Positions 1-64,000 of a DNA stretch of 64,000 bases are shown here, in pieces. Position 1 is the stretch's first letter. Each line of letters begins with the position of its first letter. This stretch comes from Chryseobacterium sp. C-71 (lineage in GTDB: Bacteria; Bacteroidota; Bacteroidia; Flavobacteriales; Weeksellaceae): contig NZ_CP087131.1 of NCBI RefSeq assembly GCF_020911865.1, positions 4,030,001 to 4,094,000 on the forward strand, read 5' to 3'. The notes below the pieces were generated by a model. It ran no database searches. It was not told where the DNA came from and saw only the letters and a list, made by a program, of their open reading frames with translations. The position numbers were made by a program, and so were the translations under genes.

Positions 1-2
1 TT

Positions 3-1028
3 GCAAAAGCAGACCGTCACAAAGGAGCCTGGTCGCATTGGATCAATGGAGAAACAGGAACAACAGTTCCTTTCGGAAAGAAAGATAACGGCGGAGATTT
101 AGTAGAAACCGCTTTTTTGACGACAGGAATAATTCAGGTTCGTGAATATTTCAAAAACGGAAATGCCGAAGAAAAAGCATTGGCAAAAAAATGTGACGAA
201 CTTTGGAAAGGAATTCAATGGAACTGGTACACCAAAGGCGGCGAAAAAGTTCTATATTGGCATTGGTCACCCAACTACCAATGGGAAATGAATTTTCCGC
301 TTCAAGGTTACAATGAATGTTTGATTACCTACATTCTGGCAGCTTCGTCTCCCACGTATTCCATAGATGCAGAAACCTACTACAAAGGCTGGACGAGAAA
401 CGGAACTTACCTTTCAGATAAAGAAAAGTACGGACTTCCGATGTATGTCAAGCACAACGGTGCCGAAGAATATGGTGGTCCTTTATTTTGGGCGCATTAT
501 TCCTATATTGGTTTAGATCCTACGAATTTATCAGATAAATTAATCAAGAATTACTTCGACCTAAATAAAAATCAGGTACTTATTGATTACAAATATTGTG
601 TAGAAAACCCAAAAAACTGGAAAGGCTATGGTGAGAACTATTGGGGATTGACAGCAAGTTATTCACGAAATAAAGATGGTGGAGTAGGCTACAATGCACA
701 TTTTCCACAAAATGATCATGGGGTAATTACGCCAACCGCTGCTTTGAGCAGTTTTCCGTACACACCAAAAGAATCAATGAATTTTCTGAAATTTATTTAT
801 ACACAAAAACCGGAATTCATAGGTTCTGCAGGTCCTTACGATGCAACTTCGATTCATTATGACAATTGGACGACACCACGATATTTGGCTATCGACCAGG
901 GAACCATTGCACCAATGATTGAGAATTACCGCACCGGATTTTTATGGAAATTATTCATGAATGCCCCGGAAATCAAGCAGGGATTAAAGAAATTAAACTT
1001 TAAATCAGAAAAATATAACATAAAATAA
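3..1028 (+). CDS. Glycoamylase-like family (PF10091/GH144-type) glycoside hydrolase, 5' partial
   Basis: The reading frame is open from base 3 and enters the window mid-gene. Codons upstream of the first possible TTG start (117) already encode family-typical protein (WSHWINGETG, then DLVETAFL), so the gene begins outside the window. Further family signs are the Trp/Tyr-rich blocks LYWHWSPNYQWEMN, GGPLFWAHYSYIGLDP and ENYWGLTASYS. The fold is an (alpha/alpha)6 barrel. Characterised Bacteroidota members of GH144 are endo-beta-1,2-glucanases. A secreted or periplasmic location is inferred from relatives because the N-terminus is missing. The downstream GH3 beta-glucosidase suggests a shared glycan pathway. 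The family is fairly certain; the exact substrate is inference. Confidence 0.85.
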   Translation, partial: AKADRHKGAWSHWINGETGTTVPFGKKDNGGDLVETAFLTTGIIQVREYFKNGNAEEKALAKKCDELWKGIQWNWYTKGGEKVLYWHWSPNYQWEMNFPLQGYNECLITYILAASSPTYSIDAETYYKGWTRNGTYLSDKEKYGLPMYVKHNGAEEYGGPLFWAHYSYIGLDPTNLSDKLIKNYFDLNKNQVLIDYKYCVENPKNWKGYGENYWGLTASYSRNKDGGVGYNAHFPQNDHGVITPTAALSSFPYTPKESMNFLKFIYTQKPEFIGSAGPYDATSIHYDNWTTPRYLAIDQGTIAPMIENYRTGFLWKLFMNAPEIKQGLKKLNFKSEKYNIK

Positions 1029-1090
1029 AATTTTAGTTGTTTCCAGTCAGCAAAAAGCAAGAAGCCAACAGCTATGAGCCAATTGCCTTT

Positions 1091-1186
1091 TAGGAGCTTA
1101 ATCCCGCTATCCGCTGTATCTTTTTTATTGCAGTCTCCGCTTCGCTGCGTCTGCAACAAAAAAGGATGCCGCTCCTATCGGGGCTA
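1091..1186. repeat. Imperfect hairpin element, about 96 bp, probably dispersed repeat
   Basis: The ends are TAG and CTA. TAGGAGC at 1091-1097 pairs with GCTCCTA at 1171-1177. An inner imperfect stem (TTTTTTATTGCAG near 1120-1133 against CTGCAACAAAAAAG near 1151-1164) closes over a GC-richer centre. Its GC-rich blocks stand out against the AT-rich surroundings and no gene is convincing across it. From memory, closely similar sequences recur in intergenic regions of Flavobacterium and Chryseobacterium genomes. Copy number cannot be tested within this window, where only one copy is seen. Confidence 0.5.
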
Positions 1187-1281
1187 GTGATAAATGACCG
1201 CCAAAAGTATAGCTGGCAGCCTGTAATATTTAAAACATTGACAAAGCAAAAAAAAATCAATTTTGTTACGGTCTTTAAATA

Positions 1282-1366
1282 TAAACCCCGAAGGGTTTAA
1301 CTTATATAGCCGTCGGTGAAACCGACGGAAAAGAGAAAAAGTAAATTCAGAACCCTGAAAGGGTTC
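1282..1366. repeat. Cluster of three short GAA-loop hairpins
   Basis: Three near-perfect palindromes follow one another. TAAACCC/GGGTTTA with a CGAA loop lies at 1282-1299, CCGTCGGT/ACCGACGG with a GAA loop at 1310-1328, and GAACCCT/AGGGTTC with a GAA loop at 1350-1366. A half site, GTCGGTGAAA, follows at about 1380. They occupy the gap between the glycoside hydrolase and the alpha/beta hydrolase. No T-tract follows, so they do not look like intrinsic terminators. A REP-like repeat cluster is the better reading. The whole gap 1029-1424 holds only this and the preceding repeat. Confidence 0.5.
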
Positions 1367-1424
1367 AATTTAAATAAATGTCGGTGAAAGAAATCAAACG
1401 GCTTTAGTCAAAACTTAAAGAAAT

Positions 1425-2132
1425 ATGAATTTTAAATTAAAATATTTACCACTTTTGCTTCTTCCATTTTCTTTGAGCTTACACGCTCAGGAAGTCAAGA
1501 CGGCTTTTAACAAAGACGTAAAACGAACAGAAAAAATATCCTACATTCTCTATTATCCTCAAAACACAAAAGAAAAAGTTCCTTTAGTTGTTTTTCTGCA
1601 TGGTTCAGGTGAACGTGGAAATGATTTGGAAAAAGTAAAAGCGCACAGTCCTTTTACCTATAAAAATTTAATCAAAGAGCCGGTTGCAATTTTAGCACCG
1701 CAATGTCCGGCAGATACTTGGTGGGACACAGTGACGGTATATCACTTAATCAAAGAAATTCAGGCAAAATACAAAATAGACGACTCCAGAATTTACCTTA
1801 CCGGACTCTCAATGGGTGGTTGGGGAACGTTAAAATTAGCAATGGAGCATCCCGAAATGTTTGCGGCAGTTGTTTCAGTTTGTGCACCGACTGATCGAGT
1901 GATGTACGCCAACATTCATCAGTACAAAAATCTCAACATGAAGATCTTTCACGGCGGAATGGATGATGTCGTTTTACCTGAAAATGCCTTTAATTTTTAT
2001 CAAAAACTTCATCCCATCAATCCATCAGCAGAATTAACGATTTTCCCAAATGACAACCATAATTCCTGGGATTCTACCTATTCAAATCCAGCTTTGTACG
2101 AATGGATGCTGAGTAAAAGAAAAGAGAAGTAA
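1425..2132 (+). CDS. Secreted alpha/beta hydrolase (esterase/dienelactone hydrolase type)
   Basis: The 235-residue protein has a signal peptide (residues 1-22, ending HAQ) and one alpha/beta hydrolase domain. HGSGERGND at about 59-67 provides the oxyanion-hole region. The nucleophile elbow GLSMGG puts the catalytic Ser at 129. Asp180 or 181 in HGGMDD and His212 in NDNHNSW complete a plausible triad. It resembles LpqC/prolyl-oligopeptidase-type carboxylesterases that sit beside glycoside hydrolases in Bacteroidota. Here it lies between a glycoamylase-like enzyme and a GH3 beta-glucosidase, so removal of acyl groups from a glycan is a reasonable but untested role. Confidence 0.8.
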   Translation: MNFKLKYLPLLLLPFSLSLHAQEVKTAFNKDVKRTEKISYILYYPQNTKEKVPLVVFLHGSGERGNDLEKVKAHSPFTYKNLIKEPVAILAPQCPADTWWDTVTVYHLIKEIQAKYKIDDSRIYLTGLSMGGWGTLKLAMEHPEMFAAVVSVCAPTDRVMYANIHQYKNLNMKIFHGGMDDVVLPENAFNFYQKLHPINPSAELTIFPNDNHNSWDSTYSNPALYEWMLSKRKEK

Positions 2133-2186
2133 TTGATTTTAATTCAATCATTTAAGCAAAATTCTTTTCTAATTTTTTTATTATAG

Positions 2187-2280
2187 ACCTTTGTGGTCTT
2201 TGTTAAGTAGAACGCCTTTGCGAACCTTAAAAGCAGTTAGTAGTTAAAGAAAATCTTTGCGAACTTTGCGTTAAAGATAT
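2187..2280. repeat. Intergenic repeat with CTTTGCGAAC motif
   Basis: The 217-bp gap before the GH3 gene contains CTTTGCGAACCTT (2216-2228) and CTTTGCGAACTTTGCG (2255-2270) as direct repeats. A related ACCTTTGTGGTCTTTG lies at 2188-2203. No ORF is convincing. From memory, similar CTTTGCGAAC/TTTGCGTTAAA strings recur between genes in Chryseobacterium. This may be a degenerate dispersed repeat. Confidence 0.35.
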
Positions 2281-2349
2281 TTCAGATTTAAAAAGAATAA
2301 TCAGCTAAATTAAAACAAAAAGAAAAATATAATTTAAGAAGATAGATAT

Positions 2350-4677
2350 ATGAGAAAGTTAATTGTAATCGCCACTTTGGCACTTGCGCCGATGTTTTCG
2401 GCACAGGAAATAGTCACGAAGCCCGTTCAGACTTATCAGACGGCGCAGTATCAGGCAAAGAAAAAAGCTTTTGTTGATGCGCTTTTGGCTAAAATGACTT
2501 TAGAAGAAAAAATCGGACAGCTGAATTTACCAAGTTCAGGAGATTTTACTACAGGTCTGGCAAAAAGTTCAGACATTGGAAAAAAAGTAGAGCAAGGACT
2601 AGTCGGTGGACTTTTCAATATAAAAGGTGCTGAAAAAATTAAAGCTGTTCAGAAAGTTGCGGTAGAAAACAGCCGTTTGAAGATTCCTTTGATTTTCGGG
2701 ATGGATGTTATTCATGGATATGAAACAACGTTCCCGATTCCATTAGGATTAGCCGCTTCTTGGGATATGAACTTAGTTCAGCAATCTGCAAGAGTGGCCG
2801 CAAGAGAAGCTGCAGCAGACGGGATCAACTGGACGTTCTCTCCGATGGTAGACATTTCACGCGAACCAAGATGGGGAAGGGTTTCTGAAGGTTCTGGTGA
2901 AGATCCGTATTTAGGAAGTGAAGTCGCAAAAAATATGGTGTATGGTTACCAAGGAAAGGATTTGGCAAACGGAACCAATATTTTAGCGTGTGTAAAACAT
3001 TTTGCATTGTACGGAGCTGGTGAAGCCGGTAGAGATTACAATACTGTTGACATGAGCCACGTAAGAATGTTTAACGAATATTTCCCACCTTATAAAGCAG
3101 CAGTAGATGCGGGTGTAGCTTCTGTAATGGCTTCTTTTAATGAGGTTGATGGAGTTCCGGCAACTGGAAACAGATGGCTTCAAACAGAGGTTTTAAGAGA
3201 TCAATGGAAATTCAAAGGTTTTGTGGTTACAGATTACACCGGAATCAACGAAATGGTGGATCACGGAATGGGAGATCTTCAGCAGGTTTCGGCTTTGGCC
3301 TTGAAAGCAGGAGTTGATATGGATATGGTTGGTGAAGGTTTTTTAACCACATTAAAAAAATCTTTATCTGAAGGAAAAGTAACACAGGCTGAAATTGATT
3401 TAGCAGCAAAAAGAATTCTTGAAGCGAAATATGATTTAGGATTATTCGATAACCCCTACAAACACGGAGATGTTAAATTAGCTGCAAAAGAGGTTTACAA
3501 CATGGAAAACCGTAATATTGCAAGAAGTGCAGCTGCTCAGTCGATGGTTTTAATGAAAAACGAAAACCAGGTTTTACCTCTGAAAAAATCAGGAACAGTT
3601 GCAGTTATCGGCCCGTTGGTGAACAATTCTATGAATATGCCCGGAACCTGGAGCGTTGCTTCAAAACATGCTAATGCAATTAATCTGATGCAGGGTCTTC
3701 AGGCTAATTATGGGAAAGACGTAAAATTCCTTTCTGCAAAAGGAGCGAACATTGATTATGATGCTAAATTAGAAGATATTTATGCTGCTCACGGTAAAAA
3801 AACCGACAGAGACAACCGTTCAAAGGAAGCTTTATTGAAAGAAGCTGTTGAAGTTGCAAGTAAAGCTGATGTAATTGTTTTAGCCATTGGAGAATCTGCG
3901 GAAATGAGCGGAGAATCTTCTTCAAGAACTGAAATTACAATTCCTCAGTCTCAGGTAGATTTGTTAAATGAATTGAAAAAAACAGGCAAGCCAATCGCAG
4001 TAGTGCTTTTCACAGGTCGTCCTTTGGCATTAACCAATGTAAAAGACGCTCCTGATGCTATTTTGAATACATGGTTTGCGGGTTCAGAAGCAGGAAATGC
4101 TATCGCAGATGTTTTGTTTGGAAAAGTAAATCCTTCAGGAAAGCTACCAATGACATTCCCGAGAAGTCTTGGACAAGTTCCTATTTATTATAATGCTAAA
4201 AATACAGGCCGCCCGCTAGATCAGAAACTAGTTGATAAATGTGAGTATCAGAGATTCCGTTCTAATTATATGGATGAGTGTAATACGCCGTTATATCCGT
4301 TTGGATACGGTTTGAGTTATACAAAATTCAACTATTCTGATGTGACGGTTTCTAATGCTAATCCAAAAGGAAATCAAACGGTTCAGGCTTCGGTTACAGT
4401 AACCAATTCCGGAAATTATGATGGAGCAGAAGTGGTTCAGTTATACATCAGAGACTTGGTAGGAACCATCACAAGACCCGTAAAAGAGTTGAAAGGTTTC
4501 CAAAAAGTGATGCTGAAAAAAGGAGAATCTAAAAAAGTAACCTTTGACATCACTCCGGAAAATCTTAAATTCTACAACGGAGATTTAAAATATGATTGGG
4601 AAGCCGGAGAATTTGATATCATGATCGGAACCAATTCTGAAGATGTAAAACATTCAAAAATCAATTGGACGAAATAA
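2350..4677 (+). CDS. bglX: Periplasmic GH3 beta-glucosidase
   Basis: The 775-residue protein has a signal peptide (cut near residue 18), the GH3 N-terminal barrel, the GH3 C-terminal domain and a fibronectin III-like tail, in the BglX arrangement. The barrel shows GMDVIHGYETTFPIPLGLA (118-136), the KHF motif (216-218) and the nucleophile motif VTDYTG with Asp295. GESAEMSGESS (about 514-524) carries the candidate acid/base Glu522. It releases glucose from the non-reducing end of beta-gluco-oligosaccharides. Next to a GH144-type enzyme it could finish degradation of beta-1,2-glucan (sophoro-oligosaccharides), though the linkage cannot be read from sequence. A terminator hairpin follows within 10 bp. 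Confidence 0.92.
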   Translation: MRKLIVIATLALAPMFSAQEIVTKPVQTYQTAQYQAKKKAFVDALLAKMTLEEKIGQLNLPSSGDFTTGLAKSSDIGKKVEQGLVGGLFNIKGAEKIKAVQKVAVENSRLKIPLIFGMDVIHGYETTFPIPLGLAASWDMNLVQQSARVAAREAAADGINWTFSPMVDISREPRWGRVSEGSGEDPYLGSEVAKNMVYGYQGKDLANGTNILACVKHFALYGAGEAGRDYNTVDMSHVRMFNEYFPPYKAAVDAGVASVMASFNEVDGVPATGNRWLQTEVLRDQWKFKGFVVTDYTGINEMVDHGMGDLQQVSALALKAGVDMDMVGEGFLTTLKKSLSEGKVTQAEIDLAAKRILEAKYDLGLFDNPYKHGDVKLAAKEVYNMENRNIARSAAAQSMVLMKNENQVLPLKKSGTVAVIGPLVNNSMNMPGTWSVASKHANAINLMQGLQANYGKDVKFLSAKGANIDYDAKLEDIYAAHGKKTDRDNRSKEALLKEAVEVASKADVIVLAIGESAEMSGESSSRTEITIPQSQVDLLNELKKTGKPIAVVLFTGRPLALTNVKDAPDAILNTWFAGSEAGNAIADVLFGKVNPSGKLPMTFPRSLGQVPIYYNAKNTGRPLDQKLVDKCEYQRFRSNYMDECNTPLYPFGYGLSYTKFNYSDVTVSNANPKGNQTVQASVTVTNSGNYDGAEVVQLYIRDLVGTITRPVKELKGFQKVMLKKGESKKVTFDITPENLKFYNGDLKYDWEAGEFDIMIGTNSEDVKHSKINWTK

Positions 4678-4686
4678 ATTTCACAC

Positions 4687-4714
4687 AAAGCCATTCGAAA
4701 GAGTGGCTTTTTTT
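4687..4714 (+). terminator. Intrinsic terminator after bglX
   Basis: AAAGCCA pairs with TGGCTTT across a 10-nt loop and is followed by a run of T. It lies 10 bp beyond the GH3 stop codon. Confidence 0.8.
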
Positions 4715-4747
4715 ATCTTAGATAAACTTAAAAACTTTAAATTAATT

Positions 4748-5134
4748 ATGAAAAAATCAATTTTATTCAATGCAATGTTATTGAGCTCTTTAGCATTTGC
4801 CCAAAAAGTTGGAGGTGATAAAGATGTTCATGGTTGTAAAGGCTCTGCCGGTTACACATATTCACAAGTGAAAAAAGATTGTGTAAGAGTTTTTGAACAG
4901 AAAATTAAACTCACCGAAGTAAAGCCAAAAGGAAGCTCAACTTCTATGACTGCTATAATTTTCAGCAGAGACATGAAGAAGGCAGAAGTATTCCTTCCGG
5001 AAGAAAATACAGGAAGTTTAATCTTAACGAGACTTGGAAAAGGGAAAGTCTGGAAGAATGGTAAATATATTTTGGCTCCGTATAAAAAGACGGGTTATCA
5101 ATTGAAAAAAGATAATGTGGTAATTTACCAATAA
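4748..5134 (+). CDS. Small secreted protein of unknown function
   Basis: The 128-residue protein starts at the ATG encoding MKKSILFNAMLL. An upstream in-frame start at 4703 overlaps the bglX terminator and would spoil the signal peptide, which ends at about residue 19 (AFAQ). The mature part starts with KDVHGCKGSAGYTYS, followed by two-cysteine spacing VKKDCVRVFE, then a basic beta-rich region. Similar GC.GSAGY...KK.C.R.FE proteins are common hypotheticals in Bacteroidota and I assign no function. It lies after a terminator, so it is probably transcribed separately. Confidence 0.75.
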   Translation: MKKSILFNAMLLSSLAFAQKVGGDKDVHGCKGSAGYTYSQVKKDCVRVFEQKIKLTEVKPKGSSTSMTAIIFSRDMKKAEVFLPEENTGSLILTRLGKGKVWKNGKYILAPYKKTGYQLKKDNVVIYQ

Positions 5135-5140
5135 GTTAAA

Positions 5141-6475
5141 TTATTCCCCGAAAAACGTTTGGTACAAAAGATATAAATTCAAAATAATAATAACAGCAGT
5201 AATAATCCAGACACAGATTTTTAGAAATGGTTTGTTGACGAAATCACCCATTTTTCCTTTGTCACTGGTAAACATAACAAGCGGAACTACGGCAAAACTC
5301 AGCTGCATTGATAAAATCACTTGGCTCAAAACCAGCAGGTCTGTTGTTCCTTTTTCACCATAAATAATGGTTACAATCAATGCCGGAATCACGGCGATTA
5401 ATCGGGTAATAAGTCTTCTAAGCCAAGGTTTTAATCTGATATTTAAGAAACCTTCCATTACAATTTGTCCGGCAAGTGTTCCTGTTAATGTAGAGTTTTG
5501 TCCTGAAGCTAAAAGTGCAATCGCAAAAGCAATACTTGCCATTGATGCTCCCAAAATCGGGGTCAGCATCTTGTACGCATCATGAATATCAGCAATATGT
5601 TCGTTTCCTGTCGTGTGAAATGTTGCTGCGGCTAAAATTAATATGGCGGCATTAATGAAAAACGCTAATAACAAGGAGACTGTACTGTCTAAGGTTGCGA
5701 ATTTTATCGCTTCTTTTTTTCCTTCTTTGTCACGGGTATAATCTCTGGTTTGAACGATGCTGCTGTGGAGATATAAATTGTGCGGCATCACGGTTGCTCC
5801 TAAAATTCCAATACCAATGTATAGCATTGCGGGATTGGTAATGATTTCTTTTTGAGGAATTAATCCACCTAAAATAGCATTGATTTCTGGCTTAGAAATA
5901 ATAATTTCATATCCAAAACAGACCAAAATAATAAACATTAATCCTGCGACAATACTTTCTATCCATCGGAAACCTTTTGCCTGAAGCATTAAAATAATCA
6001 AAACATCAATTGTGGTAATCACAATTCCCCACGTCAATGGGATTCCAAAAAGTAAATTTAAAGCAATTGCAGAACCGATGACTTCTGCCAAATCGCAGGC
6101 GGCAATCGCAATTTCACAAAATACCCAAAGAATAAAATTAGTAGTCGGTTTAAAGTGATCTCTACAAGCCTGAGCCAAATCTCTTTCTGCAACCACACCC
6201 AGCTTTACAGATAAATGTTGCAAAACCATCGCAAAAATATTCGAAATTAAAACCACAGAAAGTAAAGTGTATCCGAATTGTGAACCTCCCGCAATATCTG
6301 TTGCCCAGTTTCCGGGATCCATGTAACCTACTGCCACCATTAGTCCTGGACCGGCAAATGCCAAATATTTCCGCCAAAAACCAGAACCTTTAGGGATAGA
6401 AATTGAGGAAAATACCTCTGGTAATGAGTGTGATGTTTTATCTTTTCGCCAAGCGTTTTTCATATCGAAGTTCAT
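5141..6475 (-). CDS. mntH: Nramp family divalent metal (Mn2+/Fe2+) transporter
   Basis: The 444-residue inner-membrane protein has about 11 hydrophobic helices. The unwound helix-1 metal motif DPGN (53-56) and the helix-6 motif MPHN (230-233) are both intact, giving the Asp, Asn and Met ligands known in Nramp structures. It imports Mn2+ or related divalent metals with protons. It converges with the upstream small secreted gene with a 6-bp gap. A perfect 7+7 palindrome overlaps its -7 element, which suggests metal-dependent repression. The start ATG at 6475 lies 2 bp beyond the palindrome, so Met5 (6463) is an alternative start. Confidence 0.93.
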   Translation of the reverse strand: MNFDMKNAWRKDKTSHSLPEVFSSISIPKGSGFWRKYLAFAGPGLMVAVGYMDPGNWATDIAGGSQFGYTLLSVVLISNIFAMVLQHLSVKLGVVAERDLAQACRDHFKPTTNFILWVFCEIAIAACDLAEVIGSAIALNLLFGIPLTWGIVITTIDVLIILMLQAKGFRWIESIVAGLMFIILVCFGYEIIISKPEINAILGGLIPQKEIITNPAMLYIGIGILGATVMPHNLYLHSSIVQTRDYTRDKEGKKEAIKFATLDSTVSLLLAFFINAAILILAAATFHTTGNEHIADIHDAYKMLTPILGASMASIAFAIALLASGQNSTLTGTLAGQIVMEGFLNIRLKPWLRRLITRLIAVIPALIVTIIYGEKGTTDLLVLSQVILSMQLSFAVVPLVMFTSDKGKMGDFVNKPFLKICVWIITAVIIILNLYLLYQTFFGE

Positions 6476-6477
6476 TA

Positions 6478-6497
6478 TTGTTAGAAATGACTAACAA
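6478..6497. promoter_or_regulatory. Candidate DtxR/MntR-type operator upstream of mntH
   Basis: TTGTTAG-AAATGA-CTAACAA is a perfect 7-bp inverted repeat with a 6-bp spacer. It sits between the predicted -7 box and the Nramp start codon. The GTTAG/CTAAC half sites resemble the TTAG...CTAA layout of DtxR-family operators. No regulator gene is adjacent, so the assignment is inference. Confidence 0.5.
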
Positions 6498-6502
6498 ATT
6501 TA
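6495..6502 (-). promoter_or_regulatory. Predicted -7 element of mntH
   Basis: On the minus strand this reads TAAATTTG, a match to the Bacteroidota -7 consensus TAnnTTTG. It overlaps the outer bases of the palindrome. A clear -33 TTG is not seen. Confidence 0.45.
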
Positions 6503-6534
6503 ATTAAATAATTGAAATAGAAGCCGAGTTCACA

Positions 6535-6565
6535 TAAAAAATCCCGAAAAATATTCTTTCGGGAT
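6535..6565 (-). terminator. Terminator of the DUF937/OmpA gene
   Basis: ATCCCGAAA pairs with TTTCGGGAT (9 bp, 7-nt loop). On the minus strand it ends in a T-run (A-run at 6536-6540 on the plus strand). It lies 24 bp after the stop codon of the 6589-7917 gene. Confidence 0.8.
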
Positions 6566-6588
6566 TCAATTTAATATTTAAAATAAGA

Positions 6589-7917
6589 TTATTTTGTAAA
6601 TCTTACAGCCATTTTTCGGTCAGCAGCTCTTTCTGCATCAGAAGCACTTGCGTCAACAGTAGCGAATTTACTTCCGTAACCGTCCGCTCCTGTAACTTGT
6701 GCACCAACGCCTTGTTTAGCCAACCAATCTTTGATGTAAGTCGCTCTTTCTCCTGAAAGTTTTACGTTTGCAGCTTCATTACCCACTTTGTCAGTATATC
6801 CACCGATTTTAACTTTGGCATCTGGATAGGCTTTCAAAATAGCAACTAAATTTTCCAGCTGACCTTGAGAGCCTGCTTCCAATTCAGTTGAGCTTCCCAT
6901 TTTAAAATTAACATGGTCAAAATTATACCAGTTATCTTTTAAAGCTGCGTCGTCAGCTGCACTTGTATAAGATCCACTTTTTAGGAAGTTAATCATATTA
7001 TCTTCCATTCCTCCTTTGTAACCTTTTAATGCAGTACCGTTCAGATCAATGTTTTCGTCAACTTTATTGGTTGTCATTGTAGTTGCAGTGTCATTTTGCA
7101 TTGCAGAACTATCTGTCGTAGTATTTAAAGTATCACCTGCAACGGTTGTTGTGGTAGTAGTTTCTTTTTTATCGCATTGCTTCCACAAAAAGTATGATGC
7201 AGCAATTAATAACAGTAAGGGTAAAAGCCATTTCCATATTGACCCTCCGTCAGAAGTCGTTGTAGGTCTGTCTGGGAAAGTTCCACCATCAGCAACGCTT
7301 CTCGTTACTTCGACTTTTTTCTCTTCATGCTGAGCAGGATTTGGAAGAGGTGTAGTCGGTGTAGTTTTGATGGTGTCGTTATCATTATCAAACTTGTAGC
7401 CTTTTGCCCAATCTCCAACATTTAATGATGCCAAAGATAGACCTGCTGGCAATAATGATGAAACAATACCTTTCTGATCATTCAATAAACTTGAAATCCC
7501 CGATCGGTCAAGGTTATTATCAGCTGCATACTTTCCTACAGAACCTACAGTGGCTCCGGTTACTAAATTTAGTAAAGAAGCAGATGAATTATTACTGATT
7601 CCTGCATAAGTTGCAATAGAATTAACCAAACCGCTCAGTTTATCACCAAAAATTGATGCTAATAAACTTTGTACCCATGTATTTTCTGAAGCCAATCCTA
7701 AAAGATTTCCTAAAACTCCCTGAGAAGGAGCACCGGTAATTGCATCTAATACTGCAGGATTGTCTGAATTGTTTGCCAAACCTCCCACAACTGCGGGTAA
7801 CAAACCTCCGATGGCTTTTGAAATACCAGATTCACTTTCGCCCAATTGCGAAGCAGCTTGCGTTACCAATGCAGAACCAAGCTGTCCTTTAATTAAATCG
7901 ATGATGTTTAATGACAT
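6589..7917 (-). CDS. DUF937 (YidB-like) and OmpA domain membrane protein
   Basis: The 442-residue protein has an N-terminal DUF937 region (about 1-165), rich in Gly/Ala/Ser/Asn with repeated G-L-L and A-S motifs. A proline/threonine linker, one transmembrane helix (228-246) and a Thr-rich stretch follow. The OmpA peptidoglycan-binding domain (about 335-442) shows KVKIGGYTDKVGNEAAN and LSGERATYIKDWL. The OmpA fold should bind diaminopimelate in the cell wall, and DUF937 has no settled function. The single helix would put the OmpA part in the periplasm with DUF937 in the cytoplasm, or the reverse. It has its own terminator. Confidence 0.85.
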   Translation of the reverse strand: MSLNIIDLIKGQLGSALVTQAASQLGESESGISKAIGGLLPAVVGGLANNSDNPAVLDAITGAPSQGVLGNLLGLASENTWVQSLLASIFGDKLSGLVNSIATYAGISNNSSASLLNLVTGATVGSVGKYAADNNLDRSGISSLLNDQKGIVSSLLPAGLSLASLNVGDWAKGYKFDNDNDTIKTTPTTPLPNPAQHEEKKVEVTRSVADGGTFPDRPTTTSDGGSIWKWLLPLLLLIAASYFLWKQCDKKETTTTTTVAGDTLNTTTDSSAMQNDTATTMTTNKVDENIDLNGTALKGYKGGMEDNMINFLKSGSYTSAADDAALKDNWYNFDHVNFKMGSSTELEAGSQGQLENLVAILKAYPDAKVKIGGYTDKVGNEAANVKLSGERATYIKDWLAKQGVGAQVTGADGYGSKFATVDASASDAERAADRKMAVRFTK

Positions 7918-8044
7918 AATATATTATTTGAGATTAATGTGTTATAAATTTAAACAAAAATCTATCCAAATGTTGATTTCAAAAAAAAAATCTTTAAAAA
8001 TCACTAGAATTTTTGAAGATTTGTTAATTATAAGTTGTTGAATT

Positions 8045-9520
8045 TTAGTATGCTTTTGCGTACAAAACACGTCTTTTAGATGGTTTTCCTGAAATCATAG
8101 AAACCCCTTCTTCGATATCATCATCCAAGGGAATACAACGTATTGTCGCTTTGGTTTCTTCTTTTATTTGTGCTTCTTCCTCATCAGTTCCGTCCCAATG
8201 TGCATAGATGAAACCTCCTTTCTCTTCTAAAACTTTTTTAAATTCTTCATAAGAGTCAACTTTTGTAATGTTGTCTTTTCTGAAATCAAAAGCCTTAGTG
8301 TACATATCTTGTTGGATAGTTTTCAATAAATCTTCAATATAAGAATCTAAACCTTCCAACGGACGAGTCTCTTTCGTAAGAGTATCTCTTCTTGCAATCT
8401 CAACAGATTTATTTTCTAAATCTCTCTGACCCATTGCGATTCTCAAAGGCACACCTTTCAATTCGTACTCAGCGAATTTCCATCCCGGTTTGTTTTGAGT
8501 ATCATCATCAAATTTAACCGAAATTCCTTTTAATTTTAATTTACTCTGAATTTCTAAAGCCACTTCGCTAATTTGGTTCAATTGCTCTTCCCCTTTAAAG
8601 ATTGGAACAATCACAACCTGAATCGGAGCCAAGGTAGGAGGTAAGACCAATCCGAAATCATCAGAATGCGTCATAATCAAAGCACCCATCAAACGGGTTG
8701 AAGTTCCCCAAGATGTTGCCCAGGCGTGTTCTATTTTTCCTTCTTTGTTGGTGAATTTTACGTCAAATGCTTTTGCGAAATTCTGTCCCAAGAAGTGAGA
8801 AGTACCTGCCTGAAGCGCTTTTCCGTCCTGCATTAATGCTTCAATACAATAAGTGTCATCAGCTCCTGCAAATCTTTCAGAAGGAGTTTTCACACCCATT
8901 ACAACCGGCATTGCCATGAATTTTTCTGCAAAGTCTGCATACACATTATTCATTTTCACTGCCTCTTCTAAAGCTTCATCTTTTGTAGCGTGAGCAGTAT
9001 GCCCTTCCTGCCACAAAAACTCAGAAGTTCTTAAAAACAGACGGGTTCTCATTTCCCAACGTACAACATTCGCCCATTGGTTAATCAAAATAGGTAAATC
9101 TCTGTAAGACTGAATCCATCCTTTATAAGTATTCCAGATGATTGCCTCAGAAGTAGGACGAACGATTAATTCTTCCTCTAATTTTGCATCCGGATCAACG
9201 ATCAATTTCCCTGGATTATCGGGATCATTTTTTAAACGGTAATGAGTGACAATTGCACATTCTTTGGCAAAACCTTCTGCATTTTTTTCTTCAGCCTCAA
9301 ATAAACTTTTGGGAACGAATAGCGGGAAATATGCGTTAACATGACCCGTTTCTTTGAATCTTTTATCCATTTCGTCACGCATCTTCTCCCAGATTGCATA
9401 TCCGTAAGGTTTAATAACCATAGATCCTCGCACGCCGGAGTTTTCAGCTAAATCTGCTTTTACAACCAATTCATTATACCATTTGCTATAATCTTCGCTT
9501 CTTGAGGTTAATTTTGCCAT
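8045..9520 (-). CDS. proS: Prolyl-tRNA synthetase, archaeal/eukaryotic-like type
   Basis: This class II aminoacyl-tRNA synthetase charges tRNA-Pro. The 491-residue length, lack of the bacterial editing insertion and C-terminal end RVLYAKAY place it in the short type found in Bacteroidota. Motifs seen are RPTSE (121-125), [14 protein letters not shown] (164-177, motif 2), the [20 protein letters not shown] region (motif 3) and the anticodon-binding domain from about residue 300. It acts in the cytoplasm, is essential and is single-copy here. The start is the first ATG. Confidence 0.96.
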
Positions 9521-9594
9521 TAATTTTATTTTAATATTTTTAACTTTTCTCTATTATTGTAATCTAAAAATAAAAATCTATTTTTGATAGATAT

Positions 9595-9622
9595 TTGTAA
9601 CCAATAATTTGGTATATTTTTG
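9595..9622 (+). promoter_or_regulatory. Consensus Bacteroidota promoter
   Basis: TTG at 9595-9597 and TATTTTTG at 9615-9622 are separated by exactly 17 bp, a full match to the -33 TTG and -7 TAnnTTTG pattern. It lies 45 bp upstream of the Gly/Trp-rich lipoprotein gene and would drive that gene and the following porin gene. Confidence 0.65.
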
Positions 9623-9667
9623 GTACAGATTGCAAATATAATTTAAATTAAAAATTTTTACATTATC

Positions 9668-10762
9668 ATGAAAAGAAATATACATAAAAATTTACTTGGC
9701 ATGCTGAAATCCAAAGGGGTTTTGGCTATCTCAAGTGGCTTGCTATTAATGTCTTGTGGTGCTCAGGTTGGAGGTTACAGTGAGACAGACGGAGTATATT
9801 ACGATCCGAACAAAGATACTCTACCGGAAGGTGTGATCATCAATGGAGATCAAGGTAACAGAGTAGGAGAATATTATGATTATTACCCACAATCTAGCAT
9901 TGTAGAAAATTCTCAGATCAATTCCCAAGAATACGACAACAGATATAATGAATGGAGTGATACCAATTACGGTAATGCTACAGATTCTGATTGGGGTAAT
10001 TTTGCAGGAAGCCAGACCAACGTATACGACAACTCTTGGGGTTGGGGTATGGGAATGGGTTGGGGCTCACCTTGGGGATGGGGCTCATCTTGGGGATGGA
10101 ATGGCGGCTGGGGCATGGGAATGTCATTCGGTTGGGGTTCTCCTTGGGGATGGAACAACGGTTGGGGCTGGGGCAATCCTTATTGGGGAATGGGCTGGAA
10201 CAACTGGGGAATGTATAACCCTTACTGGGGCGGATATGGTTACGGAGGCTGGTATGGCGGTGCAGGTTACTGGGGAGGTAATTATTACAGACCATCTTAC
10301 AGAAGAAGTGGAGCCAACGGCAGAGGATTTACAAATAATACTTCAGGTATCAGTAGATATAATGGAAACACTTCTGGCTTCAGAAATGGAAACAATGGTT
10401 CTGGTTTTAGAAACGGCCAAGGTCAGCAGGGATTCAGAAATAATAGCGGAGGTTTTAGACAAGGAACAACCAATGGTGGTTTCAGACAAGGAACTACAAA
10501 CGGCGGTTTCAGAAATCAATCCGGTATGAGAAACTCTAATGGTCAGCAAAGACCCAATTATAATTACAGACCACAACAACAAACAAGACCAAATTATAAT
10601 AACCAACAGTCACAGCCAAGATCAAACGATGGCGGTTTCAGATCAGGAGGATTCAACTCTGGAAGTAGCGGAGGCGGATTCAGATCTGGTGGTTCTTCTG
10701 GCGGTGGCGGAGGAATGAGATCAGGCGGCGGTGGCGGCGGTTTCAGATCCGGTGGTAGATAA
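9668..10762 (+). CDS. Gly/Trp/Asn-rich lipoprotein
   Basis: The 364-residue protein has a lipoprotein signal (GLLLMSC, lipid-anchored Cys30). An acidic Tyr/Asn-rich stretch is followed by a Trp-Gly-rich region (about 118-200) of repeated GWG, PWGWG and MGWG units, a Tyr-rich patch, then many GFR(N/Q)G repeats and a Gly-Ser-Arg tail. No catalytic domain is visible. The composition is that of a surface or periplasmic low-complexity protein, perhaps aggregating or matrix-forming. It is followed 32 bp later by a FadL-type porin gene in the same direction, so the two are probably co-transcribed. Several out-of-frame ORFs across it are compositional artefacts. Confidence 0.8.
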   Translation: MKRNIHKNLLGMLKSKGVLAISSGLLLMSCGAQVGGYSETDGVYYDPNKDTLPEGVIINGDQGNRVGEYYDYYPQSSIVENSQINSQEYDNRYNEWSDTNYGNATDSDWGNFAGSQTNVYDNSWGWGMGMGWGSPWGWGSSWGWNGGWGMGMSFGWGSPWGWNNGWGWGNPYWGMGWNNWGMYNPYWGGYGYGGWYGGAGYWGGNYYRPSYRRSGANGRGFTNNTSGISRYNGNTSGFRNGNNGSGFRNGQGQQGFRNNSGGFRQGTTNGGFRQGTTNGGFRNQSGMRNSNGQQRPNYNYRPQQQTRPNYNNQQSQPRSNDGGFRSGGFNSGSSGGGFRSGGSSGGGGGMRSGGGGGGFRSGGR

Positions 10763-10794
10763 TATTGTAAAACTCAATAACTATTAATAAAATA

Positions 10795-12225
10795 ATGTTA
10801 AAAAAATCTTTAGTAATAATGAGTATTTCTGCAGCATTTTTTGTGCAGGCTCAGGATATTTCAGTAATCAGAAATTCTATTGATGTATATTCAAATACGC
10901 CAATGGTTGGTCCTTCGAAGTTTAATGCAATGGTAGGCTCGAATGGAGCTTTAGGTGGTGACGGTACTTCGCTGATGACTAACCCTGCAGGTATTGGTGT
11001 TGCGATTGCTGGTGATGTTTCGGCAACGCTATCGGTAACGAATAATAAAAATACATCTTCACTAGCCGGTTCTTCTTTAAATTATGATATTAATAAAGTT
11101 GATATCGGTAATGCCAATGGAGTTGCTGTTTTTCAGTTGATGACAGAAACACCTTGGAAGTTTATTAACGTTGCTGCCAATATTTCTACATCATCTATTG
11201 AAAACTATGTGGAATCACCAGGAAACTCAAATGTTTCTATTGCTAAAAATCTTGTTGATTCAGGAGGAAATAACGTTGTGGGAAATATGTCTTATTTAGG
11301 TCATGCTTATAATAGATACGGTACGCAAACTAAATTTAATGTGGGTGTCGGTGCAAACTATAACAATTTGTGGTACTTCGGTGCTAGCTTAAATATGCAT
11401 GGAGTCGACTTGGAGCAGTATGATAGTACTGTATTCGGATTAGATTTAGATAATTCTGTAACCACTTTCGATAAGCAATATACGCCATACTCTGAAAAAT
11501 CAAGTGGTTTCTCAGGAAGCGTAGGGGTTATCGGAAAATTAAGTAATCAATTCCGATTGGGTGCTTCAATAGAATCGCCTACTTGGTGGTCAGTTGACAG
11601 AGTATACAGAGATTATTATGATGGCGGAGACGGAATTTATTATGATAATTTTACTGAAGACAGAACATTCAGATCTCCAATGAAAGCTACATTAAGTGGT
11701 GCTTTTGTACCCAGCAAAAATTTTGCTATTAACGTAGACTACACTTTAGGTTTAACAAAGCCAAGATATAAAGTTCAGGGTGTTGCTGAGTCAGAATTAA
11801 ATACTTTCTTCAGCGATAATTACAAGAATTTATCTGAAGTAAAAGTAGGTGCAGAATACAGAATAAAAGGGTTGAGATTGAGAGGAGGTTATTCTTATGC
11901 ATCAAGCCCGTTTGATAGTACAACAGTTAGTGCATTTTCAAATACGGGAACTGTTGCAAATACCAACTACAGCAACTTTATTTTAGGAGATAGAAATACG
12001 ATTGGTGCAGGTATCGGATATGATTTTGGAAAGTTCTACATCGATGCGGCTTATCAAAATATAACTTCAGAATATAAAAATCCATTTTTGGCTGGATATC
12101 AATTTGATGATTATAATACAGGATATTACTCAGGAGATTTCGACGTTACGACGCCAAATTCTGTAGTATCTGACGTGAAAAATGTGAGAAATAATTTCTT
12201 CCTTACTGTAGGCTGGAAATTCTAA
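10795..12225 (+). CDS. FadL/OmpP1-type outer membrane beta-barrel protein
   Basis: The 476-residue protein has a signal peptide (ends FVQAQ, residues 1-19). The N-terminal plug region contains the family pattern LGGDGTSLMTNPAGIG (about 52-67), followed by alternating hydrophobic/aromatic strands and a C-terminal aromatic residue (VGWKF). Family members form outer membrane channels for hydrophobic compounds. Flavobacterial copies are often called hemin receptor, which I would not adopt without evidence. It is probably in one operon with the Gly/Trp-rich lipoprotein upstream and ends at a strong hairpin. Confidence 0.8.
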   Translation: MLKKSLVIMSISAAFFVQAQDISVIRNSIDVYSNTPMVGPSKFNAMVGSNGALGGDGTSLMTNPAGIGVAIAGDVSATLSVTNNKNTSSLAGSSLNYDINKVDIGNANGVAVFQLMTETPWKFINVAANISTSSIENYVESPGNSNVSIAKNLVDSGGNNVVGNMSYLGHAYNRYGTQTKFNVGVGANYNNLWYFGASLNMHGVDLEQYDSTVFGLDLDNSVTTFDKQYTPYSEKSSGFSGSVGVIGKLSNQFRLGASIESPTWWSVDRVYRDYYDGGDGIYYDNFTEDRTFRSPMKATLSGAFVPSKNFAINVDYTLGLTKPRYKVQGVAESELNTFFSDNYKNLSEVKVGAEYRIKGLRLRGGYSYASSPFDSTTVSAFSNTGTVANTNYSNFILGDRNTIGAGIGYDFGKFYIDAAYQNITSEYKNPFLAGYQFDDYNTGYYSGDFDVTTPNSVVSDVKNVRNNFFLTVGWKF

Positions 12226-12241
12226 TCATTATTTTTCTTAA

Positions 12242-12279
12242 ATATAAAAGGCTTCGAAATATTTCGAAGCCTTTTATAT
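12242..12279. terminator. 38-bp perfect palindrome, bidirectional terminator
   Basis: ATATAAAAGGCTTCGAAAT is followed directly by its exact reverse complement. The U-rich arms would terminate the porin mRNA and could also stop transcripts arriving on the minus strand from the ZIP gene at 12363. Confidence 0.8.
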
Positions 12280-12362
12280 TTATTTAAATTTTTTCTCCAA
12301 GATTAGCTAATCATGCAGATTTATAAGTATTAATATAAGCTTTAATTTAAAATAAAAGCTGA

Positions 12363-13082
12363 TTAATGATGATGACCATGTGGATGTGTATGAAACAAAT
12401 GCATTAATAAAGCCAAGGAAACTCCTAAAATAACCAATCCAATTTTTGACCAGTTAATATTGTGATTTTTATTGCTTTCGAAAATAATAACCGATGAAAT
12501 ATGAAGAAAAATACCACCTACAATTGCCAGGAAATATGGTTGCCAATCAGGGTTGAAATAATTTCCAAGCAACATTCCCATTGGTGAGGCTAGAGCGAAT
12601 AAAGCCACAATTAATAAGGAAGGATAAGACGCTTTTGAACCTGAACGGTTAAACAAGAACGCACCCAAAATAAACGAAATAGGAAGATTGTGAAACAAAA
12701 TTCCTAAAAGATAAGGCGAAAGAGGATTGGTTTCATTTGCCAAAGGAATTCCCTCGATAAACGCATGAATAAACAATCCGACCATCAAGGCAACAGGTAA
12801 AATATTGCTGCTTTCATTATGATGATGGAAATGCCCGTGCTCAAAACCTTTTGTTAACGCTTCTAAAATCATTTGAAGCAGAACACCGCCAATCACGAAG
12901 ATTCCCAGATTTTCACTGACATCAGAAGTGTAAACTTGTGGAAAAACTTCATTCAGGCAAATGGTAATCAGAAAACCGGCACTTAGAATCAACAGATTTT
13001 TTGCAAACTGTTCTTTTTTACCAAAGAGTTTTCCGAGAAAAACGCCGGCAATAACGCTTAAAATTAATAATATTATAATCAT
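12363..13082 (-). CDS. ZIP family metal transporter
   Basis: The 239-residue inner-membrane protein is read from the ATG at 13082 (MIIILLILSVIAG). The longer reading from 13115 adds a polar stretch and overlaps the upstream small gene. About eight hydrophobic helices are seen. The ZIP metal site appears as HAFIEGIPLANE and later as HNLPISF. His-rich stretches (HGHFHHHN mid-protein and HTHPHGHHH at the C-terminus) fit zinc or other divalent cation handling. It is the last gene of a methyltransferase, small membrane protein, ZIP run with almost no spacing. Confidence 0.85.
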   Translation of the reverse strand: MIIILLILSVIAGVFLGKLFGKKEQFAKNLLILSAGFLITICLNEVFPQVYTSDVSENLGIFVIGGVLLQMILEALTKGFEHGHFHHHNESSNILPVALMVGLFIHAFIEGIPLANETNPLSPYLLGILFHNLPISFILGAFLFNRSGSKASYPSLLIVALFALASPMGMLLGNYFNPDWQPYFLAIVGGIFLHISSVIIFESNKNHNINWSKIGLVILGVSLALLMHLFHTHPHGHHH

Positions 13083-13083
13083 T

Positions 13084-13329
13084 TCAAAATGGTAATAGTA
13101 AACAATAGAGAACAATCAATAGATTTAAAACTGTAAAAGCTATATGAATTTGATAGCTGTATTTATCTTTAAAAATGTTCTTTAGAAAAATTAAAATAGT
13201 TCCAACAATTAATAATATGCCAGAAATAACAAATGGTAAAGGAGGTGTATGACTATCAATAAACCCAAATTTTACTCCAAAAAATATAGAGCTTAAAGTC
13301 AGAACGATGAAAACTATATTAATCTTCAC
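13084..13329 (-). CDS. Small three-helix membrane protein, unknown function
   Basis: The 81-residue protein starts at a GTG (MKINIVFIVLTL), 13 bp after the methyltransferase stop codon. An ATG at 13398 is in frame but would overlap the methyltransferase by 56 bp and add a basic, non-hydrophobic leader, so I prefer the GTG. Three hydrophobic segments are seen, near residues 3-22, 32-50 and 61-81. No motif identifies a function. The ZIP gene starts 1 bp after its stop codon, so the two are probably translationally coupled. Confidence 0.6.
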   Translation of the reverse strand: MKINIVFIVLTLSSIFFGVKFGFIDSHTPPLPFVISGILLIVGTILIFLKNIFKDKYSYQIHIAFTVLNLLIVLYCLLLPF

Positions 13330-13342
13330 TGCAAAGTTTGAT

Positions 13343-14068
13343 TTACTTTTTCTTAAACAAATTAATGCAACGCGGCGAAACTTCCTTTTTAAAATCATTC
13401 AACTGATAATCTCCCCAAATTTTCACTCTTTCAAATCCACATTCTGAAGCATAATTTTCAATCGTTTCTAGGGTGTGAAGTTTTACTTTTTCAAAAAAAT
13501 GTTTAGCTTCTCCATCAATTTCAAAACGAATGTCTTTAATGATGTGTCTGCCTTCAATTTTTTTAGAAATATGAAAATCAATTCCTTCTCTGTGAATTGT
13601 AGTTTCCGGAACCAAATTTCTTGTTACAAATTCTTCATTCAGATAATCCAGAACAAAAAAACCTTCCGGTTTTAGGGCATTGTAAACTGATTTAAAAACA
13701 TTTCTGTCATCCGTCTCGTTGTCAAAATACCCAAAGCTGGTAAAGAGATTGAAAACTGCATTTACAGGTTCAGAATCAATAGGATTTCTCATATCATGAA
13801 CTTTGAAAGTTAAACTTTCATTTTCAAACTGCTTGTCAAACTCAATACTTTGTTGAGAAAGGTCTAAACCAAGCACATCATAGCCCAATTTATTAAGAAA
13901 AACCGAGTGTCTTCCTTTTCCGCACGCAAGGTCGATTATTTTTGAAGATTGAGGCAGCTGAAGCTCCTGAGTGAGTTTTGTGATGAAGTTTTCTGCTTCC
14001 GTGTAGTCTCTGTTACTGTAAAGCAAATGATAATAAGGCGTATCAAACCAAGATTCAAACCATTCCAT
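13343..14068 (-). CDS. Class I SAM-dependent methyltransferase
   Basis: The 241-residue cytosolic protein has a Rossmann methyltransferase fold. Motif I IDLACGKGRH at 45-54 is followed by the acidic VLGLDLS loop, the post-I segment VHDMRNP and GFFVLDYLNEEF in the second half. Substrate is unknown; similar proteins are annotated only as methyltransferase domain (type 11/25). It heads a minus-strand run with the small membrane protein and the ZIP transporter. A -7 element (TATTTTTG on the minus strand) lies 5 bp upstream of the ATG, which would give a very short or absent leader. Confidence 0.8.
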   Translation of the reverse strand: MEWFESWFDTPYYHLLYSNRDYTEAENFITKLTQELQLPQSSKIIDLACGKGRHSVFLNKLGYDVLGLDLSQQSIEFDKQFENESLTFKVHDMRNPIDSEPVNAVFNLFTSFGYFDNETDDRNVFKSVYNALKPEGFFVLDYLNEEFVTRNLVPETTIHREGIDFHISKKIEGRHIIKDIRFEIDGEAKHFFEKVKLHTLETIENYASECGFERVKIWGDYQLNDFKKEVSPRCINLFKKK

Positions 14069-14072
14069 AATG

Positions 14073-14080
14073 CAAAAATA
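14073..14080 (-). promoter_or_regulatory. Predicted -7 element of the methyltransferase run
   Basis: On the minus strand this is TATTTTTG, matching TAnnTTTG. It lies only 5 bp from the start codon, so the mRNA could be leaderless. No -33 TTG is obvious. Confidence 0.35.
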
Positions 14081-14204
14081 ACTAAATTTGCGGTGTTAAA
14101 AGAAAAGTATTTTAAATATTAAGGTATTGAAAAATTCAATTTATTAATAAAATGAAACGCTAATTCTTTGATTTTTAAATAGTTAAATCTTTTAATGATA
14201 ACTT

Positions 14205-15374
14205 ATGGATACAGAAAATATTAAAATTCAGATAAAAACATTCTTCGGATTAGAAACAGTTTTAGGTGAAGAAATCAAAAAACTGGGTGGAAGAAACGTT
14301 GAACTTAAAAATCGTGCAGTCAATTGTGAGGGAGATTTAGGTTTTCTTTATAAAATCAATTATTCGGCAAGAACGGCTTTGAAGATTCTTGTGCCGATTG
14401 ATGAATTTAAAGCATATAACGAAACAAAATACTACGACAGGCTTTTCAAATTTGAATGGGATGAGTTTATGGATGTCAACCAGACTTTTGCTATAGATTC
14501 TACAGTAAATTCTGAAAGATTCAGTCATTCCCAGTTCATGACTTTCAAAATGAAAGATGCGATTGTAGATTATTTCCAAAATAAGTACGGAAGAAGACCG
14601 AGCATTGAAACAAAATCTCCGGATATTAAATTTCATCTTCATATCGACAGAGAATTGGTGACGATTTCTTTAGATTCTTCGGGTGATGCTTTATTTAAAA
14701 GAGGGTACAGAAGAGAGCAGGGTGAAGCACCAATCAACGAAGTTTTGGCAAGCGGAATGCTTCAGTTGGCAGGTTGGGACGGAAAAGGGAATTTGCTTGA
14801 TCCGATGTGCGGATCCGGAACGCTTTTGATAGAAGCTGCGATGATTGCTATGGATTTGCCGGCACAGCTTTACAGAAGAAGATTTGCTTTCCAAAACTGG
14901 AAAAATTATGATGATGATTTATTTGCTACGATAAAGCAACATCGTGTAGACAGAATCAGAGAATTTCACGGAAAAATCGTGGGTTACGATATCGACGGAA
15001 GAATGCTGGATGCTGCAAGAACCAATGTAGAATCTGCGGAAATGGAAGACGTTATCGAAGTAAGAAGAGAAAACTTCTTTGATACCAAAAAAGATATGTT
15101 CCCGTTGTTGATGGTTTTCAATCCGCCTTATGATGAGAGAATTTCAATTAATGATGACGATTTCTATAAGAAAATAGGAGATACGTTTAAGACAAGTTAC
15201 CCAAATACTTTGGCTTGGCTGATTTCTTCAGATCTTGATGCTCCAAAGAAAATAGGATTGCGACCTTCAAGAAAAATCAAGCTTTTCAACGGAAAACTGG
15301 AAACCAGATTTTTGCAGTACGAAATGTATGAGGGAACGAAGAAGTTGCATAAACTAGAGAATAAAGAAGAGTAA
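14205..15374 (+). CDS. THUMP-domain 23S rRNA (guanine-N2) methyltransferase, RlmL N-half type
   Basis: The 389-residue protein has an N-terminal ferredoxin-like/THUMP RNA-binding region (about 1-160) and a class I methyltransferase domain. The domain shows the DPMCGSGTLLIEAA SAM motif and the FNPPYDER catalytic motif (NPPY) typical of enzymes methylating an exocyclic amine. This is the COG0116 family; the E. coli counterpart is the N-terminal half of RlmL (m2G2445). The cytosolic role is rRNA modification. The next gene starts 2 bp after its stop. Confidence 0.85.
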   Translation: MDTENIKIQIKTFFGLETVLGEEIKKLGGRNVELKNRAVNCEGDLGFLYKINYSARTALKILVPIDEFKAYNETKYYDRLFKFEWDEFMDVNQTFAIDSTVNSERFSHSQFMTFKMKDAIVDYFQNKYGRRPSIETKSPDIKFHLHIDRELVTISLDSSGDALFKRGYRREQGEAPINEVLASGMLQLAGWDGKGNLLDPMCGSGTLLIEAAMIAMDLPAQLYRRRFAFQNWKNYDDDLFATIKQHRVDRIREFHGKIVGYDIDGRMLDAARTNVESAEMEDVIEVRRENFFDTKKDMFPLLMVFNPPYDERISINDDDFYKKIGDTFKTSYPNTLAWLISSDLDAPKKIGLRPSRKIKLFNGKLETRFLQYEMYEGTKKLHKLENKEE

Positions 15375-15376
15375 AA

Positions 15377-15778
15377 ATGTCTCTGAATATTTTTGAGATT
15401 ATTGAAGGTATTGTCGATTTCGTTTGTCTTTTGACAGATTATACTTCGTCAGATTCTAATAATAGCGGCAAAAAATTCAGAAAAAATTCAAAATACACAG
15501 TCGAATTGTGGAGTGGAGGCTTTTTTATAATTGCCTCCATTTTGTTTTTAATTGTATTTAAAAATCCTTTGCCAGATAAAGATTTTATACAAACCATTTT
15601 AGTTTGCATTTTGATAGGTTTGGTTTTGTCTTTTGTGGTGTTTTTTTCTCTATTTCACTTAGGTCTTTATTATTTCAGGAGTGTATTTGAGTTTCTGCTT
15701 TTCAGCGGAACATTCATTTTATTAATGATTGCACTTGTTTTGTATGTGTATTTTAAATCAAATTTGTTTAGTATTTAA
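15377..15778 (+). CDS. Membrane protein of unknown function
   Basis: The 133-residue protein starts 2 bp after the rRNA methyltransferase stop, so it is translationally linked to it. An N-terminal amphipathic segment and a polar Ser/Asn/Lys-rich stretch (about 22-40) precede three hydrophobic helices (about 45-61, 69-97 and 102-128). No family recognised. It may simply be carried in the operon between the RNA methyltransferase and the glycosyltransferase. Confidence 0.65.
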   Translation: MSLNIFEIIEGIVDFVCLLTDYTSSDSNNSGKKFRKNSKYTVELWSGGFFIIASILFLIVFKNPLPDKDFIQTILVCILIGLVLSFVVFFSLFHLGLYYFRSVFEFLLFSGTFILLMIALVLYVYFKSNLFSI

Positions 15779-15789
15779 ATTAGAATAAA

Positions 15790-16794
15790 TTGAATCCTAC
15801 CATTTCCATTGTTGTCGCCATATTTAACCGAAAAGACGAGCTTTTTGAGCTTCTCAATTCATTAACCTTTCAAACGGATAAAGCTTTTGAAATTATCATT
15901 GTGGATGACGGTTCATTGATCGATCTGAAACCAACCATTGGTAATTTTGATGGAATTTTAGATATTAAATATTTTAGAAAAGACAATTCAGGTCCCGGTT
16001 TATCGAGAAATTACGGTTCAAAAAGAGCTTCCAATGAATGGCTTGTTTTTGTAGACAGCGATGTGATTGTGGAGAAAGATTATATTCAAAATATTAAAAA
16101 GGATATTCTTACCATTCCTTGTGATGCTTTTGGTGGGGCAGATAAGGCGCATAAAGGCTTTAATCTGATGCAGAAAGCGATTTCTTACTCTATGACTTCA
16201 GTTTTTACAACAGGTGGAATCAGAGGGAATAAAAAGGCAGTTTCAAAATTTCAGCCCAGAAGTTTCAATATGGGAGTGAAGAAAGAAGTTTTTGAGAAGG
16301 TTGGAGGTTTTTCTGAAATGAGGATTGGTGAAGACCCGGATTTATCGATGACGCTTTGGGAAAACGGTTTTTCAACTGCGTTTTTTGATAATATCGCTGT
16401 GTATCATAAACGTCGTGTAGATTTTGGGAAATTTTCAAAACAGGTGTATCAGTTCGGTTGTGCAAGACCGATTTTAAATCAGAGACATCCGAAATATGTG
16501 AAAATATCTTTTGCATTTCCAACATTGTTTCTGCTGGGATATGTTTTAGGTTTTATTGAATATTTCATTCTTGGACGAGGGATTATTCTGGCATTTTACG
16601 GACTCTATACTTTCATGGTTTTAATACACTCCCTGATTGTGACAAAGAACATTGCAATCGCCGGAATGGCGGTTATTTCGACTTATATTCAAATGTTCTC
16701 TTACGGCTACGGTTTTTTAAAATCGTGGATTTTGCTGAATGTTTTCAGAATGAAACCTGAAAATGCTTTCCCGAAACATTTTCATAAAAATTAA
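15790..16794 (+). CDS. Family 2 glycosyltransferase
   Basis: The 334-residue protein has a GT-A fold: the start PTISIVVAIFNRKDEL, IIVDDGS, FVDSDVIVEKDY as the DxD metal/nucleotide-sugar site, and GEDPDLSMTLWENG near the acceptor site. Two C-terminal hydrophobic segments (about 240-295) anchor it to the inner membrane. The start is TTG at 15790; no ATG is available upstream in frame and the GT2 beta-strand begins at residue 4. It likely transfers a sugar to a lipid carrier or surface glycan; donor and acceptor are unknown. It ends at a hairpin shared with the convergent PLP enzyme gene. Confidence 0.85.
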   Translation: MNPTISIVVAIFNRKDELFELLNSLTFQTDKAFEIIIVDDGSLIDLKPTIGNFDGILDIKYFRKDNSGPGLSRNYGSKRASNEWLVFVDSDVIVEKDYIQNIKKDILTIPCDAFGGADKAHKGFNLMQKAISYSMTSVFTTGGIRGNKKAVSKFQPRSFNMGVKKEVFEKVGGFSEMRIGEDPDLSMTLWENGFSTAFFDNIAVYHKRRVDFGKFSKQVYQFGCARPILNQRHPKYVKISFAFPTLFLLGYVLGFIEYFILGRGIILAFYGLYTFMVLIHSLIVTKNIAIAGMAVISTYIQMFSYGYGFLKSWILLNVFRMKPENAFPKHFHKN

Positions 16795-16829
16795 TAGATT
16801 TAATTATTCAAAAAATATTTCTAAAAAAA

Positions 16830-16863
16830 AATAAATGCTGTTGAAAGTTCAACAGCATTTATT
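16830..16863. terminator. Bidirectional terminator
   Basis: AATAAATGCTGTTGAA pairs perfectly with TTCAACAGCATTTATT across a 2-nt loop. It lies between two convergent genes and can serve both. Confidence 0.85.
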
Positions 16864-16865
16864 AA

Positions 16866-18092
16866 TCAAGATGTATAAATAGTTTCATGGTGTAGAACGC
16901 CAGTTTTGAGCATGCATTCTTTCATTTTTTTATAAGTTCGCTCGATGTCGTGGTCGAGGCCTATAGAGAATCGTATAAGTCCGTCTGAAATTCCCATTTC
17001 TTCGCGTTCGTCTTCCGGTATTTCAGATGAGGTTGAGCTTCCGGAGCATGAGAATAATGTTTTGTAAAATCCTAAACTCACCGCAAGATATCCAAGATTT
17101 TCGTGCTGCATCATTTCCATTAGTTCGTTCGCTTTTTCAGTCGTTCCGGCGTCCACAGTGAGAAGTCCGCCAAAACCATATTCTCTCTGCATCATACTCT
17201 TCATCAGCTCATGATTTTTGTGTGATCGTAAACCTGGATAAGAAACTTTCAATCCATCATTTTCAAATCTTTCAGCAAGATACATTGCGTTGTGGCTGTG
17301 CTGTTTCATTCTGATGTGAAGCGTTCTCAGGTTTTTAAGAATACTTGCAGATCTGAAGCTGTCCATCGTAGGGCCAAGAAGCATACAGGCTCCGTTGTTC
17401 ACATTTTTGGTGTCATTAATAAATTCTTGTGTACCACAATAAACTCCGCCAACCGTATCACTGCTACCATTAATAAATTTAGTTAAACTGTGAATGACAA
17501 TATCAGCACCTAAAAGACTTGGTGAAATGGAAAGCGGAGAAAAAGTATTGTCTACTATAAGTTTTAAATTATGTTTTTTGCAAATTGAGGAAAGTTTTCT
17601 AAGGTCAGCTACTTCCAGAAGCGGATTGCTCACACTTTCGCAATAAATTATTTTTGTGTTGGGCTGAATAGCATTTTCAATCGACTCAAAATTATTGATG
17701 TCAACAAAAGTTGTGTCAATATTGAACGGTGGAAGAAAGTTTTTTAGAAAAGCATACGTTCCGCCATAGATTGTTCTGCTGGAGATGATATGGTCACCAC
17801 TCTTACAAACCTGCATCAGTACAGAGGTGATAGCACCCATTCCGGAAGCAGTCACATTAGCCGTTTCTGTATTTTCCATTTTAGCCAAGGCCTGAGAAAG
17901 ATAAAGATTCATCGGTGAAGAATGTCTTGAATATAAATAACAGCCATCGGCATTCCCTTCAAAAGTATCAAACATGGTTTTTGCAGAAAGAAAAGTATAG
18001 GTAGAGCTGTCTGAGATTGATGGATTTACTCCTCCAAATTCTCCAAAATATTGCAAATCCTGTATTTCGTTTGCTGCATTAAAATTATCCAT
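16866..18092 (-). CDS. Cys/Met-metabolism PLP enzyme (methionine gamma-lyase or cystathionine lyase/synthase type)
   Basis: The 408-residue fold-type I PLP enzyme has YSRHSSPM (55-62, phosphate/substrate loop), ASGMGAI (82-88), DNTF (181-184, cofactor Asp) and SLTKFINGSSD with the Schiff-base Lys205. The family includes methionine gamma-lyase, cystathionine gamma-synthase and cystathionine lyases, and sequence alone does not settle which applies. The divergent Lrp/AsnC regulator 144 bp away, as seen beside amino-acid degradation genes, favours a catabolic lyase controlled by amino acid supply. It is cytosolic. Confidence 0.85.
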   Translation of the reverse strand: MDNFNAANEIQDLQYFGEFGGVNPSISDSSTYTFLSAKTMFDTFEGNADGCYLYSRHSSPMNLYLSQALAKMENTETANVTASGMGAITSVLMQVCKSGDHIISSRTIYGGTYAFLKNFLPPFNIDTTFVDINNFESIENAIQPNTKIIYCESVSNPLLEVADLRKLSSICKKHNLKLIVDNTFSPLSISPSLLGADIVIHSLTKFINGSSDTVGGVYCGTQEFINDTKNVNNGACMLLGPTMDSFRSASILKNLRTLHIRMKQHSHNAMYLAERFENDGLKVSYPGLRSHKNHELMKSMMQREYGFGGLLTVDAGTTEKANELMEMMQHENLGYLAVSLGFYKTLFSCSGSSTSSEIPEDEREEMGISDGLIRFSIGLDHDIERTYKKMKECMLKTGVLHHETIYTS

Positions 18093-18236
18093 ATTTTTTT
18101 GTTTTAAAAGTGGATCATTTTATATTTTATTACAACATATAATTCATTATTTAGATTTTAAATCTATAAAAATTAAATTTTGATGATAAAAAGTCTATTC
18201 AATTTAAATTTAATAAATTTAACCAAAAAATTTTCT

Positions 18237-18695
18237 ATGCAATTTGACGAAACAGATAAAAAACTGCTGCTTTTTCTACAACAAGACTGTAAGCAAACCA
18301 CCAAAGAGCTGTCTTACAAACTCGGTTTGTCAATTACTGCAGTTTATGAACGTGTTAGAAAACTTGAAAACAACGGAGTAATTTCAAAATATGTGGCCAT
18401 TTTAGATAAAACAAAAATTGATAAAAACTTCATTATTCTTTGTCATGTGAAATTGACTCAGCATAAAAAAGAATACGTACTTCGTTTTGAAAAAGAAGTG
18501 ATGACTTTAGATGAGGTGACGGAATGCTTTCATGTAAGTGGTGATTACGATTATATTCTAAAAATTTGTGTGAAAGACATGGAAGATTACCGCAATTTTA
18601 TGCTTACTAAGCTTACCACAATTCAGCATATTGCGAGTACCCAAAGTTCGTTCACTATTTCTGAAGTGAAAAATACGACCGAATTGGTTTTATAA
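18237..18695 (+). CDS. Lrp/AsnC family transcriptional regulator
   Basis: The 152-residue protein starts at MQFDETDKK, the usual Lrp beginning. An in-frame ATG at 18180 would add an atypical 19-residue leader. The N-terminal winged helix-turn-helix (about 5-60) includes ELSYKLGLSITAVYERVRKL. The C-terminal RAM/AsnC effector domain (about 66-150) includes VTECFHVSGDYDYILKI. It should bind DNA as a dimer or octamer and sense an amino acid. It is divergent from the PLP lyase gene, which is its most likely target along with its own promoter. Confidence 0.9.
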   Translation: MQFDETDKKLLLFLQQDCKQTTKELSYKLGLSITAVYERVRKLENNGVISKYVAILDKTKIDKNFIILCHVKLTQHKKEYVLRFEKEVMTLDEVTECFHVSGDYDYILKICVKDMEDYRNFMLTKLTTIQHIASTQSSFTISEVKNTTELVL

Positions 18696-18700
18696 TTTAT

Positions 18701-19726
18701 TTAAACTAAAACTCCATTTTTAGAAGCTATCGGTTCCGGAAGGTCTTCATGTTCACCGATCATTTGAAGAAGGTCGATCTCAATAGTTCGGCAAATCGAC
18801 AGCATTGGAATGTCAAACATTAATCCACCGAAAGGGTTTTCAGAATAATCACCGACGAGTTCCATAATGATATAAATCCACCCAACAATCACACAGAACG
18901 GAATACACGTCCAGATTCCCCAATCCCCCAATTTACTAAATTCACTTACTAAACCTAGTGGCAAAAGGATAATGAAAATAACAATAAAGATAAATCCTGA
19001 ATTGGCAAACTGCCTTGGAGAAGGGAATTTTTTAATTCTTTCTGCCTGTCCTTGATAATCATAAAAATCATTCAGACAATTTTGAAGCTGCATCTGATCA
19101 AAGTCTGTGATAACTTTTTTATTTTTTAAATAATTTAAATCTTTTGCCTGTTTTGAATTAAGAAAAGTTGCAAAATTTTTATAATCTTCCTGTACTTTCA
19201 ATTCATCTTCCGAAAGGTATTTTTGTTGAAAAAGGTGCGTTCTTACATAATCAGGAAAACCTGCTTTTATCAAGCGGTTTCTTTTGGTATTAATTTCTCC
19301 GAAATGTCGGTCAAGACTCATGTGTTCCCATTCTGTCGGTATTAAGAGCTGCTCTCTCAAGGTATACAACCACGCAATGTGACGGTAGACCAATTGTTTT
19401 TTAAAGTCTTTAATGTAATGCATTTCGCCTTTTTCGGTATCAAAAGCATACAACATTGATGTGAATGATCGGCTGGAGTTGACAATAGCACCCCAAATTT
19501 TTCTTGCTTCCCAAAGTCGGTCATACGCCTGATTACTTTTAAAACCAACGAAAAATGCAACTGCCGTACCTACCAAAGTAAGTGGTACGAGAGGAATTGT
19601 CATCCATTGCCATTCGAAAAAGTAATATATGGCAGCGACAAATGTGCTCCATGCAGTTAGCCAGATAAGATGCATCCCTGCAAGATTCGCAATCTGTTTG
19701 TAATTGAAATATTTTGTTGTGATCAT
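18701..19726 (-). CDS. Bestrophin-like (UPF0187/YneE) membrane channel
   Basis: The 341-residue inner-membrane protein has paired N-terminal helices (about 18-65). The family core follows as NQAYDRLWEARKIWGAIVN (about 66-84), then a helical cytosolic region, a second helix pair (about 245-295) and PFGGLMFDIPMLSICRTIE. Bacterial homologues of bestrophin form pentameric ion channels. Physiological ion and role in this organism are unknown. It converges with the Lrp gene (5 bp between stops) and seems to be a single-gene unit. Confidence 0.85.
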   Translation of the reverse strand: MITTKYFNYKQIANLAGMHLIWLTAWSTFVAAIYYFFEWQWMTIPLVPLTLVGTAVAFFVGFKSNQAYDRLWEARKIWGAIVNSSRSFTSMLYAFDTEKGEMHYIKDFKKQLVYRHIAWLYTLREQLLIPTEWEHMSLDRHFGEINTKRNRLIKAGFPDYVRTHLFQQKYLSEDELKVQEDYKNFATFLNSKQAKDLNYLKNKKVITDFDQMQLQNCLNDFYDYQGQAERIKKFPSPRQFANSGFIFIVIFIILLPLGLVSEFSKLGDWGIWTCIPFCVIVGWIYIIMELVGDYSENPFGGLMFDIPMLSICRTIEIDLLQMIGEHEDLPEPIASKNGVLV

Positions 19727-19768
19727 TTTAATGAATTAATAAATCCAAGTTAACAAAAAACGTACAAA

Positions 19769-19797
19769 AAAACCTCTAAAAATATTTTAGAGGTTTT
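19769..19797 (-). terminator. Terminator of the E1 ketoacid dehydrogenase gene
   Basis: CCTCTAAAA pairs with TTTTAGAGG over a 3-nt loop, with A/T flanks extending the stem. It lies 5 bp beyond the stop at 19803, and an A-run on the plus strand gives the T-tract on the minus strand. Confidence 0.8.
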
Positions 19798-19802
19798 AAT
19801 TT

Positions 19803-21875
19803 TTAATATTTCAACATTTCGTCGATCTTCTTCGATAGCTTTTCAGCATTCGGAAGCATTTCCTTTTCTAAAATTAAATTGATCGGAACTGCGGGAGTAT
19901 CAAGCGATCCCATCGTTTCTACAGGAGCGTCAAGATATTTAAAGCAATTCTTAGAAATTCTATGTGCAAAAGCTTCAGCGAAAGAATTATTCAATTGTTC
20001 TTCAGTTAAAACGATACATTTTCCGTGTGCTTTTACTCTTTCAAAAACCAATTCTTCATCCAATGGAATAATGGTTCTCAAATCTATTACTTCTACTTTA
20101 CCACCGAAGTTTTTTACAGCTTCTTTTGCCCAATAAACACCCATTCCGTAAGTGACTACGACAACTGTGTTTCCTTTTTTAATCTCATTTTCGTCAGCTT
20201 CTATAACGATTTTTCCTTTTCCGAAAGGTAAAATGTAATCTTCTGCTGGTTCTATGGTTTTTGCATCTTCAGTTCCCGGGACTTTGCTCCAGTATAAACC
20301 TTTATGCTCCAACATCACAACCGGATTTGGGTCGTAGTAAGCTGCTTTCAATAAACCTTTAAAATCGGCTGCGTTGCTTGGATAAGCGATTTTAATTCCT
20401 TTAATGTTGGCTAAAATACTTTCAACACTTCCACTATGGTAAGGTCCGCCACCACCGTAAGCTCCAATCGGAACCCTGATGATATTGCTTACAGGAAACT
20501 TCCCGTTGCTTAAATAATTTGATTTTGAAATTTCCGTAATCAATTGGTTGATCCCAGGATAAATATAATCGGCAAACTGAACCTCAACAATTGGCTTCAA
20601 ACCAACTGCGCTCATTCCGGTTGTAGAACCAATGATATACGCTTCCTGAATGGCTGTATTGAAAACTCTTTTGCTTCCGAATTTTTTACCTAAAGTCACC
20701 GTCTCACGGAAAACTCCACCGATTCTTTCGCCAACATCTTGTCCGTACAACAATGCTTCAGGATGTTTCCACATAATTTCCTGGATGGCGTGAATGGCTG
20801 CATCAACCATTACGATTTTTTCGCCACCTTCAGGTTCGCGCGTTCCCACTTCTTCCGTAATCGGAGTAGGTGCGAAAATATGTTGCATCACGGTTTCAGG
20901 CTTCGGATCTTCGGCTTTTTGCGCTCTTTCGAATGCTTCCTCAGCTTCCAATCTTGCCTTTTTTGTGATTTGCTTTAATAATTCTTCGTCTGTACCAGAT
21001 TCAAGCAATTGATTTCGAAGGATTTCTCCCGGATCTTTTGCTCTGTGTTTGGTTAAATCTTCTTCATCTCTATAGAATTCTCTTCTCACTCCCGAAGTAT
21101 GATGACCAATCAAAACTGTTTTTGCGCAGACAACCAAAGGTTTTCTTTCGGTTCTCACGAAATCAACAGCTTTTTTCATTATGTCAAAACTTTCAACAAA
21201 ATCGGTTCCGTCAACTCTCATTCTTCCTAAACCTTCAAATCCGGCAACGAAATCATAAGCGTCACAAGTTCTAGCTTCTTCTTTGGTTACAGAAATTCCC
21301 CATTCGTTATCCTGAACCAAGAAAATAATAGGAAGTTGGTGTAAGGCAGCAAACTGAAGAGCTTCACTTACTTCGCCTTCCGTTACAGAATTATCTCCCA
21401 AACTGCAGATTACGACAGGATTATTTTCAAATTGTTCTAAATTAAAATCCTGAATATATTTGATTCCTTGTGCAACGCCTGTTGTAGGAATGGTCTGCAT
21501 TCCGGTCGCGGAACTTTGGTGGATGATCTTCGGCATATTTTCGTTTCTGCTCGAAGGGTGAGAATAATACGATCTTCCACCTGAAAAAGGGTCATCAGCT
21601 TTAGCCAGCAATTGAAGCATCAATTGATAAGGCTCAAAACCAATTCCCAACAAAATACTTTCATCTCTGTAATATGGAGAAACCCAGTCTTCTTTTTTCA
21701 ACTGATAAGCAGTGGCCAACTGAATCGCTTCATGCCCTCTTGAAGTACTGTGTACATATTTACAAACATTTCTGTTTTCTTCGTAGATGTCTGCCATTGC
21801 TTTGGCAAGCATCATGTGGTTATAAGCTTTAAGTAAAATATCCTGTGAAACTTTTTCGTGAAGTGTATTTTCCAT
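19803..21875 (-). CDS. Fused E1 alpha/beta subunit of a branched-chain-type 2-oxoacid dehydrogenase
   Basis: The 690-residue protein starts at MENTLHEKV; a promoter lies between this ATG and a longer upstream start, which excludes the latter. The E1-alpha half (about 1-330) has the thiamine diphosphate motif GDNSVTEGEVSEALQFAA and YRDESILLGIG. The E1-beta half (about 350-690) has LLYGQDVGERIGGVF, VEVQFADYIYPG and the transketolase C-domain (LRTIIPLDEE). It decarboxylates 2-oxo acids and passes the acyl group to the lipoyl E2, which is not in the window. Substrate preference (2-oxoisovalerate or pyruvate) is inferred from family naming. The fused form is usual in Bacteroidota. Confidence 0.9.
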   Translation of the reverse strand: MENTLHEKVSQDILLKAYNHMMLAKAMADIYEENRNVCKYVHSTSRGHEAIQLATAYQLKKEDWVSPYYRDESILLGIGFEPYQLMLQLLAKADDPFSGGRSYYSHPSSRNENMPKIIHQSSATGMQTIPTTGVAQGIKYIQDFNLEQFENNPVVICSLGDNSVTEGEVSEALQFAALHQLPIIFLVQDNEWGISVTKEEARTCDAYDFVAGFEGLGRMRVDGTDFVESFDIMKKAVDFVRTERKPLVVCAKTVLIGHHTSGVRREFYRDEEDLTKHRAKDPGEILRNQLLESGTDEELLKQITKKARLEAEEAFERAQKAEDPKPETVMQHIFAPTPITEEVGTREPEGGEKIVMVDAAIHAIQEIMWKHPEALLYGQDVGERIGGVFRETVTLGKKFGSKRVFNTAIQEAYIIGSTTGMSAVGLKPIVEVQFADYIYPGINQLITEISKSNYLSNGKFPVSNIIRVPIGAYGGGGPYHSGSVESILANIKGIKIAYPSNAADFKGLLKAAYYDPNPVVMLEHKGLYWSKVPGTEDAKTIEPAEDYILPFGKGKIVIEADENEIKKGNTVVVVTYGMGVYWAKEAVKNFGGKVEVIDLRTIIPLDEELVFERVKAHGKCIVLTEEQLNNSFAEAFAHRISKNCFKYLDAPVETMGSLDTPAVPINLILEKEMLPNAEKLSKKIDEMLKY

Positions 21876-21881
21876 AGAAAG

Positions 21882-21908
21882 CAAAGATAAACATAATTTG
21901 GATTTCAA
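21882..21908 (-). promoter_or_regulatory. Promoter of the E1 fusion gene
   Basis: On the minus strand, TTG (21908-21906) is followed after 16 bp by TATCTTTG (21889-21882), close to the -33/-7 consensus. The -7 box lies 6 bp upstream of the chosen ATG and decides the start. Confidence 0.55.
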
Positions 21909-21942
21909 AAAATAAAAGCCTAACAATTGATAGGTAGTTGAA

Positions 21943-21977
21943 TCAATTATTTGAATGTTAGTTCATTAAATAATTGA
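21943..21977. promoter_or_regulatory. Inverted repeat between the E1 gene and dnaE
   Basis: TCAATTATTT (21943-21952) pairs with AAATAATTGA (21968-21977), with additional AATG/CATT symmetry inside. It lies about 35 bp upstream of the minus-strand -33 and could be an operator. Chance in AT-rich DNA is possible. Confidence 0.25.
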
Positions 21978-22116
21978 AATAATGAAATTTTAAACATTAT
22001 TTCAGGAAAAATGATTCAGTTTATAGTTAATATCAATTTCCAAAAACTCATTAAAAAACAAAAAAATGCAGTAACTTTACTGACTATTTTCTCATTAAAA
22101 AGTTAGAAAAAAATAC

Positions 22117-25100
22117 ATGTATTTAGTTTTTGACACAGAAACCACAGGTTTACCGAAAAATTTCAATGCACCGCTTTCAGATTCAGACAACTGGCCAAGA
22201 ATGGTTCAGATTGCCTGGCAACTGCATGATGATGACGGTAATTTGCTTGAAAATCAAGATTATATAATTAAACCGGAAGGTTATGATATACCATTTAATG
22301 CTGCAAGAATTCACGGGATTACAACCAAAATTGCCAATGAAGAAGGCCGTGATCTGCAAGAAATTTTAGAAGAGTTTTCTAAAGTTTTAGAGCGCGTAAG
22401 AGTAGTTTCTGGACACAATGTAGAGTTCGATTACAACATCGTTGGAGCTGAATTTTTCAGAAAAAATATTCAGGATAATCTTCAGCAAAAGCCAAAAGCC
22501 GACACGATGATTCTGGGAACAGATTATTGTCAGCTTGGCGGTGGAAGAGGAGGAAGATATAAATCTCCCAAATTGGAAGAATTATATGAAAAATTGTACG
22601 GTCATAAATTTGACGAAGCTCATAATGCAGCAGCCGACGTAAATGCAACTGCTCAGGTTTTCTTCGAAATGATGCGTATCGGAATTATTCCCGCTGAGGT
22701 TTTAAAAACTTCGGAGGATCAGCTTGCTTATTTTAAAACGCTGCATCCAAATCCGATAAAACCTTTTGGAATTATTATCAGAAGACAGGTTGCTGATTTT
22801 AACAATAAGAAAAAGCAATCCGATGTTGGTAGTATTGATGATATTGATTTAGGTAGATATTTCAATTTCGATAATAAAAGTGTTTTTTCAACATTAACGG
22901 CAACTTCAAGCATTAATGACTTAATTAATAAAGCTACTGAAGATCAATTTCCGGCAGTTGGAATGGTAGATCTGGGGAATATGATGGGAGCTTTCAAATT
23001 CGTTTCTGCTGTTGAGTCTACCAACTCTGATCGTTCAAAAAAGCATAAAGAATTTTTAGCTAAAAAACAGGAAGCTGAAGAAAACGGAACGGAATTTAAT
23101 GAAATCGAACCTCTTTCAGAACCTTTAATTCCTGTCGTAGGTTGTGAATTTTTTATATCAGACCGTTATGAACAGAAGCAGTTTACCAAAGATGATCCGG
23201 ATAGAAGAACACAGGTTGTTTTACTGGCAAAAGATTTCAACGGATATAAAAATTTAGCCAAACTTTCAAGTATCGGATTTTTAAAAGGCTTCTATTTCGG
23301 AGTTCCGAGGATCAGCCGTGAATTGATTGCTGAATATAAAGAAGGATTAATCGCTTTGACTTCAGGAATCAACGGAGATATTCCAGATGCCATTTTAAAT
23401 ACTGGTGAGCAAAAAGGCGAGGAGCTTTTCAAATGGTGGAAAGATACTTTTAAAGATGATTTTTATGTGCAGATTCAAAATCATAAACTTCCTGAAGAGG
23501 AGCATTTGAATGATGTTCTTTTACATTTTGCAGATAAGTATAACGTTAAAATTTTAGCACAAAATCAAACCTATTACACCAATAAAGACGATTCTAATAT
23601 TCAGGATATTGTAAGCTGTATAAAAGATGGTGAAAAGCTGACAACACCTGTAGGAAAAGGTTTCGGGAAAAGAAGAGGATTGGCTAGCGGCGAATATTAT
23701 ATTAAAAATGCCCACGAAATCAAGGAGACTTTTCTGAATTACCCTGATGCGTTTGATGCATACGAAGAGTTTACGGCAAAATTCAGTCCTTATACTTTAA
23801 AAAGAGATGTTCTCTTGCCTAAATTTGATATTCCAGATGAATTTATTCATCCAGAAGATGAAATTGATGGCGGAAAACGTGGCGAGATGGCGTATTTGAC
23901 ACATCTTACTTATGAAGGTGCTAAAAAAAGATATACAGAAACAGGAATTACTGACGAAATCAAAGAACGTCTGGATTTTGAACTGGAAGTAGTTGCCAAC
24001 ACAGGGTATCCGGGTTACTTTTTGATTGTACAGGATTTCTGTAACGAAGCCCGAAATATGGGGGTTTGGGTAGGACCCGGTCGTGGTTCTGCAGCGGGTT
24101 CCGTAGTGGCTTACTGCACAGGAATTACCAATGTTGATCCCATTAAATATGATCTCCTATTTGAGAGATTCCTGAACCCTGAAAGGATTTCAATGCCCGA
24201 TATTGACATCGATTTTGACGATGAAGGTCGTGATAAAATCATCAAATGGGTTGTTGAAAAATACGGGAAAAATCAAGTAGCGCAGATTATCACATATTCA
24301 GTTTTGGGTGGAAAATCGGCTATTAAAGATGCCGGAAGAGTTTTAGATCTTCCAATTCCTGATACCAATAATATTGCGAAATTAATTCCTCCAAGTCCGG
24401 GGATGAATATTGCGAAAGCTTTATCTAAATATGATAAGCTAAAACCCGAAGAACAGCAGCTTGTCGATGAGATGAAGTATGTTCTTAATACACCTGATGA
24501 TAACCGTCACGATGTTTTGGCAAGTGCCAAAAAGATGGAAGGTTGTATCAGAAATACAGGAATTCATGCTTGTGGTGTAATTATTACGCCCGAAGATGTC
24601 AGTAATCTGGTTCCGGTAACGATTGCGGCAAAAGATGCTGATATTTTGGTTTCTCAGTTTGACAACTCGGTGGCGGAAAGCGCAGGGCTTCTGAAGATGG
24701 ACTTTTTGGGTCTAAGAACACTGACAATTATTAAAGATGCATTAAAACTTGTAAAGCAAAGGCATAACATTGATATCAATCCTGATGAGATTCCGCTGGA
24801 TGATGCCAAAACCTATCAATTGTTTAAAGAAGGGAGAACGGTTGGGATTTTCCAATATGAAAGTCCGGGAATGCAAAAGTATATGCGTGAACTGAAGCCA
24901 ACTGTTTTTGCCGATTTGATTGCCATGAACGCACTGTATCGCCCTGGCCCCATCAAGTATATTCCAAATTTTATCAACAGAAAGCACGGAATTGAAGAAA
25001 TTATTTATGACTTACCGGAAACTGAAGAATATTTAAAAGAAACCTACGGAATTACCGTTTATCAGGAACAGGTAATGCTTTTGTCTCAAAAATTAGCCAA

Positions 25101-26787
25101 TTTTACAAAAGGTGAAGCCGATACTTTGAGAAAGGCGATGGGTAAAAAACAGATCGAAGTTCTGAATAAAATGTACCCGAAATTCATCGAAGGCGGTAGA
25201 AAAAATAACCTTGATGAAGGACCTTTAGAAAAAATATGGAATGACTGGAAAGCCTTTGCAGAATATGCTTTTAACAAATCCCACTCGACCTGTTATGCTC
25301 TGATTGCTTATCAAACGGCATACTTAAAGGCAAATTATCCCGCAGAATATATGGCGAGTGTAATGAGTAACAATATTAACAATACAGAATCGATTACCAT
25401 GTTTATGGAAGATTGTAAAAGTATTGGCGTTGATGTTTTGGGACCGGATGTGAATGAATCTCACTATAAATTTTCGGTAAATGAAAAAGGGCAGATCCGC
25501 TTTGGATTGGGGGCAATAAAAGGAATCGGAGAAGGGCCGAGCGAAGGGATTACGAAAGAAAGAGCAAATGGAAGATTTAAAAACATTTATGATTTTTTTG
25601 AAAGGATCTTACCGTCTCAAATGAATAAAAGAGTGGCGGAAAGTTTGGTTTTGGCTGGAGCTTTTGATGAGTTTAATATGTATCACAGAGGTCAGTATTT
25701 TGACATTGATATGGCGGGAAGAACAAATCTGGAGCGATTAATCAGATACGGACAAAGTTTTCAGGAGAGTAAAAATGAGATGGAAAATTCTCTTTTTGCT
25801 GATTTTGCGGAAGAAGTTCAAATAGAGCAACCCAAATTATTGCCTTGTCCGGAATGGCCAAACATGCATAAATTAAATAAAGAAAAAGAAATCATCGGGT
25901 TCTATCTTTCTGCACATCCGCTCGATGAATTTAAATATCATTACCAGTTTATGCAGGGTAAGCTTTCTAAAAAAGCGGTTCTTGAAAAAGAAGATGAGGT
26001 AAAAGTAGTAATCGATGAAGTTGTTCCGATCTTGGAAGCAGACGATAAAGATGAAACGATAGATATTACAGAGATTATTTCAGATGATATTGTTGCCGGT
26101 GAAGAAGAAATCATAGAAGAAGTTACAAAAAAAGCAGAACCAAAAGGAAATTTTGGATTTTTAAATCTGGATGAGGTTGATGCTTATAAGGAACAGGCTT
26201 TTGCCAACAAACCTCCGGAATTATTTGAAGAAAAAAAGAAAGATTGGAAAACCCTTCAGAAAGAAAGAGAAAATGGCGGTAGCGGAAAAGAATATACTGT
26301 TGCTGGTTTGATAACGGAATATGTAGTGAAAGATGGTTTTAAAAGTGGCGAAAAAGTGGCATTCTTAACTGTGGAAGATTATTCCGGCTCATATTCTTTC
26401 AGGTTAGGCGACCGGGATTATATGCGTCTGAAAGAGAAATTGGAAGTTCAGCGTTTCGTTATATTAAAGATAAAATTTGCCCAGGTAAAAGATGGGCGTG
26501 TTTTCGTCAATGTAGTTGATGTTATCGAACTTCAGGAAGCATTTGAAAAGTATGCAAAAAGTATTTCGCTGGTTATGGATGTGATGGATTTCAGGAGAGA
26601 AGATTTAGAGTTTTTCAGAAATGTTCTCGATCAAAATAAAGGAAATCAAAAATTCAAATTTTTAATCAAAAATTCAGAAGAAAATTCAGATATGGAATTA
26701 CAATCAATGAGATATTCTGTTGATTTAAATGGAGATTTGATTAAAGAAATTCAATTGTTGAATAAATATGAGTTTTATCTTAACTAA
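22117..26787 (+). CDS. dnaE: DNA polymerase III alpha subunit with N-terminal proofreading exonuclease
   Basis: The 1556-residue protein is the replicative polymerase. The N-terminal DEDDh exonuclease (about 1-200) has FDTETTG with Asp6/Glu8 and HNAAADVNAT near 168-177. A PHP-like region follows, then the C-family polymerase core with GPGRGSAAGSV and the catalytic PDIDIDFD (694-700), the finger motif ALYRPGP, MENSLF (1222-1227, a candidate clamp-binding peptide) and an OB fold near the C-terminus (about 1390-1500). An acidic insertion with runs of E and D precedes the OB fold. The fused exonuclease replaces a separate epsilon subunit, as in other Bacteroidota. It is a single-gene unit with its own terminator. 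Confidence 0.95.
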   Translation: MYLVFDTETTGLPKNFNAPLSDSDNWPRMVQIAWQLHDDDGNLLENQDYIIKPEGYDIPFNAARIHGITTKIANEEGRDLQEILEEFSKVLERVRVVSGHNVEFDYNIVGAEFFRKNIQDNLQQKPKADTMILGTDYCQLGGGRGGRYKSPKLEELYEKLYGHKFDEAHNAAADVNATAQVFFEMMRIGIIPAEVLKTSEDQLAYFKTLHPNPIKPFGIIIRRQVADFNNKKKQSDVGSIDDIDLGRYFNFDNKSVFSTLTATSSINDLINKATEDQFPAVGMVDLGNMMGAFKFVSAVESTNSDRSKKHKEFLAKKQEAEENGTEFNEIEPLSEPLIPVVGCEFFISDRYEQKQFTKDDPDRRTQVVLLAKDFNGYKNLAKLSSIGFLKGFYFGVPRISRELIAEYKEGLIALTSGINGDIPDAILNTGEQKGEELFKWWKDTFKDDFYVQIQNHKLPEEEHLNDVLLHFADKYNVKILAQNQTYYTNKDDSNIQDIVSCIKDGEKLTTPVGKGFGKRRGLASGEYYIKNAHEIKETFLNYPDAFDAYEEFTAKFSPYTLKRDVLLPKFDIPDEFIHPEDEIDGGKRGEMAYLTHLTYEGAKKRYTETGITDEIKERLDFELEVVANTGYPGYFLIVQDFCNEARNMGVWVGPGRGSAAGSVVAYCTGITNVDPIKYDLLFERFLNPERISMPDIDIDFDDEGRDKIIKWVVEKYGKNQVAQIITYSVLGGKSAIKDAGRVLDLPIPDTNNIAKLIPPSPGMNIAKALSKYDKLKPEEQQLVDEMKYVLNTPDDNRHDVLASAKKMEGCIRNTGIHACGVIITPEDVSNLVPVTIAAKDADILVSQFDNSVAESAGLLKMDFLGLRTLTIIKDALKLVKQRHNIDINPDEIPLDDAKTYQLFKEGRTVGIFQYESPGMQKYMRELKPTVFADLIAMNALYRPGPIKYIPNFINRKHGIEEIIYDLPETEEYLKETYGITVYQEQVMLLSQKLANFTKGEADTLRKAMGKKQIEVLNKMYPKFIEGGRKNNLDEGPLEKIWNDWKAFAEYAFNKSHSTCYALIAYQTAYLKANYPAEYMASVMSNNINNTESITMFMEDCKSIGVDVLGPDVNESHYKFSVNEKGQIRFGLGAIKGIGEGPSEGITKERANGRFKNIYDFFERILPSQMNKRVAESLVLAGAFDEFNMYHRGQYFDIDMAGRTNLERLIRYGQSFQESKNEMENSLFADFAEEVQIEQPKLLPCPEWPNMHKLNKEKEIIGFYLSAHPLDEFKYHYQFMQGKLSKKAVLEKEDEVKVVIDEVVPILEADDKDETIDITEIISDDIVAGEEEIIEEVTKKAEPKGNFGFLNLDEVDAYKEQAFANKPPELFEEKKKDWKTLQKERENGGSGKEYTVAGLITEYVVKDGFKSGEKVAFLTVEDYSGSYSFRLGDRDYMRLKEKLEVQRFVILKIKFAQVKDGRVFVNVVDVIELQEAFEKYAKSISLVMDVMDFRREDLEFFRNVLDQNKGNQKFKFLIKNSEENSDMELQSMRYSVDLNGDLIKEIQLLNKYEFYLN

Positions 26788-27093
26788 ATGATTACAATTT
26801 AAAAATGATAAAAAGTGGCTTTTTAGTCACTTTTTTAGTTTGTAATAATTATAAATTGGTGAGAAATCAATAATTCAAATTTTATTGATTAATTTTTTTT
26901 TAATTTAAGTTATTGTGTATGAATAATTTATATTTTTATGTATGTTTAAGTTTAAAAATAATTAAATGTATGTTTAATAATTATTTAATTATTTAAAGGG
27001 TTTTAAGAATTTTTGTATAAAAAATTAAGATATTTTTTGATTTGTAATGCAAATATTTAGTAATTTCACCCTCTAATTTTAATTTAACTAAGT
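26788..27093. other. AT-rich intergenic region
   Basis: The 306-bp gap holds the dnaE terminator and then very AT-rich DNA with TGTATGTTTAA repeated at 26939 and 26967. No ORF or RNA gene is seen. It must contain the promoter of the first T9SS cargo gene; TAATTTCA near 27059 is only a weak -7 match. Confidence 0.4.
26810..26836 (+). terminator. Terminator after dnaE
   Basis: AAAAAGTG pairs with CACTTTTT across a 10-nt loop and runs into six T. It lies 22 bp beyond the stop codon. Confidence 0.7.
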
Positions 27094-30000
27094 ATGAGAA
27101 AACTACAATTATTTTTTTTAATGATGGTTTTTTGTGTGTCTGTGAATTTCAGTGCTCAAAATACCTGTGTGGATGCGATTCCTATTACCAGTCTCCCGTT
27201 TTCCAGTGGTGCTCAAACTACTTGCGGAACGGGGAATGATTATGCTGCTGGAACTTTTACTTCGGATTACGGTGGTGGTGAAGATTATGTTTATTCAATT
27301 GAGATAACGAATGCTCCAATTACATTAGGTTTTGCTTTAGGAGGAGCTGCAACATGGAAAGTAGCTTCTGTGCATTCTGCATGTGCACCTACTCTTGCGA
27401 ATAGCATTGGAAGTGTTAAAACTAGCAGTGGTACTACGGCTAGTGGCGGAATAACTTTTCCGACAAATGGAACATATTATATAATTGTTGATACTTGGCC
27501 AACACCTAATTGTGGTGCATTTACTCTTAATATTACACCTCCTCCAGCATGCGCTACCTTAACAGCGCCTTCGAATGGCTCAACTGTAAATACATTAAGT
27601 CCTAGCTTAACATGGACTGCACCAACAACAGGAGTAGCACCAACAGGTTATAAAGTTTATTTTGGAACAACAAACCCACCTACAACTTTAGCAAGTACTG
27701 TGACTGCACCTACTACTTCTTATACTGCTACTCTTACGAATTACAATACGCCATATTATTGGTATGTGGTTCCTGTGAGTGGTGCTGCTGAGGCAACAGG
27801 TTGCAATTCTAATGTTTGGTCGTTTACGAGCCCACCACCACCACCACCACCTGCAAATGATGATTGTGTAAATGCTGTGACATTAACAGTTAATCCTGAT
27901 TACTTATGTGGCGTAAAAACTTCAGGAACAACGGTTGGAGGAACTCCTTCAGCAGAAATTGCAGCGACTTGTGCGGCAACGGGTACTAATGATGATGTTT
28001 GGTTTAAATTTACAGCAACTAATACTGCTCATAGGATTGTAATTTCCAATGTGTCAGGATCTACAGATATGGCAATGGCTATCTATAGTGGTAATTGCGG
28101 AAGTTTAGTAAGTGTACAATGTAGTGATCCTAATACTATGAATGTAACGGGATTAACAGTTGGTCAAGAATATAAAGTGAGGGTATGGACTTATACTGCA
28201 ACAGCAACAACTAACGCAACATTTGATATTTGTGTTGGAACTCTACCTCCGCCACCGGTAAACGATGATTGTGCAGGTGCTATAGCTTTGACAGTAAACC
28301 CAGACCTTTTATGTGGAGCTGTAACTTCGGGTAATACCCAAAGTGCAACAGCTTCTACAGAGACTGCGCCTACTTGTGCGGCAACGGGTACTAATGATGA
28401 TGTTTGGTTTAAATTTACAGCAACGAGTGTTGCTCACAGAGTTATACTTTCTAACGTATCTGGAACTACTGATATGGCAATGGCTGCTTATAGTGGTGCT
28501 TGTGGAAGTTTAGTGCAAGTTCTATGTAGTGATCCTAATACAATGGATTTAACTGGATTAACAGTTGGTCAAGAATATAAAGTAAGAGTATGGACTTTAA
28601 CATCAACAGCAACAACTGTTGCATCATTTGATATTTGTGTTGGAACGCTACCTCCGCCTCCAGCAAATGACAACTGTGCTAATGCTGTAGTATTGACTTC
28701 AAGTGCTAATGCAATTTGTGTAGCAACTGTGTCTGGAACTACATTTAACGCAACTGCTTCTGTTGATGCGCTTGCTCCATGTACCGGAGTTGCAGATGAT
28801 GATGTTTGGTATTCTTTTGTTGCAACAAGTACGGCGCATACCGTTACTTTATCTAATGTGGTTTCTGTAGGAACTACATCAAGTACGGCATTGAACCTTC
28901 AAGTTCTTTCAGGTGCTTGTGGTGCTTTAACAAGTGTACTTTGTGATACAACTTCGGCTTCTCCTGCAGCATTGACAGGATTAACGGTAGGGAATACTTA
29001 TTTTGTAAGAGTATATAATAATGCTACAGGATCACTTGCAAATGCAAATACATTTAATATTTGTGTTACTACAACACCTCCTCCTCCAATAAATGACGAT
29101 TGTGCAGGTGCAATAATAGTTACACCAAATACAACTCCGGTTGCTGGAACTACGGTAAGTGCAACACAAAGTACAGGAACTGCTCCCACTTGTTCGGCAA
29201 CAAGTATTAACGATGATGTTTGGTATAGCTTTACAGCAACATCTGCAACACATTTAGTAACTGTATTGTATTCTGATAACGCTACTGCAACCCAAGTTTA
29301 TTCTGGTTCATGTGGAAGCTTAGTGGCTGTAGCATGTTTCTCAGGTGCTTATGGTAATTCAAATATATTGCTCCCTGCTCTTACAGTGGGTAATACTTAT
29401 TATGTGAGAATTTATTCTACGAGTGCAACTGTAGGTGTAACTTCTAACTTCACAATTGCTGTATCTACACCTGTTGTGCCTACTAATGATACGTGTGCAA
29501 CTGCAACTGCAATTGCTTGTGGAGGCACCATAACAGGAAATAATGCTTTGGCTGCAGATGAAACATTACCAACTTCTACTTGTGGTGCTACAACTACAAC
29601 AGCAAATTATAAAGGTGTTTGGTATACAGTTACGGCGGTTGCTAATGGTCCAATAACGATTGATGCTTGTGGGTCTAAGTTTGATTCTTATTTAAGGGTT
29701 TATACTGGAAGCTGTGCTTCTCTTACTTGTTTTGCAAATACTGACGGTGTTGGTTATGCGGATTCAGGATGTACAGTAACACTTTATAATGCTCCAAAAC
29801 TTACCTTTAATGGGGTGGCAGGTACTACTTATTATGTTTTATTTAGTAGCTATGATGCGGCGCAAATGGGAGATTACTCGCTAGCTATTACTCAAGATTG
29901 TACAGTTTTAGGAACAGCTGATATTGTTAAAAATGACAAAGTAAAAGCATTCCCTAACCCATTTGCTGATGTATTAAACATTTCAGATGTGAAGAATGTA

Positions 30001-30159
30001 AAATCCATCTCAATTGTTGATATTGCTGGTAGAGTAGTGAAAACTATAGATAAACCAAGTACGTCTCTTCAATTAAGAGAATTGAATTCAGGTATGTATA
30101 TGGTTATTTTAAATATGAATGATGGTTCTAGACAGACAATCAAAGCGATCAAAAAATAA
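27094..30159 (+). CDS. Secreted repeat protein with T9SS type A sorting domain
   Basis: The 1021-residue protein has a signal peptide (ends NFSAQ, about 21). A first cysteine-containing beta domain and a fibronectin III-like domain (about 155-245, PSNGSTVNTLSPSLTW) come next. Five repeats of about 105-135 residues then each begin with P-x-N-D-(D/N/T)-C-A and contain DDVW(F/Y)(K/S)F and a YSGxCGSL motif, joined by proline-rich linkers. The C-terminal sorting domain (about 950-1021) starts KAFPNPFADVLNIS and ends TIKAIKK. It should cross the outer membrane by T9SS and be surface-attached or released. Role (adhesion or glycan binding) is unknown. First of four tandem cargo genes. Confidence 0.85.
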   Translation: MRKLQLFFLMMVFCVSVNFSAQNTCVDAIPITSLPFSSGAQTTCGTGNDYAAGTFTSDYGGGEDYVYSIEITNAPITLGFALGGAATWKVASVHSACAPTLANSIGSVKTSSGTTASGGITFPTNGTYYIIVDTWPTPNCGAFTLNITPPPACATLTAPSNGSTVNTLSPSLTWTAPTTGVAPTGYKVYFGTTNPPTTLASTVTAPTTSYTATLTNYNTPYYWYVVPVSGAAEATGCNSNVWSFTSPPPPPPPANDDCVNAVTLTVNPDYLCGVKTSGTTVGGTPSAEIAATCAATGTNDDVWFKFTATNTAHRIVISNVSGSTDMAMAIYSGNCGSLVSVQCSDPNTMNVTGLTVGQEYKVRVWTYTATATTNATFDICVGTLPPPPVNDDCAGAIALTVNPDLLCGAVTSGNTQSATASTETAPTCAATGTNDDVWFKFTATSVAHRVILSNVSGTTDMAMAAYSGACGSLVQVLCSDPNTMDLTGLTVGQEYKVRVWTLTSTATTVASFDICVGTLPPPPANDNCANAVVLTSSANAICVATVSGTTFNATASVDALAPCTGVADDDVWYSFVATSTAHTVTLSNVVSVGTTSSTALNLQVLSGACGALTSVLCDTTSASPAALTGLTVGNTYFVRVYNNATGSLANANTFNICVTTTPPPPINDDCAGAIIVTPNTTPVAGTTVSATQSTGTAPTCSATSINDDVWYSFTATSATHLVTVLYSDNATATQVYSGSCGSLVAVACFSGAYGNSNILLPALTVGNTYYVRIYSTSATVGVTSNFTIAVSTPVVPTNDTCATATAIACGGTITGNNALAADETLPTSTCGATTTTANYKGVWYTVTAVANGPITIDACGSKFDSYLRVYTGSCASLTCFANTDGVGYADSGCTVTLYNAPKLTFNGVAGTTYYVLFSSYDAAQMGDYSLAITQDCTVLGTADIVKNDKVKAFPNPFADVLNISDVKNVKSISIVDIAGRVVKTIDKPSTSLQLRELNSGMYMVILNMNDGSRQTIKAIKK

Positions 30160-30182
30160 TCAACTTTAAATTTAAATAGAAG

Positions 30183-30218
30183 TAGAGACTGGATTTGTTT
30201 TCAGTCTCTATTTTTTTT
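30183..30218 (+). terminator. Terminator of the first T9SS cargo gene
   Basis: TAGAGACTG pairs with CAGTCTCTA across a 10-nt loop and is followed by eight T. It lies 23 bp after the stop codon. Confidence 0.85.
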
Positions 30219-30296
30219 AAATATATATATGTTTTTCATGAAAAGTGATGATATTTTTTAATAAATTAGTAATTAAATTACAAAATAATTTACGAT

Positions 30297-32165
30297 ATGA
30301 GAAAAATTCTATTATTAAGTTTAACTGTTTTAAGCTTTGTATCTGGTTATTCACAAACTTACTGTATTCCTGAATATGAGAATGGGTGTGATGATGGTGA
30401 TCAGATTAATTCATTTGCTATACCCTTTGCTTCTTTCAATCATCAAAATACAGGATGCTCGATAGATTCTTATGGTGATTACACAGCGCAGTCGATAACT
30501 TTACAAGCCGGTGTCGGGTATTCTTATTCAGTCACCCATGGTTATCAAACCCAAAATGTGAGAATTTGGGTAGATTTGAATAATGACGGTGTCTTTACAG
30601 ATGCAGCACCAGAATTAGTTGCTCAAAACAGTAGCACAGGTAGTGGAGCTAATTCTATTACTAATGGAAGTATAATGATACCTGTTACTGCAACTCCAGG
30701 AACATATAGGATGAGAGTGGGGGATAGGTATTCTAGCGATCCTATACCATGTAATACTGATGGCTTTGGCGAGGCTCATGATTATACGGTGGTTGTTACA
30801 GCAGCACCAAGCTGTCTTGGACCAATTGATTTAGCCTCAAGTAATATTACTACTACAGGTGCTACAATTTCTTGGTTGCCTTTTAATGCCGCACCGACTA
30901 ATGGGTATCTTTATTATTACTCCACTACAAATACTCCTCCTCCAGCCGGTGTAGGTACAGCTACAACATCTACTAGTGCTAATTTAAGCCAATTACTTCC
31001 GAGTACCGTTTATTATTATTGGGTTAGATCACTTTGTACTACTACAGATCAAAGTCCGTGGTCGGCCGGTTCTTCCTTTATGACATCTTCATTCTGTCCC
31101 GATGTCATTTCTCCGTCTGACGGAGCTACAGATGAGTCTGTTACTCCAACGATCTCATGGGATGCCTTGCCTACGGCTACAGGTTATAGATTAACTGTGG
31201 GTACAACTGCTGGTGGAAATGATATTTTAAACAATATTGATTTAGGAAATGTTTTAACATATACTTTTGTGACGCCACTTTCTAATTCTACAGAATATTT
31301 TTTCACAGTTAATGCATACAGCTCTACTATTACAACTTCTCTTAATTGTGAAGTATGGAGTTTTGTTACTATTTGTTCTTCTAATGCTGTAGTTCCTAAT
31401 TATACATATGATTTTGGTCTATTTCCTACCTCTTGTTGGTCACAGGCTTCAGATGGTGATGCAACTACTGGTCCTACAGGTACAGGTGAATATTGGTATT
31501 CTGGTGATTTTTTAAACTCTAGTTCAAATAGTAATTCTGCGGTGATTAATCTTTATGATCAGGATAATATTGGTTGGTTAAAAACTATTCCATTCAATCT
31601 AACTGGTGGTGGGTATAAGGTTAAGTTTGACATTGGTATCACGGAATTTTTTGATACAACTTCTTCTGCAATGGGATCTGATGATATTGTCCAGTTTTTA
31701 GCCTCTCAAGATGGTGGTATTACTTGGGCTGTACTACAAACGTGGAATGCTGCTAATGCACCATCTAACGTTTCAACACAGTATTCTCTGGATCTTACAG
31801 GATACACAAGTGCAAATACTGTCTTTGCATTTTTAGGTTCCGATGGTGCTATAGATGATCTTGAAGATTATGAATTCTTTATAGATAATTTCTCTGTGGA
31901 ATCTATAAATTTATCAACTTCAGAAATTTCACAAACTAGCAGTAAGCTTAAAGCATATCCAAACCCATTTGCAGATGTGTTGAACATTTCAGATGTGAAA
32001 AATGTAAAATCCATTTCAGTTATTGATATTGCTGGTAGAATAGTGAAAACTATAGAAAAACCAAGCTCGGCTCTTCAGTTAGGAGAATTGAAATCTGGTC
32101 TGTATATGGTTATTTTAAATATGAATGATGGTTCTAGACAGACAATCAAAGCAATCAAAAAATAA
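30297..32165 (+). CDS. Secreted GEVED/fibronectin III protein with T9SS type A sorting domain
   Basis: The 622-residue protein has a signal peptide (ends SGYSQ, about 20). A GEVED domain (about 45-165) shows VRIWVDLNNDGVF, RMRVGDRYSS and the eponymous GFGEAHDYTV. Two fibronectin III-like domains follow (about 170-350), then a jelly-roll-like region (WYSGDFLNSSSNS to FFIDNFSVE). The T9SS type A domain (about 550-622) begins KAYPNPFADVLNIS and is nearly identical in DNA to those of its neighbours. It is an extracellular protein of unknown ligand. Terminators on both sides indicate separate transcription. Confidence 0.85.
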   Translation: MRKILLLSLTVLSFVSGYSQTYCIPEYENGCDDGDQINSFAIPFASFNHQNTGCSIDSYGDYTAQSITLQAGVGYSYSVTHGYQTQNVRIWVDLNNDGVFTDAAPELVAQNSSTGSGANSITNGSIMIPVTATPGTYRMRVGDRYSSDPIPCNTDGFGEAHDYTVVVTAAPSCLGPIDLASSNITTTGATISWLPFNAAPTNGYLYYYSTTNTPPPAGVGTATTSTSANLSQLLPSTVYYYWVRSLCTTTDQSPWSAGSSFMTSSFCPDVISPSDGATDESVTPTISWDALPTATGYRLTVGTTAGGNDILNNIDLGNVLTYTFVTPLSNSTEYFFTVNAYSSTITTSLNCEVWSFVTICSSNAVVPNYTYDFGLFPTSCWSQASDGDATTGPTGTGEYWYSGDFLNSSSNSNSAVINLYDQDNIGWLKTIPFNLTGGGYKVKFDIGITEFFDTTSSAMGSDDIVQFLASQDGGITWAVLQTWNAANAPSNVSTQYSLDLTGYTSANTVFAFLGSDGAIDDLEDYEFFIDNFSVESINLSTSEISQTSSKLKAYPNPFADVLNISDVKNVKSISVIDIAGRIVKTIEKPSSALQLGELKSGLYMVILNMNDGSRQTIKAIKK

Positions 32166-32188
32166 TCAATTATAAACTTTAAATTATG

Positions 32189-32217
32189 ATAGCGACCAAT
32201 TTTGGTCGCTATTTTTT
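32189..32217 (+). terminator. Terminator of the GEVED cargo gene
   Basis: ATAGCGACCAA pairs perfectly with TTGGTCGCTAT across a 2-nt loop and runs into T. Confidence 0.85.
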
Positions 32218-32463
32218 ATTAAAATACTAGTAATTTAAAATGATTTATAATTATAAATAATAGATTATTAATAAATTATTTTACTGTATTGATTTAAAAT
32301 GATTATTATTTGATATTTTATTTTCGTTATGGATTCTGATTTTAATATGAATATTATTCTTTTAAATGCATTTTTGTATGGTTGAAATTTAATTTATATG
32401 ATATTTTATATTTTATTTTAATGAAATAATTGTAAATTAGTGTAAATTTTAAAACAAAACAAA

Positions 32464-33961
32464 ATGAAAAAAAACATTATTTTTTCTCTTAATTCCTTTT
32501 TTGGGATTTTCACAATGGACAGAGAACTTTGATGCGGGGACGACGTTGCCAGCAGGGTGGGCGGTTATAAATGATGGAGGGGCTAATGGTTGGGTTTTTG
32601 GCGTTCCTGATTTTGGTTCTGCACAAACACCTACAAATGTTGCTACGCTTACGTATGATGCAACAGCGCATGATGATTATTTAATTACAAAAGCGATTAC
32701 TGTAACCGCAGGTGTAAGTGATCGGCTTTCTTTTTTTGTAAAGTCAAGATCTTCTACCTTTCTTGAAAATTATGAAGTTTTGCTTTCAACTACAGATCAA
32801 ACAAAACCTGCGTTTACAACAGTACTTCAAGCTACTCAAAAAGCACCAAGTGTATGGACTGAAAAAACCTTTAGTTTATCTGCCTATGTTGGGCAGACGG
32901 TCTATGTAGCTATTCATGCGACCGATACGGATCAGTGGCAAATCTATGCTGATACTTTTAAAGTAGATTCTGCCCCAACTGTTGTGCCAACATGTACATC
33001 TTTTACTACTCCTACAAACGGGGCTGTTGGTGTAAATGTAGATGGCATCTTAAATTGGACTTCAGTAGCTTCAGCTACTGGATATAAGGTAAAGGTAGGG
33101 ACAACCACCGGAGGAAGTGATATAGTAAATAATGTAGATGCAGGTAATGTAATAACATATAACATAACTGGAAACCTAAACGCAAGTACTGTGTACTATG
33201 CAACCATTACTCCTTACAATGCTGTAGGAGATGCTGTAGGGTGTTCTGAGATTTCATTTACCACAATGGCTCCACCTGCAAATGATGATTGTGCAAATGC
33301 GGTGATGTTAACTTTGGGATCGAATTTTGCTCAGAATGCAATTTCTGGATCAACATCTGCTTCTACCAATACTCCTGCATTAACTGCGTCTTGCTTATTT
33401 ACGCCTTCTAATGTCGGAGGCAATGTGTGGTATAAAGTGGTGGTTCCTGCCTCGGGTAGTTTAACTATTGAGACTGCTGGTGTTGCGGGTTCTTCATTAA
33501 CTGACACAGTTATTTCGGTGTTTTCAGATTGTACTGGTGCAACTTCTCTTGGATGTGATGATGATACTGGTACTGATGCTTTCTCTAAGTTAGAACTAAC
33601 GTCTCAAACACCAGGTGCTACACTATATATAAGTGTTTGGAAATTTGGTACTGCTACAAGTGGTGATGGTGCTTTCAATATTTCAGCTTATGACGCAAGT
33701 GTTTTAGCTACTTCGGATGCTGCTCAAGTTAAAAACAATAAGCTTACAGCATATCCAAACCCATTTGCAGATGTGTTGAACATTTCAGATGTGAAGAATG
33801 TAAAATCCATTTCAGTTATTGATATTGCTGGTAGAGTAGTGAAAACTATTGAAAAACCAAGCTCGGCTCTTCAGTTAGGAGGATTGAAATCTGGTCTGTA
33901 TATGGTTGTTCTGAATATGAACGACGGTTCTCAACAAACAATCAAAGCAATTAAGAAATAA
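32464..33961 (+). CDS. Secreted choice-of-anchor/fibronectin III T9SS type A protein, frameshifted at a start-proximal A8 tract
   Basis: The long frame, whose first non-ATG start is TTG at 32501, encodes the mature protein, but its signal peptide is only complete if read from the ATG at 32464. That ATG is followed by eight A. With eight A it reads MKKNIIFSLN and stops after 22 codons; with seven it would read MKKTLFFLLIPFLGFSQ, a good signal peptide joining the long frame. Downstream domains are a jelly-roll/cleaved-adhesin-like region (about 1-160 of the mature part), a fibronectin III domain, a P-x-N-D-D-C repeat like that of 27094-30159, and the T9SS type A domain KAYPNPFADVL type (TAYPNPFADVL here). 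It may be a sequencing error, phase variation or slippage; otherwise it is a pseudogene for secretion. Confidence 0.7.
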
Positions 33962-33983
33962 ATTTATTTAATTTGTTGATATT

Positions 33984-34013
33984 AATAGCGGTCATTGAGA
34001 TCGCTATTTTTTT
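33984..34013 (+). terminator. Terminator of the frameshifted cargo gene
   Basis: ATAGCGGTC pairs with GATCGCTAT (one G-T pair) and is followed by seven T. It resembles the preceding terminator, as expected after tandem duplication. Confidence 0.75.
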
Positions 34014-34193
34014 GTAAAATGTTTAGAAAATCAATTGAAATTACAGTTTATTGTATATTAACGATGTATTCGAAAAAGTATATGAAATTTAAATTGAATG
34101 TTTTGCGAATGTAATGTTTTATTATTAAAAATTTAAAGGCGTAATCATTAAATTGTTATAAATTTACAGTTAATATTTTAAATTTATTGATTT

Positions 34194-36170
34194 GTGAAAA
34201 AACTTTTACTTTTTAGTTATTTCTTTTTAAGCATATTTCTGAACGCTCAAATTACTTTGGGTGGAGGTAGTACAACGGTCGGGCCTGCTCCGGTCAGTAC
34301 ATACTTTGGATATTCTTATGTTCAGCAAATATTTACAAAAAATGAAATCAATACCAATGCTGCAGGTAATATTTCAGGACTTAAATTTTATTTAAACCCA
34401 AATTCTACTATTACTAACTCTTCCAGCTGGGTAATTTATCTGGGAACTACTACAAAAACCAATTTCTCTTCAACAGCAGATTGGATTCCTGTATCGCAAC
34501 TAAATCAAGTTTTTTCCGGAACGGTTAATAATGTAAATGGAGTCGTGACGGTCACTTTTCCGGTACCATTTCTTTATAACAATATTGGAAATCTGGTTGT
34601 TGCTGTGAAAGAAAATACTCCCAATTATGATATTAATGGTTTTGATGATGCATTTTATGGGTATTATTCAAGTGTAAACTCTGTTCTTTTTTATTCAGAT
34701 GATAATATCAATCCAAATCCATCATTTCCACCGGCCGGATCTCTAACCGATCAAAAATCGGTAATCACTTTTACGGGGTTGATTGCAGGCTCAACGATTG
34801 CATGTCCAGATGTTGCCTATCCTCTCAATAATGCGGTATACATACCTTTGTCACCAACGGTTGAATGGAACGCAGTTCCTGGGGCAACAAGTTATAAAGT
34901 ATCAGTTGGAACAACGATGGGGGCTTCCGATGTAGTCAATCAGCAGTCTGTAAGTGCAACAAGTTTTACGGTTCCTCAAACTTTATCTGTAAACACAGTG
35001 TATTATTTAAAAGTAACTGCTGTGAATACCGCAGGAGAATCACAGGGGTGCTCAACAACTATGTTCAGAACTACTCCCGGACAGCCTGCAAACGATGAAT
35101 GTTCTAATGCAGCTACTTTAACTGTTAATCCAAATGCCAGCTGTACTGCTTTTGCTCAGGGATATACATTAGGTGCAACTGATTCTGGAGTAACTGCTGG
35201 TTCATGTTTTGGAAATCCGGATGATGATGTTTGGTTTAAATTTGTCGCAACTGCAACCACGCACAAAATTTCACTAAATAATATTGTCTCGATTGGAACA
35301 AATTTTAGTGATGATATCGATTTTCAGATTTTCAGCGGAGCTTGCGGAAATTTAACGAGTGTTTTGTGTTCAGATCCTGCATCTTCTTTGGTTACAGGAT
35401 TGACTGTTGGCTCTACTTATTATCTGAGAGTTTACAGCGGTTCGGGTGCAGGTAGCAATAATAGTTTTGAAATATGTGTGGGAACAGTTCCGCCACCACC
35501 TGTTAATGACGTTTGTTCTGGAGCATTAGCCACAACATCTTTTCCATATTCTTATACACAGTCCGATGCTTTAGGAGCAACCAATAACTCTGGTTTTTTA
35601 AATGCTTGTAGTAATGGAACAACTGATAGAATGAATGACGGAACTTGGTTTACATTTGTAGGAAATGGCAGTAACGTCGATATCATTGTTGCAATGCCTG
35701 CAGGAAGTTATTTTGATCCTCAAATCGGAGTTTTCACAGGAAGTTGTGCTGCTTTAAATTGTTTTGATACGGTAGATGATGCCGGTGATGGAGAGACAGA
35801 AATCTTATCTGTAGCGAGTGTTGCCGGAACAACATATTATGTCAATGTAGGACATTATAATGGAGTTATTGATGAAGCAGAAGATACATTCACTATAAGT
35901 ATGATAAGTGGTGTTTTAGCGGCTACAGAAGTTGATGAGGTAAAAAATAAAGTGAAAGTTTATCCAAATCCGTTTACTGATGGTATTAACCTTTCAGATT
36001 TCAAAAATATCAAATCAGTTTCAGTAATTGATTTGTCGGGGCGTAATTTAAAAACAATTGAAAGTCCGACCTCATTTATTCATTTAGATCAGTTAAAATC
36101 AGGAATGTATATTTTAAGTTTATTGATGAAAGATGGTTCTAAACAATCTTTAAAAATTATTAGAAAATAA
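34194..36170 (+). CDS. Secreted adhesin-like protein with T9SS type A sorting domain
   Basis: The 658-residue protein starts at GTG (MKKLLLFSYFFLSIFLNAQ, signal peptide to about 19). An N-terminal beta domain (about 20-200), a fibronectin III-like domain (about 205-295) and two P-x-N-D repeats (about 297-430 and 432-570) follow, with CSDPASSLVTGLTVG and YYVNVGHYNG. The type A sorting domain (about 585-658) begins KVYPNPFTDGINLS and ends SLKIIRK. It is more diverged from the three upstream copies, so it has probably been separate longer. Surface-exposed; ligand unknown. Confidence 0.82.
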   Translation: MKKLLLFSYFFLSIFLNAQITLGGGSTTVGPAPVSTYFGYSYVQQIFTKNEINTNAAGNISGLKFYLNPNSTITNSSSWVIYLGTTTKTNFSSTADWIPVSQLNQVFSGTVNNVNGVVTVTFPVPFLYNNIGNLVVAVKENTPNYDINGFDDAFYGYYSSVNSVLFYSDDNINPNPSFPPAGSLTDQKSVITFTGLIAGSTIACPDVAYPLNNAVYIPLSPTVEWNAVPGATSYKVSVGTTMGASDVVNQQSVSATSFTVPQTLSVNTVYYLKVTAVNTAGESQGCSTTMFRTTPGQPANDECSNAATLTVNPNASCTAFAQGYTLGATDSGVTAGSCFGNPDDDVWFKFVATATTHKISLNNIVSIGTNFSDDIDFQIFSGACGNLTSVLCSDPASSLVTGLTVGSTYYLRVYSGSGAGSNNSFEICVGTVPPPPVNDVCSGALATTSFPYSYTQSDALGATNNSGFLNACSNGTTDRMNDGTWFTFVGNGSNVDIIVAMPAGSYFDPQIGVFTGSCAALNCFDTVDDAGDGETEILSVASVAGTTYYVNVGHYNGVIDEAEDTFTISMISGVLAATEVDEVKNKVKVYPNPFTDGINLSDFKNIKSVSVIDLSGRNLKTIESPTSFIHLDQLKSGMYILSLLMKDGSKQSLKIIRK

Positions 36171-36186
36171 AATTTTAATAACAATA

Positions 36187-36224
36187 AAAAAAAGGTGGCA
36201 ATCAATTGACTGTCACCTTTTTTA
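36187..36224. terminator. Terminator between cargo gene 4 and the small membrane protein gene
   Basis: AAAAAGGTGGCA pairs with TGTCACCTTTTTT (one G-T pair) around a 12-nt loop. Symmetric A and T runs allow use from either strand. Confidence 0.75.
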
Positions 36225-36239
36225 TGTTAAAAAATAAAT

Positions 36240-36401
36240 TTATTCGTTGGGTGAAACTGGTTTTATTTCTCCTGTATTCATGAGGTCAAATACAGTTGGG
36301 AAAAACATCACAAGTATAAAGTAGATGATAATCATCAAGATGACTAAAGCGAATAAGATGATCACTAAACTGTTGGGTCTGTTTTTCTTTTGTGGTTCCA
36401 T
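36240..36401 (-). CDS. Small single-pass membrane protein, 53 aa
   Basis: The 53-residue ORF starts at the ATG ending at 36401, 2 codons before an AT-rich gap. A basic polar start, MEPQKKNRPNS, is followed by a strong hydrophobic helix (about 12-34) and a short polar tail ending PVSPNE. It lies 44 bp downstream of the ion channel gene on the same strand and just before a terminator, so it may be the last gene of that transcript. Function unknown. The hydrophobic layout and position make it more credible than a chance ORF. Confidence 0.55.
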   Translation of the reverse strand: MEPQKKNRPNSLVIILFALVILMIIIYFILVMFFPTVFDLMNTGEIKPVSPNE

Positions 36402-36445
36402 GATTTTTTGGGTATTAAATTAATAGATAGATTTGATAAATAATA

Positions 36446-37273
36446 CTATGCTAATTTCTTGCCACATTGTTTGCAGTATCTCGCATCATCGTCAATATCT
36501 TCATTTCCACATCGTTCACAAATCAATTCTAGGTTTTGTCTCTTATTTCTCATTTCAGCAGTTACAATCCCTGTTGGCACTGCAATGATTGAATAACCAG
36601 CTAACATCAAGATCACAGCAAAAAATTTACCCGTTGGTGTGATAGGAGATACATCACCATAACCAACGGTTGTCACCGTAACCACAGCCCAATAGATTGA
36701 TTGCGGAATCGTTTCAAAACCAGGTCTTCCGCCTTCTACCATAAACATCAATGAACCAACGATGACCGAAAATATAATTAAAAATAAAAGGAAAATATAA
36801 ATTTTTCTCGAACTGTTTTTCAAAGCTCTCACAATGACAAAACCGTCATTCATAAAATCTAAAAGATTGAATACTCGGAAGACCCTAAGCATTCTCAGCA
36901 TCCTGAAAATCAGGAAATATTTTGTCACAGGAAAAAGAAAACTCAGATAGAAAGGAATGAGTGAAAGGAAATCAATAATTCCAAAAAAACTGAAAATATA
37001 ATGTTTCTTGTTTTTTAATACAGCAATTCTCGTAAAATATTCTGCAGAAAAAAGTACAGAGATGATCCATTCTGAAATGATAAAATAGATGTGAAATTTT
37101 TTATCCAGTTTCGGCACACTCTCCATCATAATGATAAAGGTGCTTACCAAAATAAGACAAAGCAGAACAATGTCAAACAATTTTCCGAGCTTAGTATCAG
37201 AGCGGTAAATAATTCGGTACAAGAATCTTTTCCAGAGCTTATCTCCGGGAACAAGATTATGTTCTCTTTCCAT
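36446..37273 (-). CDS. Voltage-gated-type potassium channel with C-terminal zinc ribbon
   Basis: The 275-residue protein starts at MEREHNLVPG; the longer reading overlaps the divergent Nif3 gene. Six transmembrane segments lie between about 32 and 240. The S4 segment has regularly spaced Arg (FRMLRMLRVFRVF, 123-135). The pore loop carries TTVGYGD (201-207), the K+ selectivity filter. The tail ends in a four-Cys zinc ribbon (C252, C255, C267, C270; CERCGNEDI and CKQCGKK). The channel moves K+ across the inner membrane; the zinc ribbon could be a sensor or interaction module. Divergent from the Nif3 family gene with 64 bp between starts. Confidence 0.9.
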   Translation of the reverse strand: MEREHNLVPGDKLWKRFLYRIIYRSDTKLGKLFDIVLLCLILVSTFIIMMESVPKLDKKFHIYFIISEWIISVLFSAEYFTRIAVLKNKKHYIFSFFGIIDFLSLIPFYLSFLFPVTKYFLIFRMLRMLRVFRVFNLLDFMNDGFVIVRALKNSSRKIYIFLLFLIIFSVIVGSLMFMVEGGRPGFETIPQSIYWAVVTVTTVGYGDVSPITPTGKFFAVILMLAGYSIIAVPTGIVTAEMRNKRQNLELICERCGNEDIDDDARYCKQCGKKLA

Positions 37274-37337
37274 GATCAGAGTTTTTTTTAAATTTAGCAA
37301 ATTATCCCTATTTTCGTAAACAAACTTACAGAATAAT

Positions 37338-38435
37338 ATGACAATACAAAAAGTAATTGCAGAGATAGAAAAATACATTGCAATGCCTCAGGCTGAAGAC
37401 TTTGACAACGTGGGACTTCTATGTGGTTTGGCGGATAGAAATGTATCAGGAATTCTTGTATGTCACGATGCTTTAGAAAATGTGGTGGATGAAGCAATTC
37501 ACAAGAACTGTAACTTGATTGTTTGCTTTCATCCGATTATTTTTTCAGGGTTAAAATCTCTGACCGGGAAAAATTATGTTGAAAGAGCCATTTTAAAAGC
37601 CATCGAAAATAAAGTTGCCATCTATGCGATTCACACCGCTTTCGACAATGATTTTTATGGAGTAAATGCCGGAATTTGTAATCTTTTGGGATTAAAAAAC
37701 TTAAAAATTCTTCAACCTAAAAAAAATAATTTAAAGCAATTAAATGTTTACGTTCCGAAAGACTATTCTGAATCTATAAAAGAAGCGCTTTTCTCTGCCG
37801 GAGCTGGAAATATCGGATTTTATGACGAGTGCAGTTTTAAGACAGAAGGAAAAGGAACATTCAGACCGATTGAAGGTTCAAATCCGTTTTCTGGACAGCA
37901 AAATGTACGTGAAAATGCTGAAGAAGATATGGTTTCTGTAATTTTTGAATCTTTTAAACAAAATCAAATTGTGGCCGCAATGAAAGATGCGCATCCTTAC
38001 GAAGAAGTTGCTCATCAGATATATCAGCTTGAAAATGAAAATCAGTATTCAGGTTTGGGAATGTACGGTGAATTTGAAACTGAAATGGATGAGAAAGAAT
38101 TTCTGAGTTTTGTGAAAGAAAAATTCAATTTAAATATCATCAAACATTCTGATTTTAATCAAAAGAAAATCAAAAGAGTAGGCGTTTTGGGTGGTTCGGG
38201 AGCAAGCGGAATAAAGTCTGCACTTTCAAAAAAATGTGACGCTTACCTTACAGGAGATCTCAAATACCACGATTATTTTCTGGCAGAATCTAAAATGCTG
38301 ATTTGCGACATCGGGCATTATGAATCTGAGCAATTGGTAAGTCAACAATTATTTGAAATTTTATCACAAAAATTTAGTACATTTGCAATCTTAAAATCTA
38401 GTGAAAAAACAAACCCAGTAAATTATTTCCTATAG
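37338..38435 (+). CDS. Nif3-like dinuclear metal centre protein (DUF34), YqfO type
   Basis: The 365-residue protein is the Nif3/DUF34 family in its long form, with a CutA/PII-like insert (about 125-235) between two metal-binding halves. Metal ligands are expected in VCHDALENV, CFHPIIFSG and IYAIHTAFDN in the first half, and DIGHYESEQ in the last. GDLKYHDYF is also typical. Often misnamed GTP cyclohydrolase 1 type 2; the molecular function is unsettled. It is followed after 2 bp by the coiled-coil protein gene, and this pairing is widespread in bacteria. Confidence 0.9.
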   Translation: MTIQKVIAEIEKYIAMPQAEDFDNVGLLCGLADRNVSGILVCHDALENVVDEAIHKNCNLIVCFHPIIFSGLKSLTGKNYVERAILKAIENKVAIYAIHTAFDNDFYGVNAGICNLLGLKNLKILQPKKNNLKQLNVYVPKDYSESIKEALFSAGAGNIGFYDECSFKTEGKGTFRPIEGSNPFSGQQNVRENAEEDMVSVIFESFKQNQIVAAMKDAHPYEEVAHQIYQLENENQYSGLGMYGEFETEMDEKEFLSFVKEKFNLNIIKHSDFNQKKIKRVGVLGGSGASGIKSALSKKCDAYLTGDLKYHDYFLAESKMLICDIGHYESEQLVSQQLFEILSQKFSTFAILKSSEKTNPVNYFL

Positions 38436-38437
38436 AT

Positions 38438-39214
38438 ATGGCAAAAATCACCGAAATTTCAGTCGAAGAAAAATTAAGAGCTTTATACGATTTGCAAATC
38501 ATCGATTCAAGATTGGACGAGATCCGAAATACAAGAGGAGAATTGCCAATCGAAGTTGAAGATCTTGAAATCGAGATTGAAGGCCTAGAAAAAAGAGCGG
38601 AAAAATTTCATGCAGAGATTAAAGAGCAAAATGATCAGATCAGCAATAAAAATGAAGTGATCAACCATGCGAAATCTTTAATCGAAAAATACAAATCTCA
38701 ACAGGATAACGTAAGAAACAATAAAGAATTTGAAGCTTTAGGAAAAGAAATCGAATATCAAGAACTTGAAATTCAGCTTTCTGACAAAAGAATCAAAGAA
38801 TTTGGTGCTAAAATCGGTCATAAAGAAGAAACTCTGAATGAGTTGAATACTAAAATCGAAAATCTTAAAAACCACCTAAAATTCAAAAAAGAAGAATTGG
38901 AAGGTTTGATTTCTGAAACTCAAAAAGAAGAAGATTATCTGATCACAAAATCTGAAGAATTTGCTTCTAAAATCGACGAAAGATTATTGGCATCTTACCA
39001 CAGAATCAGAACAAACTCTTCTACAGGTCTTGCAGTAGTAGGTCTTGAAAGAGGTGCTCCGAAAGGATCTTTCTTCACAATTCCACCACAAAAGCAAATG
39101 GAAATCGCTCAGAGAAAGAAAATCATTATCGATGAACATTCAGGAAAAATTCTTGTTGACGACGAGTTGGTAAACGAAGAAACTGAAAAAATGAATTCTA
39201 TTATTAAGTTTTAA
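38438..39214 (+). CDS. Coiled-coil protein of the zinc-ribbon family (COG1579) lacking its zinc cysteines
   Basis: The 258-residue protein has a long charged coiled coil (about 10-185), matching the CT398-like family that follows Nif3 genes. The C-terminus aligns with the family pattern of IPPQ plus a Cys4 zinc ribbon, but all four Cys are replaced. The first pair region reads RGAPKGSFFTIPPQ and the second IIIDEHSGKILVDDE. There is no Cys in the protein. The scaffold function is likely kept without zinc. The 2-bp spacing means coupling to Nif3. A strong terminator follows. Confidence 0.85.
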   Translation: MAKITEISVEEKLRALYDLQIIDSRLDEIRNTRGELPIEVEDLEIEIEGLEKRAEKFHAEIKEQNDQISNKNEVINHAKSLIEKYKSQQDNVRNNKEFEALGKEIEYQELEIQLSDKRIKEFGAKIGHKEETLNELNTKIENLKNHLKFKKEELEGLISETQKEEDYLITKSEEFASKIDERLLASYHRIRTNSSTGLAVVGLERGAPKGSFFTIPPQKQMEIAQRKKIIIDEHSGKILVDDELVNEETEKMNSIIKF

Positions 39215-39237
39215 TATAGAGTTTTTTATAAAAATAG

Positions 39238-39267
39238 AAACGGCTTCAAATTTTTGAAGCCGTTTTT
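39238..39267 (+). terminator. Terminator after the Nif3/coiled-coil operon
   Basis: AAACGGCTTCAAA pairs perfectly with TTTGAAGCCGTTT across 2 nt and is followed by further T. Confidence 0.88.
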
Positions 39268-39323
39268 TTGTTACAGTATTTTTTGCTATTCAATACTTAT
39301 TTCGATTCATTTTTCACCAAGCG

Positions 39324-39390
39324 TTTGTCATTCCGGAGGAATCTAAGTTATGTTTTAATTCTGTGTTTAGATTCCTGCCGGAATGACAAA
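39324..39390. repeat. REP-like hairpin repeat
   Basis: TTTGTCATTCCGGAGGAATCTAA (39324-39346, 23 bp arm with two mismatches) faces its inverse at 39367-39390 around a 20-nt loop. TGTCATTCCG...GGAATCTAA strings are, from memory, a common intergenic repeat in Flavobacteriia and other bacteria. It lies between two terminators, in DNA with no gene. Confidence 0.55.
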
Positions 39391-39451
39391 GTGGATTTTT
39401 AATCGTTCTCAATAAAGTAAAACATGATGAATTTGTGTAGAAATTAAGAAC

Positions 39452-39486
39452 AAAAAAAACCGTTTCAAAAACTGAAACGGTTTTTC
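39452..39486 (-). terminator. Terminator of the acyl-CoA ligase gene
   Basis: AAACCGTTTCA pairs with TGAAACGGTTT around a short loop, with a long A-run on the plus strand side that gives T on the minus strand. It lies just beyond the stop at 39491. Confidence 0.85.
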
Positions 39487-39490
39487 TATT

Positions 39491-41269
39491 TTAGTCATGA
39501 TGACCATACATTTTATCATACAAATCCTTGAACTTTTCTTTAACCGCTTTTCTTTTCAATTTAAGAGTAGGAGTTAAAAGTCCCGCTTCAATGCTCCATA
39601 CTTCAGGAGTAAGCTCTATTTTTTTTATCTGTTCCCAGTTTCCTAAGTGTTCGTTGATGTCGTCGATCTCTTTCTCAATTCTTTCTTTCAGTTCAGGGCT
39701 TTTTGCAATTTCCTGCGGATTAGAGCCGATGTTGAGGTTGTTTCTCATCGCCCAGTTTTTAGCAAATTCAAAATCTGGCTGTACAAATGCGCATGGCATC
39801 TTTTCTCCATCACCGACTACCATAATCTGCTCAATAAACTTGGAAGCTTTTGCCAAATTTTCAATCGTTTGTGGAGCAATATATTTTCCGCCGGAAGTTT
39901 TAAACATTTCCTTTTTACGATCGGTGATTTGTAAAAATCCTTCACTATCGATGTGTCCGATGTCTCCGGTTTTGAAAAATCCGTCTTCTGTGAAAGTTTC
40001 TTTGGATTGTTCTTCGTTTTTAAAATAAGCTTTAAATATAGAAGGTCCTTTCACTGTAATTTCACCGTCTTCCTGAATTTTTACGGTTAAGTTATCCAAC
40101 GGATGTCCTACTGTTCCCACTTTCATTTTCCCAAATGAATTTACCGAAATTACAGGTGAGGTTTCCGTTAAGCCATATCCTTCAAGAATAGGAATTCCGG
40201 CATTTTGGAACATTAAATTTAATCTTGTTGATAAAGCCGCAGAACCAGAAACCAAAGTGATAATTTCACCGCCCAAACCTTCTCTCCATTTTTTGAAAAC
40301 CAGTTTGTCTGCAATAATTTCAGACAGACCAGAAGGTTTTGTAACTTCTTTCTTTTTCTGAATTAAATTTAAAGCCCAGAAGAATATTTTTTGTTTAAAT
40401 CCGCCTGCTGATGAACCTGTATTATAGATTTTGTCATAAACTTTTTCTACAAGTCTCGGAACTACACTCATATAATGAGGTTTGACTTCTTTTACATTTT
40501 CACCCATTTTTTCAATGCTTTCAGCGAAATAGACTGAAAAACCATTGTATTGGAAAAGATAAAAAAGCATTCTCTCAAAAATATGGCAAATCGGTAAAAA
40601 ACTTAATACCCTGGTGTCTTTGTAGTCTAAACTTTTTCGTCTCGGAATTCTTGGAAGCGATCCCAAAACATTCGAAACAATATTCTCGTGAGTCAGCATT
40701 ACACCTTTCGGTTTCCCTGTAGTTCCGGAAGTATAAATTAAAGTAGCTAAATCTTGAGTATTAATTGCTTTTGAAAGATCTTCTACCTCCATTTGTGTAG
40801 AATCATCTTCACCCAAATCGAGAATTTCCTTCCAATTGGCCGCTCCGGAAATGTTGTCAAAAGTGAAAACACCTTGTAGTGAAGCAACGTTGTGCTTGAT
40901 TTTCATTACTTTAGCCAGAAGTTCTTTATCAGAAACAAAGCAATATTTTATTTCGGCATTATTGAATATAAACTCATAATCTTCAGGTGAAATGCTTGGA
41001 TAAACAGGAACTGAAACCACCCCGATTTGTGAAAGCCCAAGATCCATGATTGCCCATTCTGTACGGGAATTGGTAGTAATCAAGGCTATTTTATCACCAG
41101 GTTTTATACCCAGTTTCAAAAGGCCTCTGGAAATTTTGTTTCCTTGGTTTACAAACTCCTGAGTTGATGTCTTTATCCACTCGCCTTGATGTTTTGTAGC
41201 GAACATTACATCATTTGGGAGTTTTTCTAAAGCGTGGTGCGGTATATCGAATAATCTTTTGATCGTCAT
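39491..41269 (-). CDS. Long-chain fatty acid-CoA ligase (AMP-forming)
   Basis: The 592-residue ANL-superfamily enzyme starts at MTIKRLFDIPHHAL; the longer reading adds a hydrophobic stretch not seen in the family. The P-loop YTSGTTGKPKG (179-189), GYGLTETSPVIS, the GDIGHIDSEGFLQITDRKKE hinge segment and a C-terminal domain are seen. It activates fatty acids with ATP and CoA, likely at the membrane. It is divergent from the acyl-CoA dehydrogenase gene at 41413, so both probably serve fatty acid degradation. FadD or AcsL-type identity is by family. Confidence 0.9.
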   Translation of the reverse strand: MTIKRLFDIPHHALEKLPNDVMFATKHQGEWIKTSTQEFVNQGNKISRGLLKLGIKPGDKIALITTNSRTEWAIMDLGLSQIGVVSVPVYPSISPEDYEFIFNNAEIKYCFVSDKELLAKVMKIKHNVASLQGVFTFDNISGAANWKEILDLGEDDSTQMEVEDLSKAINTQDLATLIYTSGTTGKPKGVMLTHENIVSNVLGSLPRIPRRKSLDYKDTRVLSFLPICHIFERMLFYLFQYNGFSVYFAESIEKMGENVKEVKPHYMSVVPRLVEKVYDKIYNTGSSAGGFKQKIFFWALNLIQKKKEVTKPSGLSEIIADKLVFKKWREGLGGEIITLVSGSAALSTRLNLMFQNAGIPILEGYGLTETSPVISVNSFGKMKVGTVGHPLDNLTVKIQEDGEITVKGPSIFKAYFKNEEQSKETFTEDGFFKTGDIGHIDSEGFLQITDRKKEMFKTSGGKYIAPQTIENLAKASKFIEQIMVVGDGEKMPCAFVQPDFEFAKNWAMRNNLNIGSNPQEIAKSPELKERIEKEIDDINEHLGNWEQIKKIELTPEVWSIEAGLLTPTLKLKRKAVKEKFKDLYDKMYGHHD

Positions 41270-41412
41270 AATTGTTAAATATTTAATATAGGATTTTAAA
41301 TATAAGCATTTTTGTAAAAATAACATAAATCTGTTTACAAATCACAATTGTTAATTTTTTTTTCAGATTTGACTAAAAAGTATTAATTTACGACCATCTA
41401 ATTATAATTTTT

Positions 41413-42552
41413 ATGGACTTTAATTTATCCGAAGAACAGCTGATGATTCAGCAGGCAGCAAGAGATTTTGCACAGAACGAACTATTACCAGAAGTAATTG
41501 AAAGAGACCGTGATCAAAAATTTCCTACTGAGCAAGTGAAGAAAATGGGCGAAATGGGACTTTTGGGAATGATGGTTGATCCTAAGTACGGTGGTGCCGG
41601 TATGGATAGCGTTTCTTACGTTTTGGCAATGGAGGAGATTGCAAAAATCGATGCTTCTGCAGCAGTTGTAATGTCTGTAAATAACTCATTGGTTTGTGCC
41701 GGACTAGAAAAATATGCTTCTGAAGAGCAAAAAGTAAAATATCTTACACCATTAGCAAGCGGTCAGGTAATCGGTGCATTTGCATTATCTGAGCCGGAAG
41801 CTGGTTCTGATGCGACTTCTCAAAAAACAACAGCAGAAGACAAAGGTGACTACTATCTTTTAAATGGTGTGAAAAACTGGATCACAAATGGTGGAACAGC
41901 TACCTATTATATTGTAATCGCTCAGACAGATCCTGAGAAAAAACATAAAGGAATCAACGCTTTCATCGTAGAAAGAGGTTGGGAAGGTTTTGAGATCGGA
42001 CCAAAAGAAGACAAATTGGGAATCAGAGGAAGCGATACGCATTCTTTGCTTTTCAACAATGTAAAAGTCCCTAAAGAAAACAGAATCGGTGAAGACGGTT
42101 TCGGATTCAACTTTGCAATGGCTGTTTTGAATGGCGGTAGAATAGGGATTGCATCTCAGGCTTTAGGAATTGCTTCAGGAGCTTACGAGATGGCTCTGAA
42201 ATATGCTAAAACCAGAAAAGCTTTCAAAACTGAAATTATCAATCATCAGGCAATTGCTTTCAAATTGGCAGATATGGCCACTCAGATTACTGCGGCAAGA
42301 ATGCTTTGTTTTAAAGCGGCTGTAGAAAAAGATGCCGGAAAAGACATTTCTGAAATAGGAGCGATGGCTAAGCTATATTCTTCTCAGGTTGCGATGGATA
42401 CTACCATTGAAGCAGTTCAGATTCATGGTGGATACGGATATGTGAAAGAATATCACGTAGAAAGATTAATGAGAGATGCAAAAATCACTCAAATTTATGA
42501 GGGAACTTCTGAAATCCAAAGAATTGTGATTTCTAGAAGTATTGCAAAATAA
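41413..42552 (+). CDS. Acyl-CoA dehydrogenase
   Basis: The 379-residue flavoprotein has the complete acyl-CoA dehydrogenase fold. FALSEPEAGSDA (FAD/substrate loop), GVKNWITNGG and the catalytic base Glu363 in IYEGTSEIQRIV are seen. It oxidises acyl-CoA to the enoyl-CoA and hands electrons to ETF. Length and C-terminus are typical of the short/butyryl-CoA class; chain-length preference is not certain. It is head-to-head with the acyl-CoA ligase gene, 143 bp between starts. Confidence 0.93.
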   Translation: MDFNLSEEQLMIQQAARDFAQNELLPEVIERDRDQKFPTEQVKKMGEMGLLGMMVDPKYGGAGMDSVSYVLAMEEIAKIDASAAVVMSVNNSLVCAGLEKYASEEQKVKYLTPLASGQVIGAFALSEPEAGSDATSQKTTAEDKGDYYLLNGVKNWITNGGTATYYIVIAQTDPEKKHKGINAFIVERGWEGFEIGPKEDKLGIRGSDTHSLLFNNVKVPKENRIGEDGFGFNFAMAVLNGGRIGIASQALGIASGAYEMALKYAKTRKAFKTEIINHQAIAFKLADMATQITAARMLCFKAAVEKDAGKDISEIGAMAKLYSSQVAMDTTIEAVQIHGGYGYVKEYHVERLMRDAKITQIYEGTSEIQRIVISRSIAK

Positions 42553-42585
42553 TTTCTTTAAATTTAAAGACACTAAATATCTTGT

Positions 42586-42951
42586 ATGAAAAAATCTTGG
42601 TTAATCACTTTGGGAGTAATTTTACTTCTTGTGGGAGTTTTTATCTGGTATAAATTTTTCTTCGTTTTCGGAGAAGGAGTAAAATCAGGATATCTGAATT
42701 ATGCCATTAATAAAGGCTATGTTTTTAAAACATACGAGGGCAAATTAATTCAGGAAGGTTTTGGAAGAGGAAAAACTGGAACTGTAACAAGCTATGAGTT
42801 TGAATTTTCTGTAACGGATCCTGAAATTTTTAAGCAGTTGGAACTCAACAGTGGTAAAACCTTTGATCTTCATTACAAAGAATATAACGGAACTTTGCCT
42901 TGGAGAGGAAATACAAAGTATGTTGTTGATAAAATAGTAAACATGAAATAA
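42586..42951 (+). CDS. Small membrane-anchored protein of unknown function
   Basis: The 121-residue protein has one N-terminal hydrophobic helix (about 5-27) and a beta-rich soluble part. The conserved-looking blocks are GYVFKTYEGKLIQEGFG, YEFEFSV and FDLHYKEYNGTLPWRG. Homologues in Flavobacteriia are often mislabelled 6-phosphogluconate dehydrogenase, but no dinucleotide fold is present. It follows the acyl-CoA dehydrogenase by 33 bp and is probably co-transcribed with it. Confidence 0.7.
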   Translation: MKKSWLITLGVILLLVGVFIWYKFFFVFGEGVKSGYLNYAINKGYVFKTYEGKLIQEGFGRGKTGTVTSYEFEFSVTDPEIFKQLELNSGKTFDLHYKEYNGTLPWRGNTKYVVDKIVNMK

Positions 42952-42955
42952 TCAT

Positions 42956-42985
42956 AAAAGGCTCTCGCATTGAGAGCCTTTTACT
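42956..42985 (+). terminator. Terminator after the small membrane protein gene
   Basis: AAAAGGCTCTC pairs perfectly with GAGAGCCTTTT around GCATT. It ends the acyl-CoA dehydrogenase transcript. Confidence 0.85.
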
Positions 42986-43174
42986 TTACACCAAATCACA
43001 AATAAATATATGAAAACTATTAATTTCTTTATTGTTTTGATTCAAATTTTTCTATAAGGTTAAATCTCGTTTTGATTTTTTTTCTCTTTTTGAAATTTTT
43101 GATAAAGCAAATTTAGGATGAATATGAATTCGAAAATTAAATCTGGTCTTAAAATTTAATTAAAATTTCCTCAA

Positions 43175-44110
43175 TTACTTTGAATCATTTCCAGGGAGAT
43201 TGTTGCTTTTCTTTTTGTAAAAATAATAACCAATTCCTGCAATTAAAAACAATGGCCAAAGAGGTAGAATAAATAAGAATATTGAAGTAATCACGTTCCA
43301 ACCAGAAGAAACGGCGGCCAGAGATTGCTCTCCGAAACCTTCAGGTTTTTCTTTCACAGCAAGATTTTCATTGTCTCCATATAAAGTTATTTCTACATCA
43401 CATAATGTGTTGTTCACGAAATCCTGACCGCTGATATCAATTCCTTTATTTTCAATTTCTCCAATGTTGTAGCTCAAATCTTCCATTAGATAATCAAACT
43501 TTTGAATCGGAACTCTCACTTTAAGGTAAGCGATTTTTTTGTCGTTGTTATTTAAAGAAATGTTTTCACTTTTTATGAATCCGTCGTATTTTTTAACCTG
43601 TTCTTTTACGATTTCTTTTGCGGTTTCGGCATCATTTACTTTTAATTCTAGAAGTCCGGTTTTTGTCATTTTGTTTTTTGAAACAATTTGTTCGTAGTTT
43701 TCATTTTTTGGTTTGTCTTTGTAAATGATTTTGGTTTCTTTAATGATTTTCGGTGCCGGAACGTTCACCACAATTTTCTCAGAATTTTTGTTTAAAGAAT
43801 CTTTTTTCTCAATTTTAGACTCCAGCTTCATATTGGCTATTTTGTCTGATAGAGAATCAATGCTTTTAGAAGTAGATTCTATTTTTTCGGTAACATCGCT
43901 TTTTGTTTTTTCAAAATCTTTAATTTTAATGCTTGCAGAATCGAAAACAGCTTCTGCTTCATTGCTTACGTTCTTTGCTTTATCACTGATATCTGTCGTC
44001 ATGCTATCAACAGAATTTAGTGATTTTTCTAATTGGGAACTTGTTGCTTCACCTTTTTTACACATTGTGAAACTGGTCGCTGCTGCTAATAATAAGATGT
44101 ACTTTTTCAT
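43175..44110 (-). CDS. DUF4349 lipoprotein
   Basis: The 311-residue protein has a lipoprotein signal (lipid Cys17 in SFTMCKK). A long Ser/Lys/Asp-rich coiled-coil stretch (about 25-105) is followed by the DUF4349 domain (about 140-265), which shows DAETAKEIVKEQVKKYDGF and YLKVRVPIQKFDYLMEDL. One transmembrane helix (about 270-295) and a basic tail close it. Function of DUF4349 is unknown. The combination of lipid anchor and C-terminal helix places the domain in the periplasm near the inner membrane. It is a single-gene unit. Confidence 0.82.
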   Translation of the reverse strand: MKKYILLLAAATSFTMCKKGEATSSQLEKSLNSVDSMTTDISDKAKNVSNEAEAVFDSASIKIKDFEKTKSDVTEKIESTSKSIDSLSDKIANMKLESKIEKKDSLNKNSEKIVVNVPAPKIIKETKIIYKDKPKNENYEQIVSKNKMTKTGLLELKVNDAETAKEIVKEQVKKYDGFIKSENISLNNNDKKIAYLKVRVPIQKFDYLMEDLSYNIGEIENKGIDISGQDFVNNTLCDVEITLYGDNENLAVKEKPEGFGEQSLAAVSSGWNVITSIFLFILPLWPLFLIAGIGYYFYKKKSNNLPGNDSK

Positions 44111-44304
44111 AACATTAATTTTTTTGTTGAAGTAAAATTATAAGGTTATCTCCACCGAAATTTGTAAAAGAAATGTATGATTTTGGTAAAGTTTTATCTT
44201 GTTCATAATCAGTTATTTGTAAAATGATTATAGTTATTTTACAAAAAAAATGTTAAATGTTAAAAATGTTAAAAAAAAATATTCATTAGAAATATAATAA
44301 TATT

Positions 44305-44312
44305 TACCTTTG
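44305..44312 (+). promoter_or_regulatory. Predicted -7 element upstream of the PrcB-like gene
   Basis: TACCTTTG matches TAnnTTTG and is 18 bp upstream of the ATG at 44331. It overlaps a TTG codon at 44310 that would otherwise be an earlier start, which supports 44331. The -33 TTG is not evident. Confidence 0.45.
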
Positions 44313-44330
44313 CTTTTTGAGACTTTAATA

Positions 44331-44825
44331 ATGAAATATACTTTCTTATTGGTTTTGTCGTTTTTAATTAGTTCTGCAGAATTCAGTTGTAGAAGTGTTT
44401 CTATGGCAAATAATGAATTAAAAGCTGAATCAATAATGAATGAGCCACAAGGTAATGTTGAGTTTTCTGAGGTGAGAAGATTGAATCGTGAGGTACAATT
44501 AAACGATTTTCTGATCATAAAAGACTTTAGCGAAACCGTTAAATTATATGGTAAATTAGCAGATAAAAGATTTTCTAGATCTGCGCCTATTCCAACTCTT
44601 GAAGAGAATGAATTTTTTCTTTTGCTAAAGCCAATAATGAAAAAACAAACTTTTGGAGATTTGGAAGTGACAAAAATGGAAATGAAAGGTTCTGTATTGA
44701 ATGTTTATTATAAAGAAATAAGCAACGAAGAATATTTACTAAACAAACAAAAAAATCCTATATTGATACTGAGAGTAAACGGAGTTGCTCCGTCAGGTGT
44801 CAAATTAATAAATTTAAATAAATAG
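44331..44825 (+). CDS. PrcB-like secreted lipoprotein, possible partner of the metalloprotease
   Basis: The 164-residue protein has a signal sequence (1-18) with a Cys at 20 (AEFSC), consistent with a lipoprotein. The C-terminal half (about 95-160) has the shape of a PrcB_C-type domain: FLLLKPIMKKQTFGDLEV, VLNVYYKEI and NPILILRVNG. That domain is known in Treponema denticola PrcB, which supports maturation of the surface protease dentilisin. Here the next gene, 20 bp away on the same strand, encodes a secreted metalloprotease. The family link is by recognition of the motif pattern and needs a profile search. Confidence 0.5.
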   Translation: MKYTFLLVLSFLISSAEFSCRSVSMANNELKAESIMNEPQGNVEFSEVRRLNREVQLNDFLIIKDFSETVKLYGKLADKRFSRSAPIPTLEENEFFLLLKPIMKKQTFGDLEVTKMEMKGSVLNVYYKEISNEEYLLNKQKNPILILRVNGVAPSGVKLINLNK

Positions 44826-44845
44826 TAATAATAATTATTTTAAAT

Positions 44846-47215
44846 ATGAAGAAAAAAATACTCATTCTGAGCAGTTTGCTGGTTTTTTCTGCAGCAGGCT
44901 TTGCACAGCAAAATAATTGGAAAAAGTTGACTTCTAAAGTTGAAACAGAGGTTCGGGAGAACAATGTAAGACTTTCTGATTATACTCTTTTCACATTAAA
45001 TGTAGCTGATATTCAAAATCAGTTAAAAAATGCTCCGGACAGAAGCTTATATCCTTCTCAAAAAGGTATTCTTCTGAACTTCCCAAATATTGAGGGAGGT
45101 TTTGATACATATGAGGTTTATGAATCATCTACAATGCATCCTGACCTTCAGAATAGATATTCTGATATTAAATCTTATTTAGGATATAAAAAAGGAGATA
45201 AATCATCACAAATCAGATTTACTGTAGATCCTTATTTCGGATTTAATGGTATGATGAGAAGTGAAAGCGGAATTTACTATCTTGATTCTCATACTACAGA
45301 CAATAAAGTCTATAAGATGTATGACAGAAAAAAGGCTTCTTCTTTAAACCAATTTGAATGTCTTTTCAATGGCGACAGTGATTTAAAAGATGCAGCACTT
45401 AATTCTCAAAAAACAGTAGTTGATGGTCTTAATAGAAAATACAGACTTTCTATCACAACAACTATAGAATATACGGCATATATCGCTGGAGTTGCTGGAG
45501 TAGGAGCAGGAACTGATGCTCAGAAAAAAGCAGCCGTTCTTGCAGCTGTAAACTTAGCAGTTACGCGTCTTAATGAAGTTTTTGAAAGAGATATTTCGGT
45601 TAGATTACAGCTTATTGCTAATACTGATGCTTTATTCTTCATCAGTACAGATACTTTTGATACGCTTGATGCTGCCCAAATGCTTAATCAAAATATTACA
45701 GTAACCAATTCTGTAATTGGTGCTGCAAACTATGATATCGGACATCTGTTTTTCAGAGCAACCGCTGGTAATGATAATGGATTAGCCGCTACACCGTCAA
45801 TTTGTGGAAATAGCAAAGCAGGTGGTGTAACAGGTTCTGCAATTCCTGTTGGAGATCCTTTCGTGATTGACTTCGTTGCTCACGAAATGGGACACCAATT
45901 TGGAGCTATGCACACGCAAAATAACAATTGTAACAGAAATGTACCAACAACGGTAGAGCCAGGAAGTGCTAGTACTATCATGGGATATGCCGGAATTTGT
46001 GCACCAAACGTACAAAATAATAGTGATGCATATTTTCATTCTATCAGCATTGCTGAGATGTATTTAAGATTGACTACGGGCTCTACATCAACTTGTGGTA
46101 TTAAGACGCCAACCTCAAATATTGAGCCGACAGTAGATGCAGGTTTAGATAAAAGCATTCCGAAAAGCACACCTTTTATGTTGACTGCAACAGCTTCTGA
46201 TCCCAATAATGATCCGATTACGTATACATGGGAGCAGATTGATGCAGGTGTTGCAACTCAACCGCCTGTGGCAACCAATACCGTAGGTCCTTTGTTTAGA
46301 TCTATTGAGCCTACAGTTTCTCCGTCAAGATACTTCCCAAAATTATCAGTTATAGTAAATCCTGCTACTGTTAGTACTTGGGAAAGACTTTCATCCATTG
46401 CCAGACCTTTAAATTTTTCAGTTCTTGTAAGAGATAATAATCCTGTAGGAGGACAAACTGCTCGAGATGATGTGAAATTGACTGTAGTAAGTACAGCTGG
46501 TCCATTTGTGGTTACTTCACAAAATACTGCCGGTGTAGTTTGGAATGAAGGTCAGGCACAGATTATTACTTGGGATGTTGCCAATACTACAGCAGCACCA
46601 GTAAGCACACCGAACGTTACGATTTTATTATCGAAAGACGGAGGTCTTACATTCCCAACTGTTTTAGTTGCAAGCACACCAAATAACGGTTCGTATTCTT
46701 ACACTGTACAAGGTGGTTTAGGAAATGTAACTAATGCTAGAATCATGGTGAAAGCGATAGATAATGTATTTTTAAATGTAAATTCTCAAGGCTTTACAAT
46801 CAATTCTTCAGCTGTAGTTATTCCTCCAGGAGGTGGTAATCCAGGTGGAGGTAACCCTGGAGGTCCTGGTACGGGAGGCCCTGGTAGTCCTGGATCTCAA
46901 TCTCCAGTCTTCCAAGGAATGATGATTTATCCTGTTCCTTCGAATGATGGTTATGTATATATTAAAACAGACTTCCCTCCAAAATTTGATGGAGACAGAA
47001 AACCTGCACCTTATAAGGTAACTTATGAAGTATATGCAATGGATGGTAAATTAGTTGTGCCTAAGAAAACCAGACACATCTTCTCAAGAACTGTTGATAA
47101 CAGAGCTGACGAGAAACTAGATTTAAGAGATCTTCCTACTGAAGCTTACATGATTCATGTAACTGTGGATGACGAAAAAATTGTTAAAAAATTACTGATG
47201 CTTCACAAGAAGTAA
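44846..47215 (+). CDS. Secreted reprolysin-type zinc metalloprotease with T9SS type A sorting domain
   Basis: The 789-residue protein has a signal peptide (ends GFAQQ, about 21), a propeptide, and an M12B-like catalytic domain with HEMGHQFGAMH. Zinc ligands are His346, His350 and His356, with Glu347 as base; a Met-turn candidate follows in STIMGYAG. A fibronectin/PKD-like beta domain is followed by a Gly/Pro-rich linker (GGGNPGGGNPGG) and the sorting domain (about 690-789), with IYPVPSNDGYVYI and ending LLMLHKK. The enzyme is predicted to be secreted and possibly surface-held. It probably shares a transcript with the PrcB-like gene upstream. Confidence 0.88.
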   Translation: MKKKILILSSLLVFSAAGFAQQNNWKKLTSKVETEVRENNVRLSDYTLFTLNVADIQNQLKNAPDRSLYPSQKGILLNFPNIEGGFDTYEVYESSTMHPDLQNRYSDIKSYLGYKKGDKSSQIRFTVDPYFGFNGMMRSESGIYYLDSHTTDNKVYKMYDRKKASSLNQFECLFNGDSDLKDAALNSQKTVVDGLNRKYRLSITTTIEYTAYIAGVAGVGAGTDAQKKAAVLAAVNLAVTRLNEVFERDISVRLQLIANTDALFFISTDTFDTLDAAQMLNQNITVTNSVIGAANYDIGHLFFRATAGNDNGLAATPSICGNSKAGGVTGSAIPVGDPFVIDFVAHEMGHQFGAMHTQNNNCNRNVPTTVEPGSASTIMGYAGICAPNVQNNSDAYFHSISIAEMYLRLTTGSTSTCGIKTPTSNIEPTVDAGLDKSIPKSTPFMLTATASDPNNDPITYTWEQIDAGVATQPPVATNTVGPLFRSIEPTVSPSRYFPKLSVIVNPATVSTWERLSSIARPLNFSVLVRDNNPVGGQTARDDVKLTVVSTAGPFVVTSQNTAGVVWNEGQAQIITWDVANTTAAPVSTPNVTILLSKDGGLTFPTVLVASTPNNGSYSYTVQGGLGNVTNARIMVKAIDNVFLNVNSQGFTINSSAVVIPPGGGNPGGGNPGGPGTGGPGSPGSQSPVFQGMMIYPVPSNDGYVYIKTDFPPKFDGDRKPAPYKVTYEVYAMDGKLVVPKKTRHIFSRTVDNRADEKLDLRDLPTEAYMIHVTVDDEKIVKKLLMLHKK

Positions 47216-47734
47216 AATGTAATTAATATATGTATAAAAAACCGTTCTTATGAACGGTTTTTTGTCTTTCTTTCTAACTGTTTAAACACTCAATCAGATG
47301 GTTTAAGGTAATTATATTATTTTTGATATTAATTATATTCATTTTTTTTATTTACATTCATTAGTCTCAAGTTTCTCCACGGGTAATCATTTTTTGTTGA
47401 AGTAAATAGATCTTTGTGTTCCGTGAAATATTTATATGAAATGTATAATTAAGGTGTTGTTTAATGGTTTTATAATCAATGATTTATGAGATAGTTGACG
47501 TGTTCTTGAAATTGATTTTGAGAGAATTTCAACACTTATTCATGTTTTTTTTAATCATCTTTAAGTGTTAATTAGTTTTTGTTCATCGTTTTAATTCTTT
47601 TTTTTAACAAAAAATAGAATCTTTAATTATTGCGAAAATTTTTAAGATATTTCCAAAAGTTTTGTAAAAAAAATCGGTTATAATGTAGTTAATTTTCATT
47701 AATTTTGAAATTTCGTAATCTAAATAAAATTTAC
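47216..47734. other. Long AT-rich intergenic region between the two metalloprotease genes
   Basis: It contains the first protease terminator (47236-47263) and then about 470 bp of AT-rich DNA without a convincing gene, RNA or palindrome. The size suggests a full promoter region for the second protease gene. A clear -33/-7 pair is not visible. Confidence 0.4.
47236..47263 (+). terminator. Terminator of the first metalloprotease gene
   Basis: AAAAAACCGTTC pairs perfectly with GAACGGTTTTTT around TTAT. Confidence 0.88.
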
Positions 47735-50098
47735 ATGAAAAAACATCTACTAGTGATGGGAGTGCTTTTTATATCCAATATGTTTTTAGCACAAACAAAC
47801 CGACTTTGGAAGGAAGTTTCACCAAAAACCAGTTCTGAAATATTTGAAAATAAAACCAGTATTATCAACCCAAAAGTTTATAGTCTTGATTTTTCTGGCT
47901 TAAAGAATGCATTAGTAAAGGTTCCGCAAAGTTTTTCTAAAAATGGAAAATCAGATGTAATTATCTCTTTTCCAAATGCCGATGGTGTAATGGAGAGTTT
48001 TAAAGTTAGAGAAAATTCTAATTTTGCTCCTGAATTGGCAGCACAATACCCAGACATCAAATCTTATGTCGGGGAGAGTTTAGGAGATACACAGTTTACA
48101 GTTTATTTTAGCATGTCACCACTAGGATTGTCATCAATGGAACTTTATGCTAACAAATCTGCAGTTTTTATAGAGCCCTATACAAAGGATCTTTCTACAT
48201 ATGTTGTTTATAGAAAATCTGATAAGAAAGCAAATTTAGATAAATTTGAATGTACGGTAATTGATGTTGCGCAAAAGGGTATAGATAACTCTAACCTTAC
48301 GGCAAGACCAAACGCTGATGATGGAAAGTTGAGAACTTTCAGATTAGCTTTATCATGTACCGGAGAATATACGACGTATTTTGGAGGAACAGTAGCTGGT
48401 GCCCTAGCTGCAATGAATACCACTATGACTCGTGTCAATGGAGTTTTTGAAAAAGATTTTGCTGCAAGAATGGTTCTTATCGCAAACAATAATTCTGTAA
48501 TTTATACAAATGCCACAACGGATCCTTATTCTGGAGCAACAGCTGGAACTCAAGGAGCCTGGAATGGAGAGTTGCAAACTAATCTTACTGCAACAATTGG
48601 AGAAGCAAACTACGACATCGGTCACTTATTCGGTGCTACCGGAGGTGGTGGAAATGCTGGCTGTATTGGTTGTGTTTGTGCAAATGGTACAAAAGGCAGA
48701 GGATATACTTCTCCAGCAGATGGCATTCCAATGGGAGATACTTTCGACATTGATTATGTAGCTCACGAAATAGGTCATCAGTTTGGAGGAAACCATACTT
48801 TTTCACACGGTAACGAAGGGACCGGAGTCAATATGGAACCAGGTGGTGGATCTACAATTATGGCTTATGCTGGTATCACCAACTATAATGTTCAAATGAA
48901 TTCTGATCCATTTTTTCATGCTGTAAGTATTCAGCAGATTACGAATAATATTAAGGCAAAAACTTGTCCGGTATCTACCAATACTGGAAATATTATTCCT
49001 ACTGCTGATGCAGGTTTAGATTATATCATTCCTAAAGGAACCCCATTTATCCTTACCGGAAACGGGACCGATGGAAATGGCGATCCTCTAACTTACATTT
49101 GGGAGCAAATGGATAATGCATCTGCTGCTCAAACTAATGCTAACTCTGCCGCAAGTGCAACAAAGGCTACGGGTCCTACTTTTAGATCTTATACTCCACA
49201 AACAGTTCCATTTAGATATTTTCCGCCATTGGCGAGAATAATTACAGGAGCAACTACAACTACAAGTAATAATCCCCCACCTAATAATAATACAAATATT
49301 ATAGTTGAGGCTTTATCTAATGTTGCAAGAACATATAATTTCAGGTTTACAACTCGTGACAACAGAGCAGGAGGTTCAGGAAACAATTCTGATGATATGG
49401 TAGTAACAGTAAATGCTACTGCAGGACCTTTTATTGTTACTTCTCAGAATACAGCAGGGATAGTATGGAATGAAGGTCAGGCGCAAACTATTACTTGGAA
49501 CGTTGCAGGAACAACTGCTGCTCCCGTAAGTACACCAAATGTTACCATTCTATTATCAAAAGATGGTGGACTTACATTCCCTACTGTTTTAGTTGCAAGT
49601 ACACCTAACAACGGTTCGTATTCTTACACTGTGCCAGGAGGTTTGGGAAATATAAGCAATGCAAGAATTATGGTAAAGGGTCTTAATAATATATTTTTAA
49701 ATGTAAATTCACAAAACTTCACAATCAATTCATCCGCAGTTGTTACCCCTCCCGTTATCACTCCGGGAACTCCTGGAGCCCAATCTCCAATCTTTCAGGG
49801 AATGATGATTTATCCTGTTCCTTCAAATGATGGGTATGTGTATATTAAAACAGACTTCCCTCCAAAATTTGACGCAGACAGAAAACCTGCTCCTTATAAA
49901 GTAACATACGAAGTATATGCAATGGATGGTAAATTAGTGGTGCCAAAGAAAACCAGACACATCTTCTCAAGAACTGTTGATAACAGAGTTGACGAGAAAC
50001 TAGATTTAAGAGATCTTCCTACTGAAGCTTACATGATTCACGTAACTGTGGATGACGAAAAAATTGTTAAAAAATTACTGATGCTTCACAAGAAGTAA
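47735..50098 (+). CDS. Secreted reprolysin-type zinc metalloprotease with T9SS type A sorting domain, second copy
   Basis: The 787-residue protein starts at MKKHLLVMGVLFISNMFLAQ; an in-frame TTG 30 bp upstream would spoil the signal peptide. It has the same layout as the upstream enzyme: propeptide, M12B domain with HEIGHQFGGNH (His344, Glu345, His348, His354), Met-turn candidate STIMAYAG, beta domain and sorting domain ending LLMLHKK. The catalytic halves are clearly diverged, while the last about 190 residues are nearly identical in protein and DNA. It lacks a PrcB-like gene next to it. Confidence 0.88.
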   Translation: MKKHLLVMGVLFISNMFLAQTNRLWKEVSPKTSSEIFENKTSIINPKVYSLDFSGLKNALVKVPQSFSKNGKSDVIISFPNADGVMESFKVRENSNFAPELAAQYPDIKSYVGESLGDTQFTVYFSMSPLGLSSMELYANKSAVFIEPYTKDLSTYVVYRKSDKKANLDKFECTVIDVAQKGIDNSNLTARPNADDGKLRTFRLALSCTGEYTTYFGGTVAGALAAMNTTMTRVNGVFEKDFAARMVLIANNNSVIYTNATTDPYSGATAGTQGAWNGELQTNLTATIGEANYDIGHLFGATGGGGNAGCIGCVCANGTKGRGYTSPADGIPMGDTFDIDYVAHEIGHQFGGNHTFSHGNEGTGVNMEPGGGSTIMAYAGITNYNVQMNSDPFFHAVSIQQITNNIKAKTCPVSTNTGNIIPTADAGLDYIIPKGTPFILTGNGTDGNGDPLTYIWEQMDNASAAQTNANSAASATKATGPTFRSYTPQTVPFRYFPPLARIITGATTTTSNNPPPNNNTNIIVEALSNVARTYNFRFTTRDNRAGGSGNNSDDMVVTVNATAGPFIVTSQNTAGIVWNEGQAQTITWNVAGTTAAPVSTPNVTILLSKDGGLTFPTVLVASTPNNGSYSYTVPGGLGNISNARIMVKGLNNIFLNVNSQNFTINSSAVVTPPVITPGTPGAQSPIFQGMMIYPVPSNDGYVYIKTDFPPKFDADRKPAPYKVTYEVYAMDGKLVVPKKTRHIFSRTVDNRVDEKLDLRDLPTEAYMIHVTVDDEKIVKKLLMLHKK

Positions 50099-50116
50099 TC
50101 GTAATTCATATCCATA

Positions 50117-50145
50117 AAAAAAACCGTTCACTTGAACGGTTTTTT
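50117..50145. terminator. Bidirectional terminator between the protease and prfC genes
   Basis: AAACCGTTC pairs with GAACGGTTT around ACTT, with A-run and T-run on either side. It serves the second protease and, on the minus strand, prfC ending at 50170. Confidence 0.85.
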
Positions 50146-50169
50146 ATGTTTAAAAATGCATTTTAAAAT

Positions 50170-51765
50170 TTATTTATGTCTGAATTCACTGATAAAGTGC
50201 AACTTCACATTAGGAAATTTCTCCTGGGTCATATGAATGGTAAATGACGAATCAGCTAAAAATACCAATTGATTGTATTTGTCTCTTGCCAAAAATCGCT
50301 GTTTTAATCTTGCGAATTCTTTAAACTCTTCAGACTTTTCATCAGCTTCAACCCAACAAGCTTTGTGCATAGAAAGTGGTTCGTAAGTACATTTTGCACC
50401 ATACTCATGCTCCAAACGATATTGGATAACTTCGTACTGAAGTGCTCCCACCGTCCCGATGATTTTTCTGTTGTTCATTTCTAAAGTAAATAACTGCGCA
50501 ACACCTTCATCCATCAGCTGATCGATACCTTTTGCTAATTGTTTAGCCTTTAAAGGATCATTATTATTAATATATCTGAAATGTTCCGGAGAGAAACTTG
50601 GAATTCCTTTGAAGCTGATTTTTTCACCACCTGTCAAAGTATCGCCAATTCTAAAACTTCCTGTATCATGAAGTCCCACAATGTCGCCAGGGAAACTTTC
50701 GTCTACTACTTCTTTTTTATCAGCAAAGAATGCATTCGGCGATGAGAATTTCATCTTTTTACCTTCTCTTACCAAAAGATAATTTTCATTTCTTTTAAAT
50801 GTTCCTGAAACAATTTTCACGAAAGCTAGACGGTCTCTGTGTTTAGGATCCATGTTGGCGTGAATTTTAAAGACAAAACCTGTAAACGCAGATTCTTCAG
50901 GCTTCACCATGCGGGTTTCGCTTTCTTTCGGTTGTGGCATCGGAGCAATTTCGATAAATGCATCCAACAATTCACGGACTCCAAAATTATTTAAAGCTGA
51001 ACCAAAAAATACAGGCTGCAAATCACCATTCATATAATCTTCACGGCTGAATTCAGGATAGACAGATTGAATTAATTCCAATTCTTCTCTTAAATTCTTA
51101 GCGGCTTTAGTACCGATAACCTCGTCGATAGAAGAATCGTTTATATCATCAAATTTGATCGCTTCACCAACTTTCTGTTTCTTTTCTTCTAAAAATAACT
51201 GAATGTTGTTCTCCCAGATATTATAAATTCCCTGAAAATCTGCTCCCATCCCAATCGGAAGAGAAAGCGGAACAACTCTTAAACCTAATTTCTGCTCAAC
51301 TTCATCCAAAAGATCAAAGGCATCTTTACCTTCACGGTCAAGTTTATTAATGAAAACCAGCATCGGAATGTTTCTCATTCTACAAACCTTTACCAATTTT
51401 TCGGTCTGTTCCTCAACACCTTTTGCAACGTCAATCACGACGATTACAGAGTCTACTGCCGTTAAAGTTCTGTAGGTGTCTTCAGCAAAATCTTTGTGAC
51501 CTGGTGTGTCTAAAATATTGATTTTATAACCTTTATATTCAAATGCCAATACGGAAGTCGCTACCGAGATTCCTCTCTGTCTTTCGATTTCCATAAAGTC
51601 GGAGGTTGCTCCTTTTTTAATTTTGTTCGATTTTACGGCTCCCGCTTCCTGAATTGCACCTCCAAAAAGAAGTAATTTTTCTGTAAGTGTGGTTTTTCCG
51701 GCATCGGGGTGAGAAATAATTCCGAATGTTTTTCTTTTCTCTATTTCTTTGATTAAGTCTGACAT
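50170..51765 (-). CDS. prfC: Peptide chain release factor 3
   Basis: The 531-residue GTPase starts at MSDLIKEIEKRKTF; the longer reading has no family match in its extra 33 residues. P-loop HPDAGKTT (19-26), the switch region RQRGISVATSV, DTPGHKDFAED and NKLD are seen, followed by domains II and III. RF3 removes RF1 or RF2 from the ribosome after termination. It lies 55 bp downstream of an MFS transporter gene on the same strand. Confidence 0.95.
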   Translation of the reverse strand: MSDLIKEIEKRKTFGIISHPDAGKTTLTEKLLLFGGAIQEAGAVKSNKIKKGATSDFMEIERQRGISVATSVLAFEYKGYKINILDTPGHKDFAEDTYRTLTAVDSVIVVIDVAKGVEEQTEKLVKVCRMRNIPMLVFINKLDREGKDAFDLLDEVEQKLGLRVVPLSLPIGMGADFQGIYNIWENNIQLFLEEKKQKVGEAIKFDDINDSSIDEVIGTKAAKNLREELELIQSVYPEFSREDYMNGDLQPVFFGSALNNFGVRELLDAFIEIAPMPQPKESETRMVKPEESAFTGFVFKIHANMDPKHRDRLAFVKIVSGTFKRNENYLLVREGKKMKFSSPNAFFADKKEVVDESFPGDIVGLHDTGSFRIGDTLTGGEKISFKGIPSFSPEHFRYINNNDPLKAKQLAKGIDQLMDEGVAQLFTLEMNNRKIIGTVGALQYEVIQYRLEHEYGAKCTYEPLSMHKACWVEADEKSEEFKEFARLKQRFLARDKYNQLVFLADSSFTIHMTQEKFPNVKLHFISEFRHK

Positions 51766-51820
51766 AGTGTATTTTGAAGTTGCAAAAATCGTGATTTTTA
51801 TCGGATTCTGAAAATCGGAT

Positions 51821-53017
51821 TTACGACTTGTTGAAACTGGTTTTAGTTTTAAGATAATAAGCAACGCAAAGTCCAGTCAAAACCATTCCGGCACTGAACG
51901 GGAAGATGTATTTCATTCCACACAAATCAGCAACAGCGCCAATCAACGGACCAGCAACGCCAAGCGAAAGGTCTATGAAAAGTCCGTAACCTGCCAAAGC
52001 AGAGCCTTGACTTGACGGCGAAACACTTTTAATAGCAACCACTCCGAGTGCAGGAAAAATTAATGAAAACCCTAATCCGGTAACTCCGGCTCCTAAAAGC
52101 GCCATCTGTGAAGTTGCTGCAAATGAAATAATGACCAACCCTATTGTTTCTACTAAAAGACAGGCAATGGCAACTTTAATTCCACCATAATTATTAATGA
52201 CATTACTGAAAACCAATCGACCTGCAACAAACAATCCACCAAAAACTGTGAGACAGAGCGCACCATTATTCCAATGAAAATAGTTGTAGTACAAAGTAAT
52301 AAAAGTAGAAATGCTTGCAAAACCAATTCCGCCCAAAGCCAGACAGATTCCGAATGGTGAAACTTTCCCTAAAACTTTCCAGAAAGACTGAGAATCCTGA
52401 GTATTCGTATTGGTGTAATTGATTTTAGTCTTAGCGAACAGAAAACCTATGATTCCAATTAAAATAGAAATAATTCCAATACCGTACAGTCCAAATTTAT
52501 GCTCAATCACAACTCCAAGCGAGGCTCCAATTGCCAAAGCTCCATAACAAGCAACACCGTTGTAAGAAATAATTTTTGCGGTATGTTTTTCACCAAGCGC
52601 CATAATTGCCCAATTAATGGGACTTGCGCCAATCATTCCTTCTCCGCAGCCTGTAAGAAGACGTGTGATGATGAGAAAACTTAAACTAAGTAGAGGAGAG
52701 AACTTAAAATAATAAGCCAAAATCAAGAAAATTCCGGTTAAAGAAAAGCTCAGCATACTGAAAAGAACCGCTGGTTTCGGGCCTTTTTCGTCGATGATTT
52801 TTCCGGAATAAGCCCTTAGAAAGAATGTTGCAACATATTGTAAGCTGATAACAAGTCCGGCAACGACCAAACTAAACCCTAAATTTTTACTGATAAAAAT
52901 CGGTAGAACAGAAAGTGATAACCCGATGATGAAATATCCTAAAAATGTAAAACCAACATATGTTAATAAAGATAAATTTACATTTTTTTCTTGAGCAACA
53001 GCATGATCCATATTCAT
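51821..53017 (-). CDS. Major facilitator superfamily transporter
   Basis: The 398-residue inner-membrane protein has 12 predicted helices in two halves. The loop between helices 2 and 3 reads AYSGKIIDEKGPKPAVLF, matching the MFS signature (G-x-x-x-D-x-x-G-x-x). Acidic and aromatic residues in the helices are few. Substrate is unknown; the type fits a small-molecule or drug exporter (YhhS/arabinose efflux-like). A -7 box lies 14 bp upstream of the start. The start Met1 or Met3 cannot be separated. Confidence 0.85.
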   Translation of the reverse strand: MNMDHAVAQEKNVNLSLLTYVGFTFLGYFIIGLSLSVLPIFISKNLGFSLVVAGLVISLQYVATFFLRAYSGKIIDEKGPKPAVLFSMLSFSLTGIFLILAYYFKFSPLLSLSFLIITRLLTGCGEGMIGASPINWAIMALGEKHTAKIISYNGVACYGALAIGASLGVVIEHKFGLYGIGIISILIGIIGFLFAKTKINYTNTNTQDSQSFWKVLGKVSPFGICLALGGIGFASISTFITLYYNYFHWNNGALCLTVFGGLFVAGRLVFSNVINNYGGIKVAIACLLVETIGLVIISFAATSQMALLGAGVTGLGFSLIFPALGVVAIKSVSPSSQGSALAGYGLFIDLSLGVAGPLIGAVADLCGMKYIFPFSAGMVLTGLCVAYYLKTKTSFNKS

Positions 53018-53030
53018 AAAAATTAAGTTG

Positions 53031-53038
53031 CAAAGATA
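53031..53038 (-). promoter_or_regulatory. Predicted -7 element of the MFS gene
   Basis: On the minus strand it reads TATCTTTG, a match to TAnnTTTG, 13 bp from the start codon. No -33 TTG at the expected distance. Confidence 0.4.
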
Positions 53039-53188
53039 CTGCGGAAAAATCGTTTTCAGAGAATTATCGTTTTAATTAAAACCTAAAATTTATCAGTTAA
53101 AATGAGTTTAGTGAATCTAGAAGGCAGTTTTCTTTTGAAATTCAGTGTTGCAAACAATTCCGAGTTTTACTTTCTCACAAAATCAATT

Positions 53189-53196
53189 ATCTTTGT
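53189..53196 (+). promoter_or_regulatory. Predicted -7 element of the CPBP protease gene
   Basis: TATCTTTG lies 20 bp upstream of the ATG at 53217. The -33 position is TTT rather than TTG. Confidence 0.4.
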
Positions 53197-53216
53197 TTCT
53201 GTAAACCTAAAAAAGC

Positions 53217-54047
53217 ATGGAAAAAAGCAGATATCCGAAATTTATTTTTAATTGGATTGGTGGCTTGGTACTTCTCGCCGGATATATCGCTGGAAGTATT
53301 ATCGTTGGATTTTCGAGTACTGCCTACAAAATTATTTTTAAGTTTGACATCATGCAAAAGCCGTGGTTTATGATGTTGGCCAATGCTATCGTTTTTAGTT
53401 TGGTGATTGCTTTTTTTGATTTCTTTGTCGTGAGGCCTTCAACAAAAATGAAATTGAATTTCAATTTTTCACCTACCAATTTTTATACCTATCTCCTGAT
53501 TTTCCCAATGATGTTGGGAATGATGTTTATCGGTGAATTTTTCACTGCTCAAATTCCGACAACCGGACCATTTTTTGGTAGGTTTTACGAGTTTTTTGAA
53601 AATTTAATGCAGTTTATGACGGATGATCCTGTTGTTATGGTTCTCACGGCTGTAATTATGGCACCGATTTTTGAGGAAATTATTTTTAGAGGAATCATTC
53701 AGAAAGGATTAATCAATAATGGGGTGCAGCCTTGGAAAGCGATTGTTTTTGCATCGGTTGTCTTCGGTTTGGTTCATGGAAATCCCTGGCAGTTTGTAGG
53801 AGCGGTGATGCTTGGCTGCGTTTTGGGGTTGGTTTATTACAAAACTAAATCTTTGCTCTTGCCAATGCTTTTGCATGGTTTTAATAATTTATGCTCATCT
53901 TTCTTAATATTTTACACCAAATCTGAAAGCTTTGCAGATGCTTTTAAAGTTTCAGAATGGGTAATTTTAGGAGTTGGGATTGTTTTGCTTTCTTCATTTT
54001 ACTATTTGTTTATGAAAAAGTATAAAGTGCATTATTCAGAAATTTAA
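53217..54047 (+). CDS. CPBP family intramembrane metalloprotease (CAAX prenyl protease 2-like)
   Basis: The 276-residue protein has about eight membrane helices. The CPBP motifs are intact: EEIIFRGIIQ (motif 1, paired Glu), FGLVHGN (motif 2 His) and HGFNN (motif 3 His and Asn), which bind metal within the membrane. Bacterial members are intramembrane proteases or scaffolds; the substrate here is unknown. No immunity-type bacteriocin genes are near. Transcribed alone or with rdgB downstream (107 bp gap). Confidence 0.88.
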   Translation: MEKSRYPKFIFNWIGGLVLLAGYIAGSIIVGFSSTAYKIIFKFDIMQKPWFMMLANAIVFSLVIAFFDFFVVRPSTKMKLNFNFSPTNFYTYLLIFPMMLGMMFIGEFFTAQIPTTGPFFGRFYEFFENLMQFMTDDPVVMVLTAVIMAPIFEEIIFRGIIQKGLINNGVQPWKAIVFASVVFGLVHGNPWQFVGAVMLGCVLGLVYYKTKSLLLPMLLHGFNNLCSSFLIFYTKSESFADAFKVSEWVILGVGIVLLSSFYYLFMKKYKVHYSEI

Positions 54048-54154
54048 ATTCAAACATTAATAACACAATATTCTTCACAAATTTCATAAAATCATGTTAG
54101 TGCTATTTGTTGAAAATATTAGTGTATTTACTGTTTCAAAAAAATAAAAGTTAC

Positions 54155-54730
54155 ATGGAATTATTAGTTGCCACACACAACGTACACAAGAAAGAAGAAA
54201 TTCAACAGATTTTAGGAGATAAGTTTACCGTTAAAAGTCTTGCAGATTATGATTTGCATGACGAAATCGTGGAAGACGGTGATTCTTTCAATGCCAATGC
54301 TTTAATTAAAGCAAAATATTGTTTCGAAAAAACAGGAATTCCAAGTTTGGGTGACGACAGCGGTTTGGTAGTTGAATCTTTAGACGGAAGACCGGGGATT
54401 TTCTCTGCACGTTATGCCGGAAACCATGATTTTGCCAAAAATATTGAGAAAGTTTTAGACGAAATGAAAGGTGTGGAAAACAGAAAAGCCTATTTCATTA
54501 CCGTTTTGTGCTATTATGACGAAAACGGCGCTCAATATTTTGATGGCAGAGCTCACGGAAATTTACTTACAGAAAATAAAGGTCACAAAGGTTTTGGGTA
54601 TGACCCAATTTTTGTTCCAGAAAGTTATGAAAAGACTTTTGCAGAAATGAATCCTGAAGATAAAAACCAGATCAGTCATAGAAAACAGGCATTAGATTTG
54701 TTTTTAGATTTTTTAAAAGTGAAAGGATAG
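54155..54730 (+). CDS. rdgB: Non-canonical purine NTP pyrophosphatase (XTP/dITP diphosphatase)
   Basis: The 191-residue Ham1 family enzyme starts at MELLVATHNVHKKEE; the longer reading from a TTG at 54107 has no family support. The catalytic region SLGDDSGLVVESLDGRPG and YDPIF are intact. It hydrolyses dITP and XTP to the monophosphate so that deaminated purines are not built into DNA. It is followed by rnz 159 bp later on the same strand. Confidence 0.95.
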   Translation: MELLVATHNVHKKEEIQQILGDKFTVKSLADYDLHDEIVEDGDSFNANALIKAKYCFEKTGIPSLGDDSGLVVESLDGRPGIFSARYAGNHDFAKNIEKVLDEMKGVENRKAYFITVLCYYDENGAQYFDGRAHGNLLTENKGHKGFGYDPIFVPESYEKTFAEMNPEDKNQISHRKQALDLFLDFLKVKG

Positions 54731-54889
54731 TTTTAGGGTGGGGTTATGGTTTAGACTAACAAATATTCCTATAATTTTTTAAATGAACTATGGATTGGAA
54801 GTTCTATAAAACTTATACCTAAACCTCAGCCTTAATCTCAATCTCAACTTCAAACTTTTATCGTACATTTACCCCAATAAACTATTGAT

Positions 54890-55804
54890 TTGAGTACTTA
54901 TTTAACCATTTTAGGCTTTAATTCAGCAATTCCTACTGTTAATACATCGCCCACTTCGCAGCTTCTTGAGATGGAAGAGCGATGTTTCCTGATCGATTGT
55001 GGTGAAGGAACGCAGGTGCAGCTGAGAAAAGCAAAAGCAAGATTTTCAAAAATCAATCATATATTTATTTCGCATCTTCATGGGGATCATTGTTTTGGTT
55101 TGCCGGGTTTGATTGCGTCTTTTCGTTTGCTTGGAAGAGATGTTCCGTTGCATGTTTATGGTCCGAAAGGCATAAAAAAAATGCTGGAAACCATTTTTAC
55201 CATTACGGAAACCCATCGTGGTTTTGAAATCGTTTATCATGAGCTTGATAAAGATTATTCCGAGAAAATCTACGAAGACAATAGAGTAGAGGTTTATACG
55301 ATCCCACTAGATCACAGAATTTACTGTAACGGTTATCTTTTTAGGGAAAAACAAAAAGACAGACATCTTAATATGCAGGAAATTTCAAAGTATAATGAAA
55401 TTGAAACCTGTGATTATCACAATTTGAAAGCAGGAAAAGATTTTGAATTGAGCGATGGATATGTTCTTAAAAATGAAATTTTAACCACCGATCCAGCACT
55501 GCCAGTTTCTTACGCTTTTTGCAGCGATACCAGATATTTAGAATCTGTCATTCCGATTATCAAAAACGTAACGGTATTGTATCACGAGTCTACATTTTTA
55601 CATGATTTAAAAGAAATGGCAGATTACACCGGCCACACAACAGCTTTAGAAGCAGCGAGGATTGCGAGACAGGCAGAAGTCGGTAAATTGATTTTAGGTC
55701 ACTTTTCTAACAGATATGGTGATTTGACAGTATTTACTGATGAGGCAAGAACGGTTTTTCCAAATACATTTTTACCTAAAGCTTTGGAAGTCGTAAAAAT
55801 CTAA
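54890..55804 (+). CDS. rnz: Ribonuclease Z
   Basis: The 304-residue metallo-beta-lactamase-fold enzyme starts at a TTG; no ATG is in frame nearby and the N-terminus STYLTILGFNSA is family-typical. The zinc motif SHLHGDHCFG (61-70) with His62, His64, Asp66 and His67 is intact, as are later HESTF and LGHFSNRY. It cleaves the 3' trailer of tRNA precursors. The next gene starts directly after its stop. The gap upstream has low-complexity CCTAAACCTCA-like DNA. Confidence 0.93.
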   Translation: MSTYLTILGFNSAIPTVNTSPTSQLLEMEERCFLIDCGEGTQVQLRKAKARFSKINHIFISHLHGDHCFGLPGLIASFRLLGRDVPLHVYGPKGIKKMLETIFTITETHRGFEIVYHELDKDYSEKIYEDNRVEVYTIPLDHRIYCNGYLFREKQKDRHLNMQEISKYNEIETCDYHNLKAGKDFELSDGYVLKNEILTTDPALPVSYAFCSDTRYLESVIPIIKNVTVLYHESTFLHDLKEMADYTGHTTALEAARIARQAEVGKLILGHFSNRYGDLTVFTDEARTVFPNTFLPKALEVVKI

Positions 55805-56581
55805 ATGAATATGTTGAATTTTGAGGAATTAAGAGATTTTCTAAATGAAAAGGCTGATATGTATAATAATTCTGAATTTATTCAAGACGATCCTATACAG
55901 ATTCCGCATCGTTTTTCTTTAAAACAAGATATTGAAATTGCTGGTTTTCTGGCGGCGACCATTTCTTGGGGAAACAGGAAAGCAATTATAAAGTCAGCTG
56001 ATAAAATATTGAATATCATGGGAAATTCGCCCTATGATTTTGTAATGAATTATTCTGAAAATGATTTGAAATTTATTGAAGGAAAAAGCATTCACAGAAC
56101 TTTTAACGGTGAAGATTTCACCTATTTTATCAGACAGTTTAACAGGATTTATCGTGAAAATGATAGTTTAGAAAATTTATTTCTCATTAAAGATTCTGAA
56201 ACCAATTTTTATCATGCCATTGAAAGGTTCAGGCTGGGTTTTTTACAGACTGAAAAGCATAGAAGTCACAAACATGTAAGCTCGCCTTACAAAAATTCAT
56301 CCTCAAAAAGAATCATCATGTTTCTGCGCTGGATGGTACGAAATGATCAGCGTGGCGTAGATTTTGGAATTTGGAATAACATTGATCCTAAAAGTTTATC
56401 AATACCTTTAGACGTTCACACAGGAAATATTTCAAGAAAATTAGGCTTGATTTCCAGAACGCAGAATGATTGGAAAACTGTTTTAGAGTTAGACGAAATT
56501 ATCAGAAAATTTGATCCTAAAGATCCTGCAAAATATGATTTTGCACTATTTGGTTTAGGCGTAACTAAAGAATTATTTTAA
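55805..56581 (+). CDS. TIGR02757 family protein (DUF2400)
   Basis: The 258-residue protein is of unknown function. Signatures seen are GFLAATISWGNRKAI, RFLRWMVRND-like MFLRWMVRNDQRGVDFG and PLDVHTGNISRKLGL, shared with helix-hairpin-helix DNA glycosylase-like proteins. A nucleic acid role is thus possible. Its ATG directly follows the rnz stop codon (0 bp), so it is translationally coupled with rnz. Confidence 0.85.
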   Translation: MNMLNFEELRDFLNEKADMYNNSEFIQDDPIQIPHRFSLKQDIEIAGFLAATISWGNRKAIIKSADKILNIMGNSPYDFVMNYSENDLKFIEGKSIHRTFNGEDFTYFIRQFNRIYRENDSLENLFLIKDSETNFYHAIERFRLGFLQTEKHRSHKHVSSPYKNSSSKRIIMFLRWMVRNDQRGVDFGIWNNIDPKSLSIPLDVHTGNISRKLGLISRTQNDWKTVLELDEIIRKFDPKDPAKYDFALFGLGVTKELF

Positions 56582-56591
56582 ACAAAAAATA

Positions 56592-57122
56592 ATGAAAACA
56601 TCACACGAAAGAATAGAACTTCTTGAGAAACTGGCAGATGGAATCACTTCTTGGATTGGCTCTATACCATCTCTTATCATTCATACTTTACTTTTTTTGA
56701 CTGCATTTTTACTACCTTCATTTGGCGTGGTTGATTTTGACAAAATGCTGTTGGTATTAACGACGGTTCTTTCTTTGGAAGCCATTTATCTTTCAATTCT
56801 GATCCAAATGTCAGTGAACAAAAGCCATGAAAAAATTGAAGATATTCAGGAAGATATTGAAGAGATCAGTGAAGACATTGAAGACATTCAGGAAGATCTG
56901 GAGGAGATTAGTGAGGATATTGAAGAAATTACTGAAGATATTGAAGATATTCAGGAAGATATTGAGGAAATCAATGAAGATGATGAGGATGAAGATCATA
57001 TAGAGAAAGCGAAAAAAGCGATTTTAAAAAGCAATGTAAATTCTAATAAAAATGAGATTAAATTGCTAAAAGATAAAATTCAGGAGCTGCAAAATATGAT
57101 TGATGAGCTGAAGAAAGATTAA
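56592..57122 (+). CDS. DUF1003-like membrane protein with heptad-repeat coiled coil
   Basis: The 176-residue protein has two membrane helices (about 25-43 and 52-72) with the VLSLEAIYLSILIQMS pattern resembling DUF1003. A very regular acidic coiled coil (about 78-131) follows, made of seven-residue units such as EDIEEIS and EDIEDIQ, then an acidic EDDEDED patch and a lysine-rich helical tail. The repeat is also visible in DNA as a 21-nt period. Cytoplasmic coiled coil is likely by charge. Function unknown. It lies 10 bp after the TIGR02757 gene. Confidence 0.75.
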   Translation: MKTSHERIELLEKLADGITSWIGSIPSLIIHTLLFLTAFLLPSFGVVDFDKMLLVLTTVLSLEAIYLSILIQMSVNKSHEKIEDIQEDIEEISEDIEDIQEDLEEISEDIEEITEDIEDIQEDIEEINEDDEDEDHIEKAKKAILKSNVNSNKNEIKLLKDKIQELQNMIDELKKD

Positions 57123-57228
57123 TTTTCTGCTGCAAATATCAAATTTCTATTTTTCTAAAGCATATTGTGAATTTGATGTCAATTCGCAATCTATAGACTA
57201 AATCTTAATCATTTAGAATTATTTTTAT

Positions 57229-57236
57229 TATTTTTG
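57229..57236 (+). promoter_or_regulatory. Predicted -7 element of the first anchor-L cargo gene
   Basis: TATTTTTG lies 16 bp upstream of the ATG at 57253. Similar boxes precede both following paralogs. Confidence 0.4.
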
Positions 57237-57252
57237 GGCAAACAATTACAAA

Positions 57253-59619
57253 ATGTCAAGATATCGATCGAAAAACTACTTTAGGTTAAGTTTCTTTTTG
57301 TTATTCCTTATAAGCTCCTTTTCCAATGCACAGACTGTAAAGCAAAGAAGAATAGAGGACGCGAAAAATTCAAAGCCGTCTTCTTCAGCCAAAGCTGGAG
57401 ATTTAATAGATGTAAATGTAACTCCTTATCCTGCATCTAATTTTACACCAACGCAGTTGGTTACAGATGTTTTAGTAGGAAGTTCAACTTCCTGTGGAAC
57501 ACCAAATATTTCTAATGTTACAATTTCACCGGTTCAACCTGTAACTGATAATGAGCGATTTTGGGGATACTTTAATAAAGGTACCTCAAATTTTCCTTTT
57601 ACTGAAGGTATTGTACTAACAACAGGGACTGCACGTCTGGCAGGGAACACCCCAGAAGGACAACTTGGAATAAATCTTACTACAGGTTCTGATCCTGATT
57701 TGGAAGCAGCTTTAGCAGGCAGTACGCTTGATTTAGAAGATGCGGTTATCTTAGAGTTTGATTTTGTTCCTTCTAGTACAGAAATGAAGTTTAATTATAT
57801 ATTTGCTTCGGAAGAATATGATGGCGGATTTCCTTGTTCAGGGTATGAGGACGCATTTGCTCTTCTTCTGAAACCGAATACACCTGGAAGTACATATACT
57901 AATCTTGCTATATTACCAGGAGGAGCTGGGCTTGTTACTGCCACCAATATTGTTCCTGCAAGTTTTTCTTGTGGTCCTATTAATGCACAATATTATGAGA
58001 CGTCATCGCCTACTAATCAAACAAACCTATTTGGAAGAACGGTTCCTTTAACAGCGATAGCAACTGTAGTACCTGGGCAATCTTACCATATTAAGATGGT
58101 AATGGCTGATGACAATGACGGAACTCATGATTCTGCAGTTTTCTTAGAAGCAGGGTCTTTCGATATAGGAATTAGTATTGTTGATAATGCAGGAAATCCT
58201 TTACCAGCAACAATAAATATGTGTGATAACACACCACAAGTTCTAAAAGCGCAAGTAGCTGCTACTCCGGGAATGACATTTCAATGGTTTAAAGATAATG
58301 TAGCTATCTCAGGAGCCACTAATATAGAATATACTGCAAATTCACCAGGAGTTTATACAGTTAAGGTTACTGTACCAGGAGGTAATTGTCCTGCAGAAGC
58401 AACGATTACTATTGTAGGAGGTACAAGCCCGGTAGCACAAAATGCAATATTGAAACTTTGTACTACACCTAGTGTTTCTACTTTTGATCTTAACTCGGCA
58501 AAACCTTCTATCAGTACTACGGCGGGTGCAGTATTTAAATTTTATATAAGCCAAGCAGATGCTGTAGCTCAAAATGCTAATTTTATTACCACACCCGAAC
58601 TGTTTGACGGAAATGACGGCCAAATTTTATATGTAGTAGTTTCTAATGGTGCTTTTTGTAGTAAGCTAGTTACTTTAACTTTACGAAAAGAAGCAACTCC
58701 TTTACCGGTACTTAATGCTTCAAAAATGAAAATCTGTAATGGAGAGTCAGTTGTTTTAACGGCTTCAGGAGGAGCAACTTATGAGTGGAGTGGTTTTGCG
58801 GGTACAGGTGCTGTACGTACGGTATCTCCTACACAAACTACAACATATACAGTCTATGCGATTGGTGCTCAGGGATGTAAGTCTCTACAACCTGTATCAG
58901 TTACAGTAGAAGTTGTTCCTGCAATAACTTCAAATCTTACTGGTGGTTATATTTGTTCTGGTGACAGAATTACTTTAGATGCCGGAGCAGGCCCTAACTA
59001 TACATATTTATGGAGCAATGGTGCTACAACGCAAACCATTTCTGCAGATACGCCAGGCGCTTATACTGTAACAATTAATAATGGAGTTTGTTCTAAAGTT
59101 TACACTACGCAGGTGATTCAGGCAATTGTTCCTCAGATTATCAAAGTTGATTATGATGAAAGCGGAACTTTGGTTGTGACAGCAAGTAATCCGAGCAACG
59201 GACAATTAGAATATTCTAATGATAATGGAGTTACTTGGCAATCTTCAAATGTATTTACAAATGTTCCCAATAATTCACTAGTTTCTATAAGAGTTAAAGT
59301 GAAAAACACAAGTTGTGTTGGTTTCTTAGAGTATTTTACATTCGTTATGAAAAATGTAATTACTCCAAACGGAGACAACGTAAATGATATGATTGATTTC
59401 AGAGGAATCAGTGATCTCAAAGATTTCCAGGCTGTTATTTCTGACCGTTATGGTAAGGCAGTATTTAAAGCCGAAAAAACCAGACCGTTCTGGGATGGAT
59501 ATTTCCAAGGTAAAAAGCTTCCAACTTCATCTTATTGGTATCAGGTGACTTTCGAAGATCCTGCAACCAAAAAATTAACAGTAAAAACCGGATGGATTTT
59601 ATTGAAAAACTTTGAATAA
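57253..59619 (+). CDS. Choice-of-anchor L protein with T9SS type B sorting domain
   Basis: The 788-residue protein has a signal peptide (ends SFSNAQ, about 27). The choice-of-anchor L domain (about 55-310) shows GIVLTTGTARLAGN, YIFASEEYDGGF and FALLLK. Ig/PKD-like modules follow (about 320-690), including TFQWFKDNVAISGATN and ICSGDRITLDAGAGP. The C-terminal T9SS type B domain (about 700-788) starts NVITPNGDNVNDMIDF and ends WILLKNF. Type B domains are known on gliding/surface proteins such as SprB. Cell-surface or released; ligand unknown. First of three tandem paralogs. Confidence 0.87.
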   Translation: MSRYRSKNYFRLSFFLLFLISSFSNAQTVKQRRIEDAKNSKPSSSAKAGDLIDVNVTPYPASNFTPTQLVTDVLVGSSTSCGTPNISNVTISPVQPVTDNERFWGYFNKGTSNFPFTEGIVLTTGTARLAGNTPEGQLGINLTTGSDPDLEAALAGSTLDLEDAVILEFDFVPSSTEMKFNYIFASEEYDGGFPCSGYEDAFALLLKPNTPGSTYTNLAILPGGAGLVTATNIVPASFSCGPINAQYYETSSPTNQTNLFGRTVPLTAIATVVPGQSYHIKMVMADDNDGTHDSAVFLEAGSFDIGISIVDNAGNPLPATINMCDNTPQVLKAQVAATPGMTFQWFKDNVAISGATNIEYTANSPGVYTVKVTVPGGNCPAEATITIVGGTSPVAQNAILKLCTTPSVSTFDLNSAKPSISTTAGAVFKFYISQADAVAQNANFITTPELFDGNDGQILYVVVSNGAFCSKLVTLTLRKEATPLPVLNASKMKICNGESVVLTASGGATYEWSGFAGTGAVRTVSPTQTTTYTVYAIGAQGCKSLQPVSVTVEVVPAITSNLTGGYICSGDRITLDAGAGPNYTYLWSNGATTQTISADTPGAYTVTINNGVCSKVYTTQVIQAIVPQIIKVDYDESGTLVVTASNPSNGQLEYSNDNGVTWQSSNVFTNVPNNSLVSIRVKVKNTSCVGFLEYFTFVMKNVITPNGDNVNDMIDFRGISDLKDFQAVISDRYGKAVFKAEKTRPFWDGYFQGKKLPTSSYWYQVTFEDPATKKLTVKTGWILLKNFE

Positions 59620-59677
59620 AATTCTCAAATACTAAAAAGACCGATAATAATCGGTCTTTTTAGTATTTGAGAATTTT
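59618..59677. terminator. Exceptionally long perfect hairpin after the first anchor-L gene
   Basis: Arms of 28 bp (59618-59645 and 59650-59677) pair without mismatch around AATA. The stem starts within the stop codon. It should end transcription, though no classical T-run follows the full stem; a shorter stem CTAAAAAGACCGAT with TCTTTTTAG could act as terminator. Confidence 0.75.
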
Positions 59678-59764
59678 ACAATCATATTAATACAATTAAA
59701 ATGGTAAGATTGTGTTAATAATAATATAAATATTTTTGAATTAAATTTTAATCAAAAAAAATAG

Positions 59765-59772
59765 TATTTTTG
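59765..59772 (+). promoter_or_regulatory. Predicted -7 element of the second anchor-L gene
   Basis: TATTTTTG lies 16 bp upstream of the ATG at 59789, the same distance as for the preceding paralog. A TTG occurs 26 bp upstream, further than the usual spacing. Confidence 0.4.
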
Positions 59773-59788
59773 TTAAAAATAATACAAA

Positions 59789-62700
59789 ATGTTAAATAAA
59801 AGTGCAGGAAGTTTATTTTTGGCTTTGTTTTTAGTTCTTATTGGAAATTTTACATTTTCTCAGACTAGAGAAAAAGTTAAAAGTGTACAGAAAGCTTCTT
59901 CTCAAACGATGAAAGCTGGTGCTTTTATTGATGTGAATACTGCAAACTATCCAGAATCTTCATACAGCATAACACAATTGGTAAAAGATGTTCTTATCTC
60001 TGGTGGTTCTGCATGTTCTACAGCAAATGTAAATGGGGTAGTGGTATCGCCCAATTTAGCAACAAGCAATCCTGGTAGAAGCTGGGGTTTTTTCCACAGA
60101 GGCACTACCAATTTTCCTTTTGAGAAAGGAATATTATTGACCACAGGTCATGCATCAAAGGCAGGTAACTCTTTTATTTCAGGTCCTCTGGAAGATACAC
60201 TTCCTATACAAGGTGATCAGGATTTAGCAAATGCACTTGGGATATCAAATGCCAACCTTAATGACGCCAGTTTCATAGAATTTGATTTCATTCCTACTTC
60301 CACAGAAGTTTCATTTAGATATTTATTTGCTTCAGAAGAGTATCAAGGTAATTTCCCATGCAGTATCAGTGATGGGTTTGCATTATTGTTAAAAAAAGTA
60401 GGCGATCCTACTTATACTAATTTAGCGGTTTTGCCGGGTGGAGCAGGAGCGGTAAGTGTAACCAACATTCACCCTGCGGTACAATTTGATAATACAGCTC
60501 TCAGTTGTGGTGCGCTTAATGCATCATATTTTGGGGGATATAATACTACAGCTATTCAAACTAATTTCAGCGGACGTACAGTGCCACTTACTGCAAAGGC
60601 TACTGTAATTCCGGGGCAAACATATCATTTTAAAATGGTTATTGCAGATTATCAGGATTTTAGATTTGATTCTGGTGTTTTTTTAGAAGCAGGATCTTTT
60701 GATATCGGTGTTCAGATTCTAGGGCCTGGGGGCGTACAACTTCCAGCTTCTATCAATGTTTGTGATAATGCTCCACAGACCTTCACTGCGTCGGTACAAA
60801 TTCCGGGTGCCACATATCAATGGTTTTTAGGAACTAATGCTATTCCAGGAGCAACCAGTTCTTCTTATACTGCCGTAGCACCAGGCGTTTATTCGGTAGA
60901 GGTTACACTTCCAGGTAATTCATGTCCCGGTAAAGCAACGATTACTGTTGTTGGAGGAACTTCACCAACGGTACAAAATACTACCTTGACAACTTGCTTC
61001 GCGGCCGGAAATGCAATATTTGATTTAACATCTGCGCAAGCTTCAATCAGTACAACTCCGGGAGCTACATTTTCGTACTATTTAAATCAAGCTGATGCAA
61101 ATGCTGGAAATACCAATACAATTGCGACACCTACCACTTTTTCGAGTGCGGGAGGCCAAACAATCTATGTTTTAGTAAAAAGTGGATTTTGCTCAAAGGT
61201 AGCAGAGCTGCAACTCGTGAAAGCCCCCGAAATTATTGCAACTATTGCTGCGCCTACGACATTAACATGTACAAATACACAAATTGCCCTGAATGCTTCA
61301 GCTTCTACATATCCTACAACTTCTACATTTGCGTGGACGACTACTGGAGGAAACATTGTCTCTGGAGGAACAACATTAAATCCCGTTGTGAATGCTCCGG
61401 GAACTTATACATTAACGATTTCCAATACCTTTGCGGGTAATGTCACATGTACAGCTGTTGCCAATGTAACTGTTGTTGGGAACAGCGCGCCTCCTACAAC
61501 AGGGCTTACTGCAAGCAAAATTTCTATTTGTGCCGGTGAAACCATTACTTTAACTGCTTCTGGTGGCGCAACTTATAATTGGGGAGGAGGTTTGCCAGGA
61601 AACGGAGCTACTCAAACAGTTTCTCCTACAGCTAATACCACGTATACTGTAACAGCAGTTGGTGCAAACGGATGTGTGTCAACTACTGCTGCAACGCTGA
61701 CAATACAAGTTTCTCAACCTTTCACGGCTCAGAATGCAAGTCTTATAAAATGTTATCAGCAGGGAAATATAATATATGATTTAACTTCTGCCCAAGGTCA
61801 GATAACTACAGCTCCTGGTGTTACTTTTACATATTATGTCAATCAGGCAGATGCAATAGCTGGTAACACAAATAATATAACAGTGCCTACTGCATTTCCG
61901 AGTACAGGAAATCAGACAATTTATGTTTCAGTAAGTAATGGAGGTTGTAAGTATGTTGTTAATTTACAATTATTAACTACTGCGGCTACTACGTTAACGA
62001 TTGCTGCACCTCAAACAATCACATGTACTACAGCTCAGGTTACTTTAAATGCTTCGGCATCTGTAATTCCTGCAGGATCTACTATTGCTTGGACGACTAC
62101 AGGTGGAAATATCGTATCAGGAGCAACGACTCTTACACCTGTCGTAAATGCTGCTGGAACATATACTTTAACAGTAACAAATAATACACAACCTGCCAAC
62201 TTAACATGTACTTTTACTTCAGCAGTTACTGTGATAGAGGATAAAGTTCTGCCGATTGCAAATTTAACTTCAACTTTTCAACAAATTTGTCCGGGAGAAT
62301 CTGTTACCTTAACGGCTTCGGGCGGTGCAACTTATAATTGGGGTAATGGTCTTCCTGGAAATGGAAACACACAAGTAGTTACTCCGGCTAGCAACACAAC
62401 ATATACTGTATTTGCAGTAGGTGCGAATGGCTGTATTTCTGCAAATCCTGCAATAATTAATATTGTTGTAGGTCCGCCAACAGCAACATTATCTGCTTCA
62501 AAAATTAAAATTTGTGCAGGTGAATCTGTTACTTTAACAGCTGGCGGAGGATTTACTTACAATTGGGTAGGTCTTACAGGAAATGGAAATACACAAATTG
62601 TTACTCCTGCTGTTACCACGACTTATTCAGTATTTGCATTAGGTGGAAACGGCTGTGTGTCAAATACTCCGGCTACAGTTCAAATCGAGGTTGTACCTGC

Positions 62701-63394
62701 AATTGTTTCAACATTAAAAGATGTGTATGCATGTGCTGGTGATACGGGAATTCTAGATGCCGGTGCAGGACCTAACTACACGTATCTTTGGAGCACGGGA
62801 GCTACTACTCAGACGATTTCTACAAATATTCCTGGATCTTATTCCGTGACGATTGATAACGGAACATGTTCTAGATTGTTTACAGCACAATTAATTAATC
62901 CGGATCTTCCTCAGTTCACCAATGTAGTATTTGAAAATAACGTTCTTACAATATCAGCTACCAATCCTACTGGCGGAACATTAGAGTATTCTATTGACGG
63001 AGGTATAACATGGCAATCTTCAAATATCTTTTATAATGTATTAAGTAATACTAATCTTACCTTAATGGTAAGAGTAAAAGATGCAAAATGTGGCAATACT
63101 TTGGAATTCTTTACTTTTGAAATGAGTAACGCAATTACTCCTAATAGTGATGGTGTCAATGATTTCATAGACTTTTCGGGAGTAAGTAATTATAAAAACT
63201 TTGCGGCATCTATTTTCGACAGATATGGAGCTGAATTATTTAAAGCAGATAAATCAAACGTAAAGTGGAATGGTTCTCTGAAAACCATCAATCTGCCAAC
63301 GGCAACCTATTGGTATAGAGTGCAGTGGGAGAATCCTGCAAGTAAAAAGCTAGAATTAAGATCCGGTTGGATTTTACTTAAAAATAGAAATTAA
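59789..63394 (+). CDS. Choice-of-anchor L protein with expanded Ig-like repeats and T9SS type B sorting domain
   Basis: The 1201-residue protein has a signal peptide (ends FTFSQ, about 25) and an anchor-L domain (about 45-305) with GILLTTGHASKAGN and YLFASEEYQGNF. The long middle has duplicated modules. A Q-N-x-x-L...C...LNQADANAG-type unit occurs twice, a TCTNTQIALNASAS-type Ig/PKD unit twice, and an ICAGE(S/T)(V/I)TLTA(S/G)GG unit three times. The type B sorting domain (about 1115-1201) starts NAITPNSDGVNDFIDF and ends WILLKNRN. It is about 400 residues longer than its upstream paralog because of these extra modules. Confidence 0.87.
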   Translation: MLNKSAGSLFLALFLVLIGNFTFSQTREKVKSVQKASSQTMKAGAFIDVNTANYPESSYSITQLVKDVLISGGSACSTANVNGVVVSPNLATSNPGRSWGFFHRGTTNFPFEKGILLTTGHASKAGNSFISGPLEDTLPIQGDQDLANALGISNANLNDASFIEFDFIPTSTEVSFRYLFASEEYQGNFPCSISDGFALLLKKVGDPTYTNLAVLPGGAGAVSVTNIHPAVQFDNTALSCGALNASYFGGYNTTAIQTNFSGRTVPLTAKATVIPGQTYHFKMVIADYQDFRFDSGVFLEAGSFDIGVQILGPGGVQLPASINVCDNAPQTFTASVQIPGATYQWFLGTNAIPGATSSSYTAVAPGVYSVEVTLPGNSCPGKATITVVGGTSPTVQNTTLTTCFAAGNAIFDLTSAQASISTTPGATFSYYLNQADANAGNTNTIATPTTFSSAGGQTIYVLVKSGFCSKVAELQLVKAPEIIATIAAPTTLTCTNTQIALNASASTYPTTSTFAWTTTGGNIVSGGTTLNPVVNAPGTYTLTISNTFAGNVTCTAVANVTVVGNSAPPTTGLTASKISICAGETITLTASGGATYNWGGGLPGNGATQTVSPTANTTYTVTAVGANGCVSTTAATLTIQVSQPFTAQNASLIKCYQQGNIIYDLTSAQGQITTAPGVTFTYYVNQADAIAGNTNNITVPTAFPSTGNQTIYVSVSNGGCKYVVNLQLLTTAATTLTIAAPQTITCTTAQVTLNASASVIPAGSTIAWTTTGGNIVSGATTLTPVVNAAGTYTLTVTNNTQPANLTCTFTSAVTVIEDKVLPIANLTSTFQQICPGESVTLTASGGATYNWGNGLPGNGNTQVVTPASNTTYTVFAVGANGCISANPAIINIVVGPPTATLSASKIKICAGESVTLTAGGGFTYNWVGLTGNGNTQIVTPAVTTTYSVFALGGNGCVSNTPATVQIEVVPAIVSTLKDVYACAGDTGILDAGAGPNYTYLWSTGATTQTISTNIPGSYSVTIDNGTCSRLFTAQLINPDLPQFTNVVFENNVLTISATNPTGGTLEYSIDGGITWQSSNIFYNVLSNTNLTLMVRVKDAKCGNTLEFFTFEMSNAITPNSDGVNDFIDFSGVSNYKNFAASIFDRYGAELFKADKSNVKWNGSLKTINLPTATYWYRVQWENPASKKLELRSGWILLKNRN

Positions 63395-63395
63395 A

Positions 63396-63428
63396 AAAAG
63401 AGTCTCCTATTTGGGAGACTTTTTTTTG
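63396..63428 (+). terminator. Terminator of the second anchor-L gene
   Basis: AGTCTCC pairs with GGAGACT (extended by A/T flanks) around a short loop and is followed by eight T. Confidence 0.88.
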
Positions 63429-63472
63429 TGTTAAAAATTTTAGTTATTTATGAAATTTGTTTAAAAAAAAAC

Positions 63473-63480
63473 TAAATTTG
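63473..63480 (+). promoter_or_regulatory. Predicted -7 element of the third anchor-L gene
   Basis: TAAATTTG lies 16 bp upstream of the ATG at 63497, the same spacing as in the two preceding paralogs. Confidence 0.4.
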
Positions 63481-63496
63481 TTGAAACAAAATTATT

Positions 63497-64000
63497 ATGA
63501 AGAGATATATACTGTTGTTTTCATTATTACTCATCAGTACTTTTTCTTTTGCGCAGACTAAAACAGAAAAGCAAAAAAGAATAGAATTAACAAAAAATTC
63601 AAAACCTTCTCCATCAGCCAAAGCTGGTGATTTGATCGATGTAAATGTGCCTCCTTATCCAGCATCTACTTACACTCCCGCACAACTCGTTATAGATGTT
63701 TTGGTGGGAACTACATCGAATTGTGGAACACCAAATATAACAAATGTTTCAATTTCGCCTAACCAACCTGTAACTAATAATGAAAGGTTTTGGGGATATT
63801 TTAATAAAGGTACCTCGAATTTTCCTTTTGCTGAAGGTATTGTATTAACAACAGGTACAGCACGTTTGGCAGGGAATAACCCTGAAGGACAACTTGGAGT
63901 TAATCTTACTACGGGTAGTGATCCCGATTTAGAAACGGCTTTAGCAGGTAGTACACTTAATTTAGAAGATGCGGTTATCTTAGAGTTTGATTTTGTCCCA
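63497..64000 (+). CDS. Choice-of-anchor L protein, 3' truncated by the window end
   Basis: The open frame runs from the ATG to the last base (168 codons) without a stop. It has a signal peptide (MKRYILLFSLLLISTFSFAQ) and then the same mature start as the gene at 57253 (SAKAGDLIDVNV, RFWGYFNKGTSNFPF, GIVLTTGTARLAGN, NLEDAVILEFDFVP). Protein and DNA similarity to that gene is high, much higher than to the middle paralog, so first and third are the closest pair. The C-terminal sorting domain is expected beyond the window. Confidence 0.88.
   Translation, partial: MKRYILLFSLLLISTFSFAQTKTEKQKRIELTKNSKPSPSAKAGDLIDVNVPPYPASTYTPAQLVIDVLVGTTSNCGTPNITNVSISPNQPVTNNERFWGYFNKGTSNFPFAEGIVLTTGTARLAGNNPEGQLGVNLTTGSDPDLETALAGSTLNLEDAVILEFDFVP

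Follow-up and report, generated by a model that had tools for sequence, protein, structure and literature searches.

Gene 32501 of Chryseobacterium sp. C-71 (genome G000 in what follows) begins with a start codon that does not read into its own body. Directly behind the ATG lies a run of eight A, one more than in the closest relative, and the long, constrained frame that follows sits out of step with the start. We think that the sequenced strain probably carries a recent null allele here, created by an isolated one-base insertion in the tract of a gene that, by its domains, is a cargo of the type IX secretion system (T9SS). The gene lies near the middle of the stretch of DNA that was analysed, a window of 64,000 nucleotides. 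Its features are collected in Table 1.

Table 1. Features of gene 32501 and its 5' region, in positions of the window
Feature	Position	Strand	Basis
Promoter/5' leader, nearly unchanged in sister genome G001	32388..32463	+	71/76 positions identical to G001
ATG start codon, common to the sister gene in G001	32464..32466	+	sequence, alignment
A8 tract; A7 in G001	32467..32474	+	sequence, alignment, run comparison
22-codon frame read from the ATG, TGA at 32530-32532	32464..32532	+	translation
Open T9SS cargo body frame, including out-of-frame signal-peptide codons	32468..33961	+	no stops
Cleaved_Adhesin, PF07675	32519..32956	+	residues 7-152 of ORF from 32501, 36.3 bits
GBD_T9SS_assoc, PF23759	33278..33571	+	residues 260-357 of ORF from 32501, 33.3 bits
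Por_Secre_tail, PF18962, T9SS type A sorting domain	33752..33937	+	residues 418-479, 42.3 bits

The original prediction had pointed to eight A after this ATG and to a frame that ends after 22 codons, and the DNA has both. The tract is followed by CATTATTTTTTCTC. The signal peptide and the 486-codon body belong to a different frame from the one the ATG sets. This body frame is closed upstream by a TGA (32465-32467) that overlaps the ATG, and it then stays open through to the stop at 33959-33961, giving 497 codons with no internal stop. From the tract to the TTG at 32501 it encodes the remainder of a typical signal peptide. The listed open reading frame (ORF) of 486 amino acids begins at that TTG, within the signal peptide, and the sister homologue has 497 amino acids, so 486 is not the natural length of the gene. 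The A8 tract is ordinary: in 864 kb there are 18 sense-strand runs of this length no more than 60 nt from an ORF start. What stands out is the frame mismatch.

All three Pfam matches in the gene exceed their cut-offs, and the C-terminal sorting domain, at 42.3 bits against a cut-off of 27, is what one looks for in a T9SS cargo. The DNA for a Sec signal peptide is present as well, in G001 in frame with the body and in gene 32501 in another frame than the ATG. The gene sits within a run of T9SS cargo genes, 27094, 30297 and 34194. The last 225 bases of 32501 (33737-33961) are 93% identical to those of 30297 (31941-32165) and 89% identical to those of the G001 orthologue; since the two neighbours resemble each other more than 32501 resembles its orthologue, gene conversion between their sorting domains is suggested. 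Between 27094 and 32165 there are two cargo ORFs in the window, of 1021 and 622 amino acids, and the corresponding stretch of G001 (C19 138763-143922) has one ORF of about 1719 codons.

The nearest relative compared, G001, is Chryseobacterium aahli by name. Its gene is 83% identical to 32501, and its product (P0002, 497 amino acids, named choice-of-anchor J domain-containing protein) is the closest other protein among those scored. This T9SS-dependent choice-of-anchor J/Cleaved_Adhesin cargo has the same PF07675, PF23759 and PF18962 domains as gene 32501, and the same signal peptide, neighbourhood and leader. The difference is at the start. In C. aahli an ATG followed by A7 opens an intact protein that reads through in one frame, whereas in 32501 start and body are out of step. 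Beyond the leader identity given in Table 1, 47 of 48 positions after the tract are the same in the two genomes, and the tract is the sole gap over the last 153 columns of the leader and signal-peptide alignment; at the DNA level, comparison with the same leader and tract position rests on this one relative. The identical signal peptide is joined to the body in G001 and in P0006 (496 amino acids), and that of P0004/G119 differs by one residue. These relatives, in which peptide and body form one protein, led us to reject a chance reading of the signal peptide; the proposal that a T9SS cargo gene lies out of frame with its own signal peptide is confirmed. The further claim, that one A fewer would join the signal peptide to a 486-residue protein, is right about the joining, as the single frame of G001 with its A7 attests, and wrong about the length.

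It had also been proposed that the tract be compared between relatives. It turns out not to be kept. Besides the A7 of G001 there is A6 then G in G119, and the more distant relatives with a readable 5' end start with ATGAAGAAA, ATGAAAAAACT or ATGAGAAAA; among the relatives compared, none has a run of eight at this position.

The body has been looked after. Between G000 and G001 its dN/dS is 0.163. The adjacent cargo gene 34194 has a similar 0.151, and the fast genes 53217 and 57253, also in the window, gave 0.159 and 0.179. (The value of 0.923 for 30297 is not meaningful, the gene having been matched at 31% identity to a much longer ORF, and 27094 gave no row.) The likeness to 34194 implies that gene 32501 was maintained through most of the divergence of the two genomes and, together with the cargo domains still present, that the loss of frame is either recent or only apparent. 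Most other genes of the window have a lower dN/dS and are more constrained; constraint on 32501 may thus have weakened slightly before the lesion arose. An old, decaying pseudogene was considered and rejected on the open body and the dN/dS so close to that of 34194. The earlier argument to the same effect is therefore sound, and the nearly unchanged promoter and leader agree with it.

What we envisage is a single insertion, recent and confined to the lineage of this strain, that would have taken the tract from seven A, as in G001, to eight. Ribosomes setting out from the conserved ATG would stop after 22 codons and the signal peptide would not be joined to the body, so the secreted protein should be absent or present in traces, as befits a fresh null allele. 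Three points here are inferred: the cell really carries A8, the change was an insertion in G000 rather than a deletion in the sister genome, and the gene yields little product or none.

The main rival is an error of sequencing or assembly, in which case the tract in the cell would be A7 and the gene an intact, ordinary one. We consider this unlikely, if far from negligible. Long-read assemblies typically err by one base in a homopolymer, and gene 32501 is otherwise under the constraint normal for its kind, as it would be if nothing had happened to it. We compared A/T runs of at least seven in either genome that had identical four-base flanks, over 374,593 aligned bp. Apart from the focal tract, 136 of 138 coding runs (19 runs of eight included) are equally long in G000 and G001, and the two exceptions, once their junctions were read, lie in the 5' leader ahead of the real start codon, so that no other such error was found in coding sequence, which argues against this rival. 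For no difference in 136 runs the 95% upper bound is 2.2% per run, and some errors across the genome would still be compatible with it. The focal tract, scored as noncoding because the listed ORF begins at TTG 32501, is the only compared run of seven or more that breaks a gene's frame.

Noncoding runs are livelier. With the focal tract excluded, 48 of 80 are equal in length and 32 differ, so tracts of seven or more do change in evolution; with it included, 13 are longer in G000 and 20 in G001. Taken over all length differences, 15 runs (the focal one among them) are longer in G000 and 20 in G001 (p = 0.50), and this absence of skew between the assemblies also speaks against an error. A one-sided scan had seemed to say otherwise. 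Starting from G000 runs only, it took 1403 runs of at least six, kept the 677 that were pure in G001 and had identical flanks of four bases, discarded the other 726, and gave an excess of longer runs in G000 (15 to 4, p = 0.019; 13 to 4, p = 0.049 without two pairs). This was an effect of the design and is gone in the two-sided scan. Nor is there, over the 374,593 aligned bp, any sign of an assembly full of homopolymer errors.

Frameshifts at large were counted in a census of the 328 of 719 G001 ORFs that had an orthologue-like match. Thirteen were flagged, and on reading they resolved into eight in leaders, one compensated pair and four internal lesions of G000 genes, so G000 carries other indel-broken genes; none of the four lesions lies in a run of five or more. 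In the reverse direction the raw count was 15 flagged among 325 G000 ORFs, several of them short A/T runs just 5' of an ATG. This first census was blind to the focal lesion, which falls at the edge of the alignment; repeated with 80 upstream bases, it flagged the focal gene. There, 324 ORFs aligned to the start and 21 were flagged in the first 150 nt. By their junctions, 11 of these lie directly at a retained ATG, eight precede a later in-frame ATG, one is a poorly aligned stretch (C11 214030, nt 137) and one is the focal gene, which alone among the 21 has a homopolymer indel that separates the body from a start codon present in both genomes.

A homopolymer so close to the start of a surface gene brings to mind the contingency genes of Campylobacter, Neisseria and Bordetella, where a one-base change in just such a place breaks the frame. 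Slipped-strand mispairing at the tract would then switch a surface protein, and the sequenced clone would have been caught in the off state. We hold this to be improbable. The product is secreted and probably surface-bound, the tract is 5'-terminal, the body is intact and noncoding tracts of similar size vary between G000 and G001, all as a switch would have it; but the tract of 32501 is short, not kept in relatives and isolated in its genome. Contingency genes would have in-frame and out-of-frame alleles among relatives, and several such genes per genome. What we found is A7 in G001 and shorter or interrupted tracts in the readable distant relatives, and a single intact gene of this layout in G000.

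This last count comes from the 76 matches to Por_Secre_tail in the G000 genome, all of whose gene starts were examined with a simple hydrophobicity score and by inspection rather than with a trained predictor. By the crude score 70 of the 76 have an in-frame hydrophobic start, and inspection adds two of the six low scorers, making 72. Of the four without, the focal gene alone is otherwise intact; the others are a cargo gene interrupted by an in-frame TAA, a degenerate remnant (3531866) and a fragment (2558005). The absence, among the 76, of any other intact cargo gene out of frame at its start tells against a switch. The broken genes are worth a glance. The cargo gene at G000:C1:4181157-4182350 is open on both sides of its TAA, near 4181667. 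The remnant (G000:C1:3531866-3532199, minus strand) sits beside longer paralogues; like the focal gene it has a start that is out of frame with its body, and a T8 run separates the two. Two further T9SS cargo genes of 554 codons, at G000:C1:1372966-1373205 and 1610119-1610358, have the same N-terminus and domain score and are apparently a recent duplicate.

ATG-A8-C occurs at nine other sites in the G000 genome, three of them in-frame gene starts and none with the focal arrangement. Across the genus, ATG-A8-C followed by T-rich sequence has a match in 54 of 60 genomes; among the 30 loci examined, one per genome, 21 are in frame for at least 100 codons. Taking these 39 sites together (nine in G000 and 30 genus loci), none has a body of at least 100 codons in the focal frame, and one, L145, has 98. 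Runs of eight are not avoided either. In 766 kb of coding sequence we counted 553 runs of seven, 141 of eight and 11 of nine, and in 98 kb of noncoding sequence 198, 98 and 26, so that avoidance in coding sequence sets in at nine, not eight, and A8 is common there.

The literature offers one nearby parallel in favour of switching. A paper on Ornithobacterium hominis mentions a putative phase-variation mechanism for the FSD genes of that species, many of which have fibronectin-binding domains, and notes that Chryseobacterium nematophagum likewise has many FSD genes (PMC13183296). Among the listed matches on Chryseobacterium or Flavobacteri*, judged mostly by titles and otherwise by passages, there was no homopolymer switch of the present kind, which counts against one; nor, among the matches listed (mostly titles and the beginnings of abstracts), did we find a description of a T9SS cargo switched by a short A tract. 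Overall the evidence is unfavourable to a contingency locus, with the reservation that reversion can happen, at some rate, in any A8 tract. That reservation has a broader form, which we regard as very doubtful: in this genus, where MKK-type signal peptides often carry an A tract close to the start, such tracts might turn individual T9SS surface proteins off and on reversibly at a low rate, with the sequenced clone off. Were the tract seen to switch in a clonal culture, it would be a case of a short A tract turning a T9SS cargo on and off.

There is one further way to rescue the product, and we think it extremely unlikely. RNA polymerase or the ribosome might slip on the A8 and so yield a fraction of full-length secreted protein. 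To reach the body frame the RNA must be one base shorter or two longer, or the ribosome must shift by +1. The heptamer A AAA AAC favours a shift of -1, and here the -1 frame is closed shortly after the tract by a TAA, which argues against ribosomal slippage. A programmed site would be expected to keep its slippery run, but the tract differs already in the sister genome.

Runs of A can slip in transcription, and there are published precedents: when a run of eight in human apoB receives an extra A, about a tenth of full-length product is made (PMC1088944), and in AT-rich Buchnera 15 (21%) of the transcription deletions began in homopolymers, at a rate that rises with run length (PMC5574713). The direction needed here is the unfavourable one. 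The same survey assigns only three (<1%) of the transcription deletions of E. coli to homopolymers and finds homopolymer slippage to be mostly insertions in both E. coli and Buchnera, so the deletion required here is the rarer event (PMC5574713). The other report finds that in a large share of 108 genomes selection against A/T runs is evident at a length of nine, in agreement with the fall at nine that we see (PMC1088944). Genes known to use slippage, such as Thermus dnaX and those of IS elements (PMC1088944), resemble 32501 in combining a run of A with two frames; 32501 departs from them in having eight A rather than nine, in its lack of conservation and in needing the rarer direction. Of the three explanations first put forward, phase variation and programmed slippage are thus left unsupported. 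There remains a one-base change in the tract, either a real insertion or an assembly error.

As a recent null allele, which we favour, or as an assembly error, the locus matters mainly for annotation. A gene caller starts 32501 at the TTG, without a signal peptide, or marks the gene as broken, and the protein is lost from secretome lists. Next door, cargo gene 34194 has a GTG start ahead of its signal peptide.
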